From positions 1-55,257 of the forward strand of contig CACMBV010000014.1 of the NCBI GenBank assembly GCA_902612125.1: 55,257 nucleotides of DNA, read 5' to 3'. This DNA is from an uncultured Verrucomicrobiota bacterium (GTDB taxonomy: Bacteria; Verrucomicrobiota; Verrucomicrobiia; Opitutales; Seribacteraceae). The notes under the pieces were generated by a model that ran no database searches, had not been told where the DNA came from, and saw only the letters and a list, made by a program, of their open reading frames with translations. Shown here piece by piece: positions 1 through 55,257 of this stretch (position 1 is the first letter of the stretch; each line of letters begins with the position of its first letter). The position numbers and the translations under genes are program-made.

Positions 1-3000
1 GCCCTCCGCTATGTCTTGCCACGGCGAAAAGTGTGTATTCATTTAAAAAACCACCAAAATCAAAGGTTGAATACATTTGTGATAAACCGTCAAACCTCAC
101 GATTTTCTTTCCCCCCAAAGTGCCCAAACGAAAAACTTGGGGGATGCCCCTGACTCGATCAAGATTACGAGAATTGCCTGAAAGATCGGGCCAAAGGAGA
201 AGTTGGCTGCCATTCGCTTCAGATAAGGAATTCGCATCCAGGTGCATGCTGTATCCGGGAACTTCCCCGGGAAGAATGCCCATGGAATAAGGATTCACTG
301 AAAGCTTGAGTTTGGTTGAGAAAGCGAGTGGGTCAGTTATCTTAAGCGTGTGTGTCTGGGTAGCCGTGTAAGCAGGGTTGGATGCGGAAACTGTAATATC
401 GAAGGATCCACCAGATTCAGGAATGCCATAAATGGTGCGGGTAGTTGAGTTGTATTCAAGAGCTGCCGGTAGCTGACTTACAGTCATAATATTGGCATCT
501 TTTGCCTGTATAGTAAATGTGCCTGGTTCCCCTCTAGCCCAATGAGAAACCAAGGCAGAGGAGATTACCGGTGATTTTGGATTATAAAAATAAGTGAAAT
601 TCGCATCTTCAAACAAATCAGAAAATCCGGAAGTTCTCATGCCACTACCATAAATCTCAACAAATAGGTTTGCGGAGCTTGCATTGTTGTCCGGGATCAA
701 ATCAAAGCGATATTGTCCCTTTGCTATCTTAGTCAAATTCGCCACTGACGAGTTCGGATGGCTTAGGTCAGTAAGGTCAAAGGCATTGATTCCGGACGAA
801 ACTAACTCAACAGGCATCCCGTCTTGGCGAAAAAAGACATCCACAACCTTGGGTAATTCAAAATCGGTTGAGTAGGAAAATTTTATTGATCTTTGATTAA
901 AATCTCCATTGCCACCACCATACAACCGTTTTATTTCGTCCCTTGACAATGTAACTCCGTAAATTCTGAAATCATCAATTTTTCCAACGGTTGAGGTTGC
1001 CTGATAATCATCAGTTGGCCCCAATCGGAAACCATCAGATATAGGGAAGCTGAGATTCCCCGCGAAGGAGGAGATGGCATCTAATTCACCATTTATGTAG
1101 AATTGTACCTTCTTTTTAGTGAGATCATAGGTGAGCACCAAGTGCGACCATTGATTTAGGGGCAGGTAGTCATGGGCCCAAAATTCATTAATCTCAGTGC
1201 CGGGTAGGGAAGTCTGGTCCAGTCCTTGCATGGTAAACAAGGGACGCTGTTTACGTAAGCTAAGGGATGCAGGAATCGGCAAGCCATTTACATTGAAAAG
1301 ATGGAAGTCTTGATTTTCAGGATAAACCCAAAGTGAAAGAGTGATGGATGTGCTCAGTTGATTAATTCCAGCTGAAATAACTGACTTTCCTAGATCGATT
1401 CCGTTAAAATAAATGCCTGATCCGAACTTTCCCATGTTTTGAAAAACGGGCGAGCCCGTGCCATTATTGCTGTGAGTCGAGGAATCCAAAATGGAGGAAT
1501 TCAATTCCCACCAGAGTGTCAGGTCGGATTCCCGAACCCGATGCGGACGAAAGTTTATTGTCTTTGCAACAAGCTTATTTTTCACACCTTGCTTGTCCGT
1601 GATCGCATTGGCAGGCAAACCAACAGATAATGTGCTCGGTGTGAATGCCACCGGAGAAAGACTGAGGTTGAAAATGGTTCCGTTCGAATCAGCCTGTTCG
1701 GAAATGGTTGAAAGGTTCAACCCTGATAGCTGTAATTTGCTGGCGTTAAAATCATTCACCGGTTGGTTGAGGATTAGTTGACCAGACAACTGATTTGCCC
1801 AGGCAATCGAATCAAAATCAATCCTCGCATGGGGTCCCAGGTCGCCCATTCCATTACCCCACAATTTTGCCACCTCGGTTACGCCAAGCGGACGCCCCCA
1901 AATGCGAATGTCGTCGATCAATCCATCAAAAGTACGGTTTGCATAATCGCCTCCAATTCTTACGAGATTGGAATTCTGGTCTAAACCCAGTGAATTTGAA
2001 GTAATGGAGCCTCCATTCAAGTGCAAGGTGGTCCTCGATGAGATGGGATCAAAAACCGCTACACAATGGTACCATTGGTTGGCATTAAGCGAGAGGGGGG
2101 ACTGAAATCGGGTGGTACCATCCCATGCGGAGAAAGAACCCCTTCGGATGGACATCGACCAATCCCATCCCCCGTCATCGGATCCGAAAATCATTCGTTC
2201 ATTATCGGTACCACCATCCACTTTTCTTGGATAGATCCATGCCGAAAATGACATACCGGCGGTCTCACCCTGATCAATCTTGAATGGCAAATCGACATAC
2301 TCGTCAGTCAAATTAAGAGCATTTCCAAACTTTCCAGGGATTAAACTCGGAGCCGGATAAAGATCAATTTCGGCAATGCCTAGATAAGTTTGGGTACCGG
2401 TGGCTTCCGTAAAAACAATCTTATAATACCTGTAATTGCTAGTGTTGTTTAAATCAAAAGTCCGGCTTTCCCAGGCAATCCAGCCTGTCTGATTAGTTAC
2501 CTGATCTAAGACCACCCAGTTGGAATCGTCATTGGAGCCTTCCAGTCTCCAGCTTTTAGGTGAGCGATTTGCGGTTTGCCAATGCTGGGTGACAATTCTG
2601 TATGATCCAATACAGACAGGAGAAACGAAATCATAACGGACAAAAATATTAGGAAGATCTGATTGTCTGGCTAACCATCTACCATTGGCAGCATTGTCAA
2701 CATTGTCGAAGGCTTTGGATGGTACGAGGCTATTATGGTTATTACCCGAAAAGGTTATGTTTCCCTGACCAGGTGATGTCGCGTCCTTGCTTACATACTG
2801 CCCATCTCTCATTCGTCCAGAACGATCAAAAATCTTTGATCCATTAAAATCATCCATTGGGTACCAGGCCAATAAGTCCCCTTCGACCGAGGTAATAATC
2901 CTACGACGAAATTCAAATGCACCGGCAGTGCTTAAATTTCCATCTTTCACCACCGCACCATGAGGTATTTCGACCCGAATCGTCTCAGGAGATGAGCTGA

Positions 3001-6000
3001 CATTTAAATCAAGGTCATAAGTACCTGAATTAAAAGTGAGAATTGCAGCGTTGGTGGCATTGATTTCACTCTGTAGAAGTCCTGATACTGAAACGGATTG
3101 ATTATTATCGATGAATGAAACCGCGTGAAGGGAGGGTACCTTGAAAAATGGATCTGTGCCAGAAACCAAAGGACTTAATCCTAAGTCACCTGCTCCGGAA
3201 GACCAAAGACGTCCAATCTCATGATTATTTAAGGTTTTATTGTATATCCTTACTTCATCGTAGATCGCTTTTGCTTCCCATCCGGAAGTAGCATATCGAT
3301 TAAAATAAAGATTGTGATCTGCCCCGTCCCCCCAGCCCAGATATCCTGCGTACGATTCATCTGAGACGAGCTTGCCATCCAAGTACAAAGATATATTGGA
3401 CCCATTGAAAGTTAGTGCATAGTGAACCCATTCTCCGCTTGGCAAACGAGACTTTGTTTCCCTCCAACCATTGTTAATCCAAACATTTCCGCGGATCGTG
3501 TTATCGTTGTTATATTGCAATGAAAATTGTCCATTTCTGGCAAGAACACCATATCCGTCATCCAAAATCTTGGCCCAAAGAGAGAGGGTGAAAGCCGAGG
3601 TAAGGGAAAGGCGCTCTCCATCCACTGCAAGATATTCACCTAAATCTAAGAGCATGCTTGAGGCAAATTTGCCGGGAATGGTCTTCCCTCCAGTCACTTG
3701 CCCGTGATTATGATTACCGGAGAAATCATGCACTGCCATCGATGCATTGACTTCATCGAAGGAATACCAAAGTACCAGGTTATTATGAGCAGTGATGTTA
3801 TTTGATTGGATGAATTGCTGAGAAGCAGCCTTGGACACGGATGCACCCGCGGTTACGGCATTTTTGGGCAAACCAATCGAAATTAGAGCGGGATACGAAG
3901 ATGCATTAAAATCAAAGTCATACCCTGAGCCATTGAGCACAGTATTGGAAAGAGTACCCCCGGAAACCACAAAATCAGATGGATTGAGGGTACTTACTGC
4001 CTGCGGAACTCCAAATTTTAAAAATTCAACCCTCCCCTTGATTGAGGCAGCGGAATTATTTACATCGAGAATAAACTTTGGGGTGAGTCCAAGGTCACCG
4101 TTTCCTTCACCATAGAGAATGGAAACATCAGCAGCAGAAAAAGAACGTTTGTAGAACCTCACCTCATCCAAGGAGCCCTCAAAATCCATGTCATTATTAC
4201 CTGACCAGGCACCTATACGGACATTATTTCCCTCTATCGTAACAAGGTTATCAGAACCAATTGAATCCGCAATCAGCAGGCCATTGTGATAAATTTTTCT
4301 ACCCTGTCCGTTCATTACCGCCACCAGATGTTGCCAACGATCCTGCAGAGCCAAACCATCCGGTCCATCCAAGTGGTTTAATCCAATGTTCATGCTTCCA
4401 ATATTAAAAGTAAAGGTTCGGTTAGCCGTAGAAGCACCGTTTACATTATACCAGAATAAAACCGTGTCTGCGTCGTCCCCCTCGGTCCCAAAAATCGCCG
4501 CATCCTGAACATCACTGTCGTAGCCTAGATTCGTCGGGTATACCCAAGCCGAAATGGTAAAATTACCCTCATCATGAACCCCCGAAAATCTTGGAATATT
4601 AATATAATCTCCGCTTCCGTCCAAAGACAAAGCATTACCAAACTTCCCTGAAACCAGGGCAGGGTTGCCAACCAAGAAACCATCGTTAACAGCCATTCCT
4701 AAATCACGAATCCGGGTGCCATTGCTTTCGTTAAATGCCCATCGGCTAACCAAATGGGATTCATCATAAACAACTTCGTGTAGATAAATTGCTTCACGAA
4801 ACGCTTCATTAGGCTTTCCATCATTATCGGTGGACGAATTTCCTTCCAAAGAAAGATAACTTTCGACCGATGAATCATTTAAATCAAGGGAAAGGGTGTA
4901 ATTACCGTCAGCATTTTTACTAAGTCCGACGGAGCCACCCGAAAGATTCCAGTCCGAAATAGCCAAGCCTGTCACCGCAGCCGGAGAACTATCTTTACCG
5001 ATTAACATGCCAATAGACCTCGGATCCGTATCTCGGCCCGAATTTTCCGTGAGTAAAACACTCGGGAACTGATCCCCGAACCCTCCGCCATAAATTCCTG
5101 CAATCTCAGAGAAACTGAGACTTACTCCGTAAATACGTATGTCATCGAGGAACTCGGCAAACAATTCATTATTACTTGAATTACCAACAAATTTTATAGT
5201 GCTTTGCTCCCGACGGTCCGCATCTCCCACAAATTTCCCGTCAATGAAGAAATTGGTCCTGCTATCCCCAGCGATTGCCGCGAAATGGTGCCATCCTGAA
5301 AAGTTAAGCGGATTGATCTCATAGCCAGTTGAGCGGTAGCGGTTGTTTCCATCTGGATCGTCGCCGTCAAAAAAACAAAGCATACGGTCGCTTCCTCGAA
5401 CCACAATAAAGCGATCATAATCCCGGCCTCCTTGAGTATAATGCCCTCTAAACAGAGTTGATCGTAAATTAGCCATGGGAGGTAATGGATTTTTCACCCA
5501 GACAGAAAAGGTCCAGTTATTTCCAAGTCCAACAGTTTTGCCGTTATCAATCGTCATTCGGCTAGCCGTGCGGGTTCGATCAAACCGGACTCCGTTACCA
5601 AATTTCCCGAAAGATGAGACTAAAGCCCCTTCATAGAGATTCGCCGTTCGAGCATTGGATGTTTTTCCAATTACAGCCCCCGAACCGACTGCATCATCAT
5701 CAAATGGCCACCAAGCCAATAAGTCCTGCCCACGGGTTACCGCCCGATGCATAAGTCTTGTGCCTACGGATGTGGGCTCATTTCCCTGACTGTATTTATC
5801 CGTGACTTTTCCCACATCCAAGGAAATTTGTGAGTTTTGGTTCTCATTGATCAAGCTGAATGTAAAACGATAAGTTCCGTTGCCTTCATTGACCAGTGAG
5901 CTTGGATCGATCGAACCGTTGGAGATGGTAAGATCAGATGAGACATCGAATCCCAAGACATTGACTGGTTTTCCGTTTCTCTTGAAATGCAATTTGCCGG

Positions 6001-9000
6001 TTACTGAATTTCCATCGACCACACTCGGGATATCCAAGGTGGGAATGACTTGGAGATCACCCAGGCCATTTCCGTAAATTTGCAAAATATCGCTTTCAGA
6101 AAGCACATCATCATAAACCCGAAAATCATCCAGTAAGCCCTTGAATGTTCGGTCATTACGGGTCTCTTCCGTCCAGCGCCCGAATTGCAGGGCGAAGGTA
6201 TTTCCAGTATCAATGTCATCCTTGGCCCAGTCTCTGCGAAGAGTCCCATTAACCAAGACCTGCACCCGAGTTCCCGTGTATACATGTGCGATATGCATCC
6301 ACTTATCACGCATACCCTCAGAGACAAAAACATCTGGGTCCCAGCACCAATGCTGGGTTCTGAATCGTCGATAGTTGTTGGTATCCCAAAAACCTCGGAT
6401 TCCCCACATGCGGTGAGTGCTATTGGGACATGAGCGTTGCCCCAGACCGTAAGGACCACGATTGCCATTATTTCCATTTTCAGCGTAGACCCAAAAGGTC
6501 AAGGTTCTCGGGTTACCTCCACCAATTCCCAAGTTTGATGCAAATGCGTTGGTTTCCACCCATGCGTTAGTAGGGAACCGCAAGGCACTTCCAAACTTGG
6601 CATTTCCTGAATCGAAAGAAACATTGGAAGAACCCCCGTCCCCGCTAAAAAAGTTTCCCACAAATCCATTCATATAATCAGTAACAGTGGTTCCGGAACC
6701 TTCATCGAAACTCCACCATGCGGTTAAGGCCTCAACTCGGGTAAGAGGCCTGGCGTATCCTACAGTAAAGGACAGGGGTTTACTACGCTGCCCGTAGCCG
6801 TCGATCCCAACCCCTTCCAAAAGCGAAACTGTGACTCTGCCAGGGTCTACACTTGAATTGAAATCGATCTGCCAATTTGCTCCAGACCCTGAAGTGGCGT
6901 GAAGAATACCGTTCTTGACGCTTAGGCGCGAAGTATTGAAATCGGTGAGCGGGTGCTCTATCCCGTATTTTTTGAAGGTAAGGTTGGCACTGATGGGATT
7001 GCTGTGAGTATTGGCTGGAAAAGAGGCTTCCACTGAAAGGGAAAGATCGCCGTGACCACGATTGTAAGTTTCTTTGGCCAGCGTTAAAGCATTGGTGGAA
7101 CAATAGAACCGCATGTCATCCAGCAATCCAATAAACCTTCCATTGGTCGGTGCGTTCATTGAAGCAGTCCCCAAAAGCCAAGCATTGGATGGATTTACCT
7201 GAAGCGTGCCTCCTAAGTCAGCCGTATATCCTGATAAGGCCCCATCCAAGTAAACCTTTAGTTCGTAATCGTCAGTGGCATTTTCATCATAGGAAATCAT
7301 GAGATGGTGCCACTTGCCCGTCGTAACTCCTGATCCAAGGGATATTCGTTGACTCCGAACCGCAGTTGCCATGAAAAGTTCGATACTTTGTCCCTTGGTC
7401 CCTATTTGCAGCGCAGATCCATTGATGTCACCGAGACTAAGCATGACATTCGAGACCTGCTCCGTCGACCATGAGAATCCTTCCTCCTTACGTTTAAACC
7501 AAAATGAAAGCTGGAAACGACCGGAATTAAAACTGGTGTTCACTTTTCCAAAATCCAGCATTTGTCCAGCCTTTTCAAATTGCAAAGAGGTTCCTTCAAT
7601 GGCATCGGCTGCCCACTTTGTACCGCCTATCAATTGCCCATGATTGGAACCCACGCTATCCGAAGCAACTTGCCCGAGGGCCTCGTTGTACCACCACCAA
7701 TTTGTTAATTCATTCTTCGCCAGAACATCGGGAACAACCCCTATTGTCCGGTTAATTGCAAGTATTGGCTCACTTCCATAAGAGGCGACACCCGATGAAA
7801 CTTCCAGCTTTACTACGGAAGCGTTCGCGTCTGGTACGACTTGAAAGCTAAAGGTTTTATTTCCATCTTTCGAAACGAATGAACCGGCAACTATGCTTCC
7901 TCCTACCAAACTTGCATTAATTTCGGATTCCTCCAGTCCGCTAACGGCGACCGCATTCCCTACTTTGGTAAAGCTTAGATTAATTGAAAAAGGATTTTCC
8001 TGTGTTATATGCGGAGCAACCAGATTGCCAATAACTCCCATATCTCCGGATCCTCCGTTGTAGATCCGGGCAATTTCTTCATCCGCAAGTGCAGACGAAT
8101 AAATTCGGGCGTCATCGATCGATCCGTTGAAATCATTTAAACCGGGAATACCACCCATGTACCAGTCGCCGAGGTGAAAATCGCCGTAAGCACCTTCAAC
8201 GAATTCTCCGGCCGCAACCAGTTTACCGTTCAGAAAATGTCTAATTTCACCATCCAGTCGATTCACCACCAAAGCCAGATGATTCCATTTACCCTCATTC
8301 ATTTGAAGATTACCAACCGCAAGGATTTCTCCTTCCGGGGTTGAATGATAGGCAGTACTTACCCCGCCCGATCCTGCTGATATTCCTGGATTTGTCCTCG
8401 AGCCGACTCTCATTAGCAAAGGGGATTTATATCCCAGTATAACGGTTCCGACCCGGTTACGGGAACCATGGCTACCAAGATTGTTCACAACCATTTCATC
8501 CTGACCGTTTGCATTAGTTCGGCTAAAATCCCCGTTCTTATCTAAATCGATCCAGATGGCACTTCCGTCATCGCTCCTGGTTCCGAAAGTGTTTTCTCCG
8601 GAACGCAGGAAGGTATCATTGCCAACCAGCAGTTTTCCAAACCAAACTCCTCCCATACTATCAACTCCAGTTAAACCCTGGGTTTTTTGATCAATAGCCG
8701 ATCCAGTAAACTCAATTTGTCCGCCAAAGGTTTTGTCCTCAAATATATAACTTTGATTAACCATGAAGCCTGGGCCAAAGTGGTATAATAGCGAAGACCC
8801 TATTTCAAAAGGCCATGGGATGTTAGATTCTCCTGCACATATACCACTATCCCTGTAGCCGAATCCACCATTGTCTCCACCTGCCCAGTTGTTGGTGGAT
8901 AAAGGACTACCTGTGGTATTGGCTTCTCCCATATAATTATCATCAATCCAAATTCGAACTCGTCCAGGTAACCCGCTACCTCCGATCCTCATCTCCCATC

Positions 9001-11482
9001 TTAGATCATGCAACCTACCATCTGTAAAACCTCCGGCCGCCAAACTGGCATAGGGAATGTCAAGTAAGGCCATAGTTGCCCCGGATGAACCTGGAGTGGC
9101 AACATTCGCGTTACCGGCTCCAGCTCGCAATCTCAAGTGCCCATTTTTAAAACCCAAAAAAGCACCGACCCCGGACCCGCCTTGTTCCCAAAGAATAAAA
9201 TCATCATTGGCTGGATCCAATGGCTGTGTGGGGAAGGCGGTTAAAACTGAAAAATTGGCATCCTGGTTCCGCGTGACCCCATTACTTGCTACTCTTTCCC
9301 CAAATTTCCAGCTTTTTCCGTCAATGTCATTGATATTCGAATCGGTAAAGGTACCGTCAAAAATCCTTTCACTTAATCCCCCAGGAAAAACGCTTGTTTG
9401 CTGGGTACTTGAGGGATCAATTACATACATCGAGTTGTACTCTGATTCATCAACACGTCCGGGGGATAGCTTTGCTTGAATGTAGTCACCACCCGTTCCT
9501 TCCCACCAGCCAACTGCGAACTTATAATCCATTACCGGAGAAAGCTTTTTCGGTTTGGCCCAGATCGAAAGTGTGTGACTTTCTTCCCCCAGATCAACTG
9601 GCAAACCGGATCCTTCCCTGACCAATTTTTGCATATCGAACTGAGAAAATTCTGCAGAGTAAAGCCTTACATCATCTATGGCCCCGACATATCTCTGACC
9701 ATTATTCCATCTTTTCCCAATACGAAATGAATAGTTGGTTCCTGTGCTTATGTCTGTGGGACTACCCCACCGGCCATAGAATTTGACTTCTTCGCCATCG
9801 GTGTAAAGCCGCACCAGATCTCGATGGTTCCCACCAACTGGATTGACCACCGCAACATGATGCCAAAGGCCATCGATGATATTTTTAACATAGGAGCGAC
9901 GAACTGCATTGCGAAAGTGCATCTGAAGTTGATTACGGTAAAGCCTGAACCACCATCGCTGTCCGTTGACTTCGTCTCCCCAGTAAGCCAAAGTTCTCCA
10001 ATTGGTATCGGTGGTCTTGATCCACATCGAAAGAGTGCGTGCAGCTGTACCCGTAATGCCTTGATAAAGTGGATTGGAAGCCTCCAAGTGGTCATTTCCG
10101 GTAAAAGTAAAGGCTTGTCCAAATCTTCCTTGCTCCCATTCTTCTTGTCCTCCAAAAGATGCGTTTCTTCCTTTACCTGAAATGTCTGACCTGTTGCCAT
10201 CCAGGGGCCACCATAATTCCAAGTCCTCATGACGATAGGCCCTGGAAGGGGTAAGATTTTGTAACCCCAAGACTTTAACTGCATCTCCGGATCCGTCCAA
10301 AATCAGTGATTTAGTACCCAAAGCAGGTGGAGATGATGAATCGAGTGTGGGGTTTCCCAAAACAGTACCGACCGATCCGGAACCCGAATAGTCCTGTAAT
10401 TGCGTTCCGTTAAGATCGTCAAAGGTCCACCAGCCAACGAGATCTTCAGATTTGGTAACAAAATCAGAGTAGACAATGACCGTGGACCCATGAGAATTGG
10501 ATATATTTTGATCATCTCTGCAAACTCCTGCAGGCAATTCGATAAGTACTCGCTGAGGCTTGGCTGTTGCGTTCAAGTCGAAGGTATAATTCAGACCCAC
10601 GGATTGCAGGTTTGATATTGTGCCACCCGTTACCTTGAAATCAGAAATGGAAAGGCCACTGACCTGCAATGAATTTTGAGAGCTGTCTTTGAAGCTGAGA
10701 CCAACTGAAACAGGCATGGATGAAGTAGACCTTCCAGATGTGAAGGTGGGGGTTGCACCAAAATCCCCGGCGCCTTGTCCATATGACTCCTTTACGACAC
10801 TTGGATGTAAGGCAGTCTTGTAAAAGCGTACATCATCGATCCATCCACTGAATAAATTACTTCCATCCTGAGTGCCTCCGACTCCAAGTTTGCCATCATT
10901 GCTGTCGACCGGTGTGAGTAAGTTCGAACTCGCGACCCATTCCCCGTCAACAAATGTATTAAAAGCAGTGCCGTCGAAAGTAAAAACCAACTGATGCCAT
11001 TGATTAAGAATGAAAGGAATGATCCCGTTGTCATGATAAGTTCCGTAGGATCGAAGAATCGTCTTTAGACTCCTCCCATCCGGTTCAATCTGAATGAAAT
11101 ACGAGGAATAACTGTCTTCTTTTTTGGACAATAATTGAGTGTATGCATCAGGTTGACCATTGGTTTTGAACCATAAAAGGTATGAAAAGATCCCAACCGC
11201 CTTAATTTTATCATGAGCCTGTGACCAAGCATAAGCATCCCCCGCTTGCAAATTGAGGCTAGATTTTGACATTGCTGTTTGGTTACTTTCCAGCCCCCAC
11301 TTGGCATTTGCACTAAGAAGTAAATCAAGTCCTCCACCAGTTACATCGTTGGTAACGCTTCCATTACCCTCATCGAATGTCCAACGGACGATTAAATCCT
11401 GCTCTTTGACCACGCCAAAGCTCCAAAAGTGAGCGAGCCCAAACATGCACAGAATAAAGGGCAGGCTAGGGACTTTGGACAT
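1..11482 (-). CDS. Giant secreted LamG/Ig-like repeat surface protein (C-terminus beyond left edge)
   Basis: The frame opens at an ATG (11482-11480) and stays open for at least 3,827 codons to the left edge; the codon phase at position 10 matches the phase at 11482, so there is no net frameshift. The N-terminus MSKVPSLPFILCMFGLAHFW looks like a signal peptide. About ten LamG_3-like (concanavalin A-fold) modules follow, each with a W.FDE or WW.FD start, a central W.H motif and an ending of the type IDDVRFY. Approximate positions: 11395-10800, 10425-9640, 9620-8050, 7725-7070, 6735-6060, 5745-5080, 4765-4090, 3790-3190, 2880-1850, 1530-920; an eleventh begins near 230. Ig-like linkers (V.GL..SDF..SGG type) separate them, and a He_PIG-like putative Ig segment lies near 550-300. 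LamG folds usually bind glycans or surface ligands, so adhesion or polysaccharide binding is inferred. No catalytic domain is seen in the part present. The anchoring signal would lie off the window. Confidence 0.88.
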   Translation of the reverse strand, partial: MSKVPSLPFILCMFGLAHFWSFGVVKEQDLIVRWTFDEGNGSVTNDVTGGGLDLLLSANAKWGLESNQTAMSKSSLNLQAGDAYAWSQAHDKIKAVGIFSYLLWFKTNGQPDAYTQLLSKKEDSYSSYFIQIEPDGRSLKTILRSYGTYHDNGIIPFILNQWHQLVFTFDGTAFNTFVDGEWVASSNLLTPVDSNDGKLGVGGTQDGSNLFSGWIDDVRFYKTALHPSVVKESYGQGAGDFGATPTFTSGRSTSSMPVSVGLSFKDSSQNSLQVSGLSISDFKVTGGTISNLQSVGLNYTFDLNATAKPQRVLIELPAGVCRDDQNISNSHGSTVIVYSDFVTKSEDLVGWWTFDDLNGTQLQDYSGSGSVGTVLGNPTLDSSSPPALGTKSLILDGSGDAVKVLGLQNLTPSRAYRHEDLELWWPLDGNRSDISGKGRNASFGGQEEWEQGRFGQAFTFTGNDHLEASNPLYQGITGTAARTLSMWIKTTDTNWRTLAYWGDEVNGQRWWFRLYRNQLQMHFRNAVRRSYVKNIIDGLWHHVAVVNPVGGNHRDLVRLYTDGEEVKFYGRWGSPTDISTGTNYSFRIGKRWNNGQRYVGAIDDVRLYSAEFSQFDMQKLVREGSGLPVDLGEESHTLSIWAKPKKLSPVMDYKFAVGWWEGTGGDYIQAKLSPGRVDESEYNSMYVIDPSSTQQTSVFPGGLSERIFDGTFTDSNINDIDGKSWKFGERVASNGVTRNQDANFSVLTAFPTQPLDPANDDFILWEQGGSGVGAFLGFKNGHLRLRAGAGNANVATPGSSGATMALLDIPYASLAAGGFTDGRLHDLRWEMRIGGSGLPGRVRIWIDDNYMGEANTTGSPLSTNNWAGGDNGGFGYRDSGICAGESNIPWPFEIGSSLLYHFGPGFMVNQSYIFEDKTFGGQIEFTGSAIDQKTQGLTGVDSMGGVWFGKLLVGNDTFLRSGENTFGTRSDDGSAIWIDLDKNGDFSRTNANGQDEMVVNNLGSHGSRNRVGTVILGYKSPLLMRVGSRTNPGISAGSGGVSTAYHSTPEGEILAVGNLQMNEGKWNHLALVVNRLDGEIRHFLNGKLVAAGEFVEGAYGDFHLGDWYMGGIPGLNDFNGSIDDARIYSSALADEEIARIYNGGSGDMGVIGNLVAPHITQENPFSINLSFTKVGNAVAVSGLEESEINASLVGGSIVAGSFVSKDGNKTFSFQVVPDANASVVKLEVSSGVASYGSEPILAINRTIGVVPDVLAKNELTNWWWYNEALGQVASDSVGSNHGQLIGGTKWAADAIEGTSLQFEKAGQMLDFGKVNTSFNSGRFQLSFWFKRKEEGFSWSTEQVSNVMLSLGDINGSALQIGTKGQSIELFMATAVRSQRISLGSGVTTGKWHHLMISYDENATDDYELKVYLDGALSGYTADLGGTLQVNPSNAWLLGTASMNAPTNGRFIGLLDDMRFYCSTNALTLAKETYNRGHGDLSLSVEASFPANTHSNPISANLTFKKYGIEHPLTDFNTSRLSVKNGILHATSGSGANWQIDFNSSVDPGRVTVSLLEGVGIDGYGQRSKPLSFTVGYARPLTRVEALTAWWSFDEGSGTTVTDYMNGFVGNFFSGDGGSSNVSFDSGNAKFGSALRFPTNAWVETNAFASNLGIGGGNPRTLTFWVYAENGNNGNRGPYGLGQRSCPNSTHRMWGIRGFWDTNNYRRFRTQHWCWDPDVFVSEGMRDKWMHIAHVYTGTRVQVLVNGTLRRDWAKDDIDTGNTFALQFGRWTEETRNDRTFKGLLDDFRVYDDVLSESDILQIYGNGLGDLQVIPTLDIPSVVDGNSVTGKLHFKRNGKPVNVLGFDVSSDLTISNGSIDPSSLVNEGNGTYRFTFSLINENQNSQISLDVGKVTDKYSQGNEPTSVGTRLMHRAVTRGQDLLAWWPFDDDAVGSGAVIGKTSNARTANLYEGALVSSFGKFGNGVRFDRTRTASRMTIDNGKTVGLGNNWTFSVWVKNPLPPMANLRSTLFRGHYTQGGRDYDRFIVVRGSDRMLCFFDGDDPDGNNRYRSTGYEINPLNFSGWHHFAAIAGDSRTNFFIDGKFVGDADRREQSTIKFVGNSSNNELFAEFLDDIRIYGVSLSFSEIAGIYGGGFGDQFPSVLLTENSGRDTDPRSIGMLIGKDSSPAAVTGLAISDWNLSGGSVGLSKNADGNYTLSLDLNDSSVESYLSLEGNSSTDNDGKPNEAFREAIYLHEVVYDESHLVSRWAFNESNGTRIRDLGMAVNDGFLVGNPALVSGKFGNALSLDGSGDYINIPRFSGVHDEGNFTISAWVYPTNLGYDSDVQDAAIFGTEGDDADTVLFWYNVNGASTANRTFTFNIGSMNIGLNHLDGPDGLALQDRWQHLVAVMNGQGRKIYHNGLLIADSIGSDNLVTIEGNNVRIGAWSGNNDMDFEGSLDEVRFYKRSFSAADVSILYGEGNGDLGLTPKFILDVNNSAASIKGRVEFLKFGVPQAVSTLNPSDFVVSGGTLSNTVLNGSGYDFDFNASSYPALISIGLPKNAVTAGASVSKAASQQFIQSNNITAHNNLVLWYSFDEVNASMAVHDFSGNHNHGQVTGGKTIPGKFASSMLLDLGEYLAVDGERLSLTSAFTLSLWAKILDDGYGVLARNGQFSLQYNNDNTIRGNVWINNGWRETKSRLPSGEWVHYALTFNGSNISLYLDGKLVSDESYAGYLGWGDGADHNLYFNRYATSGWEAKAIYDEVRIYNKTLNNHEIGRLWSSGAGDLGLSPLVSGTDPFFKVPSLHAVSFIDNNQSVSVSGLLQSEINATNAAILTFNSGTYDLDLNVSSSPETIRVEIPHGAVVKDGNLSTAGAFEFRRRIITSVEGDLLAWYPMDDFNGSKIFDRSGRMRDGQYVSKDATSPGQGNITFSGNNHNSLVPSKAFDNVDNAANGRWLARQSDLPNIFVRYDFVSPVCIGSYRIVTQHWQTANRSPKSWRLEGSNDDSNWVVLDQVTNQTGWIAWESRTFDLNNTSNYRYYKIVFTEATGTQTYLGIAEIDLYPAPSLIPGKFGNALNLTDEYVDLPFKIDQGETAGMSFSAWIYPRKVDGGTDNERMIFGSDDGGWDWSMSIRRGSFSAWDGTTRFQSPLSLNANQWYHCVAVFDPISSRTTLHLNGGSITSNSLGLDQNSNLVRIGGDYANRTFDGLIDDIRIWGRPLGVTEVAKLWGNGMGDLGPHARIDFDSIAWANQLSGQLILNQPVNDFNASKLQLSGLNLSTISEQADSNGTIFNLSLSPVAFTPSTLSVGLPANAITDKQGVKNKLVAKTINFRPHRVRESDLTLWWELNSSILDSSTHSNNGTGSPVFQNMGKFGSGIYFNGIDLGKSVISAGINQLSTSITLSLWVYPENQDFHLFNVNGLPIPASLSLRKQRPLFTMQGLDQTSLPGTEINEFWAHDYLPLNQWSHLVLTYDLTKKKVQFYINGELDAISSFAGNLSFPISDGFRLGPTDDYQATSTVGKIDDFRIYGVTLSRDEIKRLYGGGNGDFNQRSIKFSYSTDFELPKVVDVFFRQDGMPVELVSSGINAFDLTDLSHPNSSVANLTKIAKGQYRFDLIPDNNASSANLFVEIYGSGMRTSGFSDLFEDANFTYFYNPKSPVISSALVSHWARGEPGTFTIQAKDANIMTVSQLPAALEYNSTTRTIYGIPESGGSFDITVSASNPAYTATQTHTLKITDPLAFSTKLKLSVNPYSMGILPGEVPGYSMHLDANSLSEANGSQLLLWPDLSGNSRNLDRVRGIPQVFRLGTLGGKKIVRFDGLSQMYSTFDFGGFLNEYTLFAVARHSGG
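2353..2715 (-). other. Discoidin (F5/8 type C)-like segment nested in a LamG module
   Basis: Within the ninth LamG module, about 120 residues read KAFDNVDNAANGRWLA at the start, then QHWQTANRSPKSWRLEGSND and YRYYKIVFTEATG, and end at IAEIDLYPAP. This order (AFDN.. near the start, S.RLEGSND in the middle, YYKI.F and EI.LY at the end) is typical of F5/8C domains, which bind carbohydrates or lipids. The LamG sequence resumes on both sides (PMDDFNGSKI before, GKFGNALNLT after), so it looks like an insertion into the module. Recognition is by motif only. Confidence 0.6.
8465..8640 (-). other. PA14-like segment in the third, composite LamG module
   Basis: The translated segment contains FLRSGENTFGTRSDDGSAIW followed by IDLDKNGDF and VVNNLGSHG. 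The combination T.SDDGS..WID..G and a following VNN.G.HG is characteristic of PA14-type carbohydrate-binding domains. It sits inside an unusually long module (about 9620-8050) that also contains a distinct Gly/Asn-rich LamG-like lobe upstream (DLRWEMRIGGSGLPGRVRIW). Only part of a full PA14 domain is obvious. Confidence 0.45.
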
Positions 11483-11968
11483 GTAATTAATATAGCTTAA
11501 GGGAAGCAATTATTCAATATTCCAAGGTACAAATCTTCAAGGATAAAAGAAACCGAATTTAGTCCTAATTCAAAGGTCATAATCAAGATGGAACCGAAAA
11601 ATAAGCGATCAGAGCCCGAGCAATATAAACCATGTTAACAAAAAAATGTATAGACTCATAAATCTAAATTAAAAGTTAATAAAATTATGCGGAATGTGAC
11701 ACAAATGGGGCGAAAAACATAGGGAAAGACGGACGAGCAAAAAGGGAACCTAAGAATCCAACGAGAATACATTGAATGGTTTTGATTAACAATTGGACAA
11801 AAACTTGGATAAGAAGTACTTAACTAAATTCCGAAAAATATTACATAGAAGGAATTATTTTTTTCATAATATGGGGCTTGATTTTCATAAAACCATGTCC
11901 TTCATGCTTTTAAAATTAAAAAAGTATTGAGATAAACATTTTTTAAAATAGAAAACTGCTTAATAGCA
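11483..11968. other. AT-rich intergenic region upstream of the giant gene
   Basis: This stretch of 486 bases lies between the fabD stop codon and the ATG of the giant protein gene. It is visibly AT-rich with many A and T runs. I found no convincing open reading frame, tRNA, stem-loop followed by a T run, or clear Shine-Dalgarno before the 11482 start (the bases just upstream on the minus strand are TTAATTAC). It probably holds the promoter and a long leader of the giant gene, but I cannot point to a specific promoter. Confidence 0.6.
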
Positions 11969-12808
11969 TCATATTTGCCTTAAAAGTTTAGTTAAAACTT
12001 TTCCCGGACCACATTCCTCAAAGGTCTTCGCACCTGCCTTCCGCATAGCCAAAATTGTCTCCGTCCAACGAACGGGACTATGCATTTGTAGAACCAGTGT
12101 TTCCGCAATCGAAGAGGTATCCGTGTAAGGTGCTGCCGTTACATTTGCATAAACCGGGATCGAGGTTTCCAGGAAAGAAAATTCTTTCAAAAATTCACCA
12201 AACTGAAGAGCAGGTTCTTTCATCATTCGGGAATGAAAGGCTCCACTCACTTTGAGAGGAACCACCAATTTGGCTCCAGCTTCCTTAAGAGGACCAAGGG
12301 ATTGTGCGACCTCATCCGCTGGCCCTGATATGACAATCTGACCGGGTGAGTTAAAATTAGCCAGGTCTATTAGTGACAGGCCCTCGCTTCTAAGCACTTC
12401 CTTAATTTTACAGAAATCAAGGGCAATTACCGCAGCCATACCTCCCCCCCTTACTTTAGACATAATTTCTCCCCGTTTGGCAACCATCCGAAGGCCTTCC
12501 GCAAAAGAAAAAGTGCCCGCATAAGCTAGGGCTGCAAATTCTCCCACAGAATGTCCAGCTGCCATTTTAGGAGCACTTTCCGGGTTGGTGCGTACCCTAG
12601 CTTGTAGATAGCTAACAAAATAGAGGGCAGGCTGGGTATATTGGGTCTGACCAAGCTTTTCTTCAGGCCCGTTTAAACACAAATCAGATAGGGAATATCC
12701 GAGGATTTCATTAGCCTCGGCAACTTCCTCAGGAAATTGACCAAACAAATCAGCACCCATTCCAAGTTTTTGGGACCCTTGTCCGGGAAATAAAAAAACG
12801 GGGCTCAT
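11969..12808 (-). CDS. fabD: Malonyl-CoA:ACP transacylase FabD
   Basis: This 279-residue protein transfers malonyl from CoA to acyl carrier protein, the entry step of cytosolic type II fatty acid synthesis. The N-terminal FLFPGQGSQ oxyanion-hole motif (residues 5-13), the nucleophile in GHSVGEF (Ser87), the conserved Arg112 in VAKRGEIM and the catalytic His192 in GAFHS are all in place, and the C-terminal FEECGPGKVLTKL is typical of FabD. Length fits the family (about 280-310 residues) at its short end. The gene stands alone: other fab genes are not adjacent. It is divergent from the yacP-like gene, with 86 bases between start codons, and a good promoter candidate lies 40 bases upstream of the ATG. 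The only doubt is whether it serves a dedicated PKS-like system, for which there is no neighbouring evidence. Confidence 0.95.
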   Translation of the reverse strand: MSPVFLFPGQGSQKLGMGADLFGQFPEEVAEANEILGYSLSDLCLNGPEEKLGQTQYTQPALYFVSYLQARVRTNPESAPKMAAGHSVGEFAALAYAGTFSFAEGLRMVAKRGEIMSKVRGGGMAAVIALDFCKIKEVLRSEGLSLIDLANFNSPGQIVISGPADEVAQSLGPLKEAGAKLVVPLKVSGAFHSRMMKEPALQFGEFLKEFSFLETSIPVYANVTAAPYTDTSSIAETLVLQMHSPVRWTETILAMRKAGAKTFEECGPGKVLTKLLRQI

Positions 12809-12847
12809 AAGTTTTTATTCGAGCAAATGAGTTGCTCTGCATGCGAA

Positions 12848-12876
12848 ATTATAAAAGGGTACACGGACGCATTTAA
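12848..12876 (-). promoter_or_regulatory. Candidate sigma70-type promoter for fabD
   Basis: On the minus strand a perfect TATAAT (12853-12848) lies 17 bases downstream of TTAAAT (12876-12871), about 40 bases upstream of the fabD ATG. The -10 matches the consensus fully; the -35 matches at 3 of 6. It lies in the 86-base gap shared with the divergent plus-strand gene. Confidence 0.45.
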
Positions 12877-12894
12877 CCGAAAGAAATAAAAAAA

Positions 12895-13374
12895 ATGCAA
12901 GAACATCTGATCATTGATGGGAACAACGCCCTTTATGCAATACCTACCCTAGCCAAGTCGATGGAGAGAGACCGACAGGTGGCCAGGGCTGACCTGCTTC
13001 GTATGCTTGAACCCTTGCAGGCAAGAGAGAACTGCCTTCTAACCGTGGTTTTTGACGGGCGGGGTGGGAAAACTTCTCTATCCAAACATCAGGGTAATTC
13101 AGAATACTCAATCATTTACTCTTCATCATCTCAAGGTGCGGACGGGGTGATCGAAAGAATGCTAATAGCGGCGGAATTTCCTCAACATATAACCGTGGGT
13201 ACCAATGATAACCTGATCCGCAATTGTGCCTACACTCATGGAGCCGCGGTCATGCGGGTTGAGGAACTGCTCAAAAAATTGGATAATGCCATATCCACAA
13301 CCAGAAATTTGAGGGGTGTACCCAAAAAGAACCAACAGAAATTTGAAAACCGAATCCCTTTCCCCGATGAGTGA
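12895..13374 (+). CDS. YacP-like NYN-domain ribonuclease
   Basis: This 159-residue protein resembles the YacP/Rae1 family (DUF901, NYN_YacP), small PIN-like metal-dependent nucleases implicated in RNA turnover. The N-terminal LIIDGNNAL (Asp8, Asn10, Asn11) forms the first acidic active-site strand, VVFDGRGG near residue 52 is the second conserved motif, and QGADGVIERML near residue 81 and VGTNDN near residue 102 give further acidic positions, as expected for an NYN fold. The length is close to the family norm of about 165. The gene overlaps the next one by 8 bases (ATGAGTGA), suggesting translational coupling with the DUF2851 protein. The ribonuclease role is known for Bacillus Rae1, which cleaves on the ribosome; whether this homologue does so is inference. 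Confidence 0.8.
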   Translation: MQEHLIIDGNNALYAIPTLAKSMERDRQVARADLLRMLEPLQARENCLLTVVFDGRGGKTSLSKHQGNSEYSIIYSSSSQGADGVIERMLIAAEFPQHITVGTNDNLIRNCAYTHGAAVMRVEELLKKLDNAISTTRNLRGVPKKNQQKFENRIPFPDE

Positions 13375-14533
13375 TCAGATAGAAATAGCGGAGGCTCCCG
13401 GTCTCTATGGAACATTTTCAGTCGAGGAAAAATTGATTCAGCAACTCTGGAAAAATGGCGATTTTATGACCAACGATCTCCATACCACCGGAGGAAAATC
13501 TTTGAAAATCATTGATTTCGGCAAATGGAACCTTGCCGAAGAAGGCCCAGACTTTAAGGAAGCGAGAATCTCCATTGAGGGCCAAGAACTTGCTGGAGAC
13601 ATCGAAGTTCATTTTGAGGAAAAAGATTGGAAGGCACACGGGCATGATCAGGATCCTGCCTATGCACGCGTCATTTTACATGTGGTGCTCTTTCCAACCA
13701 AGGGAAAAGCCAGCCGGGCACTAAGTGAAAAGAATGAAAGAATTCCCACCCTGGTCCTACTACCCTTTCTTTTTCAAAGCTTGGAGGAATATGCGGAAGA
13801 GGTAGCGATGGAAAAACTGGCCGACCTTTCTGCAAAATCGATGATACCGGATCATTTTCCACAAAGCTGGGATGAATCCAGAAATTGGGCCCGAAAAAGA
13901 TGGTATCAGAAATGCCAGCATGCTGAAACAAGACTAAAAAATGCAAAATGGAAGGATGCTTGCCACCAGTGGTTTATCGAAGTTCTGGGATACCGTCGGA
14001 ATCGAACCCCTATGGCTCGTATTAGCCAGCTTTTTCCCCTCGAAGCCTGGCAGGCGGGACTCAATCCGGACGAGATTTATTCCACACAAAAGGATTGGAA
14101 ATTACGGGGCTGCCGACCGGCCAACCATCCCCAAAAAAGACTCCGACAATATGCTCAACTGATGAATGAATCTCCTGCATGGATAATTTCTCTCCAAAAG
14201 ATGGATTTCGTTAAGGAATCCTCAATCAAATCCGAATCAGGAATCAGTCGGAGGTCTTTGCAGATCAAAAAAATTGAGGATGAATGGGCCCAAAATATTT
14301 TGGCAGGAATATTCGGGGGCACCCGCGTGCACACCCTTATGATTGACGCCTGCTTACCCCTATGGTCAGTTTATCACGGAGAAAACAATTTTGAAACCTG
14401 GTACCACTGGTCTTGCGGTGACATGCCTGCTGTTTTTCGGAAATGGAGCCAGCAAGGGAGCTTACACTACCATTCTCGGCCCTACTGCAACGGCCTTGCT
14501 CAGGCAATTCTGGGGGCAAGTCTACAGCGTTGA
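13367..14533 (+). CDS. DUF2851 family protein
   Basis: This 388-residue protein matches the DUF2851 family by its N-terminal region, with NLAEEGPDFKEARISI followed by AGDIEVHFEEKDWKAHGHD and DPAYARVILHVV. These invariant Asp, Glu, His and Trp positions suggest a nuclease-like or metal-binding site, but no biochemical role is established to my knowledge. The ATG at 13367 overlaps the upstream stop by 8 bases and is preferred over an in-frame start 17 codons earlier, which would overlap the nuclease gene by more than 50 bases. The pairing with a YacP-like RNase suggests nucleic-acid processing, which is inference. The C-terminal part (after about residue 160) is rich in Trp, Arg and His and shows no further domain that I recognise. 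Confidence 0.8.
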   Translation: MSDQIEIAEAPGLYGTFSVEEKLIQQLWKNGDFMTNDLHTTGGKSLKIIDFGKWNLAEEGPDFKEARISIEGQELAGDIEVHFEEKDWKAHGHDQDPAYARVILHVVLFPTKGKASRALSEKNERIPTLVLLPFLFQSLEEYAEEVAMEKLADLSAKSMIPDHFPQSWDESRNWARKRWYQKCQHAETRLKNAKWKDACHQWFIEVLGYRRNRTPMARISQLFPLEAWQAGLNPDEIYSTQKDWKLRGCRPANHPQKRLRQYAQLMNESPAWIISLQKMDFVKESSIKSESGISRRSLQIKKIEDEWAQNILAGIFGGTRVHTLMIDACLPLWSVYHGENNFETWYHWSCGDMPAVFRKWSQQGSLHYHSRPYCNGLAQAILGASLQR

Positions 14534-14614
14534 CATCAAACCGTTTGGGTAAAAACCCTTGCTTCGTCAGAAGGTTGAATTAGGGCTAGACTACAAATCT
14601 TTTAAAAAAAACTT

Positions 14615-15418
14615 ATGAAAATATGTTTAAATACCAGCACGATTAAACCCGTTCCACTCCTGGAGAAAATTAAATTAGCGGGTGAGGCGGGTTACGAAGG
14701 GATTGAACTTTGGCTAAATGATGTCTGGGAATTTGTGGCCCGGGGAGGAGAGGTTGGCGAAATCAGCCGGGCCTTGGATGACCATGGATTGATCGTGCCC
14801 TCAGTTATTGCCATGCGCCAGTGGGGAGATTTTGAAGGCTGGGAACATCAATTGGTGCTCGATGAGGCGAGAAGACGTTTCGCCCTGGGTGCAAGGTTGG
14901 GAGCCCCGTTTATCGTAGCCACCCCTCCACTTGAAAATCCTGAAACTTCCCATCTGGCGGGCAGGTATAAAGAACTCCTGCAAATTGGACGGGAGGAGGG
15001 CATTCGGCCCACTTTTGAATACATCAGTTTTTTCAAATCCGTTCACACTCTAAAGCGTGCATGGGAAATCGTAGAGGAAGCGGATGATCCCGACGCCACC
15101 CTGATTCTCGATGCTTTTCACAACTGGAACAGCGTATCCACGCAAGAAGATCTCCTCGCAATTCCCCTCGATCGAATAAGTCATTATCATATCGATGATG
15201 CTGACCCGCGTAAAGCAGTCCTGACCCAGACTGATCGGGATCGGGTCATGCCAGGGGATGGTCAAATCAATCTGCGGAGGGAGATCCAGATTCTAAAAAA
15301 TATGGGATATGATAGAACCGTTAGCCTTGAATTATTCAATGAAGAGTGGTGGAGTAAAGACCCGGCAGAGACCCTTCGGATCGGATTTGAACGAGTATCC
15401 GCCTTGATCAATGAGTAA
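14615..15418 (+). CDS. Sugar phosphate isomerase/epimerase-like TIM barrel protein
   Basis: This 267-residue protein has the layout of the AP endonuclease 2-like TIM barrel superfamily (PF01261), which includes IolE, hydroxypyruvate isomerase and 3-dehydroshikimate dehydratase. Visible landmarks are GYEGIELW near residue 27, FEYISF with a metal-type Glu near residue 136, ILDAFHNWN with Asp and His near 172, HYHIDDAD near 191, MPGDGQIN near 213 and SLELFNEEWW near 237. The Glu/Asp/His/Glu set fits a divalent metal centre. The specific substrate cannot be named; inosose, hydroxypyruvate or dehydroshikimate are all possible. It is preceded by 81 non-coding bases and followed by a sigma factor gene, so the context gives no pathway. 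Confidence 0.78.
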   Translation: MKICLNTSTIKPVPLLEKIKLAGEAGYEGIELWLNDVWEFVARGGEVGEISRALDDHGLIVPSVIAMRQWGDFEGWEHQLVLDEARRRFALGARLGAPFIVATPPLENPETSHLAGRYKELLQIGREEGIRPTFEYISFFKSVHTLKRAWEIVEEADDPDATLILDAFHNWNSVSTQEDLLAIPLDRISHYHIDDADPRKAVLTQTDRDRVMPGDGQINLRREIQILKNMGYDRTVSLELFNEEWWSKDPAETLRIGFERVSALINE

Positions 15419-15484
15419 AGAAAAATATCAAAGTATTGGCAGTGAGTTGCGTCCAACCATATGTCATGAAATTAATTTGCATTC

Positions 15485-16015
15485 GTGAGCCCGGATCAGA
15501 TCAAAGAATTTGAAAAAAGTTTCCAAGAACTCGAAGAACCACTGATTGCTTATGCTTACCAAATCTTGCGGGAACGGGAAGTTGCCAAAGATCAGGTGCA
15601 GGAGGCCTTTAAGAAGATGATCCTCCAAGAGGAGACAATCGTGCAGCCCAAAGCATGGCTTTACCGCACAGTTCGGAACCTCTGTGTCAATCATCTGCGT
15701 AAAAATCAACGAAAGCATAAAGAGGAAGAAGAAAAACAACTCGATTTTTTCGCCGGCAAGCTAAACGATTCAAATGATGCAAACAGTCCAAATGAGAGAC
15801 TAGAGAAATCTGAAAAAATCAATCGTGTGATACATTTTATTTCCCTTTTGCCAGAAGACGCGAGAAACCTGCTTAGAATGAAATTTAAAGGGCAATTAAA
15901 TTACCTGGAAATATCCCAAAAAACCGGACTAACCGTAGAGAATGTAGGTGCCAAGCTTCAACACCTATTGCTAAATCTGGTTAACGACCTTAAAGCGGAA
16001 GAAATCATCCAATGA
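15485..16015 (+). CDS. ECF-type RNA polymerase sigma factor
   Basis: This 176-residue protein has the two-domain layout of extracytoplasmic-function sigma factors. Region 2 covers about residues 20-80, ending in PKAWLYRTVRNLCVNHLRKN, the hallmark DNA-melting and core-binding helix. Region 4, about 120-168, carries LLPEDARNLLRMKF and YLEISQKTGLTVENVGAKLQ, a helix-turn-helix for -35 recognition. An acidic/basic linker lies between. The start is GTG at 15485; no ATG lies near. The gene overlaps the next by 4 bases (ATGA), so the two are co-translated, the usual arrangement of an ECF sigma and its regulator. Its regulon is unknown and I saw no clear autoregulatory promoter in the 66 bases upstream. 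Confidence 0.9.
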   Translation: MSPDQIKEFEKSFQELEEPLIAYAYQILREREVAKDQVQEAFKKMILQEETIVQPKAWLYRTVRNLCVNHLRKNQRKHKEEEEKQLDFFAGKLNDSNDANSPNERLEKSEKINRVIHFISLLPEDARNLLRMKFKGQLNYLEISQKTGLTVENVGAKLQHLLLNLVNDLKAEEIIQ

Positions 16016-17253
16016 ACGAAAAAGAAATCGAAAACAGAATTCTTGGCTATTTACTGGGAGAATGTGACGAAGAAGAAGCGTTCGAGGTGGAAAAATTGTG
16101 CAGGGAAAATTCTTCCTGGCAGAGCCAAAAAATTAGGCTCGGGCAAGTGATCGGACTGGTCGAGGATTCCCTGACAAGCGAAGCTGAATTCAGTCATGCT
16201 GACAAGGGTGAACAACTTTCCATTCAACAAAGATCCGAAATTAAATCACTTTTAGAAAAAAAGAAATCAGAGCAAAACACCTTGGACAAAGAGGAAAAAG
16301 ACATGTCAAAACAAACACCACCCAAAAATTTAAAATTAATCTACTGGGCCCCCTTAGCCGCGGCTTTGGTTGCTGCCCTAGTCGCTTACTTTGGCAATCC
16401 AGAAATGGAGAGTGAGGGAAAAACTGATGCAACGAGTACCTCAACCTCGGAAGTTGAAGATAAAACCTTAGAGAAAGCTGCTGATCAGAATTCCTCGGTA
16501 ACCCCTCCTGCCAAATTTAAGGCTTCTGATATCCTGCCCGCGAAGACTGAATTGTCTTTGCAGGAATCGATAAATGCCAGTGCCAATGAAGCCTTGGCCT
16601 CACGCACAAGCGAAACGATCAAGGAATTGGAACAACAAACGATCGAGCAGTTGCCTGACGGGAAGGAATTAATCAAGAGGATTATCGATAGCGATGCAGG
16701 TTTTGCTGATTCCTCCACAGTATCTCAACTGGTGCAAAAGGAAGCTCCAAAAACTTCCCTTGCGGATGCTTTCTCCTCACCCTCTTTCCCAAAAGACCCC
16801 GTAGCAAATCCTCCCACCAACCGCTCAGTACCAATACCCGAAGAGGGTAGCGGAAAAGAAATGACCAACGAGGAAAAGTCATTTAGTTCCACTGCTCTAT
16901 CGATTCCTCAAAGGAAGATAAATTGGAAGTCAGTACTTCAAAGCCCGGAAGTTAGTTTTATCTTCAATGAAAAAGGCGATTCCCTTGGTAAAATTTTATC
17001 ACTCGCTGGTAGTTCAGGTAATGAAATTCGCTTCAAGAGAGCAAACTGGCCCAATAAGAACCGTAGTTTTAAATTAACCCCAGGCGTTTATGAAATACGG
17101 TTATCGAATAAATCATCTGAAACCCTGATCGTAAAAGGAACGGTCTCACCATTACCTAGCGGTGAAAATTACCAATTTAGGATATCACAAGCCTGGCAAC
17201 TAGACCCTGAGGAAAAGAGAAAATCCATTCCTCTGGATGAGTTGTTGCCCTAA
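16012..17253 (+). CDS. Putative membrane-bound anti-sigma factor
   Basis: This 413-residue protein follows the ECF sigma gene with an ATGA overlap. Residues 1-55 (IENRILGYLLGECDEEEAFE) resemble the short helical N-terminus of anti-sigma factors, without the His/Cys zinc motif. A single membrane helix lies near 107-128 (YWAPLAAALVAALVAYFG). The remaining roughly 285 residues should be extracytoplasmic: a Ser/Thr/Glu/Lys-rich, probably disordered stretch to about 300, then a compact C-terminal segment (INWKSVLQSPEVSFIF to the end) with the strand pattern of a small beta domain, including LTPGVYEIRLSN. I infer that it tethers the sigma factor and senses an envelope signal. It ends tail to tail with lpd, the two stop codons overlapping by 4 bases. 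Confidence 0.65.
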   Translation: MNEKEIENRILGYLLGECDEEEAFEVEKLCRENSSWQSQKIRLGQVIGLVEDSLTSEAEFSHADKGEQLSIQQRSEIKSLLEKKKSEQNTLDKEEKDMSKQTPPKNLKLIYWAPLAAALVAALVAYFGNPEMESEGKTDATSTSTSEVEDKTLEKAADQNSSVTPPAKFKASDILPAKTELSLQESINASANEALASRTSETIKELEQQTIEQLPDGKELIKRIIDSDAGFADSSTVSQLVQKEAPKTSLADAFSSPSFPKDPVANPPTNRSVPIPEEGSGKEMTNEEKSFSSTALSIPQRKINWKSVLQSPEVSFIFNEKGDSLGKILSLAGSSGNEIRFKRANWPNKNRSFKLTPGVYEIRLSNKSSETLIVKGTVSPLPSGENYQFRISQAWQLDPEEKRKSIPLDELLP

Positions 17254-18656
17254 AGACTGTGCAACCCTCGCCCGTCCGAACTCAGGGCCGCTTCCTTGAG
17301 CGATTCCGATAGGGTGGGGTGGGCATGAATAGTGCGAGCCAAGTCTTCCGCTGACCCACCATATTCCATATGGGCGACGGCCGAGGCGATTAATTCGGAA
17401 GCCCCGCGGGCTATGACCTGTATGCCCAGTAGCCTGTCAGTTTCTGCATCGGCCACGACCTTGACCATGCCATCCGTCGCCCCGGTCGCAAGTGCCCGGC
17501 CGTTGGCCGCCATCGGAAAGGAACCGCAACGTACATTCAGACCTTTTTCTTTGGCCTGGGTTTCAGATAATCCTACATTGGCGATTTCTGGATCCACATA
17601 GATGACTCCCGGCACCATGCCGTAATTAACATGCCCGCTCTGACCCGCAATGATCTCAGCACAGGCAACTCCGTCCTCTTCCGCCTTGTGGGCGAGCATA
17701 GGCCCATGAATTACGTCTCCAACTGCTCGAACACCTGACAGGTTGGTGTTAAAAGCATGATCCACCTTCACACGGCCACGCTCGTCCATGGCAATTCCAG
17801 CTTCGGGTAGACCCAATCCATCGGTGGATGGACCTCGCCCGACCGCCACCAGTACGCGGTCGACAGGTAGTTCATCGGTACCTTTTTCAGATTCTAAAGT
17901 GAGCGTGGCTTTATTTTCCTCAATTTTTGCGGATGTAACCTTGGTCGATAACCGGAAAGTAAGTCCCTGTTTTACAAATATTTTCCGGGCAACTTTGGAC
18001 ATTTCAGGATCCAATTGTGGACAAATCTCCGGGAGAAACTCAATAACTTCCACCTCGGCACCCAATCGAGACCAGACACATCCGAGTTCCAGGCCAATAG
18101 CACCAGCTCCAACCACCGCCATCTTGGAAGGAACTTCATCAAAGGCGATTCCGTGATCGCTGTGAACGATACATTTACCATCGTACGGCAAAAAGGGTAA
18201 TTCGATCGGCTTGGATCCGGTTGCGATAACAATTTCTTTTGCTTCGTAGCTACCGGCAGATTTTCCATCCTTAACCTGAATACTTCCCGTGCCAAGAATA
18301 CAGGCAGTGCCCTCGAGGCAGATAACCCCTTTTTTGGTTACCAATGAACGAACTCCTTTGCCAAGTTGATTGACCACTCCATCCTTTTTTTTCATCAGGA
18401 CGGACAGGTCATACTGCAACCCCTTATAAATGATTCCATGAGAAGAAGCATGTTCCTTAATCTCATGAAAAATCTCCGTGGAGTGAAGTAAAGCCTTACT
18501 GGGTATGCACCCAACATTGAGACAGGTGCCACCGAGCCTTGGATTCTTTTCAACCAGTGCCGTTTTCAGTCCCAACTGGGCACAGCGTATGGCACAGACA
18601 TATCCACCCGGGCCGGCTCCAATCACAATGACATCAAAACTATTTTGTCCACTCAT
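17250..18656 (-). CDS. lpdA: Dihydrolipoyl dehydrogenase (E3)
   Basis: This 468-residue flavoprotein reoxidises dihydrolipoamide with NAD+ as the E3 subunit of 2-oxoacid dehydrogenase complexes. The FAD-binding GAGPGGY (13-19), the redox-active disulfide in GGTCLNVGCIPSK (Cys45 and Cys50), the NAD-binding GAGAIGLELG, the second FAD motif RAVGDV and the C-terminal HAHPTLSE (catalytic His446) are all present. Length is typical. It is the third gene of a sucA-sucB-lpd set, only 3 bases after sucB, so it is most probably the E3 of the 2-oxoglutarate dehydrogenase, though it may also serve pyruvate dehydrogenase or the glycine cleavage system. Confidence 0.96.
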   Translation of the reverse strand: MSGQNSFDVIVIGAGPGGYVCAIRCAQLGLKTALVEKNPRLGGTCLNVGCIPSKALLHSTEIFHEIKEHASSHGIIYKGLQYDLSVLMKKKDGVVNQLGKGVRSLVTKKGVICLEGTACILGTGSIQVKDGKSAGSYEAKEIVIATGSKPIELPFLPYDGKCIVHSDHGIAFDEVPSKMAVVGAGAIGLELGCVWSRLGAEVEVIEFLPEICPQLDPEMSKVARKIFVKQGLTFRLSTKVTSAKIEENKATLTLESEKGTDELPVDRVLVAVGRGPSTDGLGLPEAGIAMDERGRVKVDHAFNTNLSGVRAVGDVIHGPMLAHKAEEDGVACAEIIAGQSGHVNYGMVPGVIYVDPEIANVGLSETQAKEKGLNVRCGSFPMAANGRALATGATDGMVKVVADAETDRLLGIQVIARGASELIASAVAHMEYGGSAEDLARTIHAHPTLSESLKEAALSSDGRGLHSL

Positions 18657-18659
18657 AGG

Positions 18660-19961
18660 TTAGATTCCCAATGCCAGGCGGGCGGGTTCCTCGATTGCCT
18701 CCTTAATCTTCACCAAAAAGGTGACGGCTTCCTTGCCGTCGACCACTCGGTGATCATAGGAAAGGGCAAGGTACATCATTGGACGGGCCACAATCTCTCC
18801 ATTGTGAACGACAGGACGTTTCTGAATCGAGTGCATCCCCAGGATTCCACTTTGCGGAGGGTTGATAATGGGCGTGGAAAGCAAGGATCCATAGATTCCT
18901 CCATTGGTAATCGTAAAACAACCGCCCTGCATGTCCGCGAGGGTGATTCCACCGGATCTGGCTTTTTCGGCGTAGCCGATGATCCCTTGTTCGATTTCCG
19001 CAAAACTCATCTGTTCACAGTCACGAAGCACAGGGACCACCAACCCCTTTTCGGTACCCACTGCCACTCCGATGTCGTAATAGTGATGCTCAACCAGATG
19101 ATCACCTTCGATTCTTACATTGAGCCCGGGTACGGCTTTTAACGCATGCACCACCGCTTTAACAAAAAAAGACATGAAGCCCAGTTTAACTCCATTTGCT
19201 TTGACGAAGGAATCCTGGTGAGCCTTCCTAAGAGCCATGACTGCGGACAAATCGACCTCGTTAAAAGTGGAAAGTATGGCAGCAGTCTGTTGTGCCTCGA
19301 CTAATCGGGAAGCAATCTTGCGACGAATCGGGGTTAGTGGCCGACGGGTAACTCGGTCTCCTGCAGAAGGAGTTTCCATAGCGACGGAGGGAGGTACGGA
19401 AACTGGATTTTCAGGCAATGAATTTTGGGCAGGTTGAGTTTGAGCCTTCAACACATCTCCCTTGGTAATCCGACCGTCCTTACCAGTTCCCGTCAAGGTG
19501 GATGGATCAATTCCGGTTTCATCCAATAATTTTCTCACCGCCGGTGAGTGTTGCTGAGCTTTCTCGGGTTTAGGAGACTCAGCCGAGGGAACAGGTACGG
19601 TTTTTGTCTCATCTGCCTCGGGCGGCTCCCTGACCTCGGCAACCTCTTTCTGGGGTTCTGGTGGTGTAGGTGGGGGGGATGTTTCTTCCACCTTATCGGC
19701 GGCTTCAGGGGAAGTGGTAGGTTCAGCGGACTCATCAATGGTGGCAATGGTGGCTCCAATCTCCACTTCATCGCCCTCCTGAGCTAGAAAATTAATAATC
19801 CCGGATACATCAGCCAGACCTTCTTGAGTAATTTTGTCGGTTTCCAGTTCATAAATCGGCTGGTCGAGAACAACATACGAACCATCTTGTACTTTCCAGC
19901 TGGAAAGTATTCCGGAGGTGATGGATTCCCCGAGTGCGGGAATAATAACTTCTTTTGGCAT
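18660..19961 (-). CDS. sucB: Dihydrolipoyllysine succinyltransferase (E2 of 2-oxoglutarate dehydrogenase)
   Basis: This 433-residue E2 carries succinyl groups on a swinging lipoyl arm. The lipoyl domain occupies residues 1-80 with the modified lysine in [10 protein letters not shown] (Lys43). A long Pro/Glu/Thr-rich linker follows (about 80-130), then the E1/E3-binding domain ([20 protein letters not shown], about 140-175), a second linker, and the acyltransferase core (about 205-433) with the catalytic DHRVVDG (His404, Asp408). ELETDK instead of the EVETDK or ESDKA variants and the genomic context favour succinyl over acetyl transfer. It starts 23 bases after sucA and is followed by lpd after 3 bases, giving a complete three-subunit operon. 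Confidence 0.96.
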
Positions 19962-19984
19962 AGTAAAAATATCGTTTTCTATAT

Positions 19985-22753
19985 TTATTTTTTCTGGGAA
20001 TCCGATGAGCCAAGGGCGTCCGCAATAAGTTCTGCTTGCTCTCGTTTGTGCAAGGTAAGTGATCCCGTTGCGGGACTGGCAGTAGCGGAACGTCCTACGA
20101 ATTGAGGTCTTATTTCGAGTACATTTTCAATGATCGGGGAAAGAAAAGACCATGCTCCCATGTTTTGCGGTTCCTCCTGACACCACACTAATCGCTCGAT
20201 CTTGGAGTACGGTTTAAAAAGTTCTCGAAGTTTATCGGCATGAAAAGGGTAAAATTGCTCGACCCGTATAATCGAAGCTTTAGGAGAACGGATTGCCTCC
20301 CTCGCTTCCAGAAGATCATAATAAATTTTCCCGGAACACAGGACCAGTGTATGTGGGTTTTTGGGTGAAGTGGGATCGGGGATTAACTCTTCGAACCCGC
20401 CGCTAGTGAACTCTTTCAATTCCGAAACGCACAGTTTGTGCCTAAGAAGGCTTTTGGGAGCCATCACGATCAGTGGTTTGGCATACTCCTTAATTTTCTG
20501 GCGACGGAGGGCATGAAAATATTGAGCGGGAGTCGAAATATTGGCCACCGTCACATTATCCTCCGCACAACCTTGTAGAAACCTTTCAAGGCGGGCCGAA
20601 CTGTGCTCGGGCCCTTGTCCTTCAAATCCGTGGGGCAACAACAAAACCAAGTCAGAAACCGCTCCCCATTTGTCCTCCCCACTCATGATGAACTGATCAA
20701 TGATCACTTGAGCACCATTCGCAAAATCCCCAAATTGAGCTTCCCAAATGGCCAGCATACTAGGGTAATCTAAAGAATAGCCATAATCAAAGGCCAGAAC
20801 AGCAGCCTCAGAGAGCAGAGAATTGTAGACGCAAAACTTACCTTTGCGGTCTTCCATTTCAAGCAGAGGAACATGGCGGGAACGATCATTCGAATCATAC
20901 CAGGCAGCATGACGGTGACTGAAAGTACCGCGTTCACTATCCTGCCCGGAAAGTCTTACCGGAGTCCCCTCAAGCATTAATGAACCGAAGGCCAATTGCT
21001 CCGCCATGGCCCAGTCGATTCCACGCCCACTCTTAAAATTTTTGGCTTTGACCTCAATTTGTCGCTTAATTTTTGGATTTAAATTGAATCCATCAGGAAA
21101 ACGGGTTAACGCTTCGGCAACTTTTTCCAATTCTTTCTTCGCCACTGCGGTTTCGACGGGGGCGAAATCGTATGGAATTTGACGAATGGCAACCGAACCT
21201 TCGAAGGTGCTCGATTTCTTAACCGTCCTTACCTTTTCAAGGGTGGCATCCAATTGACGGCGGAGTCGTTGATGAATCTCATCCGACTCTTTCTGGTTTA
21301 AATCTCCAGCTTTTACCATTTGTTCGGTCAAAATGCTTGAGATCGATGGCATCTGTTTAATTCTGTGATAAAGGATCGGTTGGGTAAAAGCTGGATCATC
21401 CGCTTCATTGTGACCATGCTTTCGATAGCAATTAATATCAACCACCACATCTTCCTGAAACTTCTGACGGTAGGCAAGAGCAAGCTCCGAGACCATCGCC
21501 ACGGCAAGGGGATCGTTTCCGTTCACATGAAAGATGGGGGCTTCAACGATCTTGGCCACATCCGTGCAGTAAAGACTAGAGCGTGCATCCGTGGGATCAG
21601 TGGTGAAGCCGATCTGATTATTGACCACCACATGTATGGTTCCTCCGGTACGGTAACCAGGCAATTTCGAAAAATTAAAAACTTCAGCCACCACTCCCTG
21701 GCCGGCCATGGCAGCATCGCCATGAACCAGGATCGGTAAGACCCGCCGGCGTTCAGTATCGCCACGAAGTCTTTGCCTTGCCCGTGCTTTGCCCTCCACC
21801 ACGCCATTGACTGCTTCCAGATGACTTGGGTTGGGGGAGAGGTGGATCACGACCTGCTGTCCACTGGCGGTGGTCCGTGCTGATTCGTATCCAAGGTGAT
21901 ATTTAACATCCCCGCTACCATGGGCTCCGTCGGGCACAAAATTCTCTGAAAATTCCCGGAAGATAAACTCATGGGATTTGCCCATCACATTGGCCAGAAC
22001 ATTTAGCCTGCCTCGATGGGCCATACCCATAACAATCTCTTCCACCCCTTCATCCGGACATTTTTGGAAAATTGAGTCGAGGGAGGTGATGAGAGATTCT
22101 CCTCCCTCAAGGGAAAATCTTTTCTGTCCCACATATCGGGTATGCAGAAAATTCTCGAATTCTTCTGCCTGGATGATTTTGCGAAGGATCCTTAATTTTT
22201 CATCATGCGGGAAATTGGGCTGGTTGTCATTGGGCTCAATCTTTGACTGGATCCACCGTCTTTTTTCCGTTGCCTGCAGGTGCAAATACTCAACTCCAAC
22301 ATTCCCGCAGTAAGTTTTCTGGAGGCGCTCCAAAATTTCACCCACTTTCATCCCGACACCACCCAGGTAGTTGCCGGTAAAACGGACTTCCTGCATATCG
22401 GTGGAATCAAGGCCTAGTCGTTCAAGGCTGAGCCTCGGGTTTTCTTCCACCATTTCCTTAAGAGGATCAAAAGTTCCCTGGGTGTGACCAATGTCACGAA
22501 ATGAGTAGATCGCCCCGTAAAGACGGGCGTGTTTCTCGATCGCATCTTCCGTAACGGACGGAGCGGATTTCGCAACTTCTTTCGGAGGAGTCCCATTATT
22601 TGCCGGTGCCTCTGCTTGGTCAGATCCAAGGTGAAAGCCTTCGAAGAAAATTCTCCAGGAAGCGTTAAGGGAAGCGGGTTCCTTTAACCACTTAATGTAG
22701 TTGGAATCGACCTCGTCGACATTCCAGCGGGTAGCAAAACTAAGATTTTCCAT
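19985..22753 (-). CDS. sucA: 2-oxoglutarate dehydrogenase E1 component
   Basis: This 922-residue thiamine-diphosphate enzyme decarboxylates 2-oxoglutarate in the citric acid cycle. The short N-terminal recognition helix ([20 protein letters not shown]) is typical of SucA. The TPP core includes [14 protein letters not shown] (about 245), [20 protein letters not shown] (about 345), [13 protein letters not shown] and the GNDP metal-site motif. The transketolase-like C-terminal domain carries [20 protein letters not shown] and the E2-binding end [13 protein letters not shown]. Length is normal (about 900-950). The ATG at 22753 begins directly at the conserved N-terminal region. It heads the operon; 73 bases separate it from the upstream frameshifted gene, which reads in the same direction, so transcription may also arrive from the mnmA group. 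Confidence 0.97.
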
Positions 22754-22826
22754 TGGTATTGAAATAACTCTGTATTGTCTTACACGAACGAAAACAAGGA
22801 AAAGCTGAAAAAAGTTACCGCCCGCT

Positions 22827-23322
22827 TCATCCAGTCATAGAAGCTTTTTCTTCGAAAGTTATTATGTTTGGTCTAGATTTAATTACGAGGGACATCCCGT
22901 AGTGTAATTCAGGAATGTAAGGGGCCAAGATTTCCAGCACACCTGATGGTTGTTCAAAACCAGGCTTAGTTGAGGGATGAGGCCAATAAACAAAACTTGG
23001 ATACACCTTCTTGTTTTTATCCAATGGATTGATAAGACTGCAGGCAAAAAAGGAGAAATTTTCAGGCGGTAAATCTTTACTCCATTTGATATCCGAAAAA
23101 GAAAAAGAGGGTCTCCCTAAATCGTAGGAATAAGGGCTAATATCGAGATTTAATGTACCTTGATGGAATGATTGTATCAAAGTCGAAAGATTCAAAAAAA
23201 GGCATTTGCAGGGCCAAAGTGCCAGACGGAAATCGAGAATCTTTTGTTTTCCCTGAGGCAATCCCATACCCGGGTACAATTTTGGCTAAAATTGTGGTTT
23301 GAGAAGGGGATGCTTTTGTCAT
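22827..23322 (-). pseudogene. Conserved hypothetical protein, frameshifted at an A7/T7 run
   Basis: Two overlapping frames together make one roughly 165-residue protein of a conserved family that I recognise only by pattern. The first frame starts at ATG 23322 and reads TILAKIVPGYGIASG, then GTLALQMPFF, and soon stops. The conserved continuation (HQGTLNLDISPYSY, then FVYWPHPSTKP and VLEILAPYIPELHYGM to 22827) lies in the other forward phase. Removing one base from the homopolymer at 23194-23200 (seven A on the plus strand, seven T in the gene) restores one continuous frame. It may be a true pseudogene, a phase-variable or slippage-corrected gene, or a homopolymer sequencing error. Function is unknown; the WPHP and YG motifs could form a small binding site. 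It is the last gene of a minus-strand group starting at mnmA. Confidence 0.7.
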
Positions 23323-23541
23323 TTAGGGACAGAAGCATTTAAAAAAACGATGGCCACTTCCTCCAGGACCAATCCTTATACGAACCGAATGCAGGCATCG
23401 CGGGCAATGGCCTACATAGGCATCTCCCTTTTTGTTTTTATAAATCCTTCCGTAGACTCCACAATTGATGTAGTGAATACCCAGAAAAGGCTTGGGATTT
23501 CCCTTTCCCTCATCGGACGGGGGTGAGGGATTAGTTCTCAC
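23323..23541 (-). CDS. Small Cys-rich (zinc ribbon-like) conserved protein
   Basis: This 72-residue basic protein has Cys residues in INCGVYGRIYKN, in GHCPRCLHSV (CxxC) and in FFKCFCP at the very end (CxC). They could form a zinc ribbon or zinc knuckle. The segment VRIRIGPGGSGHRFF between them is Gly/Arg-rich. I recall similar short proteins in Planctomycetes and Verrucomicrobia genomes, but no function. Its ATG overlaps the stop of the preceding gene by 4 bases (ATGA), and its stop directly abuts the start of the frameshifted gene, so it sits firmly in the mnmA transcription group. A role in RNA or DNA binding is a guess from charge and Cys pattern. Confidence 0.68.
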   Translation of the reverse strand: MRTNPSPPSDEGKGNPKPFLGIHYINCGVYGRIYKNKKGDAYVGHCPRCLHSVRIRIGPGGSGHRFFKCFCP

Positions 23542-24236
23542 TCTGGATCCAAAGAAGTTCCATCGATCAAGCCGTCCACGCGCCTCGTTAAAAGATGAGC
23601 CTGGACCGAGAGCCCATCTTGACCTTCAATGACCTCCGAAACCCATGTCTTAACACGCTCCTCTATGAAATTTAGCTTTTTCCCCGAATCGGGTTCTTTG
23701 GCCAAAGCAGTAAAACTAGTCTGCAAATCGCTCTGGGCAGCGTCTGTTTGACCAAGCATTTCCTGCATCGCTTGCAAAGACTTGCTCAGGGCATCTGAAT
23801 TTAGTTCTTTTTTAATTACTTTTACCGGTTCGAGGTATTTTTTGGCTGGAGGTTGACGGATATTGGGAGCACTGGGTCCTGCTTTCTTAAATAATTTAAA
23901 AGAAGTGTCGCTATCCTCATTGCTAAACAATGGTTTCTGATTGAATTTCAGTTTGGCCAATCTTTTAAGTTCTCGCCGAAGTTGTTTAAACCTCTGCTTT
24001 GAACTTTCTTCCTGCTTTTGTGAGACATTACGGATTACATCCGCTTTCATAGTCGGCCCGAGTTCAGCAATTTTCTCAAGGATTTTTAAAATTTCCTCAA
24101 GGACGGCTTCCTGGGTCTGCAAAAAGGAAATGGCAGACTGCAAATACTCTTCAAGTTTTTCAGCGGTTTTGAGCGGCGCCTCATCTTCGGGAATCGGTAG
24201 TTTGGCTCGTGTGCTTTTGGAAATCCTAAGTCGCAT
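23538..24236 (-). CDS. Flagellin-like helical protein, function unknown
   Basis: This 232-residue protein is almost entirely helical and charged. Residues about 33-105 resemble the D1 helices of flagellins: AISFLQTQEAVLEEILKILE, then a spacer, then SKQRFKQLRRELKRLAKLKF and NQKPLF, recalling the flagellin pattern ISFLQT..ALEE...IL, F..L..EL..I and KFNG..LF. The usual flagellin D0 start (MGLRINTN..) is missing, the centre is short, and the C-terminal helices (SVQAHLLTRRVDGLIDG) only faintly recall the flagellin end. No other flagellar gene is in the window. It may be a filament-derived or unrelated coiled-coil protein. It follows mnmA after 35 bases and overlaps the Cys-rich gene by 4 bases. 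Confidence 0.5.
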   Translation of the reverse strand: MRLRISKSTRAKLPIPEDEAPLKTAEKLEEYLQSAISFLQTQEAVLEEILKILEKIAELGPTMKADVIRNVSQKQEESSKQRFKQLRRELKRLAKLKFNQKPLFSNEDSDTSFKLFKKAGPSAPNIRQPPAKKYLEPVKVIKKELNSDALSKSLQAMQEMLGQTDAAQSDLQTSFTALAKEPDSGKKLNFIEERVKTWVSEVIEGQDGLSVQAHLLTRRVDGLIDGTSLDPE

Positions 24237-24271
24237 AAAAATAAAATCCTATTGCAGAAATCTTGGCATAA

Positions 24272-25390
24272 TCAAGCGGAAAGGGAGGCCCGTCCATACT
24301 CTTGTAATGAATAAATCCCTGATCCGATTAATTGCTCTCCCCGGTAGAGTGCCAGTACCTGTCCCGGTGTTATGGCTCGCTGCGGTTCAAAAAAGTTAAT
24401 TTTGGCGTTTCCATGATTCATACTCTCCAAAAGAACAGGAGTCGATGAATCGCGGTAGCGGGGTTTTGCCAGAAGGGTAAGAGGCAAGGACAACTCCGGC
24501 TCTTCAAGAAAAGACAAGGCAGAAATTTCATAGGTGCGGCTCCAAAGGGTAGATTCTTTCGTGTTTTCAAAGGCAACAATAAGTCGATTTGCAGATTGAT
24601 CCTTACCTGTAACCACATAGTTTTCAAAGTCCGCGTTGGAGGGAACTCCGATTCCTCGCCGTTGTCCAAGGGTGTAGCGATGAAGGCCTTTATGTCTTCC
24701 GACAATCTCCCCTTTAAGGGTAACGATTTCGCCAGGCTGGTCTTCGATGAAATTTGATAGAAATTCCGGAACCTTCACCTTTCCCAAGAAACAAATCCCC
24801 TGACTGTCTTTCTTATTAGCAACGGGTAAGTGATTCCTCTGGGCAAGATCACGCACTTTCATTTTATCCATTCCCCCCAAAGGAAATCTTGCATGTATAA
24901 GCTGTTCCTGAGTAATTCGCGATAAGAAATAGGACTGGTCCTTGTTTTTGTCGAGCCCTTCCCATAATTGCACTCGCCCGTCAACGGAGACAACCCTTCG
25001 GCAGTAATGCCCAGTGGCCAAGGCCTCAAAGCCTTCTTTCAGGGCATATTGAAGCAGGGCCCCAAACTTCATTTCCCGGTTACACAAGACATCCGGGTTG
25101 GGAGTGATACCATTGGCGTAGCCCTGAACCATGGGATTGACGACATGATGATGGTAGAAATCAATTAAGTTAAGAATACGAAAAGGAACCCCAAGTTTTT
25201 TTGCCACTTCTCGGGCATCCCTCAAGTCCTGAGCACCAGGACATTCACCAAGTATGTCTTTCTCGTGGTCCCAGGTCTTGACATACACCGCCTCAATCTC
25301 ATATCCAGAATCCACGAGAATCATGGCGGCGACAGCACTATCAACCCCTCCGGAGAGGGCAACCAAGATTTTTTCCTTAGATCCAGACAT
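24272..25390 (-). CDS. mnmA: tRNA-specific 2-thiouridylase MnmA
   Basis: This 372-residue enzyme adds sulfur to U34 of Lys, Glu and Gln tRNAs. The ATP-binding PP-loop SGGVDS is at residues 13-18. The two catalytic cysteines are in place: Cys103 in NPDVLCNREMKFG and Cys200 in DSQGICFLG, with ATGHY and DQSYFL between them. The C-terminal beta-barrel region contains RYTLGQRRGIG and PGQVLALYRGE. Length is usual for the family. It heads a minus-strand group of small genes. Its ATG is only 8 bases from the TTG of the divergent amylase-family gene, so one of the promoters must lie inside the other gene, or the amylase start is further in. Confidence 0.96.
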   Translation of the reverse strand: MSGSKEKILVALSGGVDSAVAAMILVDSGYEIEAVYVKTWDHEKDILGECPGAQDLRDAREVAKKLGVPFRILNLIDFYHHHVVNPMVQGYANGITPNPDVLCNREMKFGALLQYALKEGFEALATGHYCRRVVSVDGRVQLWEGLDKNKDQSYFLSRITQEQLIHARFPLGGMDKMKVRDLAQRNHLPVANKKDSQGICFLGKVKVPEFLSNFIEDQPGEIVTLKGEIVGRHKGLHRYTLGQRRGIGVPSNADFENYVVTGKDQSANRLIVAFENTKESTLWSRTYEISALSFLEEPELSLPLTLLAKPRYRDSSTPVLLESMNHGNAKINFFEPQRAITPGQVLALYRGEQLIGSGIYSLQEYGRASLSA

Positions 25391-25398
25391 CTCTAATA

Positions 25399-27792
25399 TT
25401 GAATAGGAAAAATCTTAAATGTCGCAAAATTTTTCGATTGGCGGGTGATAAGAATTACCCTAATGAGCCTTTGGTGTATTTGCGTGGAGGTAAAGTATGG
25501 ACCGGGAAAAACGGTGAGGGTTTAGTCTTTTTGGAAAAAGACTGGATGGGGAGTCGCCTGCCTGAGGATTTAGTTGAAGAGGCAGGACTTCTCGGTACCG
25601 ACTTTCATCTTTTGGACAAAAAACAAAGAGCCAGACTCGCCGGGTATGCCATCTATGCAAATATTGTGGAATTCACGGCTGACCCCTTCGTTGCCGTACC
25701 AGATGTTGAAAACCAACCCGAATGGTTTGTGGCCTGTGACTTTAATAACTGGCTGCAAAATGGAAAATATGATAAAAAATGGCAGTTAATTCCAGACGAA
25801 GAGGGTTACCTGGTATGCTCAGTTAACCTCAATCTTCTCCCAATAAAGGATCATTTTTCATTTAAATTCAAATCCTCTTTTAACCAATGGTATGGTCCGC
25901 CAGACTTTTTCCCTTCCCAGGAAGAATTGGTCCCAGGGGCTGCAAATTTCGTTTTTGATTTACGAAGAACTGGTGATGATATTTTTTCTTTTCGTCTTAT
26001 TGAGGAGGATAATTCGATACCCGTAAGAAAGTGGTTGTCCTTACGACCCGAAAATCTCGGCTATTCCAAAAATGGAAATACTCGAACATTCAGGCTTTTT
26101 GCCCCAAGGGTAGAACGGGTCGTCCTGCATCTGTTGAACCAAGCAAAATCCCCATCCATGGCAGTGACCTATTCGATGAGTCTGGGAGAAGACGGGGTTT
26201 GGGAAACTATTATAGATAAGTCGGTGGAGTATCTTTATTATCATTACGAGGTGATCCATAAAAACGGGCACCCTGAATCGAAGCCATTTACCAAGTGGGT
26301 TTTAGACCCATATGCCAAAGGCTGTACGGGTCGCGAAGGTCCCGGAATTCTCACCTGTAATGCTACAAATTCGGGATCAAACTTCGTTAATTCCTTTATC
26401 ACTCCGGAGCCACAGGACTTAGTAATCATGGAAGGTCATATTCGCGATCTTTTGAAATATGCTCCATTTGAGTTATCTGAGTCGGAAAGGAGGGGATTCC
26501 GTGGACTCGCTAAGTGGTTGAAGTCCGAGGATTGCTACCTTCGTAAAATGGGAGTGAATGCCGTTGAATTGCAACCGGTTTACCAATTCGATTCCAGATC
26601 GAAGAGTGAATACCATTGGGGATACATGCCGGTCAATTTTTTCTCTCCGGCATCTGATTACGCCTCAAATCCTGAAATAGCCTCTAAGGAATGCAAGGAA
26701 CTGTTTTCTGCTTTCCACGAGGCAAACCTGGCTGTCATTCTTGATGTTGTGTACAATCATGTCGGAATCCCCAATCACTTGCTGAACTTAGACCGGGAAC
26801 TTTATCTTTCAACCGACGAATTGGGTAGACTAACCAACTACAGCGGCTGTGGGAACGACCTTTATTGCAATGCAGAACCCGTCAAAAAAATGATTATTGA
26901 TAGCCTGAAATATTGGGTATTGAACTATCAGGTGGATGGCTTTCGCTTCGACTTGGCTGAATTACTGGGAATCGAATTGCTTGCCGAGATTGAATTTGAA
27001 TTAAGAAAATTAAATCCAAAAATTATCCTTATTGCAGAGCCTTGGAGTTTTAGGGGAAGGTTACCTGAAAAAATGAATCAAACAGGTTATTCGCTGTGGA
27101 GCGACCGATGCCGGGAATCCCTGCTCTCTTTTGTGAGGGAAGGTAAGGATATGCGAAAAATTTACGCCCTTTTACAGGGAAAGCTTGATCCAGAAAATTT
27201 TTACCCTTGGCAATCCCTTCAATACATTGAGTCGCATGATGACTTTGCCTTCATCGACCGTCTCTGCAGCGACTGCGAATCGGGGGGCATGTATCCTGAT
27301 GAAAGTGCCACTTCCCAGGCAACGCTTGCCATGATCATTCTGCTCCTTTCGCCTGGAATCCCAATGATTACGGCCGGACAGGATTTCCTGAGAAGCAAAA
27401 GAGGGATTCGCAACACTTATCAAAAGGGAGATGTCAATGCCCTTGATTATCACAGGCTTAAGAAATATCAAAATGTGAATAAGGCAGTTTGTGAAGTCAT
27501 TGAATTCAGGCAGTCAAAACGAGGTTTATTCACTCGACCAAAAACTTTTAATCTCTGCGATTATTCTGAAAATGAGCTCCAAACCCGCGACATTTTCAAC
27601 CTTACCATCAGACATAAACAGGAACGGGAAGAGTTTTTATTTTTATGCAACCCTCACCCATGCGATTCCGAAATGGCACTACCTTTGGGATGGGAAAACC
27701 AGCAAACCATTATACCTAATCCACCGATATCGAATAGCAAAGCGAAACTCCGCCCTTACGAGTATCGCCTATTAGGGAGAAAAAACTGCTGA
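25399..27792 (+). CDS. GH13 family alpha-glucan debranching-type enzyme
   Basis: This protein of up to 797 residues belongs to glycoside hydrolase family 13, pullulanase/isoamylase-like. All conserved regions are visible: DVVYNHV (449-455), GFRFDLAE with nucleophile Asp518, LIAEPWSF with acid/base Glu547, and ESHDD with Asp614. A CBM48-like module lies at about 215-310 (RTFRLFAPRVERVVLHL), and a second glycogen-binding-like segment at about 105-200 (WFVACDFNNWLQN, then FKFKSSFNQWYGPPD). The first 90 residues are unassigned. Hydrolysis of alpha-1,6 or alpha-1,4 bonds in glycogen or maltodextrin is likely; the exact linkage cannot be read off. The start is uncertain: TTG at 25399 is the most upstream plausible choice, TTG 25438 another. 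The 3' end overlaps the convergent ppx gene by 21 bases. malQ at 53289 probably acts in the same pathway. Confidence 0.88.
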   Translation: MNRKNLKCRKIFRLAGDKNYPNEPLVYLRGGKVWTGKNGEGLVFLEKDWMGSRLPEDLVEEAGLLGTDFHLLDKKQRARLAGYAIYANIVEFTADPFVAVPDVENQPEWFVACDFNNWLQNGKYDKKWQLIPDEEGYLVCSVNLNLLPIKDHFSFKFKSSFNQWYGPPDFFPSQEELVPGAANFVFDLRRTGDDIFSFRLIEEDNSIPVRKWLSLRPENLGYSKNGNTRTFRLFAPRVERVVLHLLNQAKSPSMAVTYSMSLGEDGVWETIIDKSVEYLYYHYEVIHKNGHPESKPFTKWVLDPYAKGCTGREGPGILTCNATNSGSNFVNSFITPEPQDLVIMEGHIRDLLKYAPFELSESERRGFRGLAKWLKSEDCYLRKMGVNAVELQPVYQFDSRSKSEYHWGYMPVNFFSPASDYASNPEIASKECKELFSAFHEANLAVILDVVYNHVGIPNHLLNLDRELYLSTDELGRLTNYSGCGNDLYCNAEPVKKMIIDSLKYWVLNYQVDGFRFDLAELLGIELLAEIEFELRKLNPKIILIAEPWSFRGRLPEKMNQTGYSLWSDRCRESLLSFVREGKDMRKIYALLQGKLDPENFYPWQSLQYIESHDDFAFIDRLCSDCESGGMYPDESATSQATLAMIILLLSPGIPMITAGQDFLRSKRGIRNTYQKGDVNALDYHRLKKYQNVNKAVCEVIEFRQSKRGLFTRPKTFNLCDYSENELQTRDIFNLTIRHKQEREEFLFLCNPHPCDSEMALPLGWENQQTIIPNPPISNSKAKLRPYEYRLLGRKNC

Positions 27793-28740
27793 ACCTTTCG
27801 TTTTCTCCACCCTGGATGCAACCCCATATCTCAGATTACGGGTGGAATAACGGAAGCATTCCTTTCTCAAGTATGTCATAAGTTGTTCAATAACCAGACA
27901 AACGAGGGGGAAAACATCAGCTCGATCAGGTGGCAAAGCAGGAAACGCAGAACTTCTTTCATTCAGTGACATCGTACAAAATTCATCAGCCAAAGCAGAG
28001 ATTTCATCCAGTGAAAAATGGGTGCATTGACCAACCTGTTGACCCGTGCGAGAAACGATAATTTTTCTTATGTAGTAGATTGCCCCACCGAGACCAATTA
28101 ATTTTGCTTTGCCTGTCCTGGATAACCCTGTTTCCATGAAGATGTTGAAAATGGTTTCCCTGAGTGCTTTTTTCAGATCATCATCTACTGCATTATCCCG
28201 CTGAAAATTAATACTTTCGGCTAGGGCAAGAAAACCAAGAGGTAAACTTCTGGTGAAAATGGTTCGGCCATTGATGCTCTCGATTATCTCCAAGCTGCCA
28301 CCTCCAAGATCAAAAACCTGCAGGTGTTTTTCTACTTGTATCAACGGATCACTGTTTACGCCCTCAGCAATCAGTTCGGCCTCTTGCAGTCCGCTTAATA
28401 TATGTAGCTTGTGACCAAATTCCTTCTCGATGTGCTTGGCAACCTCATCCCGGTTACCCGCTCTGCGAAAAGCCTCTGTTGCTACGAGGATAAGATGGTC
28501 ACTCGCATGCTCCCTCGAAATACATAATAATATCCCTAAAACATAACCTATTTGTTCCAATTGCCTGGGTAAGATCAGCCCTAGCTTTTGGGATTCCGCA
28601 TTAAGTAATCGGCAGGGAAAACTTTTTTCTATGACAGGCGAGGGGGAGCCCTGCGAATCAAATTTGGCAACCAGAATTTTGGTGGAATTCGAACCGACAT
28701 CTATAACCGCCACTTTAAGCTCATCTTTCTTGTCGTTCAT
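27772..28740 (-). CDS. Ppx/GppA family exopolyphosphatase or pppGpp phosphatase
   Basis: This 322-residue protein has the ASKHA-fold motifs of the Ppx/GppA family: VAVIDVGSNSTKILVA at residues 9-24 (phosphate 1 loop), VATEAFRRAGNRDEV near 86, LSGLQEAELIAEGV near 115, FDLGGGSLEII near 142 (phosphate 2 loop) and LIGLGGAIYYI near 216. It matches the short form, lacking the C-terminal HD-like domain of E. coli Ppx and GppA. It should hydrolyse terminal phosphates of polyphosphate or pppGpp; which one cannot be told. Its ATG overlaps the rsmI stop by 4 bases, and its stop lies within the 3' end of the convergent GH13 gene. Confidence 0.9.
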   Translation of the reverse strand: MNDKKDELKVAVIDVGSNSTKILVAKFDSQGSPSPVIEKSFPCRLLNAESQKLGLILPRQLEQIGYVLGILLCISREHASDHLILVATEAFRRAGNRDEVAKHIEKEFGHKLHILSGLQEAELIAEGVNSDPLIQVEKHLQVFDLGGGSLEIIESINGRTIFTRSLPLGFLALAESINFQRDNAVDDDLKKALRETIFNIFMETGLSRTGKAKLIGLGGAIYYIRKIIVSRTGQQVGQCTHFSLDEISALADEFCTMSLNERSSAFPALPPDRADVFPLVCLVIEQLMTYLRKECFRYSTRNLRYGVASRVEKTKGSAVFSP

Positions 28741-29429
28741 AAAACAAAATCACGGGGAGCAAGGACTAAAGTAAATTCTCCTTTTTTACTGGAGTCCTGA
28801 GATTTTTGCCAAACGGAAGAGATGGTCCCAACTTCAATACTTTCATGGAGTTTGGTTAACTCTCGGGCCACTGCGAGAAACCGACCCTCTCCATAAACTT
28901 TTTGCAAGACTTCGAAAGTCGATTCCATTTTATATTTGGACTGATAAAATAAAAGGGAGCCGTCAAACTCCTCCCATTTTTGTAGTAAATTTTCGAATGC
29001 GACTTTTCTTTTTGGAGGAAAACCAAGGAAAAGAAAGCGATGGGTAGGCAAACCGGAAGCAGCCAAGGCAGTGATTGCCGCATTAGGACCCGGAATGGGA
29101 ATCACTTCAAGATTATTTTTCCTGCATTCTCGCACCACACGAAAACCAGGATCGCTGATTCCCGGGTAACCTGCATCTGATAGCAAGGCAATTCGCCTGC
29201 CTTTGGTAATTTCGGCGACGAGAAATTGAGCCTGCTTCCTTTCATTCTCCTCCCGATAGGAGATCATTGGCTTACTCAGTTCAAAGTAAGCTAGCAGCTT
29301 GGTTGTTACCCTGGTATCTTCGCATGCGATAAGATCACATTCTTGAAGAATTTTTTTTCCACGATCGGTAAAATCTCCTAAGTTACCTATGGGAGTGGCG
29401 ACAAGAAACAGGCAGCCGGCGTCCCCCAT
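28737..29429 (-). CDS. rsmI: 16S rRNA (cytidine1402-2'-O)-methyltransferase
   Basis: This 230-residue SAM-dependent enzyme methylates the 2'-OH of C1402 in 16S rRNA at the decoding centre. Family motifs are clear: LFLVATPIGNLGDFTDR at the N-terminus, CEDTRVTTKLL near residue 35, ALLSDAGYPGISDPGF near 77 (SAM-binding loop), IPIPGPNAAITALAASGLPT near 93-112 and FLGFPP with ARELTKLHE further on. The C-terminal RsmI HTH extension of the E. coli enzyme is missing or very short here (family 230-290 residues). It sits upstream of ppx with a 4-base overlap and 31 bases after the small lipoprotein gene. Confidence 0.93.
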   Translation of the reverse strand: MGDAGCLFLVATPIGNLGDFTDRGKKILQECDLIACEDTRVTTKLLAYFELSKPMISYREENERKQAQFLVAEITKGRRIALLSDAGYPGISDPGFRVVRECRKNNLEVIPIPGPNAAITALAASGLPTHRFLFLGFPPKRKVAFENLLQKWEEFDGSLLFYQSKYKMESTFEVLQKVYGEGRFLAVARELTKLHESIEVGTISSVWQKSQDSSKKGEFTLVLAPRDFVL

Positions 29430-29460
29430 TTAAAGCGCGGTTATTTGGGCCTAGTAAACT

Positions 29461-29631
29461 TTAGCGGTTAAATCCCCCGCGATCAAACCCACCGGGCAAA
29501 CTGTATTCCCAGCTTGCTGGACGCCCCTGAGGCATGCGATCATCATCGGGAGAAGCCGTAAAGCATCCACCAAGGGCAAACAGTAAGGATAATAGGAAAA
29601 AAAGTTTTAGAATGTAAGTGACTGGGTTCAT
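29461..29631 (-). CDS. Small secreted lipoprotein
   Basis: This 56-residue precursor has a classical lipoprotein signal: MNPVTYILKLFFLLSLLFAL followed by the lipobox residues GGC at about 21-23. The mature part is only about 34 residues, begins CFTASPDDDRMPQGRPASWE and ends Gly/Phe-rich (GGFDRGGFNR). I chose the ATG at 29631 because it lies directly before the signal peptide; the frame stays open further upstream but overlaps the preceding gene. It starts 7 bases after the stop of the coiled-coil protein gene and is probably cotranscribed. The Asp after Cys+5 gives no sorting rule that I would trust in this phylum. Function is unknown. Confidence 0.75.
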   Translation of the reverse strand: MNPVTYILKLFFLLSLLFALGGCFTASPDDDRMPQGRPASWEYSLPGGFDRGGFNR

Positions 29632-29638
29632 CGAATAA

Positions 29639-31000
29639 TTAGAGATTTTGTTCTTCTTCTGGAATGATGTAGATCGAATCACCAGGACGCAATTTTTGAG
29701 GTTCGCCAAATCTAGGCAGGATATAGGCAAGCAGGTAACCCTTACGGGAACTCTGCACCCGTATCCTGGCGGCTTCTTTCTTATCTTTCCAAACCGTAAA
29801 TACTTCTCCCTGATTAACCCCACGATCCATCCCAAAAGGGAGTAATAGCATCCCTGAACTGGAATCAACGCGAGCTATGGTTGAAGGAGCTCCTATATCG
29901 GAGATTTGTTTTTGTTGGCTAACTGCCATCATATCGAGCTCATTCATTTCAGGAGGTCCGCCATCCTTTTTCCGAACCATAAAAGGATTGACCTCTTCAG
30001 AGATCGCATCGTCTGCAACTTCTCCTCCCTGTTGCTTAGCAAGCATCTCGTCGATCCCTCGTTTGTAGCCAGCGGCGTCTGCAAGCCTTATTTCTTCCTG
30101 CTTTTTGGAAAGTTGCTGCTTATGCTCTTCTTGCATGGCATCCACTTCAGCAAGATGTTTTGTGATATCTTCCTGCTTTTGATTTTCCAAATCTACAACT
30201 TGATTATTCAAGACCATGACTTGCTGTTCAGATGCCTGATTTTCTTTTTCTCTCTCCTCTTTTTCATTAAGCAAATCTTCCTCCACGCCTTTTAATTTGA
30301 TTTGCGTATCCGCTAATTCATCCAAGGTGTCATCTTTGAGTTTTTTCTCGCGAGACCACATGTTTTGATATTGTCGTAATTCCTGATCCCGTTCAACCAG
30401 CATGGATCGGAGTTTGGAAACCTCTGTATACCGATCATGCCGGTCTTTATAAAACATACCAATTACCGTTCGTAATCGTTGATGCTGAGGAACTCCTTTG
30501 ATAATAGTTCCGTCCTCAAGAGTCTTGTCAACTAATGGAAACTGAGTTTCATCTTCAAAGGGATCCATGAAACCAGCCGGAGATTCAAGCTTGGCATCTT
30601 TATTGATACGCCAGATACCGGATTCTGAGTCCCAATACATAGTCCCGGGGCCAAATTCCTTAGTCAACCGATCAAGGCGATCCCGGTAATCGGCATTTCG
30701 CAAAAGTGAGTCTTCACTCACCTTTAAATCTTCCAAGGCACCTGCAAGTTTGTTTTCCTCACCATCTTCGACTTGTTCATTGGCGTCGAAGGTATCATTA
30801 AAGATGGATTTCTTCTCTCCCAGGTCTTTCCACTTGGCTTCCTGCTCAGATTGCAAGATTGCGTAGGAATCGTCAACAATCTCATCCAGGTAGGAGAAGG
30901 ACTGTTTGTTTAAGGTATCAAACTTGAGCCACAACATGCCACTGAAGGCAAGCACCCCAAGCAAACTGAACAATCGGAAAAGAACGGCAAGAACTCTCAT
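29639..31000 (-). CDS. Membrane-anchored coiled-coil protein with C-terminal beta domain
   Basis: This 453-residue protein has an N-terminal membrane helix (LFRLFSLLGVLAFSGMLWL, about 8-26). Long helical stretches rich in Glu, Lys and Gln follow at about 185-325 (for example LKGVEEDLLNEKEEREKENQ), a predicted coiled coil. The last roughly 85 residues (ARVDSSSGMLLLPFGMDRGV, QGEVFTVWKDKK, GDSIYIIPEEE) have the small beta-barrel pattern seen at the end of MreC-like and FlgT-like proteins: a variable value, GV.QG..F.V and a final GD.I. A role as an envelope scaffold is inferred. The downstream lipoprotein gene begins 7 bases after it, making a likely pair. No enzymatic motif is visible. Confidence 0.62.
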   Translation of the reverse strand: MRVLAVLFRLFSLLGVLAFSGMLWLKFDTLNKQSFSYLDEIVDDSYAILQSEQEAKWKDLGEKKSIFNDTFDANEQVEDGEENKLAGALEDLKVSEDSLLRNADYRDRLDRLTKEFGPGTMYWDSESGIWRINKDAKLESPAGFMDPFEDETQFPLVDKTLEDGTIIKGVPQHQRLRTVIGMFYKDRHDRYTEVSKLRSMLVERDQELRQYQNMWSREKKLKDDTLDELADTQIKLKGVEEDLLNEKEEREKENQASEQQVMVLNNQVVDLENQKQEDITKHLAEVDAMQEEHKQQLSKKQEEIRLADAAGYKRGIDEMLAKQQGGEVADDAISEEVNPFMVRKKDGGPPEMNELDMMAVSQQKQISDIGAPSTIARVDSSSGMLLLPFGMDRGVNQGEVFTVWKDKKEAARIRVQSSRKGYLLAYILPRFGEPQKLRPGDSIYIIPEEEQNL

Positions 31001-31059
31001 AGGCTTGGAGAAATATGAATATCTATGTGCGAGGATGCAAGGTGAATATTAGTTCTTCG

Positions 31060-33270
31060 CTATGCGTAGATTCTGACCTGATAGATTTGAGCACGGTCCA
31101 AGCCATGGGTGGAAATGATTTCAATCTCGAGTCCTTTTGCGTCGAAAGGCTCAAAGGAGTGCGTCCGTAGAGCAACTTGATTGTCTTGGATGTCTGCAAT
31201 CAAAGATGATGCCCCGTCATCACCCAAGGCGTAGATGCGATAATCTTTAACCAGAGAGGAGAAATTTTGTTGATTGAATGAAGCAGGTTTTGATGGATAA
31301 ATAAAATCATAGGCAGGATCAAAACTTATTTCCACATCGCTAATTTTCTGTAGTTCCTCCCACTCAAACTCAAGAAACTCCGGATATTTAAAATCAGTTG
31401 GCTTGGATGCCCAAAGGTTTGGAAGTTGGTTGGGACGAATCCCATAGTTTGAAGTGTTAGAGGGAAGAAATGATTGTTGTCTGGGTGTAACCTCGATTTT
31501 CGGAGAGGCAGCGGGGTGGGGGGAATGGGGTAAAATGGGTTCAAATTCAGAAAAAAATTTTCTTTTTTCACCCGCCTCTTTTTTCCTTTGATCATGCAAG
31601 ACAAATCCCACCAGTCCATTTGCGTACAATGGGACTTTAAATTTATCATCCGATTCCAACTCAAGAAAGTGCCAGGCACGGTGTTCGATTTCAAGTTCAC
31701 AATTAATTTTCAGTTTCCTAATGTTTCCCACATATGATGTTTTTCCTGAGAATAAACAAACCCCAGGATTAGATTTATTGTAACCACTTCCTTCCAGTAT
31801 TTTCACGGTGAAAATCTGATTATCTTGGGCTAACAATTGAACAGACAACCGATGGATCATATTTGTGGTAACGGGGAACTGCAATCGACAACTTTTTGTT
31901 TCAATGATTTGGTCAACTCTATTTTCTAGATCCAAGCAATCTTCTAGGGTTGATGAAGCTTTGATCTTAGCTTTACAGGCAAGGTTATCATCATCTTCAA
32001 AATTATCCAGTTTAGAAGCGTGATTACGACGGTAAAAATGCCTGCTTATTTCTGACATGTAGGACTTGTCTGCCAGAGTTTTTGGAAGTCTTTTCTTCCT
32101 GATGCAAAGAGAGGCAATCATTCCAAGAGCAGAACCCATTTGGGATGCACATGAAGGATGCCCCAAAGTCCGAGAGGTCAATTCCGATGCGGATGAACTG
32201 GATCCAGCTAAGAGTAAGTTTTTACATTCATTGGAAATCATTGCCCGCAAAGGAATTTCAAAAGGTTTTGAAAGAGGCAATTCATCACGATTACAAGAAA
32301 GCAATGAAAAGCTGTTCGCAATGGAAGCACTTCCCAAAGCAACGGAATCATACCATTCTTTACCTTCAAATAAATCATTTATACCGAGCCTGATAGTTCC
32401 ACTGGAACGATACGCAGGCATGGGTAAAGCCTTTTCAGAAATGTGAACCAATTTGTGACTTTTCATTACATCCGAAATGGAAGAACGGTTTTTAAGGTAG
32501 TCCCAGGCAGCCAAAGAAATCACCTCAGGGGATAAGTTTTTTTCACTTGAGATTCCTTCCCACTCAAGCAAGTGTTCACCGGCAAGGTTTTCCTGAAGTG
32601 ATTTCATCAAATTAACTTGAGCAGTGAAATGATTTTCCTCCCAGATAATTTTCACCCAGTCCGGGCATTCGAATGGGTAATGACCCACGCCTTTCTCAAT
32701 CCGTATAAAACAACTACAACTCGGATAATCCGGGGGCGGGTCAAATCTCTTTTTTGATGGTAATTCTTCCTTTTTATCCACACCCTTTTCACCCGGAATA
32801 TCGCATAATTCGGCAATTTTTCCCATTCCCGTGCAATCTATGTAATATTTGCCATGAAATGCGTTCGATTTCTGCAAAGTATGATTCTTGGCTATTGCAG
32901 CACGAATTTTACCTTTTTCTAAATAAACTGAATCCAGTTCAGTGTTTCTGAAACAACGAATCCGGTCTTCCTTGGCCATCCAATCGTGAAGTACACGTGA
33001 CTGTCCGATATAGGTTCCCTCGGCATTATATTTGAACAATTGATGCCATAACTCGTCCATTATCCCGGAATCCCTTGAATAAACCTGAGATTTATTGGCT
33101 TCAGTCCCCAGAGGAAACCGTTGGGAAATACCGGCTCTTCCTCCCCATAAGTGATTTTTTTCAATCAGACTGACCGTGTAACCTTCCCTAGCACCCATGA
33201 TGGAAGCACAAATTCCTGACATACCTCCCCCAACTATAACCAAGTCTGACCTAACTGATCCGATTTTCAC
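31060..33270 (-). CDS. FAD-dependent oxidoreductase of the FAD_oxidored family
   Basis: This 736-residue protein begins with a Rossmann FAD site, DLVIVGGGMSGICASIMGAR (residues 9-28), followed by IEKNHLWGGRAG, a pattern of the PF12831 family of large flavoproteins found in Verrucomicrobia, Planctomycetes and Lentisphaerae. YYIDCTGMGKIAELC near 140 and LLLAGSSSSASELTSRTLGH near 350 are the second and third dinucleotide-contact regions. The last 300 residues show a beta-rich, Trp- and Asp-containing region with no name I can give. The substrate is unknown. The start is GTG at 33270. It is divergent from the ACIII cluster across a 220-base gap. There is no visible signal peptide, so it is probably cytoplasmic. 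Confidence 0.75.
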   Translation of the reverse strand: MKIGSVRSDLVIVGGGMSGICASIMGAREGYTVSLIEKNHLWGGRAGISQRFPLGTEANKSQVYSRDSGIMDELWHQLFKYNAEGTYIGQSRVLHDWMAKEDRIRCFRNTELDSVYLEKGKIRAAIAKNHTLQKSNAFHGKYYIDCTGMGKIAELCDIPGEKGVDKKEELPSKKRFDPPPDYPSCSCFIRIEKGVGHYPFECPDWVKIIWEENHFTAQVNLMKSLQENLAGEHLLEWEGISSEKNLSPEVISLAAWDYLKNRSSISDVMKSHKLVHISEKALPMPAYRSSGTIRLGINDLFEGKEWYDSVALGSASIANSFSLLSCNRDELPLSKPFEIPLRAMISNECKNLLLAGSSSSASELTSRTLGHPSCASQMGSALGMIASLCIRKKRLPKTLADKSYMSEISRHFYRRNHASKLDNFEDDDNLACKAKIKASSTLEDCLDLENRVDQIIETKSCRLQFPVTTNMIHRLSVQLLAQDNQIFTVKILEGSGYNKSNPGVCLFSGKTSYVGNIRKLKINCELEIEHRAWHFLELESDDKFKVPLYANGLVGFVLHDQRKKEAGEKRKFFSEFEPILPHSPHPAASPKIEVTPRQQSFLPSNTSNYGIRPNQLPNLWASKPTDFKYPEFLEFEWEELQKISDVEISFDPAYDFIYPSKPASFNQQNFSSLVKDYRIYALGDDGASSLIADIQDNQVALRTHSFEPFDAKGLEIEIISTHGLDRAQIYQVRIYA

Positions 33271-33278
33271 TAGAAGAA

Positions 33279-33307
33279 ATCATAATGTATATCAATTTCA
33301 AGGCCAA
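33279..33307 (-). promoter_or_regulatory. Candidate promoter for the FAD oxidoreductase gene
   Basis: On the minus strand TTGGCC (33307-33302) and TATGAT (33284-33279) are separated by 17 bases. The -10 matches the sigma70 consensus at 5 of 6 positions and the -35 at 4 of 6. The expected transcription start, about 7 bases on, falls almost at the GTG start codon (33270), so the message would be nearly leaderless, or the true start codon lies further in. Confidence 0.32.
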
Positions 33308-33382
33308 TAATTTATGCAATCGAAAACTTCCTAATAACTAACATTAAGTTTTATTAATAGTAACCCTTTAAAAATTTTAATA

Positions 33383-33411
33383 TTGTCGGCAAATACAACG
33401 AGTTCTATAAA
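33383..33411 (+). promoter_or_regulatory. Candidate promoter for the ACIII cluster
   Basis: TTGTCG (33383-33388) and TATAAA (33406-33411) are separated by exactly 17 bases, matching the sigma70 consensus at 4 of 6 and 5 of 6. The pair lies 80 bases upstream of the actA ATG. It is the best promoter-like element in the 220-base gap, and there is no gap over 60 bases until after the last cytochrome gene, so it could drive the whole set from actA to the terminal cytochrome c. Confidence 0.42.
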
Positions 33412-33490
33412 ATGTATTTGGTGATCTCCTCTCATTTTCTACATTTTAATCACGCGAATTTAATAGTTTCGCCCAACATCTCATTCCAGC

Positions 33491-34231
33491 ATGCGTAACA
33501 TATTTCCTCGTTGGACGAACACCATCCCGGTTAAAATAATTGTTGCACTTAGCTTTATTGGAGGTGCAGTTACTGCGGGCATTACTTACTACGCAACTCC
33601 AAAATACACCCGGGTTGGTTATCAACCCACCCAACCGGTTGAATACAACCACGAATTTCATGCCGGGCAACTCGGTCTTGACTGCCGTTATTGCCACAGC
33701 GGAGTGGATACATCTTCTCACGCCAATGTCCCGGGAGCAAACACCTGTATGTCTTGTCATAAAAATGTAAAGGCAAATTCCCCCCTTTTAGAACCCATAA
33801 GAAACTCTTATTACGGAGAAGACACCAACAAAGACGGTCAACTTTCGGAGGATGAAGACCTCAACGGAGATGGTTTGTTGTCCGCCGGTCCTTCGGTTCC
33901 GTGGGTACGAATTCACAAAACTCCTGACTATGTATATTTCAATCATGCAATTCATGTGAATCGTGGAATAAGTTGTGTGGAATGCCACGGCAGGATTGAT
34001 CAAATGGAAGTAGTCCACCATGCGGAACCGCTGAGTATGTCCTTTTGCCTCGAGTGTCATCGCAACCCTGAGAAATCACTTCGTCCAATGGAAGAAGTAA
34101 CAAATTTAGCTTGGCATGCTCCTCATCAAGAAGGAGAATCTCACGACCTTGCTCAAATTCACGCAGGTTTGCAAATTAAAGAAAATTGGGGCGTTAATCC
34201 ACCACTTAGTTGTACGGGTTGTCACAGATGA
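33491..34231 (+). CDS. actA: ACIII pentaheme cytochrome c subunit ActA with EF-hand insertion
   Basis: This 246-residue protein is the multiheme cytochrome of Alternative Complex III, a quinol:cytochrome c oxidoreductase of the inner membrane. An N-terminal signal anchor (VKIIVALSFIGGAVTAGITY, about 14-33) leads to a periplasmic domain with five CxxCH heme sites: Cys65-His69, Cys86-His90, Cys162-His166, Cys186-His190 and Cys241-His245. This equals the five hemes known for Rhodothermus ActA. Between the second and third site an insertion holds DTNKDGQLSEDE (111-122), a textbook 12-residue EF-hand calcium loop, followed by DLNGDGLLS, a partial second loop. That insertion is not part of ActA proteins as I know them. 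The gene begins the cluster and overlaps actB by 4 bases. Confidence 0.93.
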   Translation: MRNIFPRWTNTIPVKIIVALSFIGGAVTAGITYYATPKYTRVGYQPTQPVEYNHEFHAGQLGLDCRYCHSGVDTSSHANVPGANTCMSCHKNVKANSPLLEPIRNSYYGEDTNKDGQLSEDEDLNGDGLLSAGPSVPWVRIHKTPDYVYFNHAIHVNRGISCVECHGRIDQMEVVHHAEPLSMSFCLECHRNPEKSLRPMEEVTNLAWHAPHQEGESHDLAQIHAGLQIKENWGVNPPLSCTGCHR

Positions 34232-37200
34232 TTCGGGAAAATACCAGTTCCAAAGAAATTCAAGGCAAGCAGTATTGGAAAAGCTTGGACGACTTGGCTG
34301 ACACTCCCGGTTTTCGTTCGTGGGTGAATCAAGAATTTCCTGAAGGTGCCAGCCTAATGGACGGGGTGCAAAGGAGAGGATTTCTTAAAGTCATGGCTGC
34401 TTCCTTCGGTTTGGCCGGTCTAGGCATGACGGGATGCCGTCGTCCGGAGCACGCAATCTTACCTCATGGAAAAAGTCCTGAAGAACTTATTCCCGGAATT
34501 CCCGCTTTTTATTCAAGTGCCCGCCCGTCTTCCGCTGGATTCATCCCTGTCATTGTTGAGTCACACGACGGCCGTCCTACGAAAATTGAAGGAAATCCGA
34601 GTTTTGCATCGAGCGGAGGAAGCACAGACATCTACACTCAAGCCAGTGTTTTGGATCTTTACGATCCTGACCGGGCTCAAGGCTGCTTCATTAATCGAAG
34701 TGAAACCAAGGAAGCTGAATCTTCTTCCAGCTGGAAAAAACACTCATCAGCGGATATTACCGAAAGCCTATCCAAGATAGAGAACCTTGGTCAAGTTGCT
34801 GTTCTCGCTAATCATAGCTCTTCTGTAATCAGAAATTCCCTGTTTTCCCAACTGCAGGACAAAGGCGTTAAAATTTTTAATTTCGAAGCTGTTGATTTAC
34901 TTAATCCTGAAAAAAATCTTGCTAAAATGCTCGGTGCCGAGAAATCTCTCAGAACTTTCCCCGATTTTTCGAATGCGAAAAAAGTTTTATCTCTCGATTC
35001 AGATTTTCTTGGAAACAGGGAACCTAATAGTTGCACAAATACAAAGCAATTTATGCAGGGCCGGAAGATCCACTCTCCTAAAGATTCCAAAAGAATGAAC
35101 CGTTTGTATTCTGTTGAATCTGATCTCACCATCACTGGTGGGGTTGCGGATCATCGACTTCGCTTGTCATCATCTGAAATCGAGGGTTTTACCGCCCTCA
35201 TCCTCATCAATCTCCTCCAATCATCCGGTAACCAAGATAAAAAGTTACTCGAGCACCTTTTCGAATTGTCCAGAGGTTTTGAAAGTCATGAAAAATGGGC
35301 TCAAGAATGTGCAAATGATTTACTCATAAACCCAAAACAATCGCTCGTCATCGCAGGCAGCCATCTGCCTGGTTCGGTTCATCTTCTTACTTATAAAATT
35401 AACCAGACCCTAGGTAACCAAAATACTTGTCTTCAATATTTAGAAGTAAATCACACCGCCGGAAATCTAGCATCGCTTTGTGAATCATTAGAAAATAAGG
35501 AGATAGATACCCTACTATTTATTGGTGGCAATCCGGTTTATCATTGCCCATCCGTTGAATGGACCGATTTGCTCAAGTCTGTCTCCTCCACATATCGGTT
35601 AGGTTCGGCGATTGATGAAACCTCACAAATTTGTGATTTTCATATTGGTCAATCTCATTTTCTGGAATGCTGGGACTTGGGCGAAACCTGGATTCATGAT
35701 ACCTATGTGCCCACCCAACCTTTACTGGCACCTCTTTTCGATACTCTATCTGATCTTGAAATTCTCTCCAGTTTATTCGGTAATATCAAGAAATCGTACG
35801 ATATCGTTAAGGAATATTACGAGAGCAACGCAGATATCTCAGACAATTTTGAGGATTTCCTTAAAATTGGAGTCGCAAATACCAAGCCCTCCACTCTTAA
35901 GACTCTCCCTGATGCAGATTCTGCAATTTTAAAGATTAAAAAGAGAAAGTTCGAGCTTTCGGAATCCTCCCTGGAAGTTTTGCTTACACCTGATTTCCAT
36001 ACTTGGGACGGCCAGTTCTCCAACAATGGGTGGATGATGGAATGTCCGCATCCGATCACCAAGTTGACCTGGGACAACGCGATCCTTATCAGCCCTGTAC
36101 TCGCCAAAAAATTAGAAGCGAAATACCCTGAACTTGGTCTCTTGCCCGATTCCACGATGCTTAACAAGAATGGGCAAATTGCCCCGGACACCGCAGTCTT
36201 CAAGGATGGTAAGCAAAAAGCACCTATTGTAATTTTGGATGTGGGCGATCATCACCAAATTTCAGCACCTCTTTATGTCCAGCCAGGTCTAGCGGACTAT
36301 ACCGTGGTATCCACTATTGGGCAGGGCAGGTCACGCGTCGGCCGAGTTGGGTCAGGTACCGGTTTCAATACCTGTTCGCTTTTGCATTCTGATGCTAATC
36401 GCATTAGCAGTGGAGCTTCCATAAAACCCACTGGAGAGTTTCATATTCTCGCTAATGTACAGGAGCACTGGTCCATGGAAGGCAGGGCTATAGTCCGGGA
36501 AACGAATGCAAAGTATTACGCGGAGCATGAAGATTTCGCACAGCACATGGGTTCCGAGTCACATTCACCGCCCATGTGGGGTAAAGATCAGGGAGCAAGT
36601 CTTGCGGTTAAAGCTAGTACTACCCCAAGAGGCAATTCAGCATACGAACATCCGGACCACACCTACGAACATTCTGAAACTTTTGGACGTCATCAATGGG
36701 GAATGAGCATCGATTTGAATCAGTGTACCGGATGCAGTGCCTGTGTGGTTGCCTGCCAAAGTGAAAACAACATTCCAATTGTCGGAAAAGATCAGGTATT
36801 ACGCGGGCGCGAAATGCATTGGATGCGATTAGACCGTTACTTCAGTTCAGAAGAGAGGAAAGGGGCGGAACTGCCATCCGATGTGCAAGTTTCATTTCAG
36901 GGCGTCGCTTGTATGCACTGTGAGACTGCTCCATGTGAATCAGTCTGTCCTGTTAATGCAACAGTCCATGACGAAGAAGGGCTGAACGCAATGGCATACA
37001 ATCGCTGTGTGGGCACCCGTTATTGTGCAAACAATTGTCCCTACAAAGTGCGCAGATTCAATTTTTTCGACTGGAATAAAAGAGACACCGACGAACTCTA
37101 CAAAGGTCCTCTTGGGGAGAAAAATGATTCCCTTGTCGACATGGGTAAAAATCCGGATGTTACGGTAAGAATGAGGGGGGTCATGGAAAAATGTACCTAC

Positions 37201-37614
37201 TGTGTTCAAAGAATTCAGGAGTCTAAGATTCGTGTTAAGGTTAATGCACAGAGAAAAGCAAAACTAGCAACAGGCAAGGACGGGGCAGATTTCACATTGG
37301 AGGAAAAGGATTTAAAAGTTCCTGACGGTACCATCAAGACCGCCTGTCAGCAAGTATGTCCATCCGATGCCATTGCATTTGGAGACTTAAGTGATCCTGA
37401 AAGTGTAGTGAGTAAATTAAAGAACAACCCTCGGGATTACTCTGTTTTGGGATACCTGAATACCCGTCCTCGAACCACTTTTCTGGCTAAAGTTCGTAAT
37501 CCCAACCCCAATATGCCGGATTACAATAAAAAACCGCACGCCTACCGTGAATACAGCGACAAAGCTTACCCTGCAAAAAAGGATAAATCTAAAATGGAGA
37601 GCCAATCCTATTGA
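34228..37614 (+). CDS. actB: ACIII iron-sulfur/molybdopterin-like subunit ActB
   Basis: This 1,128-residue periplasmic subunit fuses a molybdopterin oxidoreductase-like domain (about 70-760) with a C-terminal four-cluster ferredoxin-like domain (about 820-1060). The twin-arginine signal is [17 protein letters not shown] (Arg49-Arg50), followed by a lipobox-like GMTGC with Cys70. FeS ligands are visible in [12 protein letters not shown] (from Cys833), [14 protein letters not shown] (from Cys895), [21 protein letters not shown] and CQQVCPSDA. The first domain carries no molybdenum in characterised ACIII. The ATG at 34228 overlaps the actA stop by 4 bases and is preferred over a TTG six codons earlier. 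Like its homologues it should hand electrons between quinol-site subunits and hemes. Confidence 0.95.
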
Positions 37615-37616
37615 TC

Positions 37617-39029
37617 ATGGCAACGGTTAGCGAAAAAACTGAAGCACCCGCTATTCTGGCTAAGATAAAGCCAGCACCATGGAAAGACGCCCCCCTTGTA
37701 GAAAATCGTAGGTCCTTCCATTGGGTTACTGAAAAGATTTGTGGCATCGTCGAGTCCAAGACCCCAACTTGGTGGTGGTGGTGCTTTATCACTGCACTTT
37801 CCATTGCCAGTTTTACAGGTATGGGATTAGTGTACCTTGTTTCAACTGGTGTTGGGGTTTGGGGAAATAACAACCCTGTTAATTGGGGTTGGGCCATCGT
37901 AAATTTTGTTTTTTGGATTGGCATTGGACATGCCGGAACTTTGATTTCCGCCATTCTTTGTCTACTCAAACAAAAGTGGAGAACTTCAATCAATCGAGCA
38001 TCCGAAGCCATGACTGTTTTCGCAGTGCTCTGTGCCGGCATTTTCCCTCTCTTTCATGTTGGCAGGGTGTGGTTTGCTTGGTGGCTTTTCCCCATTCCCA
38101 ACGCAAATGCGATATGGCCACAATTTCGAAGTCCTTTGGAATGGGATGTTTTCGCCGTTTCCACCTACGCCACAGTTTCCATACTATTTTGGTACATGGG
38201 CATGATCCCCGATCTTGCGGTCATCCGTGACCGGGCTAAGGAAACTTGGAGAAAGTACTTTTACGGCATCCTCTCCATGGGATGGAGAAATGCTAACAAT
38301 CACTGGAGAAACTTTGAAATGGCTTACCTTCTGCTGGCAGGTCTTTCCACCCCTTTGGTTCTTTCCGTTCATACTATCGTTTCCTTTGACTTCGCCGTAG
38401 CCAACTTGCCGGGTTGGCACACGACCATTTTTCCTCCTTATTTTGTTGCTGGTGCTATTTTTTCAGGATTCGGAATGGTGCTCACTCTACTTCTTCCCGT
38501 TCGTGCTATGTATGGACTGCACGATCTGATTACTCAAAAACACATTGATAATATCTGTAAAATTACATTGGCGACTGGCAGTATGGTTGGTTATGCCTAT
38601 TCCATGGAATTCTTTATTGCCTGGTATGGAGCAAATCCATACGAGGGGTTTGCTTTCATCAATCGTGCTTTTGGCAATTACTGGTGGTCATATTGGATCA
38701 TGGTTTCCTGTAATGTTATTTGCCCGCAGTTATTCTGGTTTAAGAAAATTCGGGAAAATACACCTCTGGTTTGGATAATATCTATTTTTGTGAACATCGG
38801 GATGTGGTTTGAAAGATTTGTTATTGCTAACACAACCCTCTCTCGTGATTTTCTTCCTTCAAGCTGGGGATATTACTCGCCAACTGTCGTTGACATCTTC
38901 ACTTTCTTCGGCACTTTCGGCTTCTTTTCAGTTCTCTTTCTTCTTTTTCTAAGGTTCCTCCCTCTTATGCCCATGGCGGAAGTAAAATCGGTTATGCCCC
39001 AAGCGGACCCACACGGAGGTAAGCATTGA
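37617..39029 (+). CDS. actC: ACIII quinol-binding NrfD-like membrane subunit ActC
   Basis: This 470-residue integral membrane protein belongs to the NrfD/PsrC family with about ten helices. Recognisable segments are [20 protein letters not shown] (first helix region), [20 protein letters not shown] with the conserved His, [40 protein letters not shown] and [17 protein letters not shown]. In ACIII this subunit holds the quinol oxidation site. The ATG at 37617 begins 2 bases after the actB stop; a TTG two codons earlier is less likely. The C-terminus is short and ends HGGKH. Spacing to actD is 6 bases. Confidence 0.95.
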
Positions 39030-39035
39030 TAATTT

Positions 39036-39587
39036 ATGAGTACGGTCATGGACATTAAGTATGGTATCTCGGCCACCTTTAATTCGGCCAAAGATATATA
39101 TATAGCGGCAGGAAAAGTCCGTGATAAGGGATACAATAACTGGGAATGTTACACCCCAATTCCAATCCACGGGTTGGATGGGCAGATGGGATATCCAAGA
39201 TCCAAGGTGCCCTGCTTTACTCTCGCTGGTGGTATAACTGGATTTTTTACGGGTATGCTTATTGTTTGGTACATGAACTCCTTTGATTATCCTCTAATTG
39301 TTGGGGGCAAACCCTATTTCAGTCCAATTTTTCCGTTTCCAGTCTTTTATGAGTTAACCATCCTTTTCGCTGCCTTCGGAACTTTATTTGGGATGTTTTT
39401 TCTGAACCGTTTGCCTCGACACAACCACCCCATCTTTGAACACAAAGGTTTCGGAAGGACTGGTGATGATAGGTTTATGATCGTTATTGAAGTGGAAGAC
39501 CCTCAATTTGATGAGCAAGAAACCGAATCTTTTTTGAAGGATCTCGGTGGCAAATCTGTTAACATTATTCGCGAACCCATTGATTAG
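39036..39587 (+). CDS. actD: ACIII membrane subunit ActD (DUF3341)
   Basis: This 183-residue protein matches the DUF3341 family. The N-terminal cytoplasmic part contains YGISATFNSAKDIYIAAGKV and WECYTPIPIHGLD; two membrane helices follow at about 60-82 (FTLAGGITGFFTGMLIVWYM) and 101-123 (FPVFYELTILFAAFGTLFGM); and the C-terminal part, FMIVIEVEDPQFDEQETESF, is typical. It is a structural subunit of ACIII with no cofactor. It sits between actC and actE with 6 and 0 bases between genes, as in other ACIII operons. Confidence 0.93.
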   Translation: MSTVMDIKYGISATFNSAKDIYIAAGKVRDKGYNNWECYTPIPIHGLDGQMGYPRSKVPCFTLAGGITGFFTGMLIVWYMNSFDYPLIVGGKPYFSPIFPFPVFYELTILFAAFGTLFGMFFLNRLPRHNHPIFEHKGFGRTGDDRFMIVIEVEDPQFDEQETESFLKDLGGKSVNIIREPID

Positions 39588-40253
39588 ATGAGATTTTTCA
39601 TTCCGATTTTCTTCGTACTGGTTGTCACTATTGTCTCAATTATGGGATTCCGTGGCGATTTCACAGAAAACACTCCTCTAGAAGTTTTTCCGGACATGGA
39701 CAGACAGGCCAAATTCAAGTCGCAGACACAAAATAATTTATTTGGTGACAAAAAGGCAGATCGCCTGCCTGTTCCAGGAACCGCGATTCGTGGTACCGCC
39801 GTTGAACTGAGTAATGTATTTTTGGAAAAGCCTTCCTTCCACACCTTAGCCTTTAGAACTGGTAAAAACGAGGATGGGTCCTGGGTTCAACAAATACCTG
39901 ATGAGGCTTCAGTTGATATGTCGCTCATGCGTTTAGGCAAAGAAAGGTATGGTATCCATTGTTCCGTTTGCCATGGAGAATATGGAAATGGACAGGGTGT
40001 TATTTCTCAATTTGGACTCGCTCCCAGAAACCTTTCGGATTCTTCAAATTCAGGCACTTATTTAGAATCCGCGGCACCTTGGTCAGATGGCCAGATTTTT
40101 CACGCGATCAGCATGGGTTCCGCATCTGGAATTATGTTAGGACTTAAGGATAAACTTTCACCTAAAGAAAGATGGGCCATCGTACTTTATGTACGAGCCC
40201 TGCAGTCATATGTTAGCAATGCAACCGATCAAACTCTATCAGCAAGCAAATAA
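39588..40253 (+). CDS. actE: ACIII monoheme cytochrome c subunit ActE
   Basis: This 221-residue subunit has an N-terminal anchor (FFIPIFFVLVVTIVSIMGF), then a periplasmic domain with one heme site, HCSVCHGEYGNGQG (Cys at about 123 and 126). The segment RLPVPGTAIRGT just after the anchor is characteristic of ActE. SMGSASGIMLGL follows, where Met is the likely axial ligand, and the domain ends in KERWAIVLYVRALQS. It passes electrons out of ACIII. The ATG directly follows the actD stop. No lipobox is apparent, so it is anchored by the uncleaved helix. Confidence 0.93.
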   Translation: MRFFIPIFFVLVVTIVSIMGFRGDFTENTPLEVFPDMDRQAKFKSQTQNNLFGDKKADRLPVPGTAIRGTAVELSNVFLEKPSFHTLAFRTGKNEDGSWVQQIPDEASVDMSLMRLGKERYGIHCSVCHGEYGNGQGVISQFGLAPRNLSDSSNSGTYLESAAPWSDGQIFHAISMGSASGIMLGLKDKLSPKERWAIVLYVRALQSYVSNATDQTLSASK

Positions 40254-40258
40254 TTGCA

Positions 40259-41566
40259 ATGAGTGCTCTAGTTAAGGAAGATACTGAATCAGGATTTGAT
40301 TTGCAGACCAAACTTTTGGGCGGAACCTTACTCGGATTGGGAGTTGGTTTAATTGGTTTACTGTACGGTTTGGCATCTGGAGACAAGAGCCCTTTTCTCG
40401 GCTGGCTTTGGGCTTCATCCTTCTGGTTAAGCATAGCCATTGGGCTGTTGATGTTAATTATGATTTTTCGGATCTTCAATTCTCGCTGGACTCCCATAGT
40501 CCGCAGACAGCAGGAACATGGTCTCGCTGCATTTCCTTGGCTGGGTTTATGTCTTCTTCCTTTGTTGCTTGTTGGATGGGTGGGCGGAGACCAGTCGGGC
40601 ATACTCTGGACTTGGATTAACCCTGAGGCTCAAACAATTGAAGCACTTAGTGTAACCACCGTATCTGAAGATGTGCTTCACCAGAAAAAAGCGGGTTATC
40701 TCAACCTCGGCTTTTTTACCCTTAGGCTTATCGCTTATTTTGGGATATTTTGTGGACTAAGTTACTGGCTTAGAAAAGTCTCCTTTAATCAGGATAAAGA
40801 TGGTGATCCGATGTGGTCACACATGGGTATGAAAATTTCTGCGGCTGGTATCCCAGCAGCTGCCTTAGCCCTAACCTTTGGTGCTTTCGATTTGTTTATG
40901 AGCCTTGAATACCAATGGTTTTCGACTATGTACGGGGTTTGGTATTTTGCTTCGGGCATACGATCTGCCCTTGCAGTCACGATTATTGCTTGCTTTTATC
41001 TTTCTTCCAAGAAGCGGGTCTTAGATGGAATCTACAAGCAAGCTCACCAGTACGACCTCGCCTGCCTGTCTCTCGCATTCACTGTTTTTTGGGCCTACAT
41101 TAGCTTTTCTCAATATTTCCTCATCTACAGTGCCAATATTCCTGAAGAAACTTTTTGGTATGTAATCAGAGAAATCAATCCAAACACTGGCGAGCAGTCA
41201 GGGTGGTTTTGGGTTAGCATGGGACTAATTTTTGGTCACTTTTTCTTTCCTTTTCTCTATCTACTTTTCTATCAAAATAAAGTAAACGGTCCCCGTCTCG
41301 TCTTCATTGTTTCCTGGATTCTTGTTTTCCACCTGCTCGATTTATATTGGAACATCATTCCAGGGCGTGAAATCTCTCCCGGTGCCTATGTAGGGTACGA
41401 AGCTCGTCCAGTATTAGGCACGCATTTAATCTGGGGTCTCTTCAGTTTTGTCGGCATTGGATGTCTATGTTCATGGAGTGTAGTTAAGAGTTTTACTTCT
41501 CAATCCGCAGAAATAATTCCGATCCGGGATCCAAGGATTTTGGATTCTCTTCACCATCATGAGTGA
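40259..41566 (+). CDS. actF: ACIII membrane subunit ActF
   Basis: This 435-residue polytopic protein has about ten hydrophobic helices and is the second large membrane subunit of ACIII, distantly related to ActC. Landmarks are LLGGTLLGLGVGLIGLLYGL (first helix), IFNSRWTPIVRRQQE, LNLGFFTLRLIAYFGIF, AFDLFMSLEYQWFSTMYGVW and FSQYFLIYSANIPEETFWY, all in positions usual for ActF. It lacks a quinol site in characterised complexes. The gene overlaps the next small gene by 8 bases (ATGAGTGA), which suggests that the small gene belongs to the complex. Confidence 0.92.
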   Translation: MSALVKEDTESGFDLQTKLLGGTLLGLGVGLIGLLYGLASGDKSPFLGWLWASSFWLSIAIGLLMLIMIFRIFNSRWTPIVRRQQEHGLAAFPWLGLCLLPLLLVGWVGGDQSGILWTWINPEAQTIEALSVTTVSEDVLHQKKAGYLNLGFFTLRLIAYFGIFCGLSYWLRKVSFNQDKDGDPMWSHMGMKISAAGIPAAALALTFGAFDLFMSLEYQWFSTMYGVWYFASGIRSALAVTIIACFYLSSKKRVLDGIYKQAHQYDLACLSLAFTVFWAYISFSQYFLIYSANIPEETFWYVIREINPNTGEQSGWFWVSMGLIFGHFFFPFLYLLFYQNKVNGPRLVFIVSWILVFHLLDLYWNIIPGREISPGAYVGYEARPVLGTHLIWGLFSFVGIGCLCSWSVVKSFTSQSAEIIPIRDPRILDSLHHHE

Positions 41567-41843
41567 TTCTGATTTGAACAAAGCTGACGGTTGCGACATC
41601 TTCTTTTCGCTACTTATTGTTATTTTATTGCTTGCAGGTTTTTTTATCTTTCAATCGGTCACTGAACCAGATCAACCTCTGGAAGTGGACAATAAAACTA
41701 CAAAAACCAGAATGGAGAAAATCGCCAAGCACGAAGCGATTGACTCAGTATACAATTTAACAATCGATACTTTTCATATGGACAATAATTCCTCTATGGA
41801 AAAAGTGATGTCCCAAGTTATCAATCAATACACAGGAAAGTGA
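41559..41843 (+). CDS. Small single-helix membrane protein between ActF and CcoN-like subunit
   Basis: This 94-residue protein has one N-terminal helix (IFFSLLIVILLLAGFFIFQS, about 15-34) and a polar C-terminal part of about 60 residues without Cys or heme motif. The polar part contains charged helices (KTRMEKIAKHEA) and Asn/Ser/Met-rich residues (FHMDNNSSMEKVMSQVI). Its ATG overlaps actF by 8 bases and its stop overlaps the CcoN-like start by 4 bases, so it is translationally locked between the two membrane complexes. It resembles neither CcoQ nor CcoS. A linking or assembly role between ACIII and the following subunits is an inference from position alone. Confidence 0.7.
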   Translation: MSDSDLNKADGCDIFFSLLIVILLLAGFFIFQSVTEPDQPLEVDNKTTKTRMEKIAKHEAIDSVYNLTIDTFHMDNNSSMEKVMSQVINQYTGK

Positions 41844-43237
41844 AGAAAAATCCAGAACAAGAGATCGACCAGTCTGCTAGGTTTGCATTCTCTTTCTTCG
41901 TGGCTTCGGCAGGCTTATGGCTATTAGCCGCCGCATTGCTTGCTTACATTGCTGCTGCTAAACTTACTGATCCTCTTTTCTTATCATCATTGGAATTTTT
42001 CACATACGGTAAAATCAAAGTTTCTCAGGCAAATGCTTTTGTCTATGGATGGGGGGGGAATTCTATTTTTGCAGTAAGTTTGTGGATTATTGCCAGATTG
42101 TCCCAATCACTGGTTCGCGGATCAATCTTTCTCATTTTTGCCGGAGCGATTTGGAACTTATCGATAACCTTTGGCCTACTCGGAATATTAGATGGTCACA
42201 TGTTGGGACACGAACTGCTTGAAATGCCAAAACAAGTTTGGCCCGCTCTGCTTGTTTCTTATTTAATCATCGCATTTATAATTTTTGTGGTATTCAGGAG
42301 TCGCAAGCAAAAGGTTACGATCGCCCCGCAATGGTTTATCATTGCTGCACTGATTTGGTTTCCCTGTCTTTTTTTGTTTGGATGGAGCGGATTGGAACTT
42401 AATCCTGGTCGTGGAACCCTGCAATCAATCCTTTCCATATGGTTTGGCCAAAATGTTATTTGGTTATGGTTAACACCCGTGGCCCTAGGATGTGCCTACT
42501 ATATCATACCCTCTGTTTTAAACCGTCCGATTGATAAATACTACCTGGCAGTTTTTGGTTTTTGGTGCATTGCCGGGCTTGCTCCCTGGTCTGTGGTCCA
42601 TCATTTGGAGGGGGGACCCGTTCCGATGTGGGTTCCTGCCATCGGTACTGTGATGAGTATCGCAATGGTCTTCCCAATTGCAGTCGCCTCAACTAATTTT
42701 CATTCCACGGCTTTTCAGGATGTCTCCAAGGTATGGAATTACTTGCCCTTACGTTTTGTTATTTTCGGTACATTGTCCTATACCATTTCCAGCTATATTG
42801 GAGTCATTTTTTCATTGCCAGCGGTAGCTAAACTTACCCAATTTTCAATCATCAATGAATTTCATTTCAATCAGCGAGTTTATGGTTTCTTCAGTATGAT
42901 AATCTTTGGGATTGTTTATCATATTCTTCCGCAGATTACCGGTAGGGAAATCGGAACTGCCGCTAAAAACTTTCACTTTTGGACATCCGCCTTGGGAGTT
43001 TTCGCACTTTTACTAGCCTATTTGGTTGGTGGTTTAACTCATGGAGTTTTAGGGCAACAACCTTCTCTAGCCTGGGCAACTGTGATTGAATCCGTCAAGC
43101 CATATTTCCTGATAACTGAATATGCTTTCCTCATCCTAGGATTTTCCCAGCTCGTGTTTGTACTCAATTTATGGAAAGTCCTTGTACCAAATCCCTTTGC
43201 ATCTTCCGATCGTCAAGCCAATCTTAAGACCGCCTGA
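41840..43237 (+). CDS. CcoN-like heme-copper oxidase subunit I lacking several metal ligands
   Basis: This 465-residue membrane protein of about twelve helices aligns throughout with cbb3 oxidase subunit I (CcoN). In hand alignment to Pseudomonas stutzeri CcoN, the low-spin heme b ligands are replaced: His60 by Gln63 (KVSQANAFVYGWGGN) and His347 by Asn344 (EFHFNQRVYGF). The CuB ligand His207 is replaced by Gln204 (WFGQNVIWLW), and the Tyr251 cross-linked to it by Ala248. The other CuB pair (His254-His255 in WSVVHHLEGG) and the high-spin heme ligand (His342) remain. So it may bind one heme but is unlikely to be a normal oxygen reductase. The start is GTG at 41840, overlapping the small gene; the end overlaps the next ATG by 1 base. 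The family call is sure, the activity unknown. Confidence 0.88.
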   Translation: MKKNPEQEIDQSARFAFSFFVASAGLWLLAAALLAYIAAAKLTDPLFLSSLEFFTYGKIKVSQANAFVYGWGGNSIFAVSLWIIARLSQSLVRGSIFLIFAGAIWNLSITFGLLGILDGHMLGHELLEMPKQVWPALLVSYLIIAFIIFVVFRSRKQKVTIAPQWFIIAALIWFPCLFLFGWSGLELNPGRGTLQSILSIWFGQNVIWLWLTPVALGCAYYIIPSVLNRPIDKYYLAVFGFWCIAGLAPWSVVHHLEGGPVPMWVPAIGTVMSIAMVFPIAVASTNFHSTAFQDVSKVWNYLPLRFVIFGTLSYTISSYIGVIFSLPAVAKLTQFSIINEFHFNQRVYGFFSMIIFGIVYHILPQITGREIGTAAKNFHFWTSALGVFALLLAYLVGGLTHGVLGQQPSLAWATVIESVKPYFLITEYAFLILGFSQLVFVLNLWKVLVPNPFASSDRQANLKTA

Positions 43238-44376
43238 TGAATAATATATTTAAATTTTCCATTTATATTTTCCTGACCTTGTCCTTTGCTTGGTTAGCCT
43301 TTGTAGTCGGTGCCACAAACCAGTACGGTGACCTTGAGCCGACTGCTGAGAGTCTGGAAGAGGATGGTTCAATACCTCCCGACGCTGAATTATTTCCCAA
43401 ATCCATGGCAGGTATTGCTCAGCTTGGAGCCAAAGAATACCTCTCACTCGGTTGTGCCACTTGCCACACCCAACAAGTCCGTTCCGAGGAAGCAGGCTTC
43501 GATGTTGAAAGAGGGTGGGGCAAAAGACCTTCGGTTCCACGCGACTACATTCTTCAAGAGGAGGTTTTGCTAGGCCATAATCGGGTTGGCCCGGACTTGG
43601 CAAATGTTGGCATGCGCGAATATTCAAGCGAATGGCTTCACAAACATTTGTTTATGCCTCAATCGGTGGTTGAAGGGTCAATCTGTCAGCCCAGCCCTTT
43701 TCTCTACGAGGAAAACAAAGAAGCTTCAGTGGATTCCATAGAAATCACTAACGGAGAAACCAACATTTTTATTAAACCATCACTACGAGCAAATCGAATT
43801 GTAGCTTATCTTGAGTCTTTACATCAGAATTATGAACTACCTGAAATTGCCTTCAGCGATATTCTTGAAGAAGACCAATCTGTAGAGATTGCTTCCGCAG
43901 TTGCCGAGCCTGAAACAATCGCAACGGCCTTTCCTTCATGGTTATCTGAACAAATGGAGTCAGGCAAAGAAATATATATGAAAGTAGGCGCCGGTGGTGG
44001 ATTATGCTACACATGCCATCAAATTAACGGTCAGGGTATTCCCGGCGCATTTCCACCCCTGACCGGTTCTGACTGGGTGCTTGGGGACAAAGAAAGACTT
44101 ATCAAATTATCTATCCATGGTCTTATGGGGGAAATCGAAGTTAACGGCGAAAAATATAACGGAGTTATGGCTGGTTTTGGGATACAAGCAGGAGGTCCCC
44201 CTTTGAACGATCAGCAAATAGCAGATGTACTCACCTACATCAGAAACGATTGGGGAAATTCGGCTTCTGCAATTTCTCCCGAGGAAGTCGCGTCCGTTCG
44301 AAACTCTGTTAAAGACCGTGCCCCAAATCAGATGTGGACGGCAGCTGAATTGCAAAGTAATAGTTCTCCCGATTAA
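43237..44376 (+). CDS. CcoO-like / cytochrome c fusion protein
   Basis: This 379-residue diheme protein has an N-terminal anchor (about 6-24). A CcoO-like domain follows with heme site GCATCHTQ (Cys73, Cys76, His77), then PRDYI, GPDLANVG and WLHKHLFMPQSVV. Where CcoO has its axial Met (S-I-M-P), this protein reads EGSICQP, so Cys150 stands at the Met position. A linker of about 60 acidic residues leads to a second class I cytochrome c domain (about 235-350) with GGLCYTCHQINGQG (Cys257, Cys260, His261) and a normal axial Met311 in GVMAGFG. Standard cbb3 clusters have CcoO and CcoP as separate genes, so this fusion replaces both. It begins at the last base of the CcoN-like stop codon. Confidence 0.85.
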   Translation: MNNIFKFSIYIFLTLSFAWLAFVVGATNQYGDLEPTAESLEEDGSIPPDAELFPKSMAGIAQLGAKEYLSLGCATCHTQQVRSEEAGFDVERGWGKRPSVPRDYILQEEVLLGHNRVGPDLANVGMREYSSEWLHKHLFMPQSVVEGSICQPSPFLYEENKEASVDSIEITNGETNIFIKPSLRANRIVAYLESLHQNYELPEIAFSDILEEDQSVEIASAVAEPETIATAFPSWLSEQMESGKEIYMKVGAGGGLCYTCHQINGQGIPGAFPPLTGSDWVLGDKERLIKLSIHGLMGEIEVNGEKYNGVMAGFGIQAGGPPLNDQQIADVLTYIRNDWGNSASAISPEEVASVRNSVKDRAPNQMWTAAELQSNSSPD

Positions 44377-44385
44377 TTGTATCTT

Positions 44386-45060
44386 ATGAGTAAGGAAAAT
44401 CAGACGAGCGAAGAAATCCGTTCTTCCGGAATGAAAGATGATGAATTGGTAAACAAGCATGTTCGTTTAAATCAAATCAAACACGAACCTACCAAAGGTT
44501 TTCTCCAAGCACCGCTTATCTTTGTTTTCGTATTTGGGTGCCTCATTTTTGTCTGTTCTATTCAACTTGCTCACACCACCAATGACTTTCAGCTACACCC
44601 TCCCAAAGAAATAGTCGAATTAACCCCTGAAGAGAAAGAAGCACTTCGTCTTGATAGAAAAATTAGCTCAGGAGAAAAGATTTTCGCGGTGAGATGTGCT
44701 TCTTGTCATCAAGGGAATGGGTTAGGTATTGCTGGTCAATATCCTCCCTTAGCCGGCTCCAAATGGGCTACTGCAAACCCTGAAATCATCACCAATATCA
44801 TTCTCAAAGGCTTAAAGGGAGAGATAGTTGTGAAAGGGGAAACTTATGGTACTTCCGCTGCGGTTAACATGGCTGCCGTAGCTATCAATGATCGCGAAAT
44901 CGCAAATGTTGTTACTTATGTGAGGCAAGCTTGGGGTAATGATGCCAATGAAGTTTTTGAAGATGAAGTTGCTTCCACCCGTGCTGGCTCGGTTGAACAA
45001 CAAGATCAATGGACTGGAGATCAATTGATTTCTATGTACCCAGATTCATTCTCCAATTAA
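44386..45060 (+). CDS. Membrane-anchored monoheme cytochrome c
   Basis: This 224-residue protein has a cytoplasmic N-terminus of about 45 residues, one membrane helix (APLIFVFVFGCLIFVCSIQL, about 45-64), and a periplasmic cytochrome c domain with RCASCHQGNGLGIAG (heme) and a likely axial Met in AAVNMAAVAI. The C-terminal domain is homologous in layout to the second domain of the previous protein (both end WGN..., EEVAS or DEVAS, and a Trp-containing tail), suggesting duplication. The ATG at 44386 is preferred over a TTG three codons earlier. It may carry electrons from ACIII towards the CcoO-like domain or out to another acceptor. It is the last gene before a 56-base gap. Confidence 0.85.
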   Translation: MSKENQTSEEIRSSGMKDDELVNKHVRLNQIKHEPTKGFLQAPLIFVFVFGCLIFVCSIQLAHTTNDFQLHPPKEIVELTPEEKEALRLDRKISSGEKIFAVRCASCHQGNGLGIAGQYPPLAGSKWATANPEIITNIILKGLKGEIVVKGETYGTSAAVNMAAVAINDREIANVVTYVRQAWGNDANEVFEDEVASTRAGSVEQQDQWTGDQLISMYPDSFSN

Positions 45061-45116
45061 GAACTAAACCTTTCTGATTGAGAAAAAGTCCGTTTAGGTT
45101 TTAATCCACACTCACC

Positions 45117-46430
45117 GTGTGGCCTGTTGTTTTCAAAAATATCCGAAGTGCTTTCCTCACCTTAACTCTTTGTGGGTTGTTTGAAGCAACAGGGAATGTA
45201 GAAGATCATTTCACTGAACTCACCGAAATTTTGGAAAAACTGGAAGAAAATTCTCCCGTTCTTATTGAAAAAAATTTCTTAATTCAGGAGCAACTTGGGA
45301 ATCAAATGGTGGCCGATTCTGCGAAAGGGTTTTCCCTCTCTATCAATCTTTCGTCACAATCCATTCATGAAGACAGACCAGAGCAATCATTCTACCACCG
45401 ATACCGGTCCTTTGGTTCCATCTACGCAAGAAAACCCTTGTTTCACTGGGGTGCATTGGACGCAAAAAGTAAAATTGCCTCAAGGAAAACTGAAATAACC
45501 AAATTAGCTCATAATGAAGCGGTTTTAGATATTACATCACAATCACGTCACTTATATTTGGATCTACTGCTTCTTCATAAAAAAGCCCAAGTCAAAAAGG
45601 AATCATTGGTCATTGAACAGGAATCTCTCAAACGACAGGTGAAACAGAAAAAACTTGGCCTAAGTTCCATTCTCGAAGTAAGTGAATCAAATGCATCCCT
45701 TTTGCAAAATGAACTACTCTTAGCTGACTTGAAACAAGCTTTCAGTCATTCGGTCAATCAGTTTAGATCCATTACAGGCTGGGAAGGTAATTTGACTTTT
45801 GAAGACCAAAACAAATCGATTCAGGAATTTCTTTCCGCCCAATTTCTTGAAGAGAAAACGCCAGACATGATTGCAGGGATTTCATCAGGAACGATCAAAA
45901 AAATAGAGAATGAAATTGAAATTGAAAAAAATAATTTAACTATAGCAAGCAGCCAATTAAAACCAAAATTAAATATCATTGGCGGATTTTATCAGGATCA
46001 AGTTGCCCTTGCCAGCAACGAAGGTAGTTTACTCCGAAATAATGTGACAATTGGTTTGGAGGCAAACTGGGCAATTTGGGATTCTTCCAGAAGTAATGGT
46101 CAAAAAAGTGCCGCCTTGGCTCGCAAGCGAAGCCTCGAATTCGCACTTCAAAGGGAATTGAAAAGTTTCCGTTTTTACATTGAAAACTTAAGGCAGAATC
46201 TCCTCTCCACTGCTAATCGTATTGAATTAAGCAACAAGTTGATGGATGTTGCCCGAAGTCGTTTTGAAACAAGCAGAATTGAATTCGAAGCAAACCGCAT
46301 AAGTCTGAACCGGCACTTGGAGGCTAAAATTGCCCTGGACAAAGCAAAAATCAATCAATTGGAATCAATTTGCCAATATCTTAAAACAAAAGATCTTTAT
46401 TTTAAAGCAATCGAGAAAAACCATGAATAA
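45117..46430 (+). CDS. TolC-like outer membrane efflux protein
   Basis: This 437-residue protein has an N-terminal signal-like region (FLTLTLCGLFEATGN) and the long helical repeats of the TolC family: residues 130-230 (LYLDLLLLHKKAQVKKESLV) and 310-420 (FYIENLRQNLLSTANRIELS, MDVARSRFETSRIEFEANRI). These alternate with beta stretches such as NIIGGFYQ and TIGLEANWAIWD. It should form the trimeric outer-membrane channel of a tripartite exporter. The start is GTG at 45117. Its end overlaps the membrane-fusion gene by 8 bases (ATGAATAA). It follows the last respiratory gene after only 56 bases, so read-through from the respiratory cluster is possible. Confidence 0.82.
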   Translation: MWPVVFKNIRSAFLTLTLCGLFEATGNVEDHFTELTEILEKLEENSPVLIEKNFLIQEQLGNQMVADSAKGFSLSINLSSQSIHEDRPEQSFYHRYRSFGSIYARKPLFHWGALDAKSKIASRKTEITKLAHNEAVLDITSQSRHLYLDLLLLHKKAQVKKESLVIEQESLKRQVKQKKLGLSSILEVSESNASLLQNELLLADLKQAFSHSVNQFRSITGWEGNLTFEDQNKSIQEFLSAQFLEEKTPDMIAGISSGTIKKIENEIEIEKNNLTIASSQLKPKLNIIGGFYQDQVALASNEGSLLRNNVTIGLEANWAIWDSSRSNGQKSAALARKRSLEFALQRELKSFRFYIENLRQNLLSTANRIELSNKLMDVARSRFETSRIEFEANRISLNRHLEAKIALDKAKINQLESICQYLKTKDLYFKAIEKNHE

Positions 46431-47568
46431 ATCAAACATAATAAAAAGGCCCGCAAAAGCCGTTTTAGTTATGGCGGGAATTGGCTTGATTATGATCTTT
46501 GTTCAAATAGCCCGGATGCAACTAAGGCGCGATGCTGTTGTTAATTTGGTTGAAAAAGGTAATATTCTCGACTCCGTTAGTGGAAATGTAAAAGTACTGG
46601 CTGCACTCAGCTTTCAGCTACTTTCTGAAACTCAATCCAAGATACGATATACAGCATTGATTCCATTTGGAAAACCCATTCCGGTCGATGAAAATCAAAC
46701 CATTTTTCTGATGGAGACATTTGATCTCGATCGGAGTTTAGAAAGAACGCAGCTTTCCATTTCTTCTCATCAAAAAAGATTGGAAACCGGTTCTGTCATT
46801 GAGTTACAACTTGAATTAGAGGAAAAAAATCTCATTGCTTTGCAAAACATTTTCAAGGAAAACGGGGATGATTTATCCGAGTTTGAATTAGAGTCAAAAA
46901 CTAACCTGGTAGGTCGGTTAAGAAGGCAATACGAATTCGAGAAAATCAGCAATGAAGAAACCTCACAGGCGTTAACTTTGGAAGAAGGCGGGACCAAGGA
47001 AGCTTTAAAAAAACGCAAAATCGTAAGTCCGATCAAAGGAACACTGGTTTACTCAAGGGTCAAAAAAGGGGATACTGTCTTTAGTGGGCAATTATTGGGT
47101 GAAATTCAGTCTCATGAAAGATTGATTGAGGTCACACTTAATGAGGAAGATTTTTCCGGAATTGAAGAGGGCCAAAGAGTGGGTGTTACGATTTTTTCTT
47201 TTGGAAACGAAATTTTCGAAGGGGAGGTTAGTAGACTCTCTACAAGTGTAGATCCTACCACTGGATACCGAAAGCTCTATGTGGAGTTAGATACAAATAG
47301 AACTTTACCAGTGGGTGCATCCGGAAGAGCGGAAATCATTAGGCAAGAAATTCAAAATACTATGATCATTCCCAGAAAAGCACTGCTTGGAAATTCAGTT
47401 TTTGCCGTCCGTAATGGAAAAGCCACTCAAATCAATGTCGTGACTGGTGCCAAAAATATGGAGCATGTGGAAATAATAAAAGGATTAAAAATAAATGACC
47501 ATGTGATATCGGAAGCCCCTCATCTTTTTTATGACGGGGAACAGGTAAGCTCTATCATTTTGGAATGA
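46423..47568 (+). CDS. Periplasmic membrane-fusion protein (HlyD/MacA type)
   Basis: This 381-residue adaptor has an N-terminal membrane helix (AVLVMAGIGLIMIFVQIARM, about 13-32), a helical hairpin (about 105-185, DRSLERTQLSISSHQKRLE), a lipoyl-like motif with IVSPIKGTLVYSRVKKGDTV (about 206-225), beta-barrel stretches (IEVTLNEEDFSGIEEGQRVG) and a final membrane-proximal domain (MIIPRKALLGNSVFAV). It bridges the inner-membrane ABC unit and the TolC-like channel. The ATG at 46423 overlaps the TolC-like stop by 8 bases; an upstream in-frame start within the TolC gene is unlikely because it lacks a signal or anchor at its beginning. Confidence 0.85.
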   Translation: MNKSNIIKRPAKAVLVMAGIGLIMIFVQIARMQLRRDAVVNLVEKGNILDSVSGNVKVLAALSFQLLSETQSKIRYTALIPFGKPIPVDENQTIFLMETFDLDRSLERTQLSISSHQKRLETGSVIELQLELEEKNLIALQNIFKENGDDLSEFELESKTNLVGRLRRQYEFEKISNEETSQALTLEEGGTKEALKKRKIVSPIKGTLVYSRVKKGDTVFSGQLLGEIQSHERLIEVTLNEEDFSGIEEGQRVGVTIFSFGNEIFEGEVSRLSTSVDPTTGYRKLYVELDTNRTLPVGASGRAEIIRQEIQNTMIIPRKALLGNSVFAVRNGKATQINVVTGAKNMEHVEIIKGLKINDHVISEAPHLFYDGEQVSSIILE

Positions 47569-47583
47569 TTGTAAAGTAAAGAG

Positions 47584-48834
47584 ATGAAATCTCTAAACCT
47601 AGAATTAGCGTGGAGGTTTGTGCTTGGAAGGAAGCGTGCCATGACCATGAGTCTGTTAGGGATTGTTTTGGGAATATCCTTTTTTGTCATCACCCAGGCA
47701 CAGACTTCTGGATTCGAAGCTTTTTTCATTAGAACAATCCTTGGTACCAATGGGGCTATCCGTATTTCAGACCGTTTTCAGGATATGCATGGAACGGTGC
47801 GAAGTTCATCCAAAGATGGCAGGACCAAATTTCTGTTTAATTCAAGAGAAGGTGCGAGGTACACCGAAGGTATTGAAAACCCGGTTCTTTTACGAAATGC
47901 TCTAGATCATTTTCCTCAAATTTCAGGTATTTCAGAAATTCTGCAAGGAAATGCCGTTTTGAGTGGAACTTCCAGATCCCAAACTGTTGAAGTTCATGGG
48001 ATTGATCCATCGGAACATATGATGGTTTCTGATCTCGAAAATCAGATCGTTCAAGGTCAACTCAATACATTTGATTTACAACCCAAGTCTGTTCTGCTAG
48101 GAAATCGGATTGCCCAGCGTCTTCTGTTACAGGTTGGTGAACGAATAACGCTCCAAGGAGGAACCGGGAATATCCAATTACGCATTGCCGGAATTTTTGA
48201 GACGGGAGTAAGCCAAATTGACAAAAGCCGCGTTTATATTCACTTGCCCATTGCCAGAGCTTTCCTCGGTAAAAGATTTTCAGGTTCAATCTTCCAGCTC
48301 TCCATGTTTAACCCTAAAAAAGCTCCCGAGATTTCTGCACAAATTCAGGAAACAACATCTCATCGCGTAATAAGCTGGCAGGAGCGTGAGCAAGTGTGGC
48401 TCGATGTGTTCAAAGCTTTGCGTATCTCATCAGCAATTACGGTTTCCAGCATTCTTCTGCTCTCCGGCTTGGGAATTTTTAATGTATTTGCCATCATGGT
48501 AATAGAGAAAACTAGGGATATTGCAATTTTGCGGTCCATGGGATTTAAACCATCAGACGCATCAGCCGTATTTCTTTGGCAGGGTGGAATTGTTCTTACA
48601 GTCGGCATTATACTCGGAACGATTGTGGGTATCCTCGCAACCTACACAATTTCGAAAATTCCTCTCAGGATCCGAGGTATATTCTCCACTGACAGCTTCA
48701 TGGTAAACTGGGATATTGCTCATTATGCTTGGGCAATTCTGATTTCAATTGTGTTTGTTTCAATTGCTAGCTTGATTCCGGCAAGAAGGGCAGCAAAGAT
48801 CGAACCTGCCAAAATAATCAGGGAAACGCTTTGA
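47584..48834 (+). CDS. ABC transporter permease (FtsX/MacB/LolC type)
   Basis: This 416-residue permease has the four-helix FtsX layout: an N-terminal helix (AMTMSLLGIVLGISFFVITQ, about 19-38), a large periplasmic domain (about 60-270) and three C-terminal helices (ITVSSILLLSGLGIFNVFAI, AVFLWQGGIVLTVGIILGTI, AWAILISIVFVSIASLIPAR). The ending PARRAAKIEPAKIIRETL is a family hallmark. With the preceding adaptor and the TolC-like channel it forms a mechanotransmission-type exporter. The stop overlaps the first base of the ATPase ATG. The substrate, whether peptide, macrolide-like compound or lipoprotein, cannot be predicted. Confidence 0.88.
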   Translation: MKSLNLELAWRFVLGRKRAMTMSLLGIVLGISFFVITQAQTSGFEAFFIRTILGTNGAIRISDRFQDMHGTVRSSSKDGRTKFLFNSREGARYTEGIENPVLLRNALDHFPQISGISEILQGNAVLSGTSRSQTVEVHGIDPSEHMMVSDLENQIVQGQLNTFDLQPKSVLLGNRIAQRLLLQVGERITLQGGTGNIQLRIAGIFETGVSQIDKSRVYIHLPIARAFLGKRFSGSIFQLSMFNPKKAPEISAQIQETTSHRVISWQEREQVWLDVFKALRISSAITVSSILLLSGLGIFNVFAIMVIEKTRDIAILRSMGFKPSDASAVFLWQGGIVLTVGIILGTIVGILATYTISKIPLRIRGIFSTDSFMVNWDIAHYAWAILISIVFVSIASLIPARRAAKIEPAKIIRETL

Positions 48835-49529
48835 TGAATGATCGTGTATTGCAAAAACCCCTCATTCAAGCCACGAACCTCTTCCACTCTTTTAGCGAGG
48901 GTGAAGAGACCGTTCATGCCTTGCGAGGAATTTCACTGGAAGCCCATGCGGGAGAAGTGACCGCGGTTGTTGGTCCATCCGGTTGTGGTAAAAGCACTCT
49001 GCTCTATTTGCTTGGATTATTAGACCGGCCAGATCATGGGGAGATCCATCTTGAGGGGGAATCTGTTGCTCAAGCAAGTGATCAAAGACGCACTTTTCTT
49101 CGGAATCAAAAGCTCGGTTTTGTTTTTCAATTTCACTTTCTAATCAAGGAGCTCACAGTCTGCGAAAATGTTGCCCTTCCTCTTAGAAAAGCGGGAGTGC
49201 CCTTAAAAACCGCAACCAAAAGAGCAACCGAAGTCCTCTGTAAACTTGGCTTGGAGGATAAATGCAAACGATTTGCCAATAAACTATCAGGTGGTGAACA
49301 GCAAAGGGTGGCAATTGCCCGTGCTTTGGTCCATTCTCCGGCTCTCCTTGTGGCCGACGAACCAACGGGTAATTTAGACAGTACCAATTCGGAAAAAGTG
49401 TTTGAGCTCCTGCTTAAATTCGCACTAGGAGAAAAGATCGCGGTAATTCTGGTCACACACAATCCCGAACTTGCACAAAAATGCAATCGGATTCTGAGAA
49501 TGAAGGATGGGCAAATGATTAAGAATTAG
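48834..49529 (+). CDS. ABC transporter ATP-binding protein (LolD/MacB type)
   Basis: This 231-residue ATPase has Walker A GPSGCGKST (about 44-52), the Q-loop in KLGFVFQFHFLIKELT, the signature LSGGEQQRVAIARAL, Walker B LLVADEPTGNLD and the switch His in ILVTHNPELA. The GNLD ending after Walker B and the short length are typical of LolD/MacB ATPases that pair with FtsX-type permeases. The ATG at 48834 shares its first base with the permease stop; an ATG 4 bases downstream is out of frame. It closes the four-gene exporter set; 109 non-coding bases follow before the convergent djlA-like gene. Confidence 0.92.
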   Translation: MNDRVLQKPLIQATNLFHSFSEGEETVHALRGISLEAHAGEVTAVVGPSGCGKSTLLYLLGLLDRPDHGEIHLEGESVAQASDQRRTFLRNQKLGFVFQFHFLIKELTVCENVALPLRKAGVPLKTATKRATEVLCKLGLEDKCKRFANKLSGGEQQRVAIARALVHSPALLVADEPTGNLDSTNSEKVFELLLKFALGEKIAVILVTHNPELAQKCNRILRMKDGQMIKN

Positions 49530-49638
49530 ACCCAATCACGACTACAGGCCAGCTTTTCGTTCAGAAGAGGTAATACAATTACTGGATGGGATTTTACTGA
49601 AGAAGAAAATTTTAAAAAACTAACTATTCACTTAATAC

Positions 49639-50400
49639 CTATTTTAGGCCACGGGCATTGAGGATCACTTGATGAGCTTGATTGATTTTTGCCAGTTGAT
49701 CGTTTGCAAAGGATACAAATTCCCCCGGTAAGTTCTTACTCCTTAATTTGTCGGGGTGAAAATCAGCAGCCTTGCCTCGGTAGGTTTTTTTTAGTTCCGC
49801 TTCCGTGCAATCCCGGGAAAGTCCTAACACATTATAGGCTTCTTCAATAGTCAGGTTATCGCTTGAAGGATCGTGTTGGGGTGGAGCATACCCGCCGCGG
49901 ACCCATGATCGAATGGTGCCTGTTTGAAGCTTAAGGCGTTCTTCACCTAATAGCAGAAATCGGACTTGCATCTCATTGAGTTTTTCACCGTTGGCACGGA
50001 CGACTTCGAATAGTCCACCCAGAAAGGATTGACCAACGGTTGAATCATGCCCGATCAATTTCCCAACCTCCTTGAAGTCCTCATCAATTGATCTTTTACT
50101 GAGCTTCGCTTTACGAAAGACATTTTTACAGAATTCCATAGTTTTATCGTCTAATTCAAAACGCATCATGAGATTCTCAGTTACGGCAATCTCGGCTGCA
50201 GAAATTGCCCCATCAGCCTTGGCCACTTTAGCCGAGCATGAAAAGAAATAAGCGAGGTAAAGGATCCTCGCCTTTCTCTCATTATGAGGAGTCGGGTCAT
50301 CATCGTCATACAAATGTCCAATAGCGGCTCCAGTCAGGGCTCCGATGGGTCCACCAAGCATTCCTACACCTGTGCCGATCAACTTCCCCCACCAATTCAT
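49639..50400 (-). CDS. DjlA-like TerB/J-domain co-chaperone
   Basis: This 253-residue protein begins with a Gly-rich hydrophobic segment (WWGKLIGTGVGMLGGPIGAL), as in DjlA, which may insert in the inner membrane. A TerB-like helical domain follows (about 45-165, LAYFFSCSAKVAKADGAISA with the conserved Asp-rich pattern), and then a C-terminal J domain (about 185-250) with NVLGLSRDCTEAELKKTYRG and the HPD motif in AADFHPDKLRS. J domains stimulate the DnaK ATPase. The layout equals that of DjlA, although no helix as clear as in E. coli DjlA is seen. It is followed on the same strand, 22 bases upstream, by a HAD protein gene. Confidence 0.85.
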   Translation of the reverse strand: MNWWGKLIGTGVGMLGGPIGALTGAAIGHLYDDDDPTPHNERKARILYLAYFFSCSAKVAKADGAISAAEIAVTENLMMRFELDDKTMEFCKNVFRKAKLSKRSIDEDFKEVGKLIGHDSTVGQSFLGGLFEVVRANGEKLNEMQVRFLLLGEERLKLQTGTIRSWVRGGYAPPQHDPSSDNLTIEEAYNVLGLSRDCTEAELKKTYRGKAADFHPDKLRSKNLPGEFVSFANDQLAKINQAHQVILNARGLK

Positions 50401-50422
50401 TTTTGATGTAAATGGAAAAGGA

Positions 50423-50878
50423 CTAGGTTCTCCGATAAGGCTCAGGATTTGGACCGATCGGTCTTCCGGTATTGGGAATCACCTGAACACAACGGTCATC
50501 CCATAATTCAATCATATCCATATCCTTGGCATTGGTAATTTCTAAATCAGGGAGGCCATGTTTTTGCAACCAATCTCGAATCGGAGGAATAGCGAGTTCT
50601 GGATTTTGAGCCCGTGCCGTGACAATCTTTACCCGATACCCCATATCTAGCCAGATTCTAAGCCTTTTCATCATCATTGGCACAGGTTTGCCAATAAACT
50701 CAAACCCTTGCCAAGGTTCGGCTTCAGCCAGGGTACCATCTAAATCTACCCCAATCCATTGCACTGATTCTACTTCCTCCCCAAATTTATTTTCGTCCGT
50801 CACCGGCAACCCTTTGGTGTGTGGAACAGATACCTCCAAATGAGTACCAAACAGCTTTTGTAAAAAGGATCCAAACAT
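50423..50878 (-). CDS. HAD superfamily hydrolase-like protein
   Basis: This 151-residue protein contains the HAD motif I in WIGVDLDGTLAE (Asp45 nucleophile, Asp47), a motif II-like Thr in VKIVTARAQ (about 86-94) and a final acidic motif in MIELWDDRCVQVI (Asp-Asp). No cap domain is visible, so it is a minimal C0-type HAD protein, perhaps a phosphatase on a macromolecular or small substrate. The first 35 residues (FLQKLFGTHLEV...) are variable. The start codon ATG at 50878 lies 59 bases from the divergent protease gene. Substrate unknown. Confidence 0.72.
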   Translation of the reverse strand: MFGSFLQKLFGTHLEVSVPHTKGLPVTDENKFGEEVESVQWIGVDLDGTLAEAEPWQGFEFIGKPVPMMMKRLRIWLDMGYRVKIVTARAQNPELAIPPIRDWLQKHGLPDLEITNAKDMDMIELWDDRCVQVIPNTGRPIGPNPEPYRRT

Positions 50879-50936
50879 TGAATTCGCATAAAAGTTCTAA
50901 CCTTGCACAGACCTTTTTTTCGAGCAAGATCAATAA

Positions 50937-51473
50937 GTGGAAATGACTTTAATGGCTGCAAATCTACCCGGCTTTTTTTCCATGGAAGGATTACCTTGGA
51001 TAATACTTGCATGGGCATTCATCTACATTCTCCGGCCAATCACCACCGTTGTTCATGAACTCGGGCATGCCTTAGCAGCATTCTTATTCACTGACCAATC
51101 AATTCAAATAAGGGTTGGGGCAGGGGAGGGCAGGTTCCATTTCCGGGTGAACAGGATCGAAGTCTTCTTTGCCTCAAAACAGATGATTACAGGTCATACC
51201 GTTTTTTCAGCCCTGAATCTTTCAAAATTGAAAATGCTTGGCATTTTGCTTGCAGGACCATTTTTTTCGGCTTTTGCAGCAGGCCTGGGTATTTTACTGA
51301 TTTACCAAACCAACTTTCATGTAGCTATCGATGCGGTCATGATTGGGTGGGTGTGCAGTCACCTGCTTTGTTTCATCAGAAATATGATCCCGATCCATTT
51401 GCAGAATCCTCATAGTAATGGCAAGACCGGCATCCCCAGTGATGGGTTGCAAATCTTCAGAATATTCAGATGA
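50937..51473 (+). CDS. Small M50-type membrane metalloprotease-like protein
   Basis: This 178-residue protein has the zinc motif HELGH (His40-Glu41-His44) inside a hydrophobic helix (ITTVVHELGHALAAFLF), two or three more hydrophobic helices (LGILLAGPFFSAFAAGLGIL, VMIGWVCSHLLCFIRNMIPI) and a C-terminal GIPSDGLQIFRI, whose Asp may be the third zinc ligand (in M50 proteins an LDG or similar motif follows NxxPxxxxDG). PIHLQNPHSNGKTGIPSDG fits that layout loosely. The start is GTG at 50937, with ATG 50943 as an alternative. It would cleave within membranes or be a proteolytically silent relative. It is convergent with the MsbA-like gene, 14 bases apart. Confidence 0.7.
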   Translation: MEMTLMAANLPGFFSMEGLPWIILAWAFIYILRPITTVVHELGHALAAFLFTDQSIQIRVGAGEGRFHFRVNRIEVFFASKQMITGHTVFSALNLSKLKMLGILLAGPFFSAFAAGLGILLIYQTNFHVAIDAVMIGWVCSHLLCFIRNMIPIHLQNPHSNGKTGIPSDGLQIFRIFR

Positions 51474-51487
51474 AACAAGGAAAAATT

Positions 51488-53296
51488 TTAGGTGGCAAGT
51501 TGCTGATCGTATAATTTACGGTAAGTCTGACAAGTCTCATAAATACGGTCATGCTTCCCATTTGCGATAATCTTGCCACGGTCTAAAACCAGAATACGAT
51601 CCGCCAAGCGAACGGAGCTAAAACGGTGGGCAATCATTATGGTTGTTTTGCCTTTGATGAGAACCTTCATCGCCTCCTGAATTTTCTCCTCATTATCAGA
51701 GTCGAGAGCCGAGGTTGCCTCGTCCAGGATCAAAATGGGGGAATTTCGGTAAAATGCCCGCGCTAATGCTAATCTTTGTAGTTGTCCACCGGAAACCCGA
51801 GTGGCTTTTTCGCCCAACTTTTCCCCAAACTTCATCGGAAATTCCTCAATAAATTCCATAGAATTGGATGCTTGGGCAGCCTCTTTTATGGAATGAGTGG
51901 TATATTTAGATTTGCCAATTTCAATATTCTCCTGAACGGAAATATCGAAGAGAAAGGGATTTTGAGAAACCAATGATATTGATTCCCTTAAATCTTTTAT
52001 TGCAAATTCCCTTATATCATTACCATTAATCAAAATCTCCCCGCTGGTAGGGTCCTGGAAGCGGCAAAGCATGTTGATCAGTGTCGATTTCCCAGCACCA
52101 CTTGGACCAACCAAAGCAACTGATTCGCCTGCTTTAATTTCGAAATCCAACTGATGTAGAGCTGGACTTACAATTGATTCCCCTTGCTCTGGCTCATAAG
52201 TAAAGCAGACAGATTTGAACTTAATTTTATTAATAACTACAGGCATTTCCAAAGGACTCTCTCTTGGCTCAATCATTTCTTTTGCATGTAGAACTTCATT
52301 TAGGCGCTGGAGTGATGCAAGGGCTTCCTTGATTTTGTTATTTATGGCTCCGAGTTTTTTTATCGGATCATAAGCGATGTAGAGAGCAGTAATTACAGGA
52401 ACCACGGCATCAAGCCTGACCGATGATTTAGAAGCCTGAAAGATTGCAAATGAAATTCCAACTGCAGTAAGAATTTCGATCAGTGGGGTTAATATGTGAG
52501 AATATTTTACCACCTTCATTCTGGCTTGGAGAAATTCTTCCGAAGATTGTATGAACCTTTGCTCTTCCCGGGATTCTAAACTGAACGCACGTACCTCCCG
52601 ATAAGCAGATAAGTTTTCGCTTAATACAGAAGTCATACTCCCTACTTTTTCCTGCATTCCCAAAGCTCTTCTCATCAGCAATTCCCCAACCCTGCGTATC
52701 GGAAAAACACAGACAGGGATCACCGCCAGACAAAGTAAAATAAAGCTCATGCCCTCGCGCTGAATCGCCATGATTACCAAGGCAACGAGGGCACCCACAA
52801 AAGTAACCGGTTGCCTAACGAGATCATTACTTATTCCAAGCAAAGCTGACTGTAGTTGTGCAGTATCAGAAGTTATACGGCTGAGCAGATCACCCTCCTG
52901 ATTTTTTTGAAAAAACGAAACTGGCAATATCTGAACTTTGGAAAAAACCTGCAGCCGAATTTTTTCAAGCACGCGCAAACCGCAGTAGTTGATTAAATAA
53001 CCATTAAAATAACCACTTGTTCCACGAATTAAAAAAACGGCCGGAAACCATGCGATTAGGTATAGCAATTCAAAATTCGAAAGAGTAGGAGTCCCCGGTG
53101 CCTGGTCAGGAAAGATTCGGGGAAAAACCTGATCCACCATAAAAGGAAGACCAAAACCACTTGAAATTCCATAGATCAGTCCACAAAGCAAGGCACCAAT
53201 GAAAGGCAACCAGTAAGGTTTCAAAAATCGAAAGTATGGAAAAAAACTTCGGTAACCAAGGGTCGATTCCGTGGAATCCTGTTTTGGCTTATTCAT
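51488..53296 (-). CDS. MsbA-like ABC exporter (fused permease and ATPase)
   Basis: This 602-residue half-transporter has six N-terminal helices (about 20-310) and an ATPase domain (about 355-600). Walker A is GPSGAGKST, the Q-loop is SLVSQNPFLF, the signature VSGGQLQRLALARAF, Walker B ILILDEATSALD and the switch His in MIAHRFSSV. It works as a homodimer and is of the MsbA/lipid A flippase class by layout, but multidrug or peptide export is equally possible. The start ATG at 53296 overlaps the malQ stop by 8 bases (ATGAATAA); an in-frame start 20 codons further up would lie in malQ and is less likely. Confidence 0.9.
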   Translation of the reverse strand: MNKPKQDSTESTLGYRSFFPYFRFLKPYWLPFIGALLCGLIYGISSGFGLPFMVDQVFPRIFPDQAPGTPTLSNFELLYLIAWFPAVFLIRGTSGYFNGYLINYCGLRVLEKIRLQVFSKVQILPVSFFQKNQEGDLLSRITSDTAQLQSALLGISNDLVRQPVTFVGALVALVIMAIQREGMSFILLCLAVIPVCVFPIRRVGELLMRRALGMQEKVGSMTSVLSENLSAYREVRAFSLESREEQRFIQSSEEFLQARMKVVKYSHILTPLIEILTAVGISFAIFQASKSSVRLDAVVPVITALYIAYDPIKKLGAINNKIKEALASLQRLNEVLHAKEMIEPRESPLEMPVVINKIKFKSVCFTYEPEQGESIVSPALHQLDFEIKAGESVALVGPSGAGKSTLINMLCRFQDPTSGEILINGNDIREFAIKDLRESISLVSQNPFLFDISVQENIEIGKSKYTTHSIKEAAQASNSMEFIEEFPMKFGEKLGEKATRVSGGQLQRLALARAFYRNSPILILDEATSALDSDNEEKIQEAMKVLIKGKTTIMIAHRFSSVRLADRILVLDRGKIIANGKHDRIYETCQTYRKLYDQQLAT

Positions 53297-54836
53297 GATC
53301 AGCTTGAAGACGGCCGGTAATTTTAGTTTGTTCGCGAAGGTAATTCGCACTGTCAAAAAGGCTGTTCAACTGGGCATAATTCATCCGCCATTGCCAATTT
53401 CCGCTTGGCACCCCGGGACTGTTAAATCGAGCCTCAGAGCCAAGGCTTAGCAGGTCCTGAACCGGTACAATCACAAGTGGAGAGACGGTACGGAACGCAA
53501 AACGTAAAAGATCCCAGGATGGATGGTTACCCGAAACATTGAGGTATGATCGAAAATTTCCGCGAATTTCTTCGTCTGCCTGATTATACCAACCGCATGT
53601 TGTGTCATTATCATGAGTACCGAGGTAGAGCACTAAATTTTTTCCAAGGTTGTGGGGTAGATATAAGTTTTTTGAATCTCCATCAAATGCAAACTGCAGA
53701 ACAGCCATACCAGGTAAACCAGCTTGGTCCCGGAGTAATCTTACTTCATCGGATATCAGTCCCAAATCCTCGGCCAAAAAGGGTCGGTGAGGAAATAATT
53801 GATTGATCTTAGACCAAAATTGAATACCGGGCCCAGTCTCCCAATGACCCTCCTTTGCATCACCACCGGGAGAGGGAATACTCCAATAATCATGAAATGC
53901 CCTGAAATGATCAATTCTGACAACATCGAAAATTTCTACCTGTGCCTCAAGGCGTTGAACCCACCAGGAAAAATTATCCTCTTCATGGGCTTCCCATGAA
54001 TAGAGCGGGTTGCCCCAGGATTGACCGTCCTGATTGAAATAATCTGGAGGAACACCGGCGACATTTCGAAAAGAAGAGCTCACTGAATCTAATTGGAAAA
54101 GAGCTTGATTGGCCCACACATCCGATGAATCAGGTGCCGCATAAATTGGCAAATCGCCAAGAATGAAAATACCCTTATCATTGGCATAACTCTTCAGCTC
54201 ATTCCATTGGGCGAAGAAAATATACTGGAGAAAAATGTGAAAATCGCATTCCTCCACATAAGCTGTTTCAATACACCTGATGTCGATCGGATTTCGAAAC
54301 TCATCATCCCATAACCACCAGGGGCCATTCTGATGGAGTGATTTCAGCACTTGAAAACAAGCGTATTTCTGAAGCCAAGCATGATTGAGTTTAAAACTAT
54401 CAAAACTTCCGTATTTCGTCTCCAACTGAATACGATCAGTCTGAAATTTAGAATAGGCAATCTGAGCAATGGGAAAAATCTCTCGATAAAGTAATCCATA
54501 ATCGACATGACCAGAGGGTAGTTTCTGAAGAGGTTGTAAATCAATGTTGTTCAACAGTCCAATTTGATGCAAAGGTTTCCAATCAATAAAATATGGATTC
54601 CCTGCATTAGAACAGAAAACTTGATAGGGAGAATCTCCAAATCCAGTGGGACCCAGCGGACAAGTTTGCCAAAAGGAAAACCCTGCCTGCTCAAGAAAAT
54701 CTATGAAAAGTTTAGCCTCGTCTCCGAGGGTGCCAATTCCCTGGTGACTCGGTAATGAGGAAGGGTGCAGGAGCAATCCAGTAGCACGGTTATCTAACCA
54801 GGGTGGCATGGATTGCGAAAAATCTAAATTAGACAT
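53289..54836 (-). CDS. malQ: 4-alpha-glucanotransferase (amylomaltase)
   Basis: This 515-residue GH77 enzyme transfers alpha-1,4-glucan segments between maltodextrins. The family motifs are visible: GLLLHPSSLPSHQGIGTLGD (20-39), GDSPYQVFCSNAGNP (67-81), DLPIYAAPDSSDVWAN near 220-236, VRIDHFRAFHDYW with the nucleophile Asp, FLAEDLGLIS with the acid/base Glu and YLGTHDNDTTCGW with the third carboxylate. Length is typical for the bacterial short form. It overlaps the ABC exporter by 8 bases and starts 36 bases after the signal peptidase stop. Together with the GH13 enzyme at 25399 it points to glycogen or maltodextrin turnover. Confidence 0.95.
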   Translation of the reverse strand: MSNLDFSQSMPPWLDNRATGLLLHPSSLPSHQGIGTLGDEAKLFIDFLEQAGFSFWQTCPLGPTGFGDSPYQVFCSNAGNPYFIDWKPLHQIGLLNNIDLQPLQKLPSGHVDYGLLYREIFPIAQIAYSKFQTDRIQLETKYGSFDSFKLNHAWLQKYACFQVLKSLHQNGPWWLWDDEFRNPIDIRCIETAYVEECDFHIFLQYIFFAQWNELKSYANDKGIFILGDLPIYAAPDSSDVWANQALFQLDSVSSSFRNVAGVPPDYFNQDGQSWGNPLYSWEAHEEDNFSWWVQRLEAQVEIFDVVRIDHFRAFHDYWSIPSPGGDAKEGHWETGPGIQFWSKINQLFPHRPFLAEDLGLISDEVRLLRDQAGLPGMAVLQFAFDGDSKNLYLPHNLGKNLVLYLGTHDNDTTCGWYNQADEEIRGNFRSYLNVSGNHPSWDLLRFAFRTVSPLVIVPVQDLLSLGSEARFNSPGVPSGNWQWRMNYAQLNSLFDSANYLREQTKITGRLQADHE

Positions 54837-54871
54837 AATGCATATTGTGCGAAATATATACCCGTTTTGTT

Positions 54872-55257
54872 CTAATCAGCGAATCCCCATCTTGTTGTGA
54901 ATGGATAGTAAATTAAAAAGGCACGACCAATGATTTCATTTTCCGGGACAAATCCCCAAGCCCTTCCATCCAGGCTGTCAGTGGAATTATCGCCCATGGC
55001 AAAAAAAGCCTTTTGACCGGTTGGGTTTTCATTTGACTTAGGCACTTTGATAAGTGTCTGGTTGGTAAAAATTCCTTCGGCCCGGTATCCGGGGTAAGCA
55101 TCATCAGGGATAGCATTGGAATCTTTTGCCAAATCTTGCACGCGTTTACGGTTGCGATCAAAAGCAGTTTTCCCGCTCAATAGTTGACCATTTCGGTAAA
55201 CAATTCCAGGTACTCCTTTGCGGACATCGGTTCCATTGGTAAAAATGCTATCCGGTA
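54872..55257 (-). CDS. lepB: Signal peptidase I, C-terminal part (N-terminus beyond right edge)
   Basis: The frame is open from the right edge to a TAG at 54874-54872, giving 128 complete codons. It contains the signal peptidase I signature FFAMGDNSTDSLDGRAWGFV (box E of the S26 family) and ends AFLIYYPFTTRWGFAD. Upstream it reads VRKGVPGIVYRNGQLLSG, an extended beta-domain loop before box E that is longer than in most LepB proteins. The catalytic Ser and Lys lie outside the window. It removes signal peptides from secreted proteins, presumably including the giant LamG protein. Confidence 0.9.
   Translation of the reverse strand, partial: PDSIFTNGTDVRKGVPGIVYRNGQLLSGKTAFDRNRKRVQDLAKDSNAIPDDAYPGYRAEGIFTNQTLIKVPKSNENPTGQKAFFAMGDNSTDSLDGRAWGFVPENEIIGRAFLIYYPFTTRWGFAD

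Follow-up and report, generated by a model that had tools for sequence, protein, structure and literature searches.

The window, by which we mean the whole 55,257-nucleotide stretch of DNA analysed here, carries an ACIII gene cluster followed by a gene resembling subunit I (CcoN) of cbb3 oxidases, and the product of this gene is almost certainly a non-catalytic member of the heme-copper oxidase subunit I family. Judged from its sequence, this protein, termed pseudo-CcoN below, has most likely, and on strong support, stopped being an oxidase: it would have neither a low-spin heme b nor a working b3-CuB site.

The ACIII gene run and its CcoN-like subunit

Positions 33491-45060 form a single tight run of plus-strand genes in the order ActABCDEF, a 94-aa gene, the CcoN-like gene, a CcoO-cytochrome c fusion and a cytochrome c; several reading frames start within the end of the one before, as at 41840, inside the end of 41559-41843. 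The conserved first gene (33491..34231), with five CxxCH motifs and Pfam multiheme matches, is what we take to be ActA, the pentaheme c-type cytochrome of ACIII; the next (34210..37614), with Fer4 matches and in conserved order, is presumably ActB, the molybdopterin-like/4Fe-4S subunit, both names being assigned from family knowledge. ActC (37611..39029), the NrfD-like quinol-site subunit, matches PF03916 at 83.5 bits; ActD (39036..39587) matches the ActD family PF11821 at 214 bits; ActE (39588..40253) is a monoheme cytochrome c (motif CSVCH; PF13442/PF00034); and the membrane subunit ActF (40259..41566), for which Pfam and NCBIfam gave no match, is named by its place, where relatives carry homologues. 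A 94-aa single-helix protein, likewise without a family match in Pfam or NCBIfam, follows at 41559..41843, in the place that ccoS holds in intact relatives. Pseudo-CcoN itself (465 aa, 41840..43237) has a GTG start overlapping the preceding stop. Behind it lie a gene fusing a CcoO-like monoheme domain to a second cytochrome c domain (43237..44376; PF02433 at 57.8 bits, PF00034; motifs CATCH and CYTCH) and a monoheme cytochrome c (44377..45060; PF00034/PF13442; CASCH), probably membrane-anchored to judge by its hydrophobic N-terminal stretch. Pseudo-CcoN thus stands as CcoN does in the ACIII-linked module, directly behind ActABCDEF and together with CcoO and cytochrome c. Genes for an outer-membrane efflux protein, HlyD and MacB-like ABC components are found 3' of the run.

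The reading frame of pseudo-CcoN is open and matches PF00115 at 138.5 bits. Its score against TIGR00780 (ccoN), 114.7 bits, is far below the cut-off of 583, under which four intact ACIII-linked CcoN proteins tested also fall (236-253 bits). The original prediction had the protein aligning with cbb3 subunit I from end to end, and it does: phmmer aligned residues 23-450 with 3mk7 chain A (P. stutzeri CcoN; E 5.7e-30), and there are matches to five different cbb3 subunit I sequences of solved structure, with E values of 1e-31 to 1.2e-24. A structure model, which had been proposed as a check, was built with AlphaFold from a 14-row alignment (pLDDT 91.0, pTM 0.91) and compared with CcoN and NorB structures; with TM 0.90 and rmsd 2.1-2.3 against 8smr_E and 3mk7_A, it confirms the CcoN fold, with a predicted body of 12 helices, counted by eye.

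In P. stutzeri numbering, pseudo-CcoN has Q60, N347, Q207 and A251, with His at 257, 258 and 345. Both ligands of the low-spin heme b are absent, His60 being replaced by Gln63 (CAG, 42026..42028) and His347 by Asn344 (AAT, 42869..42871). Two of the three CuB ligands are present, as His254-His255 (CAT CAT, 42599..42604), the counterparts of 257 and 258; the third, His207, is Gln204 (CAA, 42449..42451), and Tyr251, which is cross-linked to His207, is Ala248 (GCT, 42581..42583). The heme b3 ligand His345 is present as His342 (CAT, 42863..42865). The changes extend beyond these seven cofactor residues to R57 (now K), R437 (T) and W203 (I), with E122 and E125 kept. R437 is the Arg that we presume to bind a heme propionate. 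W203 is a Trp by the active site, described in passages of PMC3578206.

Residue patterns in the family, the order and the class

Besides the window, 29 loci of its family (f1; 13 and 16 from two samples) were read, and 27 of them have the window's residue pattern. It is exact in 25; L042 has in addition H257 replaced by N (H254 of the window), and L110 is cut before residue 60 by the contig end. In the other two (L096 and L097, genus g77) all seven cofactor residues are gone. The four substitutions and three retained His of the original prediction, which came from a hand alignment, thus agree with our alignment and with the codons and recur through the family; its opinion that an alignment slip was the less likely cause is upheld, the motif anchors being in register and the pattern fixed in these 27 loci. 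The homologues beside act genes, where it had suggested looking, mostly carry the same substitutions within the family and are often degenerate in other patterns in the wider class. Sequencing error, considered as a cause of the ligand loss, is rejected on the same recurrence.

W203 is gone from all 26 full-length f1 rows (Met, Ile or Leu in relatives), which also have K at R57 and T or S at R437; all three residues are retained in 38 of 38 intact rows. The b3-type set is nearly invariant in the window's genera (H342 and H255 in 26 of the 26 full-length rows, H254 in 25), where 221 of 440 columns are invariant anyway; unlike these genera, most other degenerate lineages do not keep the b3-type His set in this way. 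Some binding of metal or heme, of a residual b3 type, may persist in the window's family, if the retained residues are a guide. One candidate, in line with the one-heme protein with new chemistry of the original prediction, is a one-heme protein for gas binding or sensing, in which a high-spin heme would sit on H342 and a metal on H254/H255 together with Gln204. The near-invariance of these His fits that idea, as do the family-specific His at 124 (25/26), 401 (26/26; Gln in 36 of 38 intact rows) and 120 (24/26). We nevertheless think it unlikely, since Tyr251, His207, W203 and Arg437 are gone and no ccoS adjoins the gene, H254 is lost in L042 and all seven residues in the sister genus g77, and other lineages keep the operon without counterparts of H342, H254 and H255.

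The new His at 120, 124 and 401 are also the few residues that might be cited for a protein that is still an oxidase, working with substitute ligands or merely misaligned. This is very improbable: the site motifs are in register by both phmmer and MAFFT, H120 and H124 fall between the predicted helices 95-117 and 131-153 of the model, with H401 near the end of predicted helix 373-405, and among the columns in which the window has His, those three do not commonly hold it in the other 43 degenerate rows.

A survey within the window's own phylum placed these observations in a wider setting. The order was represented by 177 genomes, of which 104 had a match to P0001 and 101 were read; the three not counted are G009 and G057, with fragments only, and G076, whose match is a fused CcoNO. 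This unbiased sample has 47 intact and 54 degenerate genes among its 101 ACIII-linked CcoN. A larger set, of loci with their upstream region, comprised the 101 order loci, 16 f1 loci, 23 further loci (L172-L194) and 35 order/class loci, minus nine intact order loci with short flanks (L020, L023, L024, L025, L027 and L029-L032), giving 165 loci or, with the second copies L057 and L060 left out of counts, 163 non-redundant ones. Also left out were the remaining 26 of the 49 further loci (L195-L220), taken as f1 loci already counted, and L275-L279, which are intact CcoN of another class outside the ACIII arrangement. L172-L194 were found with a query that was itself partly degenerate, and a degenerate profile was used to find the class loci; such sampling favours degenerate forms, so that the numbers from this set are counts and not frequencies: all seven cofactor residues are retained in 41 of the 163 loci and none to four in 122, with no locus retaining five or six.

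The residues of this set combine in 64 patterns; in the 122 degenerate loci H258 is the residue most often kept (64 loci) and Tyr251 the least (one). Elsewhere in the class, 24 of 25 loci from other orders are degenerate, the sole intact one being L251 (family f36). In L252 and L253, from another order, the low-spin ligands are kept and the active site is lost; from these residues a different one-heme state, with low-spin ligands only, is possible there. Around the subunit the operon is well preserved. Act genes lie upstream in 161 of the 165 loci, the exceptions being L110, L145 and L189 at contig ends and L274, which has other genes there. Downstream, 121 of the 124 degenerate loci have two cytochrome genes with 2-3 CxxCH motifs, summed per locus and not per gene, and three have a single gene with one motif; in the 41 intact loci there are two genes with two motifs in 38 cases and one gene with one motif in two, and the last locus ends before the cytochromes.

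Loss of ccoS, number of losses and accompanying oxidases

All 41 intact loci have a CcoS-like gene no more than 900 bases ahead of CcoN, and none of the 124 degenerate loci does, absence here referring only to the vicinity of the gene, and three of the degenerate loci (L110, L145, L189) having scant or no upstream sequence. The CcoS model was built from six genes found with PF03597, and these seeds are included in the 41. The window stands outside the 124; its gap before CcoN is filled by the 94-aa gene, whose homologues, among the loci read, are confined to genera g1-g3 of the family and gave no match to the CcoS model. The fused CcoO, too, is present in these three genera, and genus g77 has neither it nor the 94-aa gene. 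PF03597 itself, applied to 32 chosen genomes, matched directly before CcoN in nine of ten intact cases (not G079), five of the nine reaching the Pfam cut-off, and in none of 22 degenerate ones. As a whole-genome search, for which it is weak, it gave no match in G135 and G013, both with CcoNO and ccoG, nor in the intact G079.

In R. capsulatus, CcoN depends on CcoS for its heme b, heme b3 and CuB, and a CcoNOQP complex, though inactive, is still formed when CcoS is missing (Koch 2000 and Kulajta 2006, by way of the relevant portions of PMC8267372). The loss of ccoS, which is independent of how the ligands are read, agrees with the ligand loss and points the same way. Strong matches to CcoG (TIGR02745) occur in only four of the 32 genomes, those picked for fused CcoNO, two with an intact and two with a degenerate ACIII-linked CcoN; being confined to fused-CcoNO genomes, CcoG is uninformative on the ACIII-linked forms.

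In a tree of 95 CcoN rows with the ligand columns removed there are three state changes, all forced by starred branches: losses in an f10 genus within intact f10, in an f24 genus within intact f24, and in the large group that includes the window. For ActC-F of the same operons the tree (88 rows) has ten, likewise forced by starred branches; degenerate L143, for example, is sister to intact L128. A single origin of all degenerate CcoN is thus rejected on either tree. The AU test on the CcoN data rejected monophyly of family f13, expected from the Act tree (p 0.001). Median CcoN identity to the intact panel is 0.368 for degenerate proteins (n=50) against 0.625 for the comparison group (n=29; p 2e-13), and Act subunits are nearly equal between the groups (0.498 against 0.516, p 0.03). 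Since divergence is faster in degenerate CcoN than in the genes that share their operons, long-branch attraction is the likely source of the conflict between the CcoN and Act trees; exchange of CcoN between operons is a possible one. At least three independent losses, from the CcoN tree, is the safe number, and there were perhaps ten, by the ACIII tree.

Faster divergence of CcoN after ligand loss is also what might be expected of a decaying pseudogene, a reading to which we give hardly any credence. Frames are open in every degenerate locus read, with no frameshifts seen, and run to at least 461 codons except in L110 (325, at a contig end). Between the window and eight relatives, CcoN dN is low (0.07-0.19) at saturated synonymous sites (pS 0.77-0.89), a saturation for which dN alone is given, without a dN/dS ratio. 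Operon and fold are kept, and the view of the original prediction that an intact frame speaks against decay is sustained.

Most genomes with a degenerate CcoN have another candidate for the oxidase. In the order sample 53 of the 54 contain a further PF00115 match, a count of matches and not of whole genes. No other PF00115 match was found in the remaining one, G037 (91% complete, about 410 contigs); it is one of five genomes whose sole match is the ACIII-linked CcoN, which in the other four (G005, G010, G079, G143) is intact. PF00115 matches two genes of the window's genome, which is 64% complete: pseudo-CcoN and a CtaD on contig C8 in the company of SCO1, CtaB, CtaC (CuA motif, CxxCH), CtaE, CtaF and CtaG; with names assigned by motif, and ligand motifs present in CtaD, this reads as a caa3 gene set. 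In three families of other orders, 19 of 20 loci have CtaD as the gene immediately after the degenerate module (f29 8/9, f33 6/6, f30 5/5), and the unassigned ORFs that come next in the longer stretches look like COX3, a small subunit and COX2. CtaD is further downstream in f37 (degenerate) and f36 (intact), and the downstream stretches of f35 and f31 have none. A search of the five f30 genomes for an intact CcoN elsewhere produced nothing above 34 bits.

From gene order and homology we infer that the pseudo-CcoN body is kept as an anchor holding the CcoO-like and membrane-anchored cytochromes c to ACIII. Electrons would pass from menaquinol to the iron-sulfur clusters and c hemes of ACIII, thence to the CcoO and cytochrome c hemes on pseudo-CcoN, and finally to a caa3/aa3 oxidase, the separate oxidase at the end of the route being suggested by the caa3 set on C8 and by the aa3 genes directly behind the module in other orders. 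Pseudo-CcoN would then bind no hemes b and no copper, dock to ACIII and bridge it to aa3. Such an apo scaffold or bridge is fairly likely, and the account as a whole, an ex-oxidase serving as cytochrome anchor and as bridge to aa3/caa3, we consider likely. Of the options originally put forward, the non-catalytic scaffold for c-type cytochromes, here linked to ACIII, fits best, residues and ccoS being gone while fold, operon and CxxCH motifs stay. On this view, the oxidase of an ancestral ACIII-cbb3 unit would have been deprived of its catalytic half on several occasions, with the docking half retained.

A different use for the body would be ion translocation, with the former proton route of pseudo-CcoN serving ACIII. 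The membrane fold is kept and coupling with the ACIII genes is close; oxidase proton uptake is, however, powered by active-site chemistry, absent here, and we regard this use as distinctly unlikely. Proton pumping by ACIII is itself still debated, according to the section of PMC8498564 that deals with it.

Known systems and published oxidase assignments

Solved cbb3 CcoN (3mk7, 8smr, 9g6b) and pseudo-CcoN share the full fold (TM 0.88-0.90, with 21-22% identity in structural alignment) and a CcoO-like partner, but pseudo-CcoN has lost both ligands of the low-spin heme b, one of CuB, and the cross-linked Tyr together with W203 and R437, and there is no adjacent ccoS. Where cbb3 oxidases have CcoO and a diheme CcoP, the three c hemes here belong to the CcoO-cytochrome c fusion and the monoheme cytochrome. 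NorB of cNOR has the superfamily fold in common with pseudo-CcoN (TM 0.78-0.82 of the query); unlike pseudo-CcoN, it retains the low-spin heme ligands.

ACIII with an adjacent C-type oxidase is known from Opitutaceae and verrucomicrobial methanotrophs (Refojo 2010, as reported in the part of PMC8498564 concerned), and its gene order and lineages equal the window's. The suggestion of a new branch of the heme-copper family tied to ACIII therefore stands only in part: the arrangement was known, and what is added is repeated loss of the catalytic site inside it. The ACIII-linked neighbour is taken as a working cbb3 oxidase in the literature, to the extent that it was covered, whereas 54 of the 101 order-sample genes lack cofactor residues; our literature search, of partial coverage, found no ligand-less CcoN beside ACIII, and an earlier mention is possible. 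In the ACIII-aa3 supercomplex of Flavobacterium johnsoniae electrons go from ACIII to aa3 within one assembly (Sun 2018, via PMC8498564 and PMC8361435), and the descriptions drawn from those two papers include no CcoN-like module between the two.

Two loci, L272 and L273, are apparently the ACIII-linked CcoN of Methylacidiphilum Kam1 and SolV, respectively. Both have S, V, F, E, S, H and S at positions 60, 347, 345, 207, 257, 258 and 251. For L272, AlphaFold gave a less confident model (pLDDT 79), whose best match is still cbb3 CcoN (TM 0.77-0.82 of the query). The two genomes yielded no second CcoN, the top TIGR00780 match, at 28.5 bits, being a CtaD-like gene. The Kam1 genome paper, in the text bearing on respiration, reports a cbb3 oxidase encoded together with ACIII and sees this as consistent with SolV's high affinity for O2 (PMC6688271), and a cbb3 oxidase is counted for verrucomicrobial methanotrophs in parts of PMC8498564 and PMC10205796 also. 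On the strength of sequence, the CcoN of this published ACIII-linked cbb3 is apparently degenerate; as the L272 and L273 proteins lack cofactor residues, the inference in PMC6688271 from an ACIII-linked cbb3 to high O2 affinity would be wrong.

The broadest reading is a pseudo-oxidase class, in which ACIII-linked CcoN would have been stripped of hemes and copper at least three and perhaps at least ten times, each time together with ccoS, to become a fixed electron bridge from ACIII to aa3/caa3, the Methylacidiphilum cbb3 included; we see the chances of this as evenly balanced. In genome surveys a CcoN-like gene is often read as evidence of a terminal oxidase with high affinity, which would be wrong for the ligand-less ACIII-linked ones. 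Since cofactor residues are lacking from 54 of 101 CcoN of the order sample and from 24 of 25 in the other orders, predictions of a high-affinity oxidase would be wrong there, and a testable question is opened, of how ACIII passes its electrons onward and what an oxidase body is worth without its chemistry.

Genes flanking the module in the window's family

The position directly before CcoN, which in intact loci belongs to the assembly gene ccoS, is taken in genera g1-g3 by a gene for a 94-amino-acid, single-helix protein (41559-41843 in the window), which was assigned to no family. Behind the module of CcoN-like and cytochrome c genes lie those for an outer-membrane efflux protein, HlyD and a MacB-like ABC transporter (45117-49529); this arrangement is seen across family f1, genus g77 included, at loci whose read stretch extends that far.

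Degenerate modules at other loci

Genes for aa3 oxidase directly follow the degenerate CcoN module at loci L291-L295, L298, L299, L301, L302 and L305 (families f29, f33 and f30), and Act genes precede the pair at all of them except L305. At L274 and L305 (genome G268) the genes directly upstream of the degenerate module include an ABC ATPase and no Act genes. The ACIII cluster of strain IT6 is reported to contain a nos cluster (PMC11102522), and this may explain these upstream genes. Genomes G035 and G024 carry, besides a degenerate ACIII-linked CcoN, a second, intact one without ACIII (L057, L060). Judged by its place, the same module could also exist under another name in Verruconatronum alginivorum, where the locus numbers that come after ActABCDEF belong to a set labelled 'Cox I-IV, caa3 (2)' (PMC13274419).

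Cofactor residues lost and kept, and a possible new metal site

The ACIII-linked CcoN of L162 (genome G135, contig C1) is degenerate, reading QQQQRHG at the cofactor positions. Those of family f31 (L252, 3423-4922; L253, 1270-2778) have both low-spin heme ligands but lack the heme b3 ligand, every CuB histidine and Tyr251, and are possibly a one-heme, electron-relay version. The window's CcoN-like protein has three further histidines, His120, His124 and His401 (codons starting at 42197, 42209 and 43040), near-invariant in its family (24/26, 25/26 and 26/26 rows); His124 and His401 occur in none of 38 intact CcoN rows. Together the three are a candidate for a new metal site, which this family possibly possesses.
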